Source: Caloramator sp. (GTDB lineage Bacteria; Bacillota; Clostridia; Clostridiales; Caloramatoraceae). Taken from it: a stretch of DNA of 39,425 nt. Position 1 is the stretch's first letter. Each line of letters starts with the position of its first letter. The DNA lies in NCBI GenBank assembly GCA_026417075.1, contig JAOADY010000159.1, positions 1-39,425 on the forward strand, in the 5' to 3' direction. Below are positions 1 through 39,425 of this stretch, piece by piece. A model generated the notes under the pieces. It had not been told where the DNA came from and searched no databases. It saw only the letters and a list, made by a program, of their open reading frames with translations. The position numbers and the translations under genes were made by a program.

Positions 1-2
1 CA

Positions 3-437
3 GCAAAGGGGGAAACCTTTGACAGGGTATTAGGCCTTGAACTTGGAGCAGATGACTATATTGTAAAACCCTTTGAACCTAAAGAACTTGTTGCTAGGAT
101 AAAGGCTGTATTAAGAAGATATAAGCCTCAAACTCAAAAAAGAGCTCTTGAATTTTCAGATTTAATAATAGATGCAGATTCATATATAGTTAAATACAAA
201 GGTATTGAAATGGAAATGCCTCCCAAGGAGTTTGAACTTTTATATTTTATTGCTTCTAATCCAAATAAGGTTTTTACAAGGGATCAGCTTTTATATGAGG
301 TTTGGGGATATGATTACCCAGGAGATTCGAGAACTGTAGATGTTCATGTGAAGCGTCTTAGAGAAAAACTTCCCGATAATAAAGAGTGGCAGATTAAAAC
401 AGTATGGGGAGTAGGGTACAAGTTTGAGGTGAAATAA
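3..437 (+). CDS. OmpR/PhoB-family response regulator, 3' part only
   Basis: The gene enters the window already in progress; its reading frame is open from position 3 to a TAA at 435-437. The visible 144 residues hold the end of the receiver domain, with the conserved ADDYIVKPFEPKEL stretch carrying the switch lysine, then a linker and a winged-helix DNA-binding domain (Trans_reg_C). The DNA-binding part shows the family signatures FELLYFIASNPNKVFTR, SRTVDVHVKRLREK and VWGVGYKFE. As a transcription factor it would be phosphorylated by the kinase encoded next. The kinase start codon follows the stop with no gap, so the two are co-transcribed and translationally coupled. The phospho-accepting aspartate lies upstream of the window. 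The target genes are unknown, but the following HtrA gene suggests envelope stress (inference). Confidence 0.95.
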   Translation, partial: AKGETFDRVLGLELGADDYIVKPFEPKELVARIKAVLRRYKPQTQKRALEFSDLIIDADSYIVKYKGIEMEMPPKEFELLYFIASNPNKVFTRDQLLYEVWGYDYPGDSRTVDVHVKRLREKLPDNKEWQIKTVWGVGYKFEVK

Positions 438-1844
438 ATGAAAAAGAGCCTTTTTACTAAACTTATTACTACGTATTTTATAATACTTGTCATATCCTAC
501 AGTCTTGTTGCAGTATTTTTGTCTTATTGGTTTTACAGCTACTATAAAGATCAGAAGGCAAAAGAGCTTATAAGAGAAGGAGTAAATCTTAACAGTATAG
601 TTTCTAATTATGTTCATGGTAAAGCTGATGCTTCTAAGCTTAAATATGAATTATCTGTTATTGATAGACTTTTAAATGCAAAAATATGGCTTATTGATAA
701 TTATGGCTATATCTATGGATATTCGGGGGATGAAACGGATAAAATAACAGGGAAACAAATAACAAGTGTTGAAATAGATGAAGTTAGAAAAAGAAATATA
801 ATAGTAAAGACTGGAAGCTTCAGGGGAATGTTTTCAACTCCTATGTTGACTGTTGGAATGCCAATAATAATAGATGATCAGGTAAGAAGCGTTGTATTTT
901 TACATTCTCCTTTAAATGAAATTACTAATGCCTTGAAGAGAGTGTTTTTCGTCATTTGGATGGCTGCTTTTTTTGCTATATTGATTTCTGCATTTATAAT
1001 ATATTACTTTTCAGATAGAATACTAATAAAGCCCCTTGAAAGAATAAACGAAACAGCAAAGCTTATATCAAAGGGGGAGTTTGATAGAAGAGTTAACTTA
1101 ATATCTGATGATGAAATTGGTGATTTGGCAAAATCTTTTAACTATATGGCAGATTCTCTTGAAAATCTTGAAAAAATGAGGCGAAGTTTTATTGCGAATA
1201 TTTCCCACGAGTTGAGATCTCCAATGACCTCAATAAATGGATTTTTATCAGGAATCATAGATGGTACTATACCTCAAGAAAAAACATCATACTATTTAAA
1301 AATTGTTCACGATGAAATAAAAAGGCTTATTAGACTTATAAATGATCTTTTAGATCTTGCAAGATTAGAATCTGGAGAATTTTCTTTATCCATAGGTACT
1401 TTTGATATAAATGAACTTATAAGGCAAAGGATAATAAAGTTTGAAGATAGGATTAATAAAAAGAAAATAAATGTAGAAGTTATTTTAATAGGTAATAAGT
1501 TAAAAGTAAAAGGTGATAGAGATAGAATTGACCAGGTTATAACTAATCTTGTTGATAATGCTATTAAATTTGTTCCTGAGAAAGGCATTATTGAGATTAA
1601 GACAGAGATAAAAGAAGATCGTTTGCTTGTGAGCGTTTTTAACAATGGACCTGCTATTCCAAAGGATGAAATAGCTTATATCTGGGACAGGTTTCATAAA
1701 GTAGATAAAGCACGTTCAAAGGGTGGAGGCACGGGACTTGGCCTTTCTATTGCAAGACAGATTATAAATCAACATAAACAAACTATATGGGTAGAATCAG
1801 GGAATAAAGGCACAAAATTTACCTTTACATTAAGTTTGAGTTAA
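438..1844 (+). CDS. Membrane sensor histidine kinase (HAMP-HisKA-HATPase)
   Basis: A 468-residue kinase partnered with the upstream regulator; its ATG begins at the base after the regulator's stop. TM helices lie at about residues 8-30 and 170-192 and bracket an extracytoplasmic sensor of about 140 residues. A HAMP linker follows (about 193-245). The HisKA dimerisation helix contains FIANISHELRSPM, with phospho-acceptor His257. The HATPase domain has an N-box (LVDNAIKF, Asn near 374) and glycine boxes (RSKGGGTGLGLSIARQI). The architecture is that of the PhoR/ResE/WalK-like class. It lacks an obvious PAS domain after HAMP, so I do not give it a WalK or PhoR name. All catalytic motifs are intact. 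The ligand cannot be read from sequence. Confidence 0.95.
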   Translation: MKKSLFTKLITTYFIILVISYSLVAVFLSYWFYSYYKDQKAKELIREGVNLNSIVSNYVHGKADASKLKYELSVIDRLLNAKIWLIDNYGYIYGYSGDETDKITGKQITSVEIDEVRKRNIIVKTGSFRGMFSTPMLTVGMPIIIDDQVRSVVFLHSPLNEITNALKRVFFVIWMAAFFAILISAFIIYYFSDRILIKPLERINETAKLISKGEFDRRVNLISDDEIGDLAKSFNYMADSLENLEKMRRSFIANISHELRSPMTSINGFLSGIIDGTIPQEKTSYYLKIVHDEIKRLIRLINDLLDLARLESGEFSLSIGTFDINELIRQRIIKFEDRINKKKINVEVILIGNKLKVKGDRDRIDQVITNLVDNAIKFVPEKGIIEIKTEIKEDRLLVSVFNNGPAIPKDEIAYIWDRFHKVDKARSKGGGTGLGLSIARQIINQHKQTIWVESGNKGTKFTFTLSLS

Positions 1845-1925
1845 TTTTTAATATTTTCAATAATAGTTCATAGTTTATTAAAAAAGCATATTTATAATTA
1901 AATTAGTATGTAAGGAGGTGCTGCA

Positions 1926-3071
1926 ATGGATTTTAATAATAACTCATGGGAAAGCGGAGTAAGATTTGTTGAACAAAAAAAGCCTAAAAAATTAAGAAAT
2001 TTTTTGGGAATTGTGATGATTGTGTTTTTTTCTGCTTCTATAGGTGGTATTCTTGGAGGATATTATGTTAAGAATAATTATGATAATGGGTATGTATATC
2101 ATGGGAATTCTGAAGAAAATATAAAAAACCTATCTCCCCAAAATGAAACGGCTGATATACCAAAGAATGCAATAAATAAAGTTGCCGATACTATAGGACC
2201 TGCAATTGTAGGAGTTGATAATAATGTTAGAATTTGGGGAGGTGGGACTGCGCTTCAGGGAAGTGGCTCTGGGATTATATTTGATAAGTCAGGATATATA
2301 GTAACAAATGAGCATGTAATAGACGGAGCTTCAAATGTAACTGTAACCCTTCCAGGAGGTAAAAAATTACCTGCAAAGATAATAGGAAGCGATATGAGAA
2401 CAGACCTTGCAGTACTTAAAATAAATGCCGTTAATCTCCCAGTTGCTAAATTTGGGGATTCATCAAAAGTAAGAGTTGGAGATACAGCCATTGCGATAGG
2501 GAATCCTCTTGGAGAGGAATTTGCAGGTTCAGTAACTGTGGGAGTTATAAGTGCTGTTAATAGAAAACTCTATCTAGATGGAAAAGTTTATAGGCTTATT
2601 CAAACAGATGCTTCAATAAATCCTGGAAACAGTGGTGGTGCTCTTTGTAATGCCGCAGGAGAGGTTATAGGTATAAATACCTTAAAGAATATTGAAGCCG
2701 AAGGTATAGGTCTTGCAATACCGATTAATGATGCAGTACCAATAATACAATCTCTTATAAAAAATGGATATGTTTCAAGACCGTATATTGGTATTGAATA
2801 TAAATTTATTGATGAAGATACAGCAAAGGAAAATGAAGTTCCTGTCGGAGGATACGTGGTTAGAGTCGTAAGGGGAGGATCAGCTGAAAGAGCAGGAATT
2901 CTTCCAGGAGATATAATAGTTGCTTTTGATGGAGTAAATATAGATAATTCTGAGGTATTAACAGATGTTCTTTCAAAGCATAAAGTAGGGGATATTGTAA
3001 CTATGAAAATATATAGATCTGGTAAATATCAAAATGTGCAGATAAAGCTTCAGGATTCTAATGGAAGATAA
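1926..3071 (+). CDS. HtrA/DegP-type trypsin-like serine protease with PDZ domain
   Basis: A 381-residue membrane-anchored quality-control protease. The cytoplasmic N-terminus (1-24) is followed by one TM segment (about 25-47). The protease domain has the catalytic triad His130 (TNEHVIDGA), Asp160 (RTDLAVLKI) and Ser236 (NPGNSGGAL). One PDZ domain occupies about 275-375 (GGYVVRVVRGGSAERAGI). This is the layout of Firmicute HtrA/YycK-type proteases, which degrade misfolded proteins outside the membrane. The start is the ATG 6 nt after a strong AAGGAGGTG. It follows the two-component system by 81 bp and may belong to its regulon (inference). A short GC hairpin with a T-run ends the transcript. 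Confidence 0.95.
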   Translation: MDFNNNSWESGVRFVEQKKPKKLRNFLGIVMIVFFSASIGGILGGYYVKNNYDNGYVYHGNSEENIKNLSPQNETADIPKNAINKVADTIGPAIVGVDNNVRIWGGGTALQGSGSGIIFDKSGYIVTNEHVIDGASNVTVTLPGGKKLPAKIIGSDMRTDLAVLKINAVNLPVAKFGDSSKVRVGDTAIAIGNPLGEEFAGSVTVGVISAVNRKLYLDGKVYRLIQTDASINPGNSGGALCNAAGEVIGINTLKNIEAEGIGLAIPINDAVPIIQSLIKNGYVSRPYIGIEYKFIDEDTAKENEVPVGGYVVRVVRGGSAERAGILPGDIIVAFDGVNIDNSEVLTDVLSKHKVGDIVTMKIYRSGKYQNVQIKLQDSNGR

Positions 3072-3094
3072 GGCCTTTTGGCCTTTTTCTTTTT
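3070..3094 (+). terminator. Rho-independent terminator of the protease gene
   Basis: AAGGCC, TTTT loop, GGCCTT, then a T-rich tract. It overlaps the stop codon of the HtrA gene. Confidence 0.8.
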
Positions 3095-3148
3095 GAAATA
3101 TACTCTTTATGATATACTAATACTTATATAGTAAGAAGGAGTGTTTTT

Positions 3149-3721
3149 ATGTATCTTGTTGCAGGACTTGGTAATATTGGGAATAAATATGATAATACAA
3201 GGCATAATGTAGGATTTATGGTTGTTGATTTTATATCGAATAAGCTTGATTTTAAAATCTCAAAGATAAAATTTAAAGGGCTTGTTGGAGAATGTATTAT
3301 TGGAGATGAAAAGGTAATATTTTTAAAACCTTCTACGTATATGAATTTAAGTGGAGAAAGTATAAGAGAAGCTGTAGATTTTTACAAAATTCCCCTTTCA
3401 AATATTATTGTTGTTTATGATGATGCAGATATAATGTTTGGTAGGATAAGAATTAGACCTTCAGGAAGTGATGCAGGACATAACGGAATGAAAAATATTA
3501 TATACCAGCTAAATAGCAATGAATTTCCAAGGGTTAGAGTAGGTATAGGGAGCCCAGATAAAAATATGATAGCCCATGTTCTGGGGAAGTTTTCTGAAAA
3601 TGAAAAGGAAGTATTAGGTAAAGTCATAGAAACATCAGGGGAAGCAGTAATAGAAATAATAAAAAATGGAATACAAAGTGCAATGAATAAGTATAATTGT
3701 TTAAAAATGGGTAAAGAATAA
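3149..3721 (+). CDS. pth: Peptidyl-tRNA hydrolase
   Basis: A 190-residue enzyme that cleaves the ester bond of peptidyl-tRNA released from stalled ribosomes, recycling the tRNA in the cytoplasm. The N-terminal LVAGLGNIGNKYDNTRHNVGF holds catalytic His19, and VVYDDADI and GSDAGHNGMKNI are the other Pth signatures. The length is normal for the family. An AAGGAG lies 6-11 nt before the ATG. It precedes mfd by 27 bp, the same pairing as in Bacillus, and is probably co-transcribed with it. In Bacillus the anti-sigma gene fin sits between these two genes; it is absent here. Confidence 0.97.
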   Translation: MYLVAGLGNIGNKYDNTRHNVGFMVVDFISNKLDFKISKIKFKGLVGECIIGDEKVIFLKPSTYMNLSGESIREAVDFYKIPLSNIIVVYDDADIMFGRIRIRPSGSDAGHNGMKNIIYQLNSNEFPRVRVGIGSPDKNMIAHVLGKFSENEKEVLGKVIETSGEAVIEIIKNGIQSAMNKYNCLKMGKE

Positions 3722-3748
3722 AAATGTACTATTAAAGGGGGTGGATTT

Positions 3749-6700
3749 TTGAGATTTGAAGGTTTAAACAATATCTTTAAAAAATATGAAGGATATGAAA
3801 CAATACTTTCATCATTAAATTCACAAAAAACTCCATGTCAAGTTCATGGTCTTTCGGAATCTCAAAAGGCCTATATTTCGTATTGCCTTTTTGACTCTTT
3901 AAAAAAGCAGATATTAATACTGACTCATAATGATATTGAGGCAAGAAAGATTTATGATGATATAAAAACCTTTACAGATAAGTGTTTTTATTTTCCTATT
4001 AAGGAAATGGTTTTTAATGTAGATGTTACTTCAGGTGAAGTTAAGACAGAAAGATTAAAGACAATATATAAGATATTATCCAGTGAACCTATAATAGTTG
4101 TTGCATCAATAGATTCAGTTTTTTATAATATGCCTCCAAAGGACTTATTTATTAGAAATAATATTCTTTTAAAAGTAAATAATTCTTATGAAATATTGAA
4201 TTTAACAGCCAAACTTACAGAAATTGGGTACGAAAGGGTTGAGATAGTAGAAGGTGTTGGTCAGTTTGCCCAAAGAGGAGGAATAATAGATGTATTTTCT
4301 CCTCTTTATCATGAACCTTTTAGAATAGAGTTTTTTGGGGATGAAATTGATACAATTAGAACTTTTGATATAGTAAGTCAAAGAAGCAGGAATAAAATCG
4401 ATGAAATATTAATTTACCCAGCTAGAGAAACTATTATAAGTTCTGAAAGTATACCTCATATAATCAATAATTTAGAGAAGGATTTTGAATTAAAATATAA
4501 ATCTTTTTCAAAGAAGAATAAAGAATCGGCAGAAAGATTAAAGCAAAGAGTGAAAGAAAATATAGAAAAGCTTAGAAATTTTAAATACTTTGAAGGTATC
4601 GACAGCTATATGTTTTATTTATATAATTCATCAAATTTTTTTATAAATTATTTTAATGAACCTTTGATTATACTTGACGAATCGGGAAGAATAGTTCAAA
4701 GGATTAAAACATCATATGATGAATTTCAAGAAACTTTTAAGGCGATGTTTGATAAGGGAGATGTAATGCCAAAACAAGGAGAGTATTTTTTCCCTCCAGA
4801 ATATATAATTGACGGTATTAAAAAAAATGAAATAATAGCACTTAATATGCTTCCAAGAGTAGTTGAGGAGGTAAAACCATTATCACTAGTTAATTTCAAT
4901 GCTATATCTATGAATCCTTTATCAGGCAATATAGAATTTTTGTTAAACGAAATAAAGAGCAAAATTAAGAATAAATATTATATAGTTATTATGGCAGGTA
5001 CAGCAGCAAGAGCTGAAAGACTTGCAAAGAGTCTTAAAGAAGAGGAAATAGATGCGATATATAGCGAGAAGGTTGATGAATTAAAAGCGGGGCGTGTAGT
5101 AGTAACCTTTGGAAGCTTAAGCAGAGGTATGGAATTTCCTGATTTAAAGCTTATTGTAATATCTGATAAAGAGGTTTTTAAAGAAAAAACAGAAAAAAAG
5201 AGAGCCTTTACTAAAAGAGCAGGCAAAATACAAAGTTTTACAGATTTAAAAACAGGCGATTATGTTGTTCATGTAAATCATGGAATAGGAGTTTATAAAG
5301 GCATAAGTCAGCTTGAAATAGACGGAATAAAAAAGGATTATCTCCTTTTGCAATATCAAGGAGGAGATACCCTTTATGTTCCTGCAGAACAGCTTGATAT
5401 GGTTCAAAAGTATATAGGGGCTGATGATAATCCACCAAAGGTTTATAAACTTGGAGGAAATGAGTGGACAAAAACTAAGAAAAAGGTTAAAGAATCATTA
5501 AAGGAAATGGCTGAAAGCCTCATTGAGCTTTATGCTGTAAGAAGATCTATAAAAGGATATGCTTTTTCAAAGGACACCCCATGGCAAAAACAGTTTGAAG
5601 ATGAATTCCCCTATGATGAAACTCCTGATCAGCTGACAGCTATAGAAGAAATAAAAAGGGATATGGAAAAGACGCAGCCGATGGATAGACTTCTTTGCGG
5701 TGATGTTGGATATGGTAAAACAGAGGTAGCGATGAGAGCTGCTTTTAAGGCTGTTATGGATGGCAAGCAGGTTGCAGTTCTTGTTCCAACTACTATACTT
5801 GCAGAGCAACATTATAATAATTTTAAGCAAAGGTTTATGGATTTTCCTGTAACTATAGATATGATAAGCAGATTTAGAAGTAGAGAACAGCAAAAAAAGA
5901 CTTTATTAGAACTTCATTCTGGTAATATAGATATAATTATAGGAACACACAGGCTTCTTCAAAAAGATGTTCGATTTAAGGATTTGGGGCTTTTAATAGT
6001 AGATGAAGAGCAAAGATTTGGAGTTTCTCATAAGGAAAAGATTAAACTGCTTAAGAAAAATATAGATGTATTAACGCTTACGGCAACTCCAATTCCAAGA
6101 ACCCTCCATATGTCGATGATTGGAGTTAGAGATATGAGCATAATAGAAACTCCTCCCGAAGAGAGATATCCTGTTCAAACCTATGTTATGGAATATAACG
6201 AAAATATTATAAGGGATGCTATAGTAAGAGAGATGTCAAGAGGAGGACAGGTTTTTTTTGTGTATAATAGAGTTGAAACTATAAAGGACATGCAATTAAC
6301 TCTATCTAAACTTATTCCAGAAGCCAAAATAATAATAGGTCATGGCAAAATGGATGAAAAGGAACTTGAAGAGGCAATTATATCTTTTATTTCAGGAGAT
6401 GGAGATGTACTTCTTTGTACAACCATTATCGAAACTGGAATAGATATGCCAAATGTAAATACGCTTATAGTATATGATGCTGACAAAATGGGGCTGTCAC
6501 AGTTATATCAGCTTCGAGGGAGAGTTGGAAGATCCAACAGGCTTGCTTATGCTTATTTTACTTATAAAAAGGATAAAGTTCTAACAGAAGTTGCTGAAAA
6601 AAGATTAAAGGCTATAAAGGAATTTACTGAGTTTGGTTCTGGATTTAAAATTGCAATGAGAGATCTTGAAATAAGAGGAGCTGGGAATCTTTTAGGCACA

Positions 6701-7255
6701 CAGCAGCATGGACATATGGCTGCAGTTGGTTATGATTTGTATTGCAGACTTCTAGAGGAAACCGTAAGAGAACTAAAAGGAGATGTAAAGGAAGAATATA
6801 TAGAACCTTCAATAGAAATTCCAACCAATGCTTATATACCTGATAATTTTATAGGTGATGAAATGATAAAGATAGAAACCTATAAAAAAATAGCTTCAAT
6901 AGAGAATTTAGATGATAAAATTGAAATCGAAGAAGAAATTGTTGATAGATTTGGGGACATTCCTAGTCCAGTTGAAAACTTAATAAATATAGCTTATATA
7001 AAATCATTAAGTAAAAAATTAAAGATAATAAACATTAAACAAGTGAATAGAGATATATACATTCATTTTAAAGATAGTAAATTTATAAGTATAGATGTAT
7101 TAAGAGATGTAAACCTGAAGATGGATAGAGTTTTAAGCTATGGAAGTACTACTCAGCCTATAATAAAATTAAAGTCAAATAATATATCTAAGGATGTAAG
7201 TTTATTAAAGAAATTTTTAGAAATGATAAGTGATTTGCATAATATAAGCAAATAG
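3749..7255 (+). CDS. mfd: Transcription-repair coupling factor
   Basis: An 1168-residue ATP-dependent DNA translocase that dislodges RNA polymerase stalled at lesions and recruits UvrA. The order of domains is a UvrB-homology region (about 1-300), the RNA-polymerase-interaction CarD-like domain (about 490-560, GDYVVHVNHGIGVYKG), the helicase lobes with Walker A GDVGYGKTE (about 650-660) and the DEEQRFG box (about 750), the TATPIPRT and RGRVGRS motifs, and the C-terminal UvrA-masking domain (about 1015-1115). The length is typical. The start is TTG at 3749, chosen because AAAGGGGGTGG lies just upstream and no better in-frame codon exists. It sits between pth and a foldase gene. Confidence 0.97.
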   Translation: MRFEGLNNIFKKYEGYETILSSLNSQKTPCQVHGLSESQKAYISYCLFDSLKKQILILTHNDIEARKIYDDIKTFTDKCFYFPIKEMVFNVDVTSGEVKTERLKTIYKILSSEPIIVVASIDSVFYNMPPKDLFIRNNILLKVNNSYEILNLTAKLTEIGYERVEIVEGVGQFAQRGGIIDVFSPLYHEPFRIEFFGDEIDTIRTFDIVSQRSRNKIDEILIYPARETIISSESIPHIINNLEKDFELKYKSFSKKNKESAERLKQRVKENIEKLRNFKYFEGIDSYMFYLYNSSNFFINYFNEPLIILDESGRIVQRIKTSYDEFQETFKAMFDKGDVMPKQGEYFFPPEYIIDGIKKNEIIALNMLPRVVEEVKPLSLVNFNAISMNPLSGNIEFLLNEIKSKIKNKYYIVIMAGTAARAERLAKSLKEEEIDAIYSEKVDELKAGRVVVTFGSLSRGMEFPDLKLIVISDKEVFKEKTEKKRAFTKRAGKIQSFTDLKTGDYVVHVNHGIGVYKGISQLEIDGIKKDYLLLQYQGGDTLYVPAEQLDMVQKYIGADDNPPKVYKLGGNEWTKTKKKVKESLKEMAESLIELYAVRRSIKGYAFSKDTPWQKQFEDEFPYDETPDQLTAIEEIKRDMEKTQPMDRLLCGDVGYGKTEVAMRAAFKAVMDGKQVAVLVPTTILAEQHYNNFKQRFMDFPVTIDMISRFRSREQQKKTLLELHSGNIDIIIGTHRLLQKDVRFKDLGLLIVDEEQRFGVSHKEKIKLLKKNIDVLTLTATPIPRTLHMSMIGVRDMSIIETPPEERYPVQTYVMEYNENIIRDAIVREMSRGGQVFFVYNRVETIKDMQLTLSKLIPEAKIIIGHGKMDEKELEEAIISFISGDGDVLLCTTIIETGIDMPNVNTLIVYDADKMGLSQLYQLRGRVGRSNRLAYAYFTYKKDKVLTEVAEKRLKAIKEFTEFGSGFKIAMRDLEIRGAGNLLGTQQHGHMAAVGYDLYCRLLEETVRELKGDVKEEYIEPSIEIPTNAYIPDNFIGDEMIKIETYKKIASIENLDDKIEIEEEIVDRFGDIPSPVENLINIAYIKSLSKKLKIINIKQVNRDIYIHFKDSKFISIDVLRDVNLKMDRVLSYGSTTQPIIKLKSNNISKDVSLLKKFLEMISDLHNISK

Positions 7256-7295
7256 ATTATAATATTTTTATATGTTAAGAGAGAGAGGGATAAAA

Positions 7296-8294
7296 GTGGG
7301 GAAAATTAAAAAATTAATTTTAAATTTATCAATTGGTTTATTTTTAATAGGTTTTACAGGATGCGATTTGATAGCCAAGACTCCAGAAGGAATAAAGAAT
7401 ACAGTAGTTGCAACTGTAGGTAGTGACAAAATTAAAAAAGGAGACTTTGATAAGAGGATGTCTCTACAAATTGCACAGTATGAGGCATATTATGGAAAAG
7501 GTTTTTTTGATAAAAAAGAAAATGCAGAATATCTTAAAGAATTAAAATCTAAAGCGCTTGAACAAATGATAAATGAAAAAATATATCTTCAAAAAGCAAA
7601 AGAGCTTAATCTTATTCCTGATGAAAAAACTTTAAGCAGTGAAGTAGATAAAAAATTAAATGAAGCCAAAAAAGCAGCTGGCGATGAGAAAAAGTTCAAT
7701 GAACAGCTTGCAAATTTAAAATTTACTATAGATGATTATAAAGAGCTTGTTAAAAATAGCATCATCTTTGAGAAACTTTATGATAATCAAACTAAAGATG
7801 TTAAAGTCACTGAGCAAGAAATTACTAACTATTATCATCAAAATGCCTATGACTATACAGAAAAGCCTAATGTTATGAATGTATCTCACATACTTGTAAA
7901 AACAGAAGAAGAGGCAAAAAAGGTTAAAGATGAAATTGATAAGGGTTTAAAATTTGCAGATGCTGCAAAAAAATACAGCATAGATCCTGGTTCAAAGGAT
8001 AAAGGCGGAGAATTAGGAGACATCTATTATAGCGATAAGAATTATGATAAGAATTTTATGATTGCAGCTATTGGGCTGCCTGTTGGAAAGATAAGTGCTC
8101 CTGTTAAGAGTCAATTTGGATATCATATTATTAAAGTAAATAAGAAAACTGAATATCCTTTAGTACCTCTTGAAAAGGTTAAGAAAGAAATAAGTGAAAT
8201 GCTTTCAGAACAAAAAAAATCTGATAAATTTCAGGAACTTCTTCAGGGATGGAAGGAAAAGATTAAAATTAAAACTTATCAAGATAGATTATAA
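7296..8294 (+). CDS. prsA: PrsA/SurA-like peptidyl-prolyl isomerase lipoprotein
   Basis: A secreted-protein foldase of 332 residues. The GTG at 7296 is chosen over an ATG eight codons upstream because it leaves a clean lipoprotein signal peptide (basic VGKIKK, hydrophobic core, lipobox GFTGC with Cys23) and has a purine-rich AGAGGGA ribosome site. A SurA-like helical region (about 30-185) is followed by a PPIC parvulin domain (about 195-290) with SHILVKTEEEAKKV, GSKDKGGELGD and SQFGYHIIKV. A short C-terminal helix closes the fold. The protein should be anchored on the outer face of the membrane. It follows mfd by 40 bp, a clostridial arrangement, and ends at a strong terminator. The family is certain; the name prsA is by analogy. 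Confidence 0.9.
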   Translation: MGKIKKLILNLSIGLFLIGFTGCDLIAKTPEGIKNTVVATVGSDKIKKGDFDKRMSLQIAQYEAYYGKGFFDKKENAEYLKELKSKALEQMINEKIYLQKAKELNLIPDEKTLSSEVDKKLNEAKKAAGDEKKFNEQLANLKFTIDDYKELVKNSIIFEKLYDNQTKDVKVTEQEITNYYHQNAYDYTEKPNVMNVSHILVKTEEEAKKVKDEIDKGLKFADAAKKYSIDPGSKDKGGELGDIYYSDKNYDKNFMIAAIGLPVGKISAPVKSQFGYHIIKVNKKTEYPLVPLEKVKKEISEMLSEQKKSDKFQELLQGWKEKIKIKTYQDRL

Positions 8295-8296
8295 GG

Positions 8297-8324
8297 AAAA
8301 GGCTGCTATGTAGCAGCCTTTTTT
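8297..8324 (+). terminator. Rho-independent terminator
   Basis: GGCTGCTA, TG, TAGCAGCC with flanking A4 and T6. It closes the pth-mfd-foldase transcript and separates it from the antiporter gene. Confidence 0.9.
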
Positions 8325-8463
8325 AATATAAATTTTAATTTAAAAGTATATTAATAAATTCTATATGGTATGTTAATAATATATGTGAAATAAAGATAAT
8401 AGCGAAATTTGTTATTTTAACATAATATATTTTTCCAAAGCAAATGAAATAGGAGGATTATAT

Positions 8464-9879
8464 ATGAAAAATGAAAAAAAGCTTGGACTATTACTTTTAA
8501 CAGGACTTGCTATTGGCTCTATGATTGGTGCTGGGATATTTAACAGTCCTACAGACCTAATTAGAAGCGCTAATCCACAGGCAACAATTCTTGCATGGAT
8601 TTTGGGTGGCTTTGGCGTTTTGATGATTGCACTGGTTTTCCAAATGTTATCTAATAAAAAGCCAGAACTTACAGGAGGTATTTACTCCTATGCAAGAGAA
8701 GGATTTGGAGACCTTGTTGGTTTTAGTTCTGCTTGGGGTTATTGGTTTAGTGCAGTTATTGGTAATGTCGCATTCATATTCTTAATATTTAAAACCATTA
8801 ATAGCTTTTTTCCTGAAGGGAAAGGATTAAAACCTATTGTTTCATTTATTTTAGGTTCTTTATTGTTATTATTATATCATTATGTTATTAGCCTAGGAAT
8901 AAAAAATGCTAGCATTATAAATGCGCTATTTACTATTGCAAAGATAATTCCCCTTGTGCTTGTTATATTGTTTGGATTATTCGTTTGGAAATCGAATATA
9001 TTCAGCGTGCCAAATTGGAAAAACATACTTGCATCAACAAAGGAAAATACAAATCTATACAGACAAATAAATGGAGCTATGGGTACTATTCTTTGGTGTT
9101 TTATAGGTATTGAAGCTGCAGTTGTTATGTCAACAAGAGCCATTGATCAAAAAACTGTTGGAAAGGCAACAATACTTGGATTTTTTATTACATTAATTAT
9201 TTATATGTTAATATCTGTTGTTGCTATGGGAGTTATTTCAGCAGATAAGCTTGCAAATGCAGGAACTCCTCTTGCAGATGTTCTTGCAGCTACTGTTCTT
9301 GGAAATGTTGGAGGAGCGATTGTAAGAGTTGGAGTCTTAGTTTCTGTATTAGGAGCACTTTTGAGTTGGATATTGCTTACGGCTGAACTTCCATTTATTG
9401 CAGCAAAGGACAGGGTTATGCCAAAATGGTTTAAAAAAGAGAATACTGCAGGAGTACCAATTAATTCATTGAGGTTAACAAATATAGTTACATTTATTTT
9501 TATATTTGGATTGCTTTCAGAAAAGCTACAAAGTGCATATAATATAGCTTATACCTTAGCAACTACGGTTTATTTAATCCCATATCTTTTATCGACTATG
9601 TTTGCTATTAAAATTTGTATAAATGAAAAATCTAAAGCTTCTGATATAATAATTTCAATTTTTGCTTTAGTATATTCTGTATATGTTATATATACAGTAG
9701 GATTGATGTATTTTGGGCTTGCAATAATTATATATACGATTGGATTATATGTTTACTATATGGCAAAGAAGGATAAAAATGAGAAATTTACTAAATCTGA
9801 AATTGTTGCAGTATCTGTATTAGTTTTAGTTTCAGCTGTAATGATTACCTTGATTGCAACAGGAAAGATAGCTTTATAA
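8464..9879 (+). CDS. Basic amino acid (arginine/ornithine-type) antiporter, APC superfamily
   Basis: A 471-residue inner-membrane transporter with about 12-13 TM helices. The first helix carries the APC signature GLAIGSMIGAGIFNSP (substrate carboxylate binding), followed by the amphipathic SNKKPELTGGIYSYAREGFG and later WCFIGIEAAVVMSTRA. This pattern is that of the ArcD/LysP/YdgI group exchanging arginine, ornithine or lysine. ArcD in that group usually serves the arginine deiminase pathway, but no arc genes are present here, so the substrate stays open. The gene stands alone, with 169 bp upstream holding the previous terminator and AT-rich sequence. An AGGAGG lies before the ATG. It interrupts the Bacillus-type gene order and is probably an insertion. 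Confidence 0.88.
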   Translation: MKNEKKLGLLLLTGLAIGSMIGAGIFNSPTDLIRSANPQATILAWILGGFGVLMIALVFQMLSNKKPELTGGIYSYAREGFGDLVGFSSAWGYWFSAVIGNVAFIFLIFKTINSFFPEGKGLKPIVSFILGSLLLLLYHYVISLGIKNASIINALFTIAKIIPLVLVILFGLFVWKSNIFSVPNWKNILASTKENTNLYRQINGAMGTILWCFIGIEAAVVMSTRAIDQKTVGKATILGFFITLIIYMLISVVAMGVISADKLANAGTPLADVLAATVLGNVGGAIVRVGVLVSVLGALLSWILLTAELPFIAAKDRVMPKWFKKENTAGVPINSLRLTNIVTFIFIFGLLSEKLQSAYNIAYTLATTVYLIPYLLSTMFAIKICINEKSKASDIIISIFALVYSVYVIYTVGLMYFGLAIIIYTIGLYVYYMAKKDKNEKFTKSEIVAVSVLVLVSAVMITLIATGKIAL

Positions 9880-9895
9880 AATTTTATAATTTATT

Positions 9896-9938
9896 AAAGC
9901 CGTTTTAGAGAAATGGAATTTTCCATTAAGACAGCTTT
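9896..9938 (+). repeat. Stem-loop downstream of the antiporter gene
   Basis: Outer arms AAAGC/GCTTT continue, with one mismatch and a G-T pair, into the inner palindrome AATGGAATTTTCCATT. No clear T-run follows, so it may be a weak terminator or an mRNA 3'-end stabiliser. The remaining gap to 10200 is about 80% A+T and I see nothing else in it. Confidence 0.5.
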
Positions 9939-10200
9939 GATAGTTTTAATATATAACATATCTCCTTTTTTATATACTTTTATATTTGAATAATTTTAGT
10001 CCTATCATATATATTTCTTTTAGGTTTTAAAAAAAGTTTATAAATAATTATTTTTGTATTCATTAAAAAAGCATTGTAAAATTATATTGATATGAATAAA
10101 TATGTTTATGGTAATAATTTATAATTAATATATACAAAATAAAATAAGTGCTTATTTTTAATAACCTTGCGTATAAACAAACAAAAATATGAATAAATAC

Positions 10201-10229
10201 TTGAATTTTAAAACCAATTGGATTATAAT
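10201..10229 (+). promoter_or_regulatory. Sigma-A-type promoter for the small zinc-ribbon gene
   Basis: TTGAAT (10201-10206) and TATAAT (10224-10229) with a 17-bp spacer. The expected start point lies about 60 nt before the ATG at 10298. Confidence 0.65.
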
Positions 10230-10297
10230 AAAGATGTAGTGAATAAAAATACACGTAAAATGAATAATATTAAATGGGTAGAAATGGAGTGTTTTTT

Positions 10298-10468
10298 ATG
10301 GAAAAAAATATAATGAATGTAAATATAGATTTGAGAGAAATTGAAAGAAGTCCTTATAGAAACAGGGAGCAAAAATGCATGGGTTGTGGGTATATGAAAA
10401 GACCTTCCTCTTATGGAGTTTGTTATTTTTGTCATTTAAATTATCTCAAAAAACATGATAAAAGATAA
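10298..10468 (+). CDS. Small zinc-ribbon protein of unknown function
   Basis: A 56-residue basic protein that I do not recognise. It has two CxxC knuckles, CMGC and CYFC, 12 residues apart, which should bind one zinc ion, and a lysine/arginine-rich tail (YLKKHDKR). The ATG at 10298 is chosen over one 24 nt upstream because GGAGTG lies 7 nt before it. The gene has its own promoter and a strong terminator, so it is a real single-gene unit. It lies immediately upstream of spoVT. Small zinc-finger proteins such as Gin (CsfB) and Fin act as anti-sigma factors in sporulation. A similar role here is only a hypothesis; cysteine spacing is the only resemblance. Confidence 0.7.
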   Translation: MEKNIMNVNIDLREIERSPYRNREQKCMGCGYMKRPSSYGVCYFCHLNYLKKHDKR

Positions 10469-10477
10469 AGGTTTATT

Positions 10478-10507
10478 AAAACTTAGGAAATGATCCTAAG
10501 TTTTTTT
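10478..10507 (+). terminator. Rho-independent terminator
   Basis: ACTTAGGA, AATGA loop, TCCTAAGT, then T6. It ends the small zinc-ribbon gene. Confidence 0.9.
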
Positions 10508-10616
10508 ATTATTAATAAGAAATTTTGTTCTATTTTGGGTATAATTTTCTGAAATTTGAAGAAATTAATATTAAGGTAAAATATATAATCTAATACACAT
10601 TTAAGGAGGTAAAGTA

Positions 10617-11174
10617 ATGAAAGCGACGGGAATAGTAAGAAGAATTGATGATTTAGGGAGAGTTGTTATACCAAAAGAGATAAGACGTACATTAAGGATT
10701 AGAGAAGGAGACCCTCTTGAAATTTTTACAGATCGTGAAGGAGGAATAATACTAAAAAAATATTCTCCAATTGGGGAATTAAGCGATTTTGCAAAGGAAT
10801 ATGCTGAGGCTTTGCAACAATCTATTGGTCATGCAATACTTATTTGTGATAGAGATTCTATTATAGCTGTTGCAGGAGCAACAAAAAAAGAATACATGGA
10901 AAAAAGTATTAGTGAGGATGTTGAAAAAATATTAAATGAGAGAAAGACTATTATGCATAATGCAAAGGATGGAGGAAAGGGCTTTGCTATAACTAGTGAT
11001 GAAGAAGATGGCACAGCATATACAGCTCAAGTTATTTCGCCTATTATAGCTGAAGGTGATGCAATCGGAGCAGTAATAATAATGTCAAAGGATGAAAATG
11101 TTATTATGGGAGATCAGGAGAAAAAGCTTTCAGAAACAGCAGCTGTATTTTTAGGTAAACAGATGGAGCAATAA
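10617..11174 (+). CDS. spoVT: Stage V sporulation protein T, AbrB-family regulator
   Basis: A 185-residue transcription factor. In Bacillus it tunes sigma-G-dependent forespore genes and spore-coat and germination properties. Residues 1-50 are an AbrB swapped-hairpin DNA-binding domain, almost canonical (KATGIVRRIDDLGRVVIPKE). Residues 55-180 form a GAF-like domain with no obvious ligand motif. The length matches SpoVT, not the shorter AbrB or Abh. An AAGGAGG precedes the ATG. It is monocistronic, with its own terminator, between the zinc-ribbon gene and spoVB. A forespore promoter would be expected, but I could not place one confidently in the 100 bp upstream. Confidence 0.95.
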   Translation: MKATGIVRRIDDLGRVVIPKEIRRTLRIREGDPLEIFTDREGGIILKKYSPIGELSDFAKEYAEALQQSIGHAILICDRDSIIAVAGATKKEYMEKSISEDVEKILNERKTIMHNAKDGGKGFAITSDEEDGTAYTAQVISPIIAEGDAIGAVIIMSKDENVIMGDQEKKLSETAAVFLGKQMEQ

Positions 11175-11183
11175 TTATTTTAT

Positions 11184-11208
11184 AGCAGCCTTAGGCTGCT
11201 TTTATTTT
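11184..11208 (+). terminator. Rho-independent terminator of spoVT
   Basis: AGCAGCC, TTA loop, GGCTGCT, then TTTATTTT. Confidence 0.85.
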
Positions 11209-11293
11209 GCATATAATCTATCTAAGAATAATATTTTAATATAAGAAAAAGTATTGACTTGAATATATGTATTAATTTTATAGGGGGATATGG

Positions 11294-12820
11294 ATGAAAA
11301 AGAATATAGTAAAGGGAACCTTGATACTTGGAATTGCAGGAATTATTGCTAAATTTTTGGGTTTTTTTTTTAGAATACCTTTAATATATATGATAGGAGA
11401 GGAAGGCATTGGATTATATCAGTTGACATATCCATTATATACTTTTCTTTTAGGTATATCTTCAGGTATTCCCATTGCGATATCTAAAATGATATCCGAA
11501 AGAATTGCATTAAATAAAACAAAAGAAGCCTGCCGTATATTTAAAATAGCTTTTTTTATTATGGGTATATTTGGAGGAATTTCAAGCATATTTTTAATAA
11601 TTTTTTCAAAAGAAATTATATATTATTTAAGATGGAGTAAGGATTCCTATTATTCACTTTTAGGTATTTCTCTTGCGCCTTTTTTTACATGCGTTTTATC
11701 TGCTTTTAGAGGGTATTTTCAAGGTGTTCAAGATATGACCCCACCAGCAGTATCTTTAATAATAGAGCAGATTATGAGAGTTTTGCTTGGCGTTGGACTT
11801 GCATATTTATTACTTCCATATGGTATAGCAGTTGCTGCAGGTGGAGCGTCTTTTGGAGCTGTTACAGGTTCAATAGCAGGTCTTTTTTGGATGATTTTAT
11901 GTTATTCAAAAAAGAGATTGAGATATATAGAAAAACAGTCATCATCTTCTTCAATTGTAATTTTGATTGAAATATTTAAAATTGCAATACCTATATCAAT
12001 AGGACAGGCAATTGGGGCAGTAATGTCTCTGATAGATTCAATATTAGTCGTTGGATTGCTTAAAAATGCAGGATTTAATGAGCAATATGCTACTGTGCTT
12101 TACGGTCAGCTTACAGGGAAGGCATTTGTGCTAATTAATGTGCCCTTAACTCTTTCAATAGCATTATCACAAAGTACAGTACCTGCGATTTCAGAAAGTT
12201 TTGCAATAGGGAATAGAGAAAAAATGGTAAGAGATATTAAAACATCTTATAAACTAGCTATGATATTGGCTCTCCCTTGCTGTAGTGGACTTTATGTGCT
12301 TGCGGAACCTATACTTTCTTTAATATTTCAGGGTTTTAGCCAAGGATGGAATTTGATGCAGATATTATCCATTGCAGCTTTATTTATTATAATTGCTCAA
12401 ACTTCTACAAGTATACTTAATGGAACTGGAAAAACATTTATTCCTGTTTGTGTTATGGTGCTTGGAAGTATAATTAAGGTTATAATAAATATAATATTTA
12501 TACCTATACCAGCTTTAAATATTAAAGCTGCGGCCTATGGGACACTTATATCTTATTTTATTGTTGCTTTAATTGATTTTGTACTTGTGGTAAAATATAC
12601 AAAGATCAATATTGACTTTAAGGAGATATTGATTAATCCATTGATATGCACAATTACTATGGTTTTGGTTGTAATGATTAGTTATACTTTTATTTATAAT
12701 TTAACTTCAACAAAAAATTTAACAACAATAACATCAATTTTATTAGGAGCTATATCCTATTTTGTTATGCTGATTGTGACAAAAACTTTAACTTTAAGTG
12801 AAATTAAAAGAATAATTTAA
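11294..12820 (+). CDS. spoVB: SpoVB/MurJ-type polysaccharide flippase (MOP superfamily)
   Basis: A 508-residue integral membrane protein with about 14 TM helices. The N-terminal KGTLILGIAGIIAKFLGFFF and the following RIPLIYMIGEEGIGLYQL are the SpoVB/YabM signature of the MATE-like lipid-II and polysaccharide flippase family. SpoVB proteins flip peptidoglycan precursors for the spore cortex. In the conserved Bacillus order this slot is held by the paralogue YabM, so either label is possible. GGGGG at 11283-11287 precedes the ATG. The stop is 16 bp from mazG, which suggests one operon. Confidence 0.9.
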   Translation: MKKNIVKGTLILGIAGIIAKFLGFFFRIPLIYMIGEEGIGLYQLTYPLYTFLLGISSGIPIAISKMISERIALNKTKEACRIFKIAFFIMGIFGGISSIFLIIFSKEIIYYLRWSKDSYYSLLGISLAPFFTCVLSAFRGYFQGVQDMTPPAVSLIIEQIMRVLLGVGLAYLLLPYGIAVAAGGASFGAVTGSIAGLFWMILCYSKKRLRYIEKQSSSSSIVILIEIFKIAIPISIGQAIGAVMSLIDSILVVGLLKNAGFNEQYATVLYGQLTGKAFVLINVPLTLSIALSQSTVPAISESFAIGNREKMVRDIKTSYKLAMILALPCCSGLYVLAEPILSLIFQGFSQGWNLMQILSIAALFIIIAQTSTSILNGTGKTFIPVCVMVLGSIIKVIINIIFIPIPALNIKAAAYGTLISYFIVALIDFVLVVKYTKINIDFKEILINPLICTITMVLVVMISYTFIYNLTSTKNLTTITSILLGAISYFVMLIVTKTLTLSEIKRII

Positions 12821-12836
12821 CGAAGGGGATGAATTA

Positions 12837-14300
12837 ATGATAAAAATAATAGGTTTAGGACCAGGTTCATGGGATGATTTAACTTTAAAATGTATAAATG
12901 CAATTAAATATGCTAATAATTTATATTTGAGGACAGATAAACATCCTTGTGTTGAGTATATTAGAAGTCTTGGTATTCCATTTAAAACCTTTGACAATTT
13001 TTATGAAAAAAGCGATAATTTTGATGAGGTTTATGAAAAAATAGCAAGGCATATAGTAAACCTTGAGGATGTTGTTTATGCTGTTCCTGGGCATCCCCTT
13101 GTTGCAGAGAAGTCAGTATCTTTAATACTGAATTATGCTAAGGAAAAGGGAATAGATGTTGAAGTTATACCTGCATTAAGCTTTGTTGATGTAATTATAA
13201 ATGCTATTAAAATTGATCCTATTGAAGGACTTAAGGTAATTGACGCTCTTCAGATTGAAAATCATATGCCGGATATAAATGTTGGTAATATTATAACTCA
13301 AATATATTCAAAAATAGTAGCTTCTGATGTAAAGATAAAGTTAATGGATTATTATAGTGATGATCAGGAAGTATATTTAATAAGGGCAGCAGGAGTTAAA
13401 GAACTTGAAAAAATACAAAAAATGCCTCTGTTTGAGATTGACAGAGTAGATTGGATAGATCACCTTACAAGTCTATATATTCCACCATCAACTAAGCGTA
13501 CAAGGTATAATATTGAAGATTTAGTAGATGTAATGAAAAAACTTAGAAGTGAAAACGGATGCCCTTGGGATAGAGAGCAAACCCATGAAACTCTTAAAAG
13601 ATATCTTATTGAAGAAGCTTATGAGGTAATTGATGCTATTGATAAGAATGATATGGAAGCGCTTTGCGAAGAACTTGGAGATGTATTATTACAAGTAGTA
13701 TTTCATAGTCAAATAGCAGAGGAATTTGGAGAATTTAATTTAAAGGATGTGATATATGGGATAACAGATAAAATGATAAAAAGGCATACTCATGTTTTCG
13801 GAGATGATGTATGTGAAACCTCTGATGATGTTATGCAAAATTGGGAAAAGATAAAAAAAGATGAAAAGAATATAGAATCATATACAGATAACTTAAAGGC
13901 AATACCTAAAGTTCTTCCGGCTCTTTTGAGAAGCTATAAGGTTCAGGAAAAGGCATCTCAGGCTGGTTTTGATTGGAATAAAGTAGATTTAGCAATAGAC
14001 AAAGTTAAAGAAGAACTTGAAGAATTTCTTGAGGTGTATAAATCAAATAATTATGAAAATACAATGGAAGAAATTGGTGATTTATTGTTTGCGGTTGTAA
14101 ATGTTTCAAGATTTTTAGAAATAAATCCTGAATTTGCATTGACAAAAACGATAGAAAAGTTTATAACAAGATTTGAATATATTGAAAAAACAGCAACAGA
14201 AAATGGGAAAAATCTTGAAGATATGACTTTAAATGAGATGGATCAGCTGTGGAATGAAGCTAAATTCAAAAAAAATAATTCAAAAAGAAGGATTTTTTAA
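12837..14300 (+). CDS. mazG: MazG nucleotide pyrophosphohydrolase with N-terminal tetrapyrrole-methylase domain (YabN type)
   Basis: A 487-residue two-part protein. Residues 1-215 form a tetrapyrrole (corrin/porphyrin) methylase-like fold beginning IKIIGLGPGSWDDLTL, with VYAVPGHPLVAEKS. Residues 225-480 hold two tandem MazG all-alpha NTP pyrophosphohydrolase modules: ENGCPWDREQTHETL with the metal-binding EEAYE and EELGDVL helices, then a second set with EELEE and EEIGDLLF. MazG hydrolyses non-canonical NTPs and can lower ppGpp. The role of the methylase-like domain is not known to me. The fusion is standard for Firmicutes in this gene order. GAAGGGGATG precedes the ATG, 16 bp after spoVB. 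Confidence 0.95.
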   Translation: MIKIIGLGPGSWDDLTLKCINAIKYANNLYLRTDKHPCVEYIRSLGIPFKTFDNFYEKSDNFDEVYEKIARHIVNLEDVVYAVPGHPLVAEKSVSLILNYAKEKGIDVEVIPALSFVDVIINAIKIDPIEGLKVIDALQIENHMPDINVGNIITQIYSKIVASDVKIKLMDYYSDDQEVYLIRAAGVKELEKIQKMPLFEIDRVDWIDHLTSLYIPPSTKRTRYNIEDLVDVMKKLRSENGCPWDREQTHETLKRYLIEEAYEVIDAIDKNDMEALCEELGDVLLQVVFHSQIAEEFGEFNLKDVIYGITDKMIKRHTHVFGDDVCETSDDVMQNWEKIKKDEKNIESYTDNLKAIPKVLPALLRSYKVQEKASQAGFDWNKVDLAIDKVKEELEEFLEVYKSNNYENTMEEIGDLLFAVVNVSRFLEINPEFALTKTIEKFITRFEYIEKTATENGKNLEDMTLNEMDQLWNEAKFKKNNSKRRIF

Positions 14301-14359
14301 ACTTGTGAAGAATTAACTACTGTAATCTATTAAATAGATTAACTAAGGAGGTTATCAAA

Positions 14360-14635
14360 GTGAACAAAGCAGAACTTATTACTTCAATAGCAGAAAAAAG
14401 TGCATTAACAAAAAAGGATGCTGAAAAGGCACTTAAGGCATTTATGGAAAGTGTCGAAGAAGCATTAGAAAAAAATGACAAGGTGCAACTTGTTGGTTTT
14501 GGAACATTTGAAGTTAGAGAAAGAGGAGAAAGAAAAGGAAGAAATCCAAAGACATTAGAAGAAATAACAATTCCAGCATCAAAGGTTCCAGTATTTAAAG
14601 CAGGAAAAGAATTAAAAGATAAGGTGAATAAGTAA
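14360..14635 (+). CDS. hup: HU-family DNA-binding protein
   Basis: A 91-residue nucleoid-associated protein, the usual HU length. It contains the DNA-intercalating arm region with GFGTFEVRERGERKGRNP and the terminal VPVFKAGKELKDKV. It bends DNA without sequence specificity, as a dimer. The start is GTG at 14360, supported by AAGGAGG 9 nt upstream. It has its own terminator, but the 59-bp gap to mazG shows no convincing promoter, so it may also be read from upstream. Confidence 0.95.
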   Translation: MNKAELITSIAEKSALTKKDAEKALKAFMESVEEALEKNDKVQLVGFGTFEVRERGERKGRNPKTLEEITIPASKVPVFKAGKELKDKVNK

Positions 14636-14637
14636 AA

Positions 14638-14662
14638 ATCAGGTCTTGTACCTGGTTTTTTT
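14638..14662 (+). terminator. Rho-independent terminator of hup
   Basis: ATCAGGT, CTTGT loop, ACCTGGT, then T6. It lies between hup and rqcP. Confidence 0.85.
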
Positions 14663-14682
14663 AAGTTTAAGGAAGTGTTAAT

Positions 14683-14940
14683 ATGAGATTAGATAAATTT
14701 TTAAAAGTATCGAGGATAATAAAAAGAAGAACCGTAGCTAAAGAAGTTTGTGATACGGGGAAGGTATTGGTAAATGGAAAGGTAGCAAAACCTGGTACTG
14801 ATGTTAAAGTTGGAGATATAATTGAAATTCAATATGCCTCAGGAGCAGTTAAGGCTAAGGTAAATGAAATATTAGAGCATGTAACAAAATCAGATGCTGA
14901 AAAGATGTATACAATAATAACTGGAAAAGAAATTGAATAG
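14683..14940 (+). CDS. rqcP: RqcP (YabO), S4-domain ribosome-quality-control factor
   Basis: An 85-residue RNA-binding protein. Nearly all of it is an S4 domain: MRLDKFLKVSRIIKRRTVAK, GKVLVNGKVAKPGTDVKVGD. In Bacillus RqcP binds the obstructed 50S subunit with RqcH and helps add poly-alanine tails to stalled nascent chains. The small size separates it from tRNA synthetases and pseudouridine synthases that carry S4 modules. GGAAG precedes the ATG. It is followed by a terminator and then the DnaA-box pair. Confidence 0.93.
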   Translation: MRLDKFLKVSRIIKRRTVAKEVCDTGKVLVNGKVAKPGTDVKVGDIIEIQYASGAVKAKVNEILEHVTKSDAEKMYTIITGKEIE

Positions 14941-14945
14941 TAATT

Positions 14946-14973
14946 AAAAGTCAAGCTATGCTTGGCTTTTTTT
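14946..14973 (+). terminator. Rho-independent terminator of rqcP
   Basis: AAAGTCAAGC, TAT loop, GCTTGGCTTT (one G-T pair), then further T residues. Confidence 0.85.
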
Positions 14974-14983
14974 ATGCACAATC

Positions 14984-15004
14984 TGTGGATAAATCTGTGG
15001 ATAT
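14984..15004 (-). promoter_or_regulatory. Pair of DnaA-box-like sites upstream of yabP
   Basis: On the + strand TGTGGATAA (14984-14992) is the exact complement of the consensus DnaA box TTATCCACA. TGTGGATAT (14996-15004) is one base off. They are in the same orientation with start points 12 bp apart. They lie in the 162-bp gap between rqcP and yabP, after the rqcP terminator. Function is inferred only from the motif. Confidence 0.55.
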
Positions 15005-15102
15005 GTTGTGAGAAAAATGTGGGTTTATGTTAGTAATTAAAAATTTTTGAGTTATAAATTTACTAGTTTTTGCATATTATTATATGAGATTGGAGGGATT
15101 AT

Positions 15103-15387
15103 ATGGAAATAAAGGCTATTAAATCTCAACATAATCATGTAGTTCATATTGAAAGCAGACAAAGGATAGATATAACGGGAGTCATTAATGTAGTAACGTT
15201 TAATGAAGAAAATATTATTTTGGTAACTGAGATGGGAGGACTTAATATAAAGGGGGAAAATATGAAGGTAAATAAGTTGAATGTGGATAATGGGGATATG
15301 TGTATTGAAGGGGAGTTTATATCTATGATTTATACAACGAAGGAGGCAGGTAAAAAAGAAGGTATTATAAAGAAGCTCTTTAAATAG
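15103..15387 (+). CDS. yabP: Sporulation protein YabP
   Basis: A 94-residue beta-rich protein of the YabP/YqfC family, needed in Bacillus mother-cell spore development, with unknown biochemistry. The visible pattern is alternating strands with RQRIDITGVINVVTFNEENI and GGLNIKGENMKVNKLNVDNG, which is typical of the family. GGAGGG lies about 6 nt before the ATG. It heads the yabP-yabQ-divIC-yabR run, and the pairing with yabQ is conserved in spore formers. The possible DnaA sites lie about 100 bp upstream. Confidence 0.9.
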   Translation: MEIKAIKSQHNHVVHIESRQRIDITGVINVVTFNEENIILVTEMGGLNIKGENMKVNKLNVDNGDMCIEGEFISMIYTTKEAGKKEGIIKKLFK

Positions 15388-15415
15388 TCTTATTAAGAAT
15401 TCTGGAGGAATATTT

Positions 15416-15880
15416 ATGATACTTCCAATCAATACTCAAATATATTATTTTGTATATACAGCAATTGCAGGTATAATTATAGGGGTAATGTTTGATGTTT
15501 ATAGAATTCTAAGGGGATTTAACAGCCCCAATAGACTTATAACGGCAGTTTCTGATTTGTTGTTTTGGATTTTTACTGCTATTTTAATATTTATATTTTT
15601 TTTCTTTACGAATAATGGAGAACTTCGTTATTATACATTTGTTGGTCTCATACTAGGAATATTTTTATATTTTAAGTTTATCAGCAGTATAATATTAAAA
15701 ACTTTAAGATTTTTAATATATTATTTTATAAAATTTTTTAGAGTAATAATAATTTTAATTTTTTATCCGATAAGCTTAATAAGTTATGTATTCAAATTAA
15801 TTATATATGAAGTTAGAAAATCTATAGTGGAATTTTTTAGAAATAAAAAATTAAAAATTAAGAAGGAAAATGGAATATAA
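15416..15880 (+). CDS. yabQ: Spore cortex biosynthesis membrane protein YabQ
   Basis: A 154-residue membrane protein with about four to five TM segments. The N-terminal half (FVYTAIAGIIIGVMFDVYRI, with the conserved Asp-Val-Tyr-Arg after the first helix) matches YabQ, which localises to the forespore membrane and is required for cortex formation in Bacillus. The C-terminal tail is basic (RNKKLKIKKENG). GGAGGA precedes the ATG, 28 bp after yabP. Confidence 0.88.
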   Translation: MILPINTQIYYFVYTAIAGIIIGVMFDVYRILRGFNSPNRLITAVSDLLFWIFTAILIFIFFFFTNNGELRYYTFVGLILGIFLYFKFISSIILKTLRFLIYYFIKFFRVIIILIFYPISLISYVFKLIIYEVRKSIVEFFRNKKLKIKKENGI

Positions 15881-15924
15881 TAAAGAATATTAAATTATAA
15901 AACTTTATGAAGGAGAATAGATAT

Positions 15925-16194
15925 ATGAAAAAAAGAAAGCTGGTTATATTAATATTTATTTTATTATTCTTTGGAGTAATATTTGTAAAGCAGCAAATTA
16001 TAATAAATAGGCTAAATAAGGAGTATAAGCAGTATAATGACCAGCTTACAAAGCTAAAGATGCAAAATGAACAATTGAAAGAGCAGTTTAATATGATGCA
16101 GAGGGAGGATTACATTGAAGATCTTGCAAGAGAAAAACTTGGACTTGCTAAGCCAGGTGAAATTTTATTTATAGATAAGAATAAGAAAAAATGA
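15925..16194 (+). CDS. divIC: DivIC/FtsB-like septum formation initiator
   Basis: An 89-residue bitopic division protein. It has a basic N-terminus (MKKRKL), one TM helix (about 7-23), then an extracytoplasmic coiled coil (about 27-65) and a C-terminal YIEDLAREKLGLAKPGE motif. That motif is the hallmark of the family, which joins FtsL and DivIB in the divisome. The start is the ATG at 15925, because AAGGAG at 15910-15915 lies 9 nt before it. An ATG six codons upstream overlaps that ribosome site and is rejected. Confidence 0.92.
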   Translation: MKKRKLVILIFILLFFGVIFVKQQIIINRLNKEYKQYNDQLTKLKMQNEQLKEQFNMMQREDYIEDLAREKLGLAKPGEILFIDKNKKK

Positions 16195-16272
16195 GATTCA
16201 TAAATTGACTGATAAAATAAATTTATGTATAATAGTAATATTAAAAAACTATTAAGGAGGAATTTCTACAAT

Positions 16273-16677
16273 ATGACCCTGCAAATAGGAAGCGTATTAG
16301 AGGGCACAATAGTTAATATTACTAATTTTGGAGCCTTTGTTGATTTATCAGGAAAGACAGGTTTAGTTCACATCTCAGAAATATCGGATACTTATGTTAA
16401 GGACATAAGGCAACATTTAAAGGAAAAGGACAAGGTTAAAGTAAAAGTAATAGGAATCGATGATAATGGTAAAATAAGTCTTTCAATAAGACAAGTAAAT
16501 TCTCAAAAAAAGACAAATAAACCAGTTGAAATAGATTGGGATTATGAGAAGAAAAAGACATCGACTTTATCCTTTGAAGAAAGATTAGCGAAATTTTTAA
16601 AGGATAGTGAAGAAAAATTTCAGGATATAAAAAAGAATCAAGAATCAAAACGCAGTGGAGGCTATGCAAGAAGATAG
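16273..16677 (+). CDS. yabR: S1-domain RNA-binding protein YabR
   Basis: A 134-residue protein with one S1/OB-fold domain (about 1-75: LQIGSVLEGTIVNITNFGAF, TGLVHISEISDTYV, VKVKVIGIDDNGKISLSIRQ) and a charged, probably disordered tail. It is similar to the general stress protein 13/YabR family. RNA binding is expected; its target is unknown. The ATG at 16273 is chosen over one 48 nt upstream because AAGGAGG lies between the two, at the right distance for 16273. It is the last gene of the run before the tRNA cluster, as in Bacillus. Confidence 0.9.
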   Translation: MTLQIGSVLEGTIVNITNFGAFVDLSGKTGLVHISEISDTYVKDIRQHLKEKDKVKVKVIGIDDNGKISLSIRQVNSQKKTNKPVEIDWDYEKKKTSTLSFEERLAKFLKDSEEKFQDIKKNQESKRSGGYARR

Positions 16678-16741
16678 GCTTATAAAAGTCTTTTTTATGC
16701 AATAGCAGGGCTTAAAGAAAGTGCTTTGTATTAAGGGGTAA

Positions 16742-16776
16742 GGGAAAGAAGCTTAAGTATAATAAGTTTTTTTCCC
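16742..16776 (+). terminator. Hairpin downstream of yabR, possible terminator
   Basis: A 14-bp stem with two G-T pairs: GGGAAAGAAGCTTA / TAAGTTTTTTTCCC, loop AGTATAA. There is no T-run after the stem, so termination efficiency is uncertain. Confidence 0.55.
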
Positions 16777-16838
16777 TGTTATTTAATTATATAAATAATG
16801 AGTGTAAATAATTGGCTAAAAAAAATTTTAAAATTATG

Positions 16839-16867
16839 TTGACTTAATTCTAAAATCATTATATAAT
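16839..16867 (+). promoter_or_regulatory. Sigma-A promoter of the tRNA operon
   Basis: TTGACT (16839-16844) and TATAAT (16862-16867), 17-bp spacer. The predicted start is about 16 nt before the first tRNA. Confidence 0.85.
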
Positions 16868-16890
16868 TTATATTGTCGCAAGAGCGATTT

Positions 16891-16980
16891 GCCGGAGTGG
16901 CGGAACAGGCAGACGCACAGGACTTAAAATCCTGCGATCCCTAAAGGATCGTACCGGTTCGACCCCGGTCTCCGGCACCA
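16891..16980 (+). tRNA. tRNA-Leu (anticodon TAA)
   Basis: Acceptor arms GCCGGAG and CTCCGGC pair fully. The anticodon loop reads CTTAAAA (TAA). A long variable arm, ATCCCTAAAGGAT, marks a class II tRNA. The T-loop is GGTTCGACCCC, and the 3' CCA is encoded. Confidence 0.95.
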
Positions 16981-16988
16981 TTTAATAT

Positions 16989-17065
<77 letters not shown>

Positions 17066-17069
17066 AAAT

Positions 17070-17146
17070 GGCGGCGTAGCTCAGTTGGCCAGAGCATTCG
17101 GTTCATACCCGAAGTGTCAGCGGTTCGAATCCGTTCGCCGCCACCA
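17070..17146 (+). tRNA. Elongator tRNA-Met (anticodon CAT)
   Basis: Acceptor GGCGGCG/CGCCGCC pairs fully. The anticodon loop TTCATAC sits on a TTCGG/CCGAA stem. It resembles Firmicute elongator tRNA-Met (GGCGGTGTAGCTCAG type) more than tRNA-Ile2. CCA is encoded. Bacillus also has a tRNA-Met gene next to spoIIE. Confidence 0.88.
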
Positions 17147-17159
17147 TAATACATAGACG

Positions 17160-17180
17160 GCACCAATTAGGTGTTTTTTT
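17160..17180 (+). terminator. Terminator of the tRNA operon
   Basis: GCACC, AATTA loop, GGTGT, then a T-run, 14 nt after the last tRNA. Confidence 0.8.
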
Positions 17181-17204
17181 ATTGCGATTTATTATTAATT
17201 GTGC

Positions 17205-17256
17205 AATAAAACCTTTATTGAGCATGTAATCTAGCTTAATAAAGGTTTTATTTTTT
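17205..17256 (+). terminator. Second, larger hairpin terminator after the tRNAs
   Basis: A perfect 15-bp stem, AATAAAACCTTTATT / AATAAAGGTTTTATT, is extended by GAGC/GCTT to 19 bp with a 10-nt loop, and is followed by T4. It isolates the spoIIE promoter from tRNA read-through. Confidence 0.75.
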
Positions 17257-17338
17257 GTAATTATTAAAGTTTTTTAGTTCTTTTTTTCTTCTTTTTTAGA
17301 TTAATGTTTTAGATTTTTTAAGTATAATTTATCTGATT

Positions 17339-17446
17339 TAAGTCGAAGATTATTTATTGCTATAATATTTTATTAATATGTGTCATAACTTTTTTAAAGT
17401 TAATGTATTCATAATGACAAACATTTTTGAATATATTTGATATAAT
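17339..17446 (+). promoter_or_regulatory. Probable Spo0A-activated spoIIE promoter
   Basis: ATGACA (17414-17419) and TATAAT (17441-17446) are 21 bp apart. That matches the unusual long spacing known for the Bacillus spoIIE promoter, which sigma-A uses only with Spo0A~P. Spo0A-box-like 9-mers (consensus TTTGTCRAA), each 7 of 9, lie at 17339-17347 (TAAGTCGAA), 17379-17387 (TGTGTCATA) and, on the minus strand overlapping the -35, 17413-17421 (TTTGTCATT). The gap from 17257 to 17338 is AT-rich with nothing else seen. Confidence 0.65.
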
Positions 17447-17476
17447 AACCTCACATCTAAAAAGTGGGGTGATTAT

Positions 17477-19861
17477 ATGATGTACAAAGGAGCAGCTGTA
17501 CCATATAAAAGAGCTGATAGAGAGTATAAATTTAGAGAGAAAGAAAAACTTAATTTTCTAAAGTATCAATATTTATTTTTATGTGTAGCAATGTTTTTTT
17601 TGCCAAGGGTTTTTGTATACAACGTAATGATGCCCTTTGGAATAGCATTTTTTTCTGCTGCTTGCGGTGTTCTTGATAAAAAAAATTTGGTTTTTTGTGG
17701 CCTTGTTACAATTTTTGGATATATTAGCACTTTTAAAAGTTACATCTCTTATTATCATGCTTTAACTGTTCTTTTACTTATAATTGTAATTGTTTTAACA
17801 AAAGAAAATAAAAATAAACTTCATAAAATATCAATTTGTGCATTTGTGTTTAACTTTATATCAGGTATATTATTTCATATAAAATTCACATCAAAGGGAC
17901 TTTTAACGTATAATGTTTGTTTATTAGTTCTTGAATCTATGCTGATTTTAGTATCATGCTACATATTTGCATATGGGATACCTGTATTTTTTAATAACAG
18001 GAGACGGAAAATATTTTCAAAGGAAGAATTGATATGTATAAGTCTTTTAATCGCAGGTATAGCTTCTGGGATGTGGGATATCAAATATTATGGTATGTCA
18101 CTTAAAAATATGTTTTCTTTTTTTGTTATACTTTTAATAGGATATGTAAAGGGAGCTGATATGGGCTGCATAGTTGGTACTGTAATTGGATTTATGATGA
18201 GTATATGTGATTGTAAAATGCCCATTTCAATTGGGCTATATGCTGTGTGCGGGCTTACAAGCGGTATATTCAGGGATACTGGTAAAATAATAACCTGTAT
18301 AGCTTTTATTACATCTTCTGCTCTTTTGTATTTCTATACAGTAGGTTTATCTGATATAAATATGATATTTCTAGATACGATAATACCTTGTATTGTTTTT
18401 ATGTTAATTCCTCAACGAATATACGATAAATATTCTATTTTACTCGATGAAGAAAGACAAGCTTTAGAGCTTCAAAAATCCTATATAGAAAGGATAAAAG
18501 ACATTACAGGATTAAAACTAAATAATATATTTAATACAGTAACATCGCTTTCAAAGATACTTGAAGAAAACGTTAATAATGAGCTTTCAAAAAAAACTGA
18601 GATAAATGAATTGGTTGAAAAACTTGCTGATAAAGTTTGTATAAGTTGTGAGAGAAGAAATTTCTGCTGGGATAAGGAACTATATTATACATACGATTCT
18701 TTTATAGAACTTTTAAGGTATATTGAAAAAAAGGGAATGATAAGTGCAGAGAATATGCCAGAGAGTTTAAAGAAAAAATGCAGAAGACCTAATGAACTAT
18801 CTAAACAGGCTAATCATTCCTTTGAAATCTTAAGGTTAAATAATAGATGGAAGAAAAAAATAACTAATTCCAGGAAAATAGTAGCAGAGCAGACCAAGGG
18901 GGTTTCCCAGCTTATAAAAAGCATGATGGATGAAGTAGCAACAACAGTGGATTTTAAAAATGAAATTGAGAAAGAAATAGAAGTTGCTCTTGATAGGAAA
19001 GGACTTGAATTTGATGATGTACTTGCAATTAAAGATAACAGAGGCAAATTTGAAGTTACTATTTATAGAAAGCCTTGCTCGGGTAAACAGTTATGCGGCA
19101 GAGAATATGCATCTGTAATATCAAAAACTTTGGGTGTAAATATGGAGAAAGAATCTAATAAATGCAGTATAGATAGAAATTGTTTAATGTGTCAGTTTAG
19201 ATTGGTTGAATCAGTAAACTATAATGTAATAACGGCTGTTTCTAAAGTTTCTAAAGAAAATATTTCAGGAGATAATTATACCTTTGGAAACATTGGACAA
19301 GGAAGATATTTGATAGCATTAAGCGATGGAATGGGGAGTGGAGCTGTTGCATCAAGCGAAAGTAAAACTACAATATCTTTGCTAGAAAAATTTATGGAAG
19401 CAGGATTTGAGAGAAATACGGCTATAAAAGCAATAAATTCTGTACTTGTTTTAAGATCATGTGATGAATGTTTTGCAACTATAGATATGTGCTTATTAGA
19501 TTTATATAGTGGTGTTGGAGAGTTTGTAAAGATAGGTAGTGCACCTACTTTTATAAAGTCTGGATTTAATATTGACATAATTAATAGTATAAGTCTTCCT
19601 GTGGGGATACTCGATGATATAGATATTGAGAGTCAGATAATACAACTAAAAAATGGAGATATGATTATAACTGTATCAGATGGGGTTATAGATTCTAATA
19701 TTGAAAAAGAAAAATGGATAAGAAAGGCTTTATACGAATTTGATAGTGGGAATCCGAAGGATGTTGCAGATTATTTACTTTATAAAGCTAAAGAAAATTA
19801 TGGTGGCAAAATAGGTGATGATATGACTATAATGGTGTCAAAAATATGGAAAATTATTTAA
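17477..19861 (+). CDS. spoIIE: Stage II sporulation protein E, membrane PP2C phosphatase
   Basis: A 794-residue protein that dephosphorylates SpoIIAA to release sigma-F in the forespore and takes part in polar septation. The N-terminal region to about residue 315 has around ten TM helices. A central regulatory/oligomerisation region (about 330-585) carries cysteine-rich ISCERRNFCWDK and a later CSIDRNCLMCQ. The C-terminal PP2C domain (about 590-790) keeps the metal-binding SDGMGSG (Asp617), TVSDGVID and GDDMTIM motifs. The length is close to the Bacillus protein. Two ATGs lie in tandem at 17477 and 17480; GGGGTGA is the ribosome site. It is monocistronic, with its own promoter and terminator. 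Confidence 0.97.
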   Translation: MMYKGAAVPYKRADREYKFREKEKLNFLKYQYLFLCVAMFFLPRVFVYNVMMPFGIAFFSAACGVLDKKNLVFCGLVTIFGYISTFKSYISYYHALTVLLLIIVIVLTKENKNKLHKISICAFVFNFISGILFHIKFTSKGLLTYNVCLLVLESMLILVSCYIFAYGIPVFFNNRRRKIFSKEELICISLLIAGIASGMWDIKYYGMSLKNMFSFFVILLIGYVKGADMGCIVGTVIGFMMSICDCKMPISIGLYAVCGLTSGIFRDTGKIITCIAFITSSALLYFYTVGLSDINMIFLDTIIPCIVFMLIPQRIYDKYSILLDEERQALELQKSYIERIKDITGLKLNNIFNTVTSLSKILEENVNNELSKKTEINELVEKLADKVCISCERRNFCWDKELYYTYDSFIELLRYIEKKGMISAENMPESLKKKCRRPNELSKQANHSFEILRLNNRWKKKITNSRKIVAEQTKGVSQLIKSMMDEVATTVDFKNEIEKEIEVALDRKGLEFDDVLAIKDNRGKFEVTIYRKPCSGKQLCGREYASVISKTLGVNMEKESNKCSIDRNCLMCQFRLVESVNYNVITAVSKVSKENISGDNYTFGNIGQGRYLIALSDGMGSGAVASSESKTTISLLEKFMEAGFERNTAIKAINSVLVLRSCDECFATIDMCLLDLYSGVGEFVKIGSAPTFIKSGFNIDIINSISLPVGILDDIDIESQIIQLKNGDMIITVSDGVIDSNIEKEKWIRKALYEFDSGNPKDVADYLLYKAKENYGGKIGDDMTIMVSKIWKII

Positions 19862-19888
19862 AGCTGGGTAATCCAGCTTTTTTTTTTT
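19860..19888 (+). terminator. Rho-independent terminator of spoIIE
   Basis: AAAGCTGG, GTAAT loop, CCAGCTTT, then a long T-run. Confidence 0.92.
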
Positions 19889-19967
19889 AGTTTTATTTGA
19901 TATATTGGTATATATGAAAGAATAAAGGATAAAATTAAAAGTGCAATATTTTTAAAGTGGTGTTAAA

Positions 19968-21344
19968 ATGAGAGAAAAAGTTATAAGTTCTATAAAAAAA
20001 TATGGTATGATTTCAAAGGGTGATAAAATAGTTATAGGTCTTTCAGGTGGTCCTGATTCTACAGCGCTTATTCATATATTACATAGTTTGAAAGAATTTT
20101 ACGATATTAAATTATATGCAGTTCATATTAATCACATGATAAGAGGAGAAGAGGCACTAAGAGATGAAGAGTATTCAAAATCTTTAGCAGAAAAACTTAA
20201 TGTTCCATTTTATTTAAAACGTGCAGAGGTTATAAAATTTGCTAATGAAAAAAAGATGTCCATAGAGGAAGCAGGAAGGTATATAAGATATAGCTTTTTT
20301 AATGAGGTAGCAAAAGAGGTTGAGGCAAATAAAATAGCTCTTGCTCATAATATGAACGATCAGGCTGAAACTATGATAATGAGATTTTTAAGAGGTTCTG
20401 GAATAAGCGGACTATGTGGTATAAAACCTGTAAGAGATAATAAGTATATAAGACCTATAATAGAGTGTAGCAGAGAAGAAATAGAAAAATATTGTATTGA
20501 TAATAATTTAAACCCTATTATAGATAGTACAAATAAAGAAAGCATATATATAAGAAATAGAATAAGACTTGAAGTTATACCTTATATAAAAAATTATTTT
20601 AACCCTAATATAATTGAGAGCCTTTATAGAATCTCTGAAATTATAAGAGATGAGGATGATTTTATAAAAAATAAAGCAATGGAATGTATTAAAGTTATAA
20701 AGCTTAGAGATGGATTTAATGTAAAAAAGTTTAATAGTTTACATATTGCGATTAAAAGAAGAATTTTAAGAAGTATCATTGAAGATGTTAAAGGGAATCT
20801 TAATGGTATAGAAGGTAAACACATAGAAGAGTGTATTGAAATAATTAAAAATGAAGATACAGGGAAGAAAATATGTCTTCCGGATAACGTTGAATGTTTG
20901 ATTGAATATGACATATTTAAAATTAAAAAGAAGACGGGAGCAGAAAACTTTGAATTTGAAATTGAAATTCCAGGGAAAATTATTCTTTATAATATGAATA
21001 TTGAAGTATATACTAAAATAATATATAAAAGCAATATAACTTATAAAGATACAATGTTCATAAAATATTTTGATTATGATAAAATAAAAAATAAGCTCTA
21101 TATTAGAAATCGCAGAGATGGAGATTATATGTATCCTAAAGGTATGAAAGGAAGAAAGAAAATAAAAGATATATTTATAGATAAAAAAATACCGAGAGAT
21201 GATAGAGAAAAAATTCCACTAATAGCTGTTGAAAATGAGATATTATGGATACCTCAAATCAGGGATACGAGAAATTACAAAATAGATGAACATACTAAAC
21301 ATATTCTTGAAATTAGAATAAAAAGGAGTGATATTATTGAATGA
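19968..21344 (+). CDS. tilS: tRNA(Ile)-lysidine synthetase
   Basis: A 458-residue cytoplasmic enzyme that attaches lysine to C34 of tRNA-Ile2 using ATP, so that the CAU anticodon reads AUA. This is essential in an AT-rich genome where AUA is common. The N-terminal PP-loop is LSGGPDSTALIHIL (SGGPDS at 26-31), followed by HINHMIRGEEALRDE and HNMNDQAETMIMRFLRGSG. A TilS substrate-binding domain follows, then a C-terminal domain with RNRRDGDYMYPKGMKGRKKI. GTGG precedes the ATG. The stop overlaps the chosen hpt start by 8 nt, so the two are translationally coupled. Confidence 0.96.
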   Translation: MREKVISSIKKYGMISKGDKIVIGLSGGPDSTALIHILHSLKEFYDIKLYAVHINHMIRGEEALRDEEYSKSLAEKLNVPFYLKRAEVIKFANEKKMSIEEAGRYIRYSFFNEVAKEVEANKIALAHNMNDQAETMIMRFLRGSGISGLCGIKPVRDNKYIRPIIECSREEIEKYCIDNNLNPIIDSTNKESIYIRNRIRLEVIPYIKNYFNPNIIESLYRISEIIRDEDDFIKNKAMECIKVIKLRDGFNVKKFNSLHIAIKRRILRSIIEDVKGNLNGIEGKHIEECIEIIKNEDTGKKICLPDNVECLIEYDIFKIKKKTGAENFEFEIEIPGKIILYNMNIEVYTKIIYKSNITYKDTMFIKYFDYDKIKNKLYIRNRRDGDYMYPKGMKGRKKIKDIFIDKKIPRDDREKIPLIAVENEILWIPQIRDTRNYKIDEHTKHILEIRIKRSDIIE

Positions 21345-21879
21345 ATCAATAAGAGAAATATTGTTAACAGAAGAGGAGATAAAAAATAAAGTAAAGGAGT
21401 TATCAGAACAAATAATTAAAGATTTTCCAAAGGGAGATATTATTTTAATAGGTATTTTAAAGGGTTCAGTAATATTTGTAGCAGATCTGATGAGAAGCAT
21501 GAATATTAATGTAACTATGGATTTTATGGCTGTTTCAAGTTATGGTATGTCTTCAAATACATCTGGAATTGTAAGGATACTTAAGGATCTCGATTTTGAT
21601 ATTGAAAATAAAGATGTTGTCATTGTTGAAGATATAATAGATACAGGTACAACTTTAAAGTATCTTTATGAATATTTAAAAGCAAGAAATCCAAGGAACC
21701 TTAAAATATGCTGTCTTCTCGATAAAGTAGATAGAAGAAAAGTTGATATTAAAGCTGATTATGTGGGTTTTTCAATACCAGATGAATTTGTAGTTGGATA
21801 TGGCCTTGATTATGCTGAGAAATTTAGGAATTTACCTTATATAGGCATTCTTAAAGAAGAAGTTTACAAAAAGGATTAA
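21337..21879 (+). CDS. hpt: Hypoxanthine phosphoribosyltransferase
   Basis: A 180-residue purine-salvage enzyme converting hypoxanthine or guanine plus PRPP to IMP or GMP. The PRPP-binding motif VVIVEDIIDTGTTLKYL places the catalytic Glu98-Asp99 pair. LIGILKGSVIFVADL (PRPP loop) and VGYGLDYAEKFRNLPYIG are the other HPRT signatures. I chose the TTG at 21337, 8 nt after AAAAGGAG. An in-frame GTG at 21328 overlaps that ribosome site. The start lies inside tilS, the same tilS-hpt-ftsH order as in Bacillus. Confidence 0.95.
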   Translation: MNESIREILLTEEEIKNKVKELSEQIIKDFPKGDIILIGILKGSVIFVADLMRSMNINVTMDFMAVSSYGMSSNTSGIVRILKDLDFDIENKDVVIVEDIIDTGTTLKYLYEYLKARNPRNLKICCLLDKVDRRKVDIKADYVGFSIPDEFVVGYGLDYAEKFRNLPYIGILKEEVYKKD

Positions 21880-21953
21880 ATAAGTTAATTGTTTATACAT
21901 AAATTATATGATAAAATTTATAAGTAACGACCAAATAAGAAAGGGGGGCTATA

Positions 21954-23774
21954 ATGAAAAAGTCATTTTTTAAGAGTGCCAGCGCATGGATTTTGATTAT
22001 ATTTGCCTTTTTTGTAGCCCTAGCATTATATGGCAATGGCCCAACAAAAAAGGCTAAAATAGATTATACAAGGCTTATAACAGAAATTCAAAATAATAAT
22101 GTAAAGAGTGTAGTCGTAGATTCTGAAATAGGAGATGCAAGTGGTGAATTCAATGATGGAACACCCTTTACTGTAAATCTGGGCGATATATCTACATTCC
22201 AAAGCTATATAACAGATTTTAATAAAACTCATACAGAGAAGGTTAAAGTTGAATTCATACCTCCAACAAGATTCCCTGTATGGGTATCAGCAATACCAAA
22301 TATCTTAATGCTCATAATGCTCGGAGTTATTTGGTTTATTTTCCTTCAACAGTCGCAAGGCGGCGGTGGAGGAAAGGGTGTTATGAACTTTGGTAAGAGC
22401 CGTGCGAAACTGGTTACTAACGATAAAAAGAGGGTAACGTTTAATGATGTTGCCGGGGCAGATGAAGAAAAAGCAGAACTTCAAGAGGTTGTTGACTTTT
22501 TGAAACAGCCAAGAAAATATATTGAACTTGGAGCAAGAATTCCAAAAGGGATATTGCTTGTTGGACCTCCTGGTACAGGTAAAACCCTTCTTGCAAAGGC
22601 TGTAGCAGGAGAAGCGGGTGTTCCTTTCTTTAGCATAAGCGGTTCAGACTTTGTTGAAATGTTTGTTGGTGTTGGAGCATCGAGAGTTAGAGACCTTTTT
22701 GATAATGCAAAGAAAAATGCGCCATGTATAGTATTTATAGATGAGATAGATGCAGTAGGAAGACATAGAGGCGCAGGGCTTGGAGGAGGTCACGATGAAA
22801 GGGAGCAGACTCTCAATCAGCTTCTTGTTGAAATGGATGGATTTGGAACAAACGAAGGTATAATAGTTGTTGCTGCAACTAATAGGCCTGATATATTGGA
22901 TCCAGCGCTCTTAAGACCAGGAAGATTTGATAGACAGATAGTAGTAAATGCTCCTGATGTAAAGGGAAGAGAAGAAATACTAAAGGTACATTCGAAAAAT
23001 AAGCCTTTAGATGAAAATGTAAAACTAGATGTTTTAGCAAAGAGAACACCAGGATTTACAGGAGCAGATCTTGAAAATTTAATGAATGAAGCTGCGCTTT
23101 TAACCGTTAGACGAGGTAAAAAACTTATAGGAATGGATGAGCTTGAAGAAGCTATAACAAGGGTTATAGCTGGAACTGAAAAGAAAAGCAGAGTCATGAG
23201 CGAAAGAGAAAAAAGGCTTACTGCATATCATGAAGCAGGTCATGCGGTTGTTATGAAACTCCTTCCTAATGCCGATCCTGTACATCAAATAAGCATAATA
23301 CCAAGGGGAAGAGCAGGAGGGTATACTCTATCCCTTCCTCAGGAAGACAGATATTATGCATCAAGAACGGAGCTTGAAGAGGAAATCGTAGGACTTTTAG
23401 GAGGAAGAGTTGCAGAAAAATTAGTTTTAAATGATATAAGCACTGGTGCAAAGAATGATATTGAAAGAGCTACAACTATTGCAAGGAAGATGGTTACTGA
23501 ATATGGTATGAGTGAAACATTAGGTCCTATAGAATTTGGAACAGGACACGATGAAGTCTTCCTTGGTAGAGATTTTAATAAAACAAGAAATTATAGTGAA
23601 GAGATAGCAGCACTTATAGATAAAGAGATTAAGAGAATAATAGAGAGTGCATATAACAGAGCAGAAAATCTTCTAAAAGAAAATATAAACAGACTTCATA
23701 GGGTTGCTGAGGCTCTTCTCGAAAAAGAAAAGCTTGAAGCTGAAGAATTTGAAACTATATTCAATCAAGCATAA
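21954..23774 (+). CDS. ftsH: ATP-dependent zinc metalloprotease FtsH
   Basis: A 606-residue membrane protease. There are two TM helices (about 9-28 and 105-126) around a small extracytoplasmic domain. The AAA+ module has Walker A GPPGTGKT (204-211), Walker [13 protein letters not shown] (about 258-269) and the second region of homology [19 protein letters not shown]. The M41 peptidase has HEAGH at 426-430 and a third zinc ligand in [15 protein letters not shown]. It degrades misfolded and regulatory membrane proteins as a hexamer, and in Bacillus it is needed for efficient sporulation. AAAGGGGGG precedes the ATG. The C-terminus is short, as is usual in clostridia. Confidence 0.98.
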
Positions 23775-23775
23775 A

Positions 23776-23803
23776 GGGAGCGGAACGCAAGTTCCGCTCT
23801 TAA
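23776..23803 (+). terminator. Hairpin terminator of ftsH
   Basis: GAGCGGAAC, GCAA tetraloop, GTTCCGCTC, followed by only two T residues. It is strong as a structure but modest as a terminator. Confidence 0.65.
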
Positions 23804-23825
23804 TAATGTAATAGGGGGAAAAAAA

Positions 23826-24236
23826 TTGAGCGAAATTGAAGTAATGGATAAAATAAAGATTGGCTTAAATTCATCCTTTGAAACAGATGTAAAAAAAGAA
23901 CATTTAGCAAGTAGATATGGAAGTGGCTTGGTAGATGTATTATCTACTCCAGCTATGATTGCTCTTATGGAATGTACTGCAAAAAATGCAGTAGATCTTC
24001 ATCTTCCTGTTGGGTACACTACTGTTGGAACTAAGGTTGATGTTATACATATTGCTGCTACACCTTTGGGAATGAAAGTAACTGTAAATGCAGAGTTAAT
24101 AAAAATAGAAGGTAAAAAACTCATATTTAAAGTAGAAGCTTTTGATGAAATAGAAAAAATAGGAGAAGGTATTCATGAAAGATATGTAATAAATTCCGAA
24201 AGGTTTATGGACAAAATAAATAAAAAAGGAAATTGA
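23826..24236 (+). CDS. FlK-like hot-dog acyl-CoA thioesterase
   Basis: A 136-residue single hot-dog-fold protein. Thr41, Glu49 and His75 (STPAMIALME, then VDVIH) have exactly the spacing of the FlK fluoroacetyl-CoA thioesterase triad as I remember it (Thr42, Glu50, His76). GTKVDVIHIAATPLGMKV is the characteristic central strand and turn. It should hydrolyse a small acyl-CoA in the cytoplasm. The true substrate is unknown, and fluoroacetyl-CoA is unlikely in this setting. The start is TTG at 23826 after AGGGGGA; an ATG six codons later is possible but has no ribosome site. It sits alone between ftsH and the redox complex. Confidence 0.85.
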   Translation: MSEIEVMDKIKIGLNSSFETDVKKEHLASRYGSGLVDVLSTPAMIALMECTAKNAVDLHLPVGYTTVGTKVDVIHIAATPLGMKVTVNAELIKIEGKKLIFKVEAFDEIEKIGEGIHERYVINSERFMDKINKKGN

Positions 24237-24240
24237 TTTA

Positions 24241-24281
24241 AATATTAAAAAAGGGTGTTTAAAACACCCTTTTTTAATATT
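24241..24281. terminator. Bidirectional-looking terminator hairpin
   Basis: A near-perfect 20-bp inverted repeat with GGGTG/CACCC at the core, flanked by A6 upstream and T6 downstream. It separates the thioesterase gene from the redox operon. Confidence 0.9.
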
Positions 24282-24310
24282 TAAATATGAAGGATATGAA
24301 ATTAAAGCAT

Positions 24311-24316
24311 TTGACA
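24311..24316 (+). promoter_or_regulatory. Possible -35 element of the redox operon
   Basis: A perfect TTGACA about 80 nt before the stnA start. No convincing -10 lies at 16-18 bp; the nearest, TAAAAT at 24339-24344, is 22 bp away. This could mean an activator-dependent promoter, or chance. Confidence 0.3.
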
Positions 24317-24393
24317 TAGTGAATTTTCTATGAAAAAATAAAATTATAAATTGTGCAATAATTACTGCATAGTTATGAAAAGGAGGAATGAAT

Positions 24394-24930
24394 GTGGGAT
24401 GCTCATGTGAACAAAAATTAGCTCTAACCTTCGAAGATAAAAATATTGATTTATCTTTAATGGAACCTATACTTAAAAAGTATGAAGGGCAAAGCGCAAG
24501 TCTTATAAGTATACTTCAGGAAACTCAAGGCGTTTATGGATATCTTCCTTTATCAGCATTAAATTTAATTGCTGAGAGGACAGGCAATAAGAGGGCAAAA
24601 ATATACGGCATTGCAACATTTTATGCACAGTTCAGGTTAAATCCTACGGGTAAATATATAATACTTCAATGTCAGGGAACAGCTTGTCATGTTAACGGTT
24701 CAGAGGAAGTCAGCAGAGCAATATGTGAAGAACTTAATATAAAACCAGGTGAAACTACTGAAGATGGTATTTTTACGTTAGAGGATGTTGCGTGTTTAGG
24801 ATGCTGCAGCCTTGCACCAGTTATGATGATAAATGGAGAAGCTTATGGCAATTTAACTCCTGATAGTGCAAGGAAAATTATAAGGGAAATTTACGAGAAG
24901 GAAAGGAGGAAAAACTCCGATGAAAATTAG
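24394..24930 (+). CDS. stnA: NuoE/HydC-like [2Fe-2S] subunit of a Stn-type transhydrogenase
   Basis: A 178-residue thioredoxin-fold iron-sulfur subunit. The helical N-terminal half (LISILQETQGVYGYLPLSAL, GIATFYAQFRL) and the ligand set CQGTAC (Cys93, Cys98) and CLGCC (Cys134, Cys138) are the 24-kDa complex I subunit pattern that binds one [2Fe-2S] cluster. In bifurcating Hyd and Stn complexes this subunit pairs with the flavin subunit encoded next, whose ATG overlaps this stop by 11 nt. I chose GTG at 24394 because AAAGGAGG ends 7 nt before it; an ATG at 24388 touches the ribosome site. Subunit naming follows the Sporomusa ovata complex and is by domain match. Confidence 0.82.
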   Translation: MGCSCEQKLALTFEDKNIDLSLMEPILKKYEGQSASLISILQETQGVYGYLPLSALNLIAERTGNKRAKIYGIATFYAQFRLNPTGKYIILQCQGTACHVNGSEEVSRAICEELNIKPGETTEDGIFTLEDVACLGCCSLAPVMMINGEAYGNLTPDSARKIIREIYEKERRKNSDEN

Positions 24931-26674
24931 AATAGGGCTTGGAAGCTGTGGTATTGCAGCAGGAGGAAGGAAGATAAAATCTAAATTTGGAGAACTTTTT
25001 AAAGAAAAGAATATTGATGCAGAAATAATATCAACAGGATGTATAGGTATGTGCTACTATGAGCCTATAGTTGATATTATTGACGATAATGGAACTTATA
25101 CCTATGCTAATGTTACTCCAGCTATGGTAGAGGAAATAGTTAATGAGCATATTTTAAAAAGTTCCCCTATTGAAAAATATATAGTTTCAACAGATAAAAG
25201 ACCTTATCCTCAACTTAAAAAACAGGTTAGAATTGTTCTTAGAAATTGTGGAATTATAAACCCTGAAAAGATAGAAGATTATATAGAATCTGGAGGATAT
25301 GAAGCTTTAAAAAAGGTTTTAGAAAATATGACTCCAGAGGAGGTTATAGAAGAAGTTAAAATATCGGGACTTAGAGGAAGAGGAGGTGCAGGATTTCCAA
25401 CATGGTTTAAGTGGAATGCTGCAAGGGCTTCAAAGGGTGATGAAAAGTATATTGTATGTAATGCAGATGAAGGAGATCCAGGTGCATTTATGGATAGAAG
25501 CGTAATAGAAGGAGATCCTCATTCGCTAATAGAAGGAATGATAATAGCTGCCTATGCAATAGGTGCTCATAATGGTTTTGTTTATGTTAGAGCAGAATAT
25601 CCTCTTGCAATTGAAAGATTAAATCTTGCAATAGAGCAGGCAAAGGCAAAAAATCTATTAGGAAAAAATATATTAAATTCAGGCTTTGACTTTGAACTTA
25701 AAATAAAGATGGGTGCCGGAGCCTTTGTATGCGGTGAGGAAACTGCCCTTATTGCATCTCTTGAAGGGGAGAGGGGTATGCCAAGGCTTAAACCTCCATT
25801 CCCTGCACAATCAGGTTTTTTTGGAAAGCCAACTAATATAAATAATGTTGAAACCTATGCTAATGTTCCTTGGATACTTAAAAACGGAGGAACAGAATTT
25901 GCAAAATATGGTACTGAAAAGAGCAAGGGGACTAAGGTATTTGCTCTTGCAGGTAAAATTAAAAGAGGTGGACTTATTGAAGTACCAATGGGAATGACAT
26001 TAAGAGAGGTTATATATGATATAGGTGGCGGAATAAAGAATGATAAGGAATTTAAAGCTGTTCAGATGGGAGGACCTTCAGGAGGCTGTATTCCTAAAGA
26101 ACTTTTAGATACTCCTGTTGATTATGAATCCATAAATAAAACTGGAGCTATTATGGGGTCCGGGGGTATGATAGTTATGGATGAAACTACCTGTATGGTT
26201 GATATAACAAGATTTTTCCTCGACTTTACCTGCAAAGAATCCTGTGGTAAATGTATATACTGTAGAATTGGTACAAAGAGGATGCTTGAAATTGTAAATA
26301 AGATTACAGAAGGGAAAGGAACATTAGAAGACATTGAAATGTTAGAAGAACTTTGTTACAGCGTTAAAGATGGGTCCCTTTGTGGTCTTGGACAAACAGC
26401 ACCAAATCCAGCGTTAACAACTTTAAGATACTTTAAGGATGAATATTTAGCTCATATTAATGATAAAAAATGTCCCGCAGGACAGTGTAAAGCTCTTATT
26501 TCTTATAAAATTAATGCTGAAAAATGCGTTGGATGTACTATGTGCTCAAAGCAATGTCCTGTAAATGCTATACATGGAGAGAGAAAGCAGGCTCATATTA
26601 TAGATCAGGATAAATGTATAAAATGCGGAAACTGCATAAAAACATGTAAGTTTAATGCAATATATACTGAATAG
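24920..26674 (+). CDS. stnB: NuoF/HydB-like flavin and NADH subunit of a Stn-type transhydrogenase
   Basis: A 584-residue soluble flavoprotein. An N-terminal thioredoxin-like [2Fe-2S] domain (1-90; GLGSCGIAAGG and STGCIGMCYYEP) is followed by the 51-kDa NuoF core. In the core, GLRGRGGAGFPTWFKW (near 152) and GAGAFVCGEETALIASLEGE form the NADH/FMN site, and ESCGKCIYCRIGT (Cys442, 445, 448) binds a [4Fe-4S]. The C-terminal ferredoxin tail (about 540-584) has two CxxCxxC...CP-type clusters: CVGCTMCSKQCPVNAI and CIKCGNCIKTCKFNAI. This is the HydB layout. Such subunits host flavin-based electron bifurcation between NADH and ferredoxin. There is no hydrogenase subunit in the cluster, so the electrons must go to the next protein. 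Confidence 0.88.
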   Translation: MKIRIGLGSCGIAAGGRKIKSKFGELFKEKNIDAEIISTGCIGMCYYEPIVDIIDDNGTYTYANVTPAMVEEIVNEHILKSSPIEKYIVSTDKRPYPQLKKQVRIVLRNCGIINPEKIEDYIESGGYEALKKVLENMTPEEVIEEVKISGLRGRGGAGFPTWFKWNAARASKGDEKYIVCNADEGDPGAFMDRSVIEGDPHSLIEGMIIAAYAIGAHNGFVYVRAEYPLAIERLNLAIEQAKAKNLLGKNILNSGFDFELKIKMGAGAFVCGEETALIASLEGERGMPRLKPPFPAQSGFFGKPTNINNVETYANVPWILKNGGTEFAKYGTEKSKGTKVFALAGKIKRGGLIEVPMGMTLREVIYDIGGGIKNDKEFKAVQMGGPSGGCIPKELLDTPVDYESINKTGAIMGSGGMIVMDETTCMVDITRFFLDFTCKESCGKCIYCRIGTKRMLEIVNKITEGKGTLEDIEMLEELCYSVKDGSLCGLGQTAPNPALTTLRYFKDEYLAHINDKKCPAGQCKALISYKINAEKCVGCTMCSKQCPVNAIHGERKQAHIIDQDKCIKCGNCIKTCKFNAIYTE

Positions 26675-26691
26675 AAAAGGAAGTGATAGAA

Positions 26692-29600
26692 GTGTCTTTA
26701 ATAAGAGTTAATATAAATAATAGAGAGATAGTAACAACCGATGATAAAACTATTCTTCAAATAGCTCTTGAAAATGGAATTGATATTCCCAACCTTTGCT
26801 ACAATCAAAAGACAAAGCCCTATGGTTCCTGTGGACTTTGCGTAGTTGAGGTTGAGGGAAGCCCGAAGCTTGTTAGGGCATGTTCAACATTTCCCACAGA
26901 TGGAATGATCGTAAGAACAGATACAAAAAGAACTATTGCAGCAAGAAAGACAGCCCTTGAGCTTTTATCATCAGATCATAGAGGAGATTGCAGACCACCA
27001 TGTGTTAATGCGTGCCCTGCCCATACTGACTGTCAGGGCTATGTCGGGCTTATTGCAAATGGGCAGTATGACGAGGCAATAAAGCTCGTTAAAAAGGTTA
27101 TACCTCTACCAGCAAGCATAGGAAGAGTGTGTCCTCATCCTTGTGAGAGTGAGTGCAGGAGGGGTATGGTTGATAAGCCAATTGCAATTGCAGACCTTAA
27201 AAGATATATAGGTGAAATAGATGTTAAAAATGGAACCTTTGTGCCTCAGGTTAAGCCTTCAACGGGTAAGAAGGTAGCAATAGTTGGAGCAGGTCCTGCA
27301 GGAATTTCCTGTGCATATTTTCTATCACAGGAAGGTCATAAGGTTGTTATATATGAGGCTCAAGCCTATCCAGGAGGAATGCTTAGATATGGTATACCAC
27401 AATATAGACTCCCAAAGGAACTTCTTGATGCAGAAATAAATACTTTAAATAAAATGGGTGTTGAAATAATTTGCAATACTAAATTAGGTGAGGATATAAC
27501 TCTATCTTATCTTAAGAAAACCTACGATGCAGTATTTATTGCAATAGGTGCCTGGGCAAGCATGCCTATAGGCTGCGAAGGTCAGGATATGGAAGGAGTT
27601 ATTGGAGGTATTGAATTTTTAAGGAGAGCAACACTTTCTGAACCTATTTATCTTGGTGAGAAGGTAGTTGTAATCGGAGGCGGAAATACCGCCATGGACG
27701 TTGCAAGAACGGCAGTAAGACTTGGAGCAAAGAGTGTTCAGGTTTTATACAGAAGAACTAAAGAAGAAATGCCGGCTGAAGAAATAGAAGTTAAAGAAGC
27801 TGAGGAAGAGGGAGTAGAATTTAAATTCCTCGTTGCACCTATTGAAATAATAGGAGATGGTAAAAGGGCAAAGGCAGTAAGATGTCAAAAGATGAGACTT
27901 GGGGAACCCGACAAATCTGGAAGAAGGAGCCCAATTCCAATTGAAGGTGAGGAGATTACCTTTGATGCTGACCTTGTTGTATCAGCTATTGGTCAAAGGG
28001 TTAATCCTGAGTGTGTAAAAGAACTTGAAACAACAAAGAAAGGAACTATTTTAGTTAATGAAAATACCTTTGAAACAAGCATGGAGGGAGTTTTTGCAGG
28101 AGGAGAGGCGTCAACAGGACCTAAGATAGCTATTGAAGCTATAGCTCAGGGAAAGAATGCTGCCTATGTTATTGACAGTTATTTAAACGGATGCCTTGTT
28201 TCTGTAAAAAATCCATGTTATATAGTTCAGGATGATTTAAAGGAAGAGGATTTTAAAGATAGAGAAAAACAGGAAAGACAGGAGCAGTATGTGCTTTCAG
28301 GTGAAGAAAGAAAGATAAGCTTTAGACCAATATCAAATGCTCTATCAGAAGAACAGGCATTAAAAGAAGCATCAAGATGTCTTGAATGCGGATGTCATGA
28401 CTATTTTGAATGCAGACTTATAAACTATATACAAAAATATGATATAAAGGTTGACAAGATAAAGGGTGAAAAGCATAAGAGAGATATTAATAAAACCCAT
28501 CCTTTTATAGTTAGAAACCCTGATAAGTGTATACTCTGCGGTCTTTGTTACAGAACCTGTGAAGAGGTTATGGGAATTACAGCTCTTGGACTTAAAGGAA
28601 GAGGATTTGATTCTGTAGTTATTCCAGAGTTTAATCTTCCATTAAATGAAAGTTCCTGTATATCCTGCGGACAGTGTGTAGATGTTTGCCCAACTGGAGC
28701 ATTAATCGATGTAGCTTCAGTTAAAAAACAGGTTCCTGTTGAATTCAATAATACTAAATCCGTATGCAGCTATTGCGGCGCAGGCTGTGAAGTTGTATAT
28801 CAGTCTAAGGGGGATTTAGTATTCAAATCATTACCTAACAAGGATAAAGGTGGTATACTCTGTGCAAAGGGAAGATTTGGGATAAACCATATAAATAGCG
28901 ATGAAAGGCTTAAAACTCCGGTAGTAATTTTAGGGGATGTAAAATCTGAAGTTACATTCGATGAAGCAATTTCTCTAATTTCAAAGAAAGCAAAGCTTAT
29001 TGAAGGACAGTATGGAAGTGATAGCATTGGAATTTTAGTATCTCCTAAGTTTACAAATGAAGAAGCTTACATTATAAAGAAAATAGCAGAAAAATTAAAT
29101 ACAAAGTATGTAGGCTCAATGGCGATTAAAGGAGGAGCATTAGAAAAGGTATTTGGATATGATGCTTCAACAAACAGTTATGACGAACTGTACAGTACTG
29201 AACTTATAATATCCTTTGGAAATGTTGCTGAAAACCATCCAATACCTGCTGTTAGAATAAAAGATGCATCAAAGAAGGCAAAGCTTATATCAATCAGCGA
29301 TAAAGATACGAGAATGAATGAATGGGCACATTACAGTTATAAAGTTGATAATAATATAGACTTTTTAAAGGGATTCCTTAAAGTTTTAATTGAGAACTAC
29401 GTAGATGAAAATGAAGCTGTAAAAGTATGCAATAACTTTGATAAGTTAAAGGATTTTGTTTCAGATGCCAAGGTTTCAGAGGATAATATAAATCTTGCAA
29501 AAATGTATGGGGAAGCGAAAAAATCTATAATAGTTGTTGATGAAGATACTATTTCTGATGCGGCTTTATACCTTTTAGCTGATGCTGCTGCGATTTGTAA

Positions 29601-30267
29601 AAAAGTAGGAAGACCTCACAGTGGTATAATTTTAATACGTTCAAAGGCAAACTCTCAAGGCTTTATTGATATGGGAATAAAAATGTCAGGGAAGACTATA
29701 CTTGAAAAAGCTGGAACTGGTGAGATTAAGAGCCTTATAGTATTTGGAGAAGATGTATTAGAGGGCGCATTTAAGGATTTAAAGCCTCTGGCAACCTTTG
29801 ATTTGTTTATGACAGATACTGCTAAAAATTCGAATGTAGTTGTACCGATTTCAACTTCAGCTGAAAGCTGTGGAACCTATACAAGATCTGACAGAAAGGT
29901 TCAGGTTTTGAATAGAGCAATTAAGAGTGCTATAGGTATTGATAACTTTAACATCCTTTTGAAGCTTTCTAATAAACTTGGAATAGAATTAAAAGATATG
30001 AAGGATGTAATCGAAAATATTTCCAAGGAAATATCGCATTATAAAGGATTCAATAATGCCTATAATGGTCTTGAAAATGTATATGTTCCTCTTTCAAAGG
30101 ATTTATTAGGAACACAGGTTTTATATACAGAAGGATTTGAAACAGAGAATAGGAAGGCTTATTTGAGCTTTGAAAAATCAAATAATATGTTCACTGAGAA
30201 AAAACTATATGATACAGTAGAAAAGGATTTTGATGAATTTACTAAGAAAAACGGAATAAAGATATGA
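26692..30267 (+). CDS. stnC: GltD/NfnB-like plus NuoG-like fusion subunit of a Stn-type transhydrogenase
   Basis: A 1191-residue modular iron-sulfur flavoprotein. Residues 1-75: plant-type [2Fe-2S] with Cys36, 47, 50, 64. About 90-500: GltD/NfnB module with N-terminal cysteines (100, 104, 108, 114, then CPHPCESECRR), FAD site VAIVGAGPAGISC (near 195) and NADPH site VVVIGGGNTAMD (near 325). About 600-680: two [4Fe-4S] motifs starting at Cys613 and Cys656. From 692: a further [4Fe-4S] set (Cys692, 695, 699, 724), then a NuoG/formate-dehydrogenase-like fold. That last fold is shortened and shows no Sec or Cys at the molybdenum site, so it is not a formate dehydrogenase. GTG 26692 is 8 nt after GGAAG. 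The predicted reaction couples NADPH/NADP+ to NADH and ferredoxin through StnAB. Confidence 0.82.
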   Translation: MSLIRVNINNREIVTTDDKTILQIALENGIDIPNLCYNQKTKPYGSCGLCVVEVEGSPKLVRACSTFPTDGMIVRTDTKRTIAARKTALELLSSDHRGDCRPPCVNACPAHTDCQGYVGLIANGQYDEAIKLVKKVIPLPASIGRVCPHPCESECRRGMVDKPIAIADLKRYIGEIDVKNGTFVPQVKPSTGKKVAIVGAGPAGISCAYFLSQEGHKVVIYEAQAYPGGMLRYGIPQYRLPKELLDAEINTLNKMGVEIICNTKLGEDITLSYLKKTYDAVFIAIGAWASMPIGCEGQDMEGVIGGIEFLRRATLSEPIYLGEKVVVIGGGNTAMDVARTAVRLGAKSVQVLYRRTKEEMPAEEIEVKEAEEEGVEFKFLVAPIEIIGDGKRAKAVRCQKMRLGEPDKSGRRSPIPIEGEEITFDADLVVSAIGQRVNPECVKELETTKKGTILVNENTFETSMEGVFAGGEASTGPKIAIEAIAQGKNAAYVIDSYLNGCLVSVKNPCYIVQDDLKEEDFKDREKQERQEQYVLSGEERKISFRPISNALSEEQALKEASRCLECGCHDYFECRLINYIQKYDIKVDKIKGEKHKRDINKTHPFIVRNPDKCILCGLCYRTCEEVMGITALGLKGRGFDSVVIPEFNLPLNESSCISCGQCVDVCPTGALIDVASVKKQVPVEFNNTKSVCSYCGAGCEVVYQSKGDLVFKSLPNKDKGGILCAKGRFGINHINSDERLKTPVVILGDVKSEVTFDEAISLISKKAKLIEGQYGSDSIGILVSPKFTNEEAYIIKKIAEKLNTKYVGSMAIKGGALEKVFGYDASTNSYDELYSTELIISFGNVAENHPIPAVRIKDASKKAKLISISDKDTRMNEWAHYSYKVDNNIDFLKGFLKVLIENYVDENEAVKVCNNFDKLKDFVSDAKVSEDNINLAKMYGEAKKSIIVVDEDTISDAALYLLADAAAICKKVGRPHSGIILIRSKANSQGFIDMGIKMSGKTILEKAGTGEIKSLIVFGEDVLEGAFKDLKPLATFDLFMTDTAKNSNVVVPISTSAESCGTYTRSDRKVQVLNRAIKSAIGIDNFNILLKLSNKLGIELKDMKDVIENISKEISHYKGFNNAYNGLENVYVPLSKDLLGTQVLYTEGFETENRKAYLSFEKSNNMFTEKKLYDTVEKDFDEFTKKNGIKI

Positions 30268-30271
30268 TTAT

Positions 30272-30302
30272 AAGCTGCAAAGCGTTGCTTTGCAGCTTTT
30301 TT
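30272..30302 (+). terminator. Terminator of the stn operon
   Basis: AAGCTGCAAAGC, GTT loop, GCTTTGCAGCTT, then T4. A 12-bp perfect stem. Confidence 0.93.
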
Positions 30303-30337
30303 CGTAATAATTTATAATGATTTATGGAGGGATTATA

Positions 30338-31150
30338 ATGGAGAAACTAACCTTAGATGATATAAAAGAATATCTTGAAACTAAGTACATAGGAAGGAAT
30401 ATTATTTATCTTGATACAACTACATCAACTAACGATATCATAAAAGAAATGGCTGAAAAAGGAGCACAAGAGGGTCTGATTGTAGTAGCAGAGGAGCAGA
30501 CTAAAGGGAGAGGAAGAATGGGAAGAAGATGGATTACAGGAAAAGGTAAGGCTCTTGCAGTTTCAATTCTTTTAAAACCTGATATTAAGCCTGATATATG
30601 CCAAGCAATTACATCCCTTATTGGATTATCAGCAGTTAAAGCAATAAGAAAAGCAACTAACTATGATATTATGATAAAGTGGCCTAATGATTTGGTTTTA
30701 AATAATAAAAAACTTGGTGGAATTTTAACTGAAATGACTATGGAGGGCATGAAAGTTAAATATATAATCATAGGATTAGGACTTAATATTAATCAAGAAG
30801 TTTTTGATGGTGATATTAAAAATATTGCAGTATCCCTTAAGAGTTTTTCGGGCAAAAAATTTGATAGAAGGATAATATTAAGTGAAATACTAAACTATTT
30901 TGAAACTGATTATGAGAATTTTAAAAAGTATGGATTAGAATATTTTCTTGAGGATATTAAAAAATATTCTATAATATTTGGAAAAGAAATATCGGTTATA
31001 GATGGAAATAAAATTATAAATGGAAAAGTAGTTGATATAGACAAAGAAGGGGTGCTTATCTTAAAAACTTTAGATGGAGAATTAAGGAAAATTATAAGTG
31101 GAGATGTTATTATGGAGGGACTTTATAATATACATACGAACAAAATATAA
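30338..31150 (+). CDS. birA: Biotin-[acetyl-CoA-carboxylase] ligase without repressor domain
   Basis: A 270-residue enzyme activating biotin to biotinyl-AMP and transferring it to carrier proteins. The core shows TTSTNDIIKEMAEKG, EEQTKGRGRMGRRW (biotinyl-AMP loop), IKWPNDLVLNNKKLGGILTE and a C-terminal SH3-like domain (GKVVDIDKEGVLILKTLDGE). The ATG at 30338 follows GGAGGGA. The N-terminus is too short for the winged-helix repressor domain of bifunctional BirA, so biotin-gene control must lie elsewhere. It stands between the stn operon and the pantothenate-related genes. Confidence 0.93.
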   Translation: MEKLTLDDIKEYLETKYIGRNIIYLDTTTSTNDIIKEMAEKGAQEGLIVVAEEQTKGRGRMGRRWITGKGKALAVSILLKPDIKPDICQAITSLIGLSAVKAIRKATNYDIMIKWPNDLVLNNKKLGGILTEMTMEGMKVKYIIIGLGLNINQEVFDGDIKNIAVSLKSFSGKKFDRRIILSEILNYFETDYENFKKYGLEYFLEDIKKYSIIFGKEISVIDGNKIINGKVVDIDKEGVLILKTLDGELRKIISGDVIMEGLYNIHTNKI

Positions 31151-31176
31151 GAAAATTTAGAGTTTTTTATTTGATA

Positions 31177-31204
31177 TTGAAAGTTTTTGGTAAAGTGCTA
31201 AAAT
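31177..31204 (+). promoter_or_regulatory. Sigma-A promoter with extended -10 upstream of the ECF S component
   Basis: TTGAAA (31177-31182) and TGC-TAAAAT (-10 at 31199-31204), 16-bp spacer. It would give a leader of about 85 nt. Confidence 0.6.
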
Positions 31205-31231
31205 AAAATTATCGCCTGCATATATAGTGGG

Positions 31232-31280
31232 ACAAATTTTAAAATATTAATTTAATAGTCCGGCATCCTTGTGGAGCTGG
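31232..31280 (+). promoter_or_regulatory. Structured leader before the ECF S-component gene
   Basis: CCGGC (31260-31264) pairs with GCTGG (31276-31280). Inside, after a bulged A, TCC-TTGT-GGA forms a second helix. Upstream GGAC can pair with GTCC (31258-31261), which shares two C residues with the hairpin, so the two pairings are mutually exclusive. The hairpin ends 3 nt before the ribosome site. It matches no riboswitch class I can name. Confidence 0.35.
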
Positions 31281-31295
31281 AACGGAGGTGTTTTT

Positions 31296-31871
31296 GTGGA
31301 AAATTTAAATCTTAATCAGAACAAAGCTTTTACTATAAGGAAGATGACAAGAATAGCAATGCTTTGTGCTATTGCGATTTTTATGAGCCTGACGCCCTTT
31401 GGCTACATAAGGCTTACCCCGTCCCTTAAAGTTACTTTTATGCACATACCTGTTATTATAGCAGCTATAACTGATGGAATGACAGGCGGCGTTATAGTTG
31501 GGCTTGTTTTTGGATTAACAAGCCTTATAAACAATTTAACTACGATATTTGCACCTGTATTTATAAATCCAATGATATCAGTTTTTCCAAGGATTATGAT
31601 AGGAATATTTTCGTCAATGATTTATAGTAAAACAAAAAATGCTTCCTTAACCGCTGTAGTCGGAACAGCTACAAATACAATACTCGTTCTTTCTATGATT
31701 TATTTATTTGCAGCAAAGACCTTTGCAAATATAAGCAAAATTGCAATAGGTTCCCTTGGGAAAATATTAATAGGTGTAGCACTTACAAACGGAGTCCTTG
31801 AAATTATTGTTGCAGTTATAATTGTAACGGCAATAGCAAAAGCTTTAGAAAAAATAAAAAGGCAGGCATAG
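31296..31871 (+). CDS. ECF transporter S component (vitamin-binding, possibly pantothenate)
   Basis: A 191-residue membrane protein with about five to six TM helices. It is the substrate-binding part of an energy-coupling-factor importer, which would use a shared EcfAAT module encoded elsewhere. RKMTRIAMLCAIAIFMSLTPFG and VTFMHIPVIIAAITDGMTGG are typical S-component features (an N-terminal helix with small residues, then a gated loop). Pantothenate is suggested only because the type III pantothenate kinase gene follows after 35 bp. Folate or another vitamin cannot be excluded. The GTG at 31296, 5 nt after GGAGGTG, is chosen over an ATG upstream that lies before the ribosome site. Confidence 0.78.
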   Translation: MENLNLNQNKAFTIRKMTRIAMLCAIAIFMSLTPFGYIRLTPSLKVTFMHIPVIIAAITDGMTGGVIVGLVFGLTSLINNLTTIFAPVFINPMISVFPRIMIGIFSSMIYSKTKNASLTAVVGTATNTILVLSMIYLFAAKTFANISKIAIGSLGKILIGVALTNGVLEIIVAVIIVTAIAKALEKIKRQA

Positions 31872-31879
31872 CCTGCCTT
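31859..31879 (+). terminator. Hairpin at the end of the S-component gene
   Basis: AAGGCAGGC, ATA, GCCTGCCTT overlaps the stop codon. No T-run follows, so partial termination or mRNA processing is more likely than a full stop before coaX. Confidence 0.5.
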
Positions 31880-31906
31880 ATCATTATATATTAAGGAGTT
31901 GAACTT

Positions 31907-32683
31907 ATGCTTTTGGTATTCGATGTTGGAAATACTAATATAGTTCTTGGATTATATGAAGATAAAAAGCGTATAGCTGATTGGAGGATGTCAACTACTC
32001 CTCCAAAAACTGCTGATGAATATGGAATGGTTGCAATAAATCTATTTGAAAAGGCTAATATTAGTTATAAGGATGTTAAAGCTGTTGTAGTATCTTCTGT
32101 TGTTCCTAATATTATGTATTCTCTTGAACATATGATAAAAAAATATTTTAGTGTTGAGCCTCTTGTTGTAGGGCCAGGGGTTAAAACAGGAATAAATATA
32201 AAATATGATAATCCCAAGGAAGTAGGAGCGGATAGGATTGTTAATGCTGTTGCAGGTCATGAAATATATAAAAAACCTCTAATAATTATAGACTTTGGAA
32301 CAGCTACAACCTTTTGTGCAGTTGGAATTAGGGGAGATTATTACGGAGGATGTATTGCACCAGGGATTAAAATATCAAGCGATGCACTTTTTGAAAGGGC
32401 CGCAAAACTTCCAAGGGTTGAACTAATAAAGCCTCCTTCAGTAATTTGTAAAAATACAGTTCAGAGCATGCAGGCTGGAATAGTATATGGCTATGTTGGA
32501 CTTGTTGACTTAATTGTGAATAAAATGAAAATCGAAATGAAAAATCTTGGGGAGGAAGAACCTTTAGTAGTTGCAACAGGAGGTCTTGCAAAGCTTATTG
32601 CAACTGAGAGCAGTACAATACAGGAGATTAACCCATATCTTACTCTTGAAGGACTTAGAATAATATATGAAAAAAATCAATAG
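31907..32683 (+). CDS. coaX: Type III pantothenate kinase
   Basis: A 258-residue ASKHA-fold kinase for the first step of coenzyme A synthesis, pantothenate plus ATP. Type III enzymes need a monovalent cation and are not feedback-inhibited. [12 protein letters not shown] (5-16) is the phosphate loop, [12 protein letters not shown] the pantothenate and dimer motif, and DFGTATTF (Asp129) the catalytic region. [11 protein letters not shown] is the third signature. AAGGAG precedes the ATG. It follows a likely vitamin importer gene and is 8 bp from dusB, as expected from the Bacillus ftsH-coaX-dusB order. Confidence 0.97.
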
Positions 32684-32691
32684 GTGGTTTT

Positions 32692-33669
32692 ATGAAAATA
32701 GGCAGTTTTACTCCTGAAAATAATGTATTTTTAGCTCCTATGGCTGGAGTTACCGACAAAGCATTTAGAATAATTTGTAAAGAATCAGGCTGCGGACTTG
32801 TTTATACCGAAATGATAAGTTCAAAAGGTCTTGCATATAACAGTACAAAAACTAAGGATATGATAGATATAGATGATAGGGAAGCCCCTGCAGCTGTTCA
32901 GATTTTCGGCTCTGAGCCTGAAATTATGGCAGATACTGCAAAAACAATAAGTGAGAATACTGATGTAGCCTTTATTGATATAAATATGGGCTGTCCTGCA
33001 CCAAAGATAGTTAAAAATAATGAAGGCTCAGCTCTTATGAAAGATATTCATCTTGCAGAAAATATTATAAAAAGAGTTGTTGAAAAATCAAATAAACCTG
33101 TAACGGTTAAATTTAGAAAAGGATGGGATGATAATCTTATAAATGCTGTTGAATTTGCAAAAATGGCTGAAAGTTCCGGAGCAGCAGCTGTAACAGTTCA
33201 TGGGAGAACAAGGGCTCAGATGTATGAGGGAAAGGCTGACTGGGACATTATAAAAAAAGTTAAAGAAGCAGTTAAAATACCTGTTATAGGGAATGGGGAT
33301 GTTATATCTCCTGAAAGTGCAAAAAAGCTTTTCGATGAAACAGGATGCGATGCTATAATGATTGGACGAGGGGCTCTTGGAAATCCTTGGATTTTTAAAA
33401 GGGTTCTGCATTATTTAAATACTGGAGAGATAATAAAAGAACCAAGTTTTGAAGAAAAAATAGATATGGCACTTATTCATCTTTCTATGGCTGCTGAATT
33501 TAAAGGAAGAAGAGGCATTATAGAGATGAGAAAACATATTGCATGGTATTTAAAGGGATTAAAGAATTCAACATCTATTAAGGATACTATAAATAAATTG
33601 GACGATAAAGAAGAAATTGAAAAGGTGCTTATTGATTATAAGAGAGCACTTATGGAGGGCTATATTTAG
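32692..33669 (+). CDS. dusB: tRNA-dihydrouridine synthase B-type
   Basis: A 325-residue FMN enzyme that reduces uridines in the tRNA D-loop. The TIM-barrel core begins VFLAPMAGVTDKAFR. The catalytic cysteine is Cys101 in INMGCPAPKIVKNNEGSALM. VTVHGRTRAQMYEGKADW and IGNGDVISPESAKKL bind FMN, and MIGRGALGNPWIFK ends the barrel. A helical RNA-binding domain follows. It overlaps nothing and starts 8 bp after coaX with AGGTGG as ribosome site. The following inverted-repeat element supplies its terminator. Confidence 0.95.
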   Translation: MKIGSFTPENNVFLAPMAGVTDKAFRIICKESGCGLVYTEMISSKGLAYNSTKTKDMIDIDDREAPAAVQIFGSEPEIMADTAKTISENTDVAFIDINMGCPAPKIVKNNEGSALMKDIHLAENIIKRVVEKSNKPVTVKFRKGWDDNLINAVEFAKMAESSGAAAVTVHGRTRAQMYEGKADWDIIKKVKEAVKIPVIGNGDVISPESAKKLFDETGCDAIMIGRGALGNPWIFKRVLHYLNTGEIIKEPSFEEKIDMALIHLSMAAEFKGRRGIIEMRKHIAWYLKGLKNSTSIKDTINKLDDKEEIEKVLIDYKRALMEGYI

Positions 33670-33692
33670 CACTTAAATTGTTTAGAAAGGTG

Positions 33693-33880
33693 TAAATCCA
33701 TAATACTGCAGTTAATCATTACCGCTTATTTAGAAGCTCTAAGACTTACTACTTTGAATGCTAAGAACTTTTGGAATTCGCTTTGTTCAAACAACCAAAA
33801 GTTCTAAGTTTTTTTGCGTCAGCTTCGTTGAGAGCTTCTAAAATTTGCTTTATATTGGGTTTGGCAGTATTATGGGTTTA
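33693..33880. repeat. Nested inverted-repeat element (MITE-like or structured RNA)
   Basis: Three concentric inverted repeats in 188 bp. Outer: 33693-33709 against 33864-33880, 17 bp with one G-T pair (the + strand reads TAAATCC... and ends ...GGGTTTA). Middle: TTTAGAAGCTCT (33729-33740) against AGAGCTTCTAAA (33831-33842), perfect. Inner: AGAACTTTTGG (33764-33774) against CCAAAAGTTCT (33795-33805), followed by T7, which can terminate dusB. It has no coding potential. The outer ends begin and end with TA, the target of Tc1/mariner/IS630 elements. This supports a MITE origin but does not prove it. Confidence 0.7.
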
Positions 33881-33887
33881 AATTTTA

Positions 33888-33939
33888 TATTGAAAAAATA
33901 AAAAAAAAGGTATAATATGAAATTGGGCACATTATGTGC
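33888..33939 (+). promoter_or_regulatory. Promoter and operator-like palindrome of the HTH operon
   Basis: TATAAT lies at 33911-33916, with a weak -35 (TATTGA at 17 bp or TTGAAA at 15 bp). GCACAT-T-ATGTGC (33927-33939) is a perfect 6-bp palindrome just downstream of the expected start point and just before the ribosome site GAGGAGG. It could be bound by the HTH protein encoded next (inference). Confidence 0.5.
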
Positions 33940-33954
33940 ACGAGGAGGAATAAT

Positions 33955-34479
33955 ATGGATTATGTAAGAATAGGAGAAAAAGTAATAAGCATAGAAAGAA
34001 TAAATGATAAAATTAATGATATACTTGAACTTAGATGTAAGGGTTACTCCCAGCAGGAAGTAGCTAAAATGCTCGATATTGATAGAACCTTTATATCAAG
34101 GCTTGAAAGCATGGGAGAAGTACGAAAGGGCGGAGATATTGCAGTAGTAGGTTTCCCTATAAAAAACAAACAAGAACTTGAGGAAAAATTAAAGAAAGCA
34201 GGGGTAGATTATATACTTCTTATGAGCGAAAATGAAAGAATGGATTTTGTAAAAAGTCAAAGCGGACAGGATTTATTTAATGGCATTATCGAATTGATAT
34301 CTGAAGTTAGAAAGTATAAGCATTGTATAATAATAGGCTCAAATAAAAGGATAAAGGTAATGGCTGATCTTCTTGATGGTCATGTATATACAATAGATAT
34401 AGGACAGTCTCCTATAAAGCATGACGTTTATGTTTGCCCTGATAAAATACTTCAAATTATAAATATGATTAATGGTTAG
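33955..34479 (+). CDS. Helix-turn-helix protein of unknown function
   Basis: A 174-residue protein. Residues 15-50 form an HTH of the sigma-like/Xre type (CKGYSQQEVAKMLDIDRTFI). The remaining 120 residues are an alpha/beta domain with GDIAVVGFPIKNKQELEE, VDYILLMSENERM and KHCIIIGSNKRIKV, resembling a small nucleotide- or metabolite-binding fold. I cannot name a family. The ATG at 33955 follows GAGGAGG; an ATG 21 nt upstream lies inside the palindrome. It heads a unit with the next two genes (11 bp to the second) and could regulate them. B. subtilis has a small HTH gene (yazB) near this place before dusB, but that protein is much smaller. Confidence 0.75.
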   Translation: MDYVRIGEKVISIERINDKINDILELRCKGYSQQEVAKMLDIDRTFISRLESMGEVRKGGDIAVVGFPIKNKQELEEKLKKAGVDYILLMSENERMDFVKSQSGQDLFNGIIELISEVRKYKHCIIIGSNKRIKVMADLLDGHVYTIDIGQSPIKHDVYVCPDKILQIINMING

Positions 34480-34490
34480 GGGGAGGTAGA

Positions 34491-35420
34491 ATGAAAAGGA
34501 TTGTATCAGTAAGCCTTGGTTCTTCAAAAAGAAATCATAAGGCAGAAGTGCAGATTTTAGGAGAAAAGGTTATCATTGAAAGAATAGGAACGGATGGGGA
34601 TTATGATAAAGTAATTGAAACGATTAAGGAATTGGATGGAAAAGTAGATGCCTTTGGAATGGGGGGTATTGATCTTAATCTTAGATGGGCAGATAAAGTC
34701 TATACCATTAAAGATGCAGTTTCTATAAAAGAAGCAGCAAAGATATCTCCTATTGTTGATGGATCGGGTCTTAAAAATACTCTTGAAAGAAGAACAATAA
34801 AATATATAAATCAGAATATAATGCCTTTAAAAGACAAAAAAGTATTGATGACGAGTGCAACGGATAGATATGGAATGGCAGAGGCATTTTATAGTGTTGG
34901 TGCTGATGTAACCTATGGAGATATTATATTTGCACTTAATATTCCTTTTCCTGTTAAATCCTATAGATTATTCAGTATGCTTGCTGAGATAATCCTTCCT
35001 ATTGCTGTCAGGATGCCCTTTGAGAAGATTTACCCAACGGGTAAGGAGCAGGATACGATTACAACAAAGTTTGAAAAATACTATAATGATGCTGAGATGA
35101 TAGCAGGAGATTATCTTTTTATTAAAAAATATATGCCTGAAAATATGAATGGAAAGATTATAATAACAAATACGGTTACTTTAAGGGATATAGAAGACCT
35201 AAAGGAAAGAGGAGTAAAGATGCTGATTACTACAACTCCAGAATTTAATGGAAGATCCTTTGGAACAAATGTTATGGAAGCGCTGATAATTTCTCTTTTA
35301 GATAAAAGGTTAGAAGAGGTAACGGTTGAGGATTACGAAAAAATGCTTGACAAGTTAAAATTTGTTCCAAGGATAGAATACCTGAATAAAGAAATTGAAT
35401 TTAATAAAAAAGCTGAATGA
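34491..35420 (+). CDS. 'Quinate 5-dehydrogenase'-like protein, function uncertain
   Basis: A 309-residue cytoplasmic protein. Proteins of this look are, from memory, labelled quinate 5-dehydrogenase in clostridial genomes, without experiments I know of. The N-terminal half (RIVSVSLGSSKRNHKAEVQI, DAFGMGGIDLNLRWADKVYT) and a central KKVLMTSATDRYGMAEAFYS followed by GADVTYGDIIFALNIPFPVK suggest two alpha/beta domains with a Rossmann-like nucleotide site. I do not see the shikimate-dehydrogenase catalytic Lys/Asp motifs, so the name is doubtful. GGGGGAGG precedes the ATG, 11 bp after the HTH gene, which argues for joint regulation. Confidence 0.65.
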   Translation: MKRIVSVSLGSSKRNHKAEVQILGEKVIIERIGTDGDYDKVIETIKELDGKVDAFGMGGIDLNLRWADKVYTIKDAVSIKEAAKISPIVDGSGLKNTLERRTIKYINQNIMPLKDKKVLMTSATDRYGMAEAFYSVGADVTYGDIIFALNIPFPVKSYRLFSMLAEIILPIAVRMPFEKIYPTGKEQDTITTKFEKYYNDAEMIAGDYLFIKKYMPENMNGKIIITNTVTLRDIEDLKERGVKMLITTTPEFNGRSFGTNVMEALIISLLDKRLEEVTVEDYEKMLDKLKFVPRIEYLNKEIEFNKKAE

Positions 35421-35488
35421 TATATTTGTATAACAAGGCAATTATAATAATATATTTATTATATAATATGAAAATAGAAGGGTTTATA

Positions 35489-36286
35489 ATGAATTCTTTC
35501 GCAGTTATTGAAAGAGCTAAAAATGGCGAAATTATTGAAAAATATCCTTCTTTTAGCCGTATTAGTTTTGTAAATAAACTAATTCAGCCTTATAAGAGTG
35601 AAGACATATTTTTTAATGATATTTTAGGAGTAAATATAAAAATACCAGAAGGTTTTGAAAAGTTTAAGATTAAAATGGCATATAACACGGCGATTAGAAA
35701 ATACAATCGAGTTTTTTCAAAGGATTACGATATAAACTTTAATACCTTTTTTTATCATTCTTGCCTTATCAGAGCTTTAGATTATTATACTATAAGCCTT
35801 GGATGTGATCTTAGGCTTAATGAAGTAGTTATAGCAGATGCGGCAACGAATGAGGCTAGAGATGCATTTTTTCTATTATTGCCTATTGCGAGGAGAATTA
35901 TTCTTTTAACTGAAAAAAAGAAAGAGCTTCTTTTTAATGTTGAATATGCTATATCAAAATATGGAACATCAGTTGCAGTGATTGAAGATCCAATAAAGGC
36001 AGCAGAAAGAGCTGATGTAATAGTATTATCATCAAACAACGATAACCATAGATATATTGCTGAATTAAGAAGACCAATGCTTATATTGAAATATGTATCG
36101 CCTCCTAAACATTCCTATTGGTTTAATGATGTTGATATAGGCTTTGAAGACAAAAAAATGGATATAATTTTTGCACAGGGCTATGTAGAGTTAAAGCAAA
36201 ACAAAATTATATGGAGCAGTGCAGAAAATGAGGGATTTAGGATAAAAAATATTAAACGATATGATAATATATTAATAGAAAGATAA
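35489..36286 (+). CDS. Unknown protein with Rossmann-like region
   Basis: A 265-residue protein that I do not recognise. The second half reads like an NAD(P)-binding fold: EVVIADAATNEARDAFFLLL, RRIILLTEKKKELLF, GTSVAVIEDPIKAAERADVI and VLSSNNDNHRYIAELRRPML. The ADVIVLSSNN element resembles the strand-loop of shikimate-dehydrogenase/glutamyl-tRNA-reductase type C-domains. The N-terminal 110 residues are without a known motif. The ATG at 35489 follows GAAGGG; in-frame starts up to 72 nt upstream have no ribosome site. It follows the 'quinate' protein by 68 bp and is probably the third member of its unit. Confidence 0.65.
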   Translation: MNSFAVIERAKNGEIIEKYPSFSRISFVNKLIQPYKSEDIFFNDILGVNIKIPEGFEKFKIKMAYNTAIRKYNRVFSKDYDINFNTFFYHSCLIRALDYYTISLGCDLRLNEVVIADAATNEARDAFFLLLPIARRIILLTEKKKELLFNVEYAISKYGTSVAVIEDPIKAAERADVIVLSSNNDNHRYIAELRRPMLILKYVSPPKHSYWFNDVDIGFEDKKMDIIFAQGYVELKQNKIIWSSAENEGFRIKNIKRYDNILIER

Positions 36287-36316
36287 AATTAAAATTCGTT
36301 TATTAATATAAAATTA

Positions 36317-36345
36317 TTGACATGTTTAAGGGTGTGATTTATAAT
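36317..36345 (+). promoter_or_regulatory. Perfect consensus sigma-A promoter of greA-lysS
   Basis: TTGACA (36317-36322) and TATAAT (36340-36345), spacer exactly 17 bp. The predicted start is near 36352, giving a leader of about 175 nt before greA. Confidence 0.88.
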
Positions 36346-36360
36346 AACATCTAATGAAGA

Positions 36361-36404
36361 TAATAACAAGCACTATAAAGAGGACTTTATGGTGCTTGTT
36401 ATTA
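36361..36404 (+). repeat. 20-bp hairpin at the 5' end of the greA leader
   Basis: Arms 36361-36380 and 36385-36404 pair over 20 bp with one G-T pair and an AGGA loop; GAAG-type bases do not extend it. It lies about 10 nt after the predicted start point and lacks a T-run. A second, smaller hairpin (CCCTG/CAGGG, 36480-36500) lies just before the greA ribosome site. Confidence 0.75.
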
Positions 36405-36527
36405 ATTATGTAGTCTTAATAAATAAATAGTGTTATATTTTATTTATTAGCATATAATATTTTATAACTAATTATTTGCCCTGAAGCTTAGCTTACAGGG
36501 TAAAACTTGTAAAAGGGGAGAAATAAA

Positions 36528-37016
36528 ATGGGTGAAACCAGCAAGCAGGTTATATTAACCTATGAAGGAGTAAAAAAAATAGAGCAGGAACTTGAATATC
36601 TTAAAACTGTAAAAAGAAAGGAAGTAACTCAAAAAATTAAAACTGCTCTTTCTTTTGGAGATTTGAGCGAAAACTCTGAATATGACGAAGCAAAAAATGA
36701 GCAGGCATTCGTAGAGGGAAGAATTGCTACCCTTGAGAATATGTTAAAAAATGCAAAAGTTATAGATGAGGATGATATAAAAACGGATATCGTTTCAATA
36801 GGAACAACTGTTAAAGTTAAAGATCTTGAATTCCAGGATGAACTTGAATTTACAATAGTAGGTTCAGCAGAAGCAGATCCAGCTTCAATGAAAATATCGA
36901 ACGAAGCTCCAATAGGTAAAGGACTTCTTGGCAAGAAAGTAGGAGATAAAGTTGTAATTCAGGTACCGGATGGAGTTACAACCTTTGAAATATTAGAGAT
37001 TAAAAAGAGCAAGTAA
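36528..37016 (+). CDS. greA: Transcription elongation factor GreA
   Basis: A 162-residue factor that enters the RNA polymerase secondary channel and stimulates cleavage of backtracked RNA. The N-terminal coiled coil (about 8-78) has the tip acidic pair in [19 protein letters not shown]. The C-terminal FKBP-like domain ends with [19 protein letters not shown] and [10 protein letters not shown]. The length is standard. AAAGGGGAG precedes the ATG. It is 24 bp from lysS and shares its promoter; the long leader may allow post-initiation control. Confidence 0.97.
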
Positions 37017-37040
37017 AGAAACTATTTGGAGGTTTTTATT

Positions 37041-38561
37041 ATGGCAAATGATGAGTTAACTCAGGTAGAGTTTGAGAAGCTAGAAGAAGAATATAACGAG
37101 CTTATCAGACAGAGAATTCAAAAACTTGATGAACTTAAGAAAAATAATCAGGATCCCTTTGAAATCGTTAAATACGACAGAACTCATACTTCAAAGGAAG
37201 TTAAAGAAAATTTTAATGAGCTTGAAGGAAAAACAGTTAAAGTTGCTGGAAGATTGATGTCTAAAAGAGTTCATGGAAAAGCAGGCTTTTCTGATATACA
37301 TGACAGGTATGGAAAGCTTCAGCTTTATGTAAAAATAGATGATGTAGGAGAAGAAAAATTAAAATTTTTCAAAACGCTTGATATAGGAGATATTATAGGT
37401 GTTGAAGGTTTTGTTTTTAAAACTAAAACCGATGAGATATCTGTACATGTAAAGGATTTTACATTACTTACTAAATCCTTACGACCTCTTCCAGAAAAAT
37501 GGCATGGGCTTAAGGATCCCGATTTAAGATACAGACAACGATATGTTGATTTAATAGTGAATCCGGAAGTTAAGGATACTTTCATGAAAAGAACCCAGAT
37601 TATTAAAGCGATAAGAAAATTTCTTGATGATAGAGAATTTGTAGAGGTTGATACTCCGATACTTTCAACAATAGCAAGCGGCGCAGCAGCGAGACCTTTT
37701 GTTACTCATAGCAATGCTCTTGATATTGATCTTTATCTTAGAATTGCTACAGAACTCTATTTAAAGAGGCTTATAGTCGGAGGATTTGAAAGAGTATATG
37801 AAATGGGTAAGAACTTTAGAAATGAAGGTATTGATATAAGGCACAATCCAGAATTTACTGCAATAGAGCTTTACCAAGCTTATGCAGACTATAACGACAT
37901 GATGGAACTTACTGAAAATCTTGTTGCTTATTGTGCAAAGGAAGTGTTGGGGACTACTAAAGTTACATATCAAGGAACAGAGATAGATTTTACCCCGCCA
38001 TGGAATAGAATTACTATGATAGATGCAGTAAAGAAATATGCAGGGGTAGATTTTAAAGAAATAAAAACTGATGAAGAAGCAAGGGAAGTTGCAAAGAAGC
38101 TTAATGTTCTTGATGAACTTAAAAAGAAACTTTCTGATTGTACAAAGGGAGATATATTAAATGCTGCTTTTGAAGCCTATGCAGAGAAGCATTTAATTCA
38201 GCCTACCTTTGTAATAGATTATCCTGTGGAAATATCGCCTTTAACAAAGAAAAAGAAGGATGATCCGACTCTTACAGAAAGATTTGAAGCCTTTGTATTT
38301 GCAAGAGAAATAGCCAACGCCTATTCAGAACTCAATGATCCAATAGATCAGAAAAATAGATTTATGCAGCAGCTAAAAGAAAGAGAACTTGGCGATGATG
38401 AAGCGTATATGATGGATGATGATTTTGTAAATGCTCTTGAAATAGGTATGCCCCCAACAGGCGGGCTTGGAATCGGGATAGATAGATTGATAATGTTCCT
38501 TACTGATTCATATTCTATAAGGGATGTAATATTATTTCCGACAATGAAACCATCAAGATAA
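37041..38561 (+). CDS. lysS: Lysyl-tRNA synthetase, class II
   Basis: A 506-residue enzyme charging tRNA-Lys. The N-terminal OB-fold anticodon-binding domain (about 55-160: [20 protein letters not shown]) is followed by the class II catalytic core with motif 1 ([20 protein letters not shown]), motif 2 ([20 protein letters not shown]) and motif 3 ([15 protein letters not shown]). The length matches bacterial LysRS2. The ATG at 37041 after TTGGAGG is chosen; a start 15 nt upstream overlaps that ribosome site. It closes the conserved block before the rRNA operon and ends at a strong terminator. Confidence 0.97.
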
Positions 38562-38562
38562 T

Positions 38563-38611
38563 AAAAAAGCTGGTACATTAGTATTTTAAATATTAATGTA
38601 CCAGCTTTTTT
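38563..38611 (+). terminator. Terminator of greA-lysS
   Basis: A long inverted repeat with AAAAAAGCTGGTACATTA against TAATGTACCAGCTTTTTT, an AT-rich centre that pairs further, and A6/T6 flanks. Confidence 0.92.
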
Positions 38612-38665
38612 ATAAATATTGCAACTTAAGGCAATTAAAAGAAATGAGAAATTTATAAAAAAGGG

Positions 38666-38693
38666 TTGCATTTTTTTATACATATGCTATAAT
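38666..38693 (+). promoter_or_regulatory. Sigma-A promoter of tRNA-Asn
   Basis: TTGCAT (38666-38671) and TATAAT (38688-38693), 16-bp spacer, 15 nt before the tRNA. Confidence 0.7.
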
Positions 38694-38708
38694 AACAAAT
38701 GTGGTTAT

Positions 38709-38783
38709 TCCATGGTAGCTCAATGGTGGAGCATCCGGCTGTTAACCGGAGGGTTGGAGGTTCGAGTCCTCTCCATGGAGCCA
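38709..38783 (+). tRNA. tRNA-Asn (anticodon GTT)
   Basis: Acceptor TCCATGG/CCATGGA pairs fully with discriminator G. The anticodon loop is CTGTTAA on a TCCGG/CCGGA stem, the T-loop is GGTTCGAGTCC, and CCA is encoded. A hairpin AGGGGTAACCCCT lies about 20 nt downstream. Confidence 0.95.
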
Positions 38784-38873
38784 TTTTATTTTTTGCTAAG
38801 GGGTAACCCCTGAGCTTATACTTAGTGAATTTAAGAAACCAAAATTTACAAATACAATTTTGAATCAAATATG

Positions 38874-39038
38874 TTGAAGATTATAAGATTTTGTTATATA
38901 ATAATAAAGTGCCTGTTGAGAGGCAGTCAGTTTTTAAAGCATAGTAATAGTTTGCAATATATATTTTAACCTTTATAATTTTGTTTTAAAAAATATAAAA
39001 AATTTGTTGACAGAATGCAAATGGCGTGATAATATAAT
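38874..39038 (+). promoter_or_regulatory. Tandem promoters and leader of the rRNA operon
   Basis: P1: TTGAAG (38874-38879), 17 bp, TATAAT (38897-38902), followed by a small TGCCT/AGGCA hairpin. P2: TTGACA (39007-39012), 17 bp, TAATAT (39030-39035); an alternative TATAAT at 39033 would be 20 bp away. The leader to 39153 contains CCTTGAAAATTGAACAG, common before Firmicute rRNA genes. Between tRNA-Asn and P1 the sequence is AT-rich with nothing else seen. Confidence 0.75.
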
Positions 39039-39153
39039 AAATGTCGCTACGATATGAGGCAATGAAGATGGTCCTTGAAAATTGAACAGTGGATAAGCGA
39101 ACGTACTATAGAAGATGCAAGAAAAAGCATCTAAAAAATGAGTTACAGGATTT

Positions 39154-39425
<272 letters not shown>

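Follow-up and report, generated by a model that had tools for sequence, protein, structure and literature searches.

The intergenic region downstream of dusB in Caloramator sp. (contig JAOADY010000159.1; the window analysed is the whole stretch of 39,425 nucleotides) contains a 188-base nested palindrome at positions 33693-33880, built from three concentric inverted repeats. Its symmetry raises the question of whether it is a mobile repeat, a structured RNA or the terminator of dusB. A preliminary description, made from the window alone, had proposed either a MITE adopted as a terminator or a structured RNA.

Architecture of the palindrome and the end of dusB

The palindrome lies 23 nt downstream of the stop codon of dusB (32692..33669, + strand), which encodes a tRNA dihydrouridine synthase (TIGR00737, 419 bits), and upstream of a small HTH gene (33934..34479, + strand; HTH_3), as the preliminary description had placed it. 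The TATAAT of the HTH gene (33911..33916, + strand) is kept in most relatives, and the element thus sits between dusB and the next promoter.

The outer arms, TAAATCCATAATACTGC on the left (33693..33709) and GCAGTATTATGGGTTTA on the right (33864..33880), are 94% complementary over 17 nt, and the family consensus for the left outer arm is AGCCCATAATACTGC. The 12-nt middle arms (33729..33740 and 33831..33842) are 100% complementary. The core hairpin, AAGAACTTTTGG..CCAAAAGTTCTAAG (33761..33808), is formed by 14-nt arms (33761-33774 and 33795-33808) with 93% complementarity and is the most widely conserved part of the element among its clostridial relatives. All of these features are given on the + strand, as is the run of seven T that directly follows the core (33809..33815) and resembles that of a terminator. 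The concentric arrangement and the arm lengths of 17 and 12 bp in the preliminary description stand, and its core arm of 11 bp is replaced by one of 14 nt. The + strand folds into the single interrupted hairpin that had been proposed, with a free energy of -60.7 kcal/mol (z -5.75) that none of 200 shuffled sequences reaches, and the - strand is comparably exceptional (z -6.9). A covariance model (R1) of 15 full-length copies, of which the window copy is itself one, recognizes positions 33692..33881 (+ strand) as a full-length copy with 189 bits and an E value of 5e-41. A second R1 match in the window (38565-38609) is an ordinary long-stem terminator after lysS, followed by tRNA-Asn and, where the contig ends, a 16S rRNA gene.

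The element beside dusB occupies the place of a plain terminator in relatives. Five related genomes (G002, G004, G006, G008 and G010) lack the element at this site and carry a short hairpin followed by T residues instead. Caloramator quimbayensis contains two shorter derivatives there, one of which is a short hairpin with six T that includes the dusB stop codon. Comparison with the relatives and folding suggest that positions 33640..33692 (+ strand) comprise the end of dusB and a probable decayed remnant of its plain terminator, which no longer folds well. The core hairpin has a folding energy of -15.3 kcal/mol and is missing from the list of a strict terminator scan because its loop is longer than 8. 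Judged by position and sequence, dusB transcription would end at this element, and it is plausible that the core hairpin and the seven T replace the plain terminator.

A terminator role would not extend to every copy, and the T run after the core is weak or poor in many of the others. Reversed copies lie in the spacer between the 23S and 5S rRNA genes, in at least four operons of another Caloramator genome (G002, L019:1443-1630) and in two operons of C. quimbayensis (L151). The G002 matches were considered as an insertion sequence, which was ruled out, as they are copies of the element in the spacer. Strong termination at this position would be compatible with rRNA transcription only through antitermination, and the element is therefore not an obligate terminator.

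Distribution and mobility of the repeat family

The copies were compared in the genome of origin (a Caloramator MAG, G000), C. quimbayensis USBA 833 (G001), G002 and a Clostridiaceae MAG (G020). A blastn search with the 188-base element gave 11 matches in its own genome and 13 and 6 matches in the two congeners. R1 matched 23 times in the genome of origin, 40 times in C. quimbayensis, 9 times in G002 and 53 times in G020. These counts include some elements twice, once on each strand, because the structure is nearly symmetric, and the estimated number of elements is ∼15 or more in the genome of origin and ∼30 in C. quimbayensis. By R1, G020 contains more than 50 copies of a structural relative. 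The arm pattern was found 41 times in the genome of origin, compared with 7 times for a reversed control. The additional copies that the preliminary description had suggested looking for thus exist, as a dispersed repeat with a dozen or more copies in the genome of origin and others in relatives. Its opposite case, a single copy conserved only beside dusB, was not what was found, and a single-copy local RNA is ruled out by the multiple copies in the genome of origin and congeners.

Relatives were detected in 14 of 226 genomes of the order by a consensus search. Several of them are ∼260-270 nt long and fold with -72 to -113 kcal/mol. Among the named genomes, the core pattern matched in Clostridium ljungdahlii, C. 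ragsdalei, C. thailandense, C. quimbayensis and the MAG G020. The longer relatives, of ∼270 bp, come from Clostridium ljungdahlii, C. ragsdalei and their allies, and shorter variants of 49-100 bp have lost the centre. No Rfam model, plasmid or phage matched the element, and no description of the family was found in the open literature searched. The Caloramator element is thus one copy of a mobile, hairpin-forming repeat family that is seemingly uncatalogued.

Presence and absence at orthologous positions, which the preliminary description had suggested comparing, were observed at dusB and at three further sites. The C. quimbayensis copies L027, L030 and L032 correspond to empty sites in both G000 and G002. 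Conversely, five of the six full-length copies of the genome of origin have an element at the orthologous C. quimbayensis position, and the elements of four of these pairs are 85-97% identical over aligned positions. At two shared sites (L005/L021 and L004/L015), the element lies in opposite orientations; the near flanks of L004/L015 differ, and this pair could represent two independent insertions. On either side of the L030 copy (L238, G001:C31:11900-12600) lies the native terminator hairpin, duplicated there as a ∼30-bp direct repeat and present only once in G000 and G002. A clean target-site duplication was not seen at the occupied and empty sites compared. The element is mobile on an evolutionary time scale. 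Like a MITE, it is short and non-coding, has inverted repeats, is present in several copies per genome and differs in presence at orthologous sites.

The copies are placed with respect to genes in lineage-specific ways. Of the 32 copies in C. ljungdahlii and C. ragsdalei, 26 are in the sense orientation with their left end beside or over the stop codon that precedes them, at -57 to +16 nt from it. The Caloramator copies are next to a gene 3' end in 13 of 15 cases and show no strict polarity, and no clear preference for gene 3' ends was found in G020. C. ljungdahlii and C. ragsdalei also have a second subfamily, which gives 85-93 matches in each genome (a count that includes other flank pieces of the query) and is often arranged tail to tail with the first. 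Within the C. ljungdahlii group, three gene ends (L172, L201 and L209, with the orthologous loci L301-L309) carry the other subfamily in the sister species. At one of the three, farther species of the genus have a short hairpin and no element, and at one site among these loci the centre is symmetrically deleted. An exchange of the centre only between subfamilies is not claimed, since at two sites the A-type element may be inserted beside the B-type element.

Covariation of the stem and the means of spread

The stem shows concerted changes between copies. Over the 15 copies, standard pairing is seen in 96.4% of cells and 20 of 49 pairs are changed on both sides, values that 0 of 500 shuffles reach, and the signal is abolished when the pairing partners are slid. 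The outermost helix is the most variable and changes mostly in concert, with 10 of its 15 pairs changed on both sides in some copy. In five orthologous pairs at 2-15% divergence, nine double compensated changes were counted against 11 broken pairs. This compensation exceeds the expectation for slow stepwise change, which makes template switching in palindromes a fair alternative to selection. The arms would thus remain complementary through compensated changes, which template switching inside the palindrome or selection for its fold could each produce. The two alternatives of the preliminary description, MITE and structured, are in this respect both right: the element is a dispersed mobile palindrome with real covariation.

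The strong covariation might instead belong to a functional RNA, such as a small RNA or an mRNA 3' element, that is selected at each site and owes its number to recruitment. Such an RNA would also fit the strictly sense-oriented copies at C. ljungdahlii and C. ragsdalei stop codons and the conservation of three orthologous pairs, which are 91-97% identical when most non-coding flanks are 76-85% identical with many gaps. This explanation is nevertheless quite unlikely, given the inverted copies at shared sites, the centre-deleted variants, the empty sites in close relatives and the failure to match any Rfam family. Moreover, double changes nearly as common as broken pairs are what template switching would give without selection.

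The preliminary description had also pointed to the TA at both ends as the mark of a Tc1/mariner/IS630 insertion. TA does occur at both ends of the window copy, but only ∼5 of 15 copies have it at both ends, so it is not a rule of the family. An origin as a MITE of such an element, with a TA target duplication and ends recognized by a DDE transposase, would agree with the window copy, a few others and the C. ljungdahlii relatives, which often start with TATAG and finish with CTATA. It is highly improbable because a DDE_3 (PF13358) transposase is absent from the three Caloramator genomes and G020, the L030 site shows no TA duplication between its occupied and empty states, and the sequences of the two ends change together rather than being conserved like a transposase site. 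The search for an IS630-family transposase with matching ends was accordingly negative in these four genomes, and no gene enclosed by a pair of element arms was apparent in pattern scans. The repeat RUP has an IS630 partner, whereas none was found for the clostridial element.

HUH enzymes act on folded single-stranded DNA. Mobilization by Y1 (HUH, RAYT-like) transposases, as for REPs, would therefore fit the combination of conserved structure and variable sequence, and Y1 proteins of ∼303-310 aa are numerous in Caloramator. Nonetheless, palindromes of this family do not flank the Y1 genes: none of the 20 Y1 loci read contains the arms or core of the element, and the conserved flank that most of them have in common is a different one. 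C. ljungdahlii, which is rich in the element, has only two Y1 matches, and movement by Y1 enzymes is very unlikely. Many Caloramator Y1 genes (L251-L270) are preceded by a conserved GGGACGGTTACTTATT. A mobilizer was thus not found among the transposase types examined (DDE_3 and Y1). One further proposal, also unlikely, is a class of clostridial hairpins that a new enzyme would recognize and spread by way of their folded structure instead of conserved end sequences, targeting transcript 3' ends with a fixed polarity; arms and centres could change while the concentric architecture is kept.

The best explanation, to which we assign a probability of roughly 0.75, is that the element belongs to a non-autonomous family of interspersed palindromic repeats, MITE-like in the way that ERIC is, which has spread in Caloramator and is structurally related to repeats of other clostridia. 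Copies of this repeat would be inserted by a separate activity acting in trans and would be retained chiefly at gene 3' ends, where they cause little damage. There, the transcript or single-stranded DNA may fold into the long hairpin, whose core and T run could act as a terminator or shield the end of the mRNA. At dusB, the element would have taken over the place of the short plain terminator kept by relatives.

Relation to known repeats and implications for clostridial genomes

By its kind, this is a new ERIC-like or MITE-like repeat family, comparable to ERIC and Correia elements, with a concentric structure and, in some of the clostridia, a marked polarity toward stop codons. ERIC folds as one long stem-loop (PMC2267715) and in some cases lies at the 3' end of a gene, where it affects the transcript (PMC10969869). 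The Caloramator element resembles ERIC as a dispersed intergenic repeat of tens to hundreds of copies that forms a single long hairpin and has no transposase of its own. This likeness is one of kind, and no sequence kinship is claimed. ERIC is 127 bp long and belongs to another phylum, whereas the clostridial element measures 190-270 bp. Strong polarity toward stop codons further sets its Clostridium relatives apart from ERIC.

Correia elements of Neisseria are palindromic MITEs that can invert in place and yield an RNA hairpin cleaved by RNase III (PMC10969869). They share with the clostridial element the palindromic, MITE-type organization and the apparent inversion in place. Correia elements, however, lie mostly just upstream of genes (PMC10969869), whereas the clostridial element is mostly 3' of genes and its ends vary with compensation. 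SPRITE is terminator-like; SPRITE, RUP and BOX of Streptococcus pneumoniae insert into one another, and QMITE2 of Coxiella prefers 3' untranslated regions (PMC10969869). These repeats differ from the clostridial element in sequence, size and host. Clop-1 of C. perfringens and Clot-1 of C. tetani are stem-loop repeat families of clostridia (PMC2267715); they differ from the Caloramator element in their length of 93 and 74 nt.

The element beside dusB thus represents an apparently unlisted repeat family common to clostridial genera, including industrial acetogens, in which many gene 3' ends consist of its relatives. Such a family would have consequences for the prediction of terminators, for assembly and for the stability of mRNA. 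The precision with which the C. ljungdahlii and C. ragsdalei copies start at stop codons makes it possible to test whether genes acquire their ends from mobile elements.
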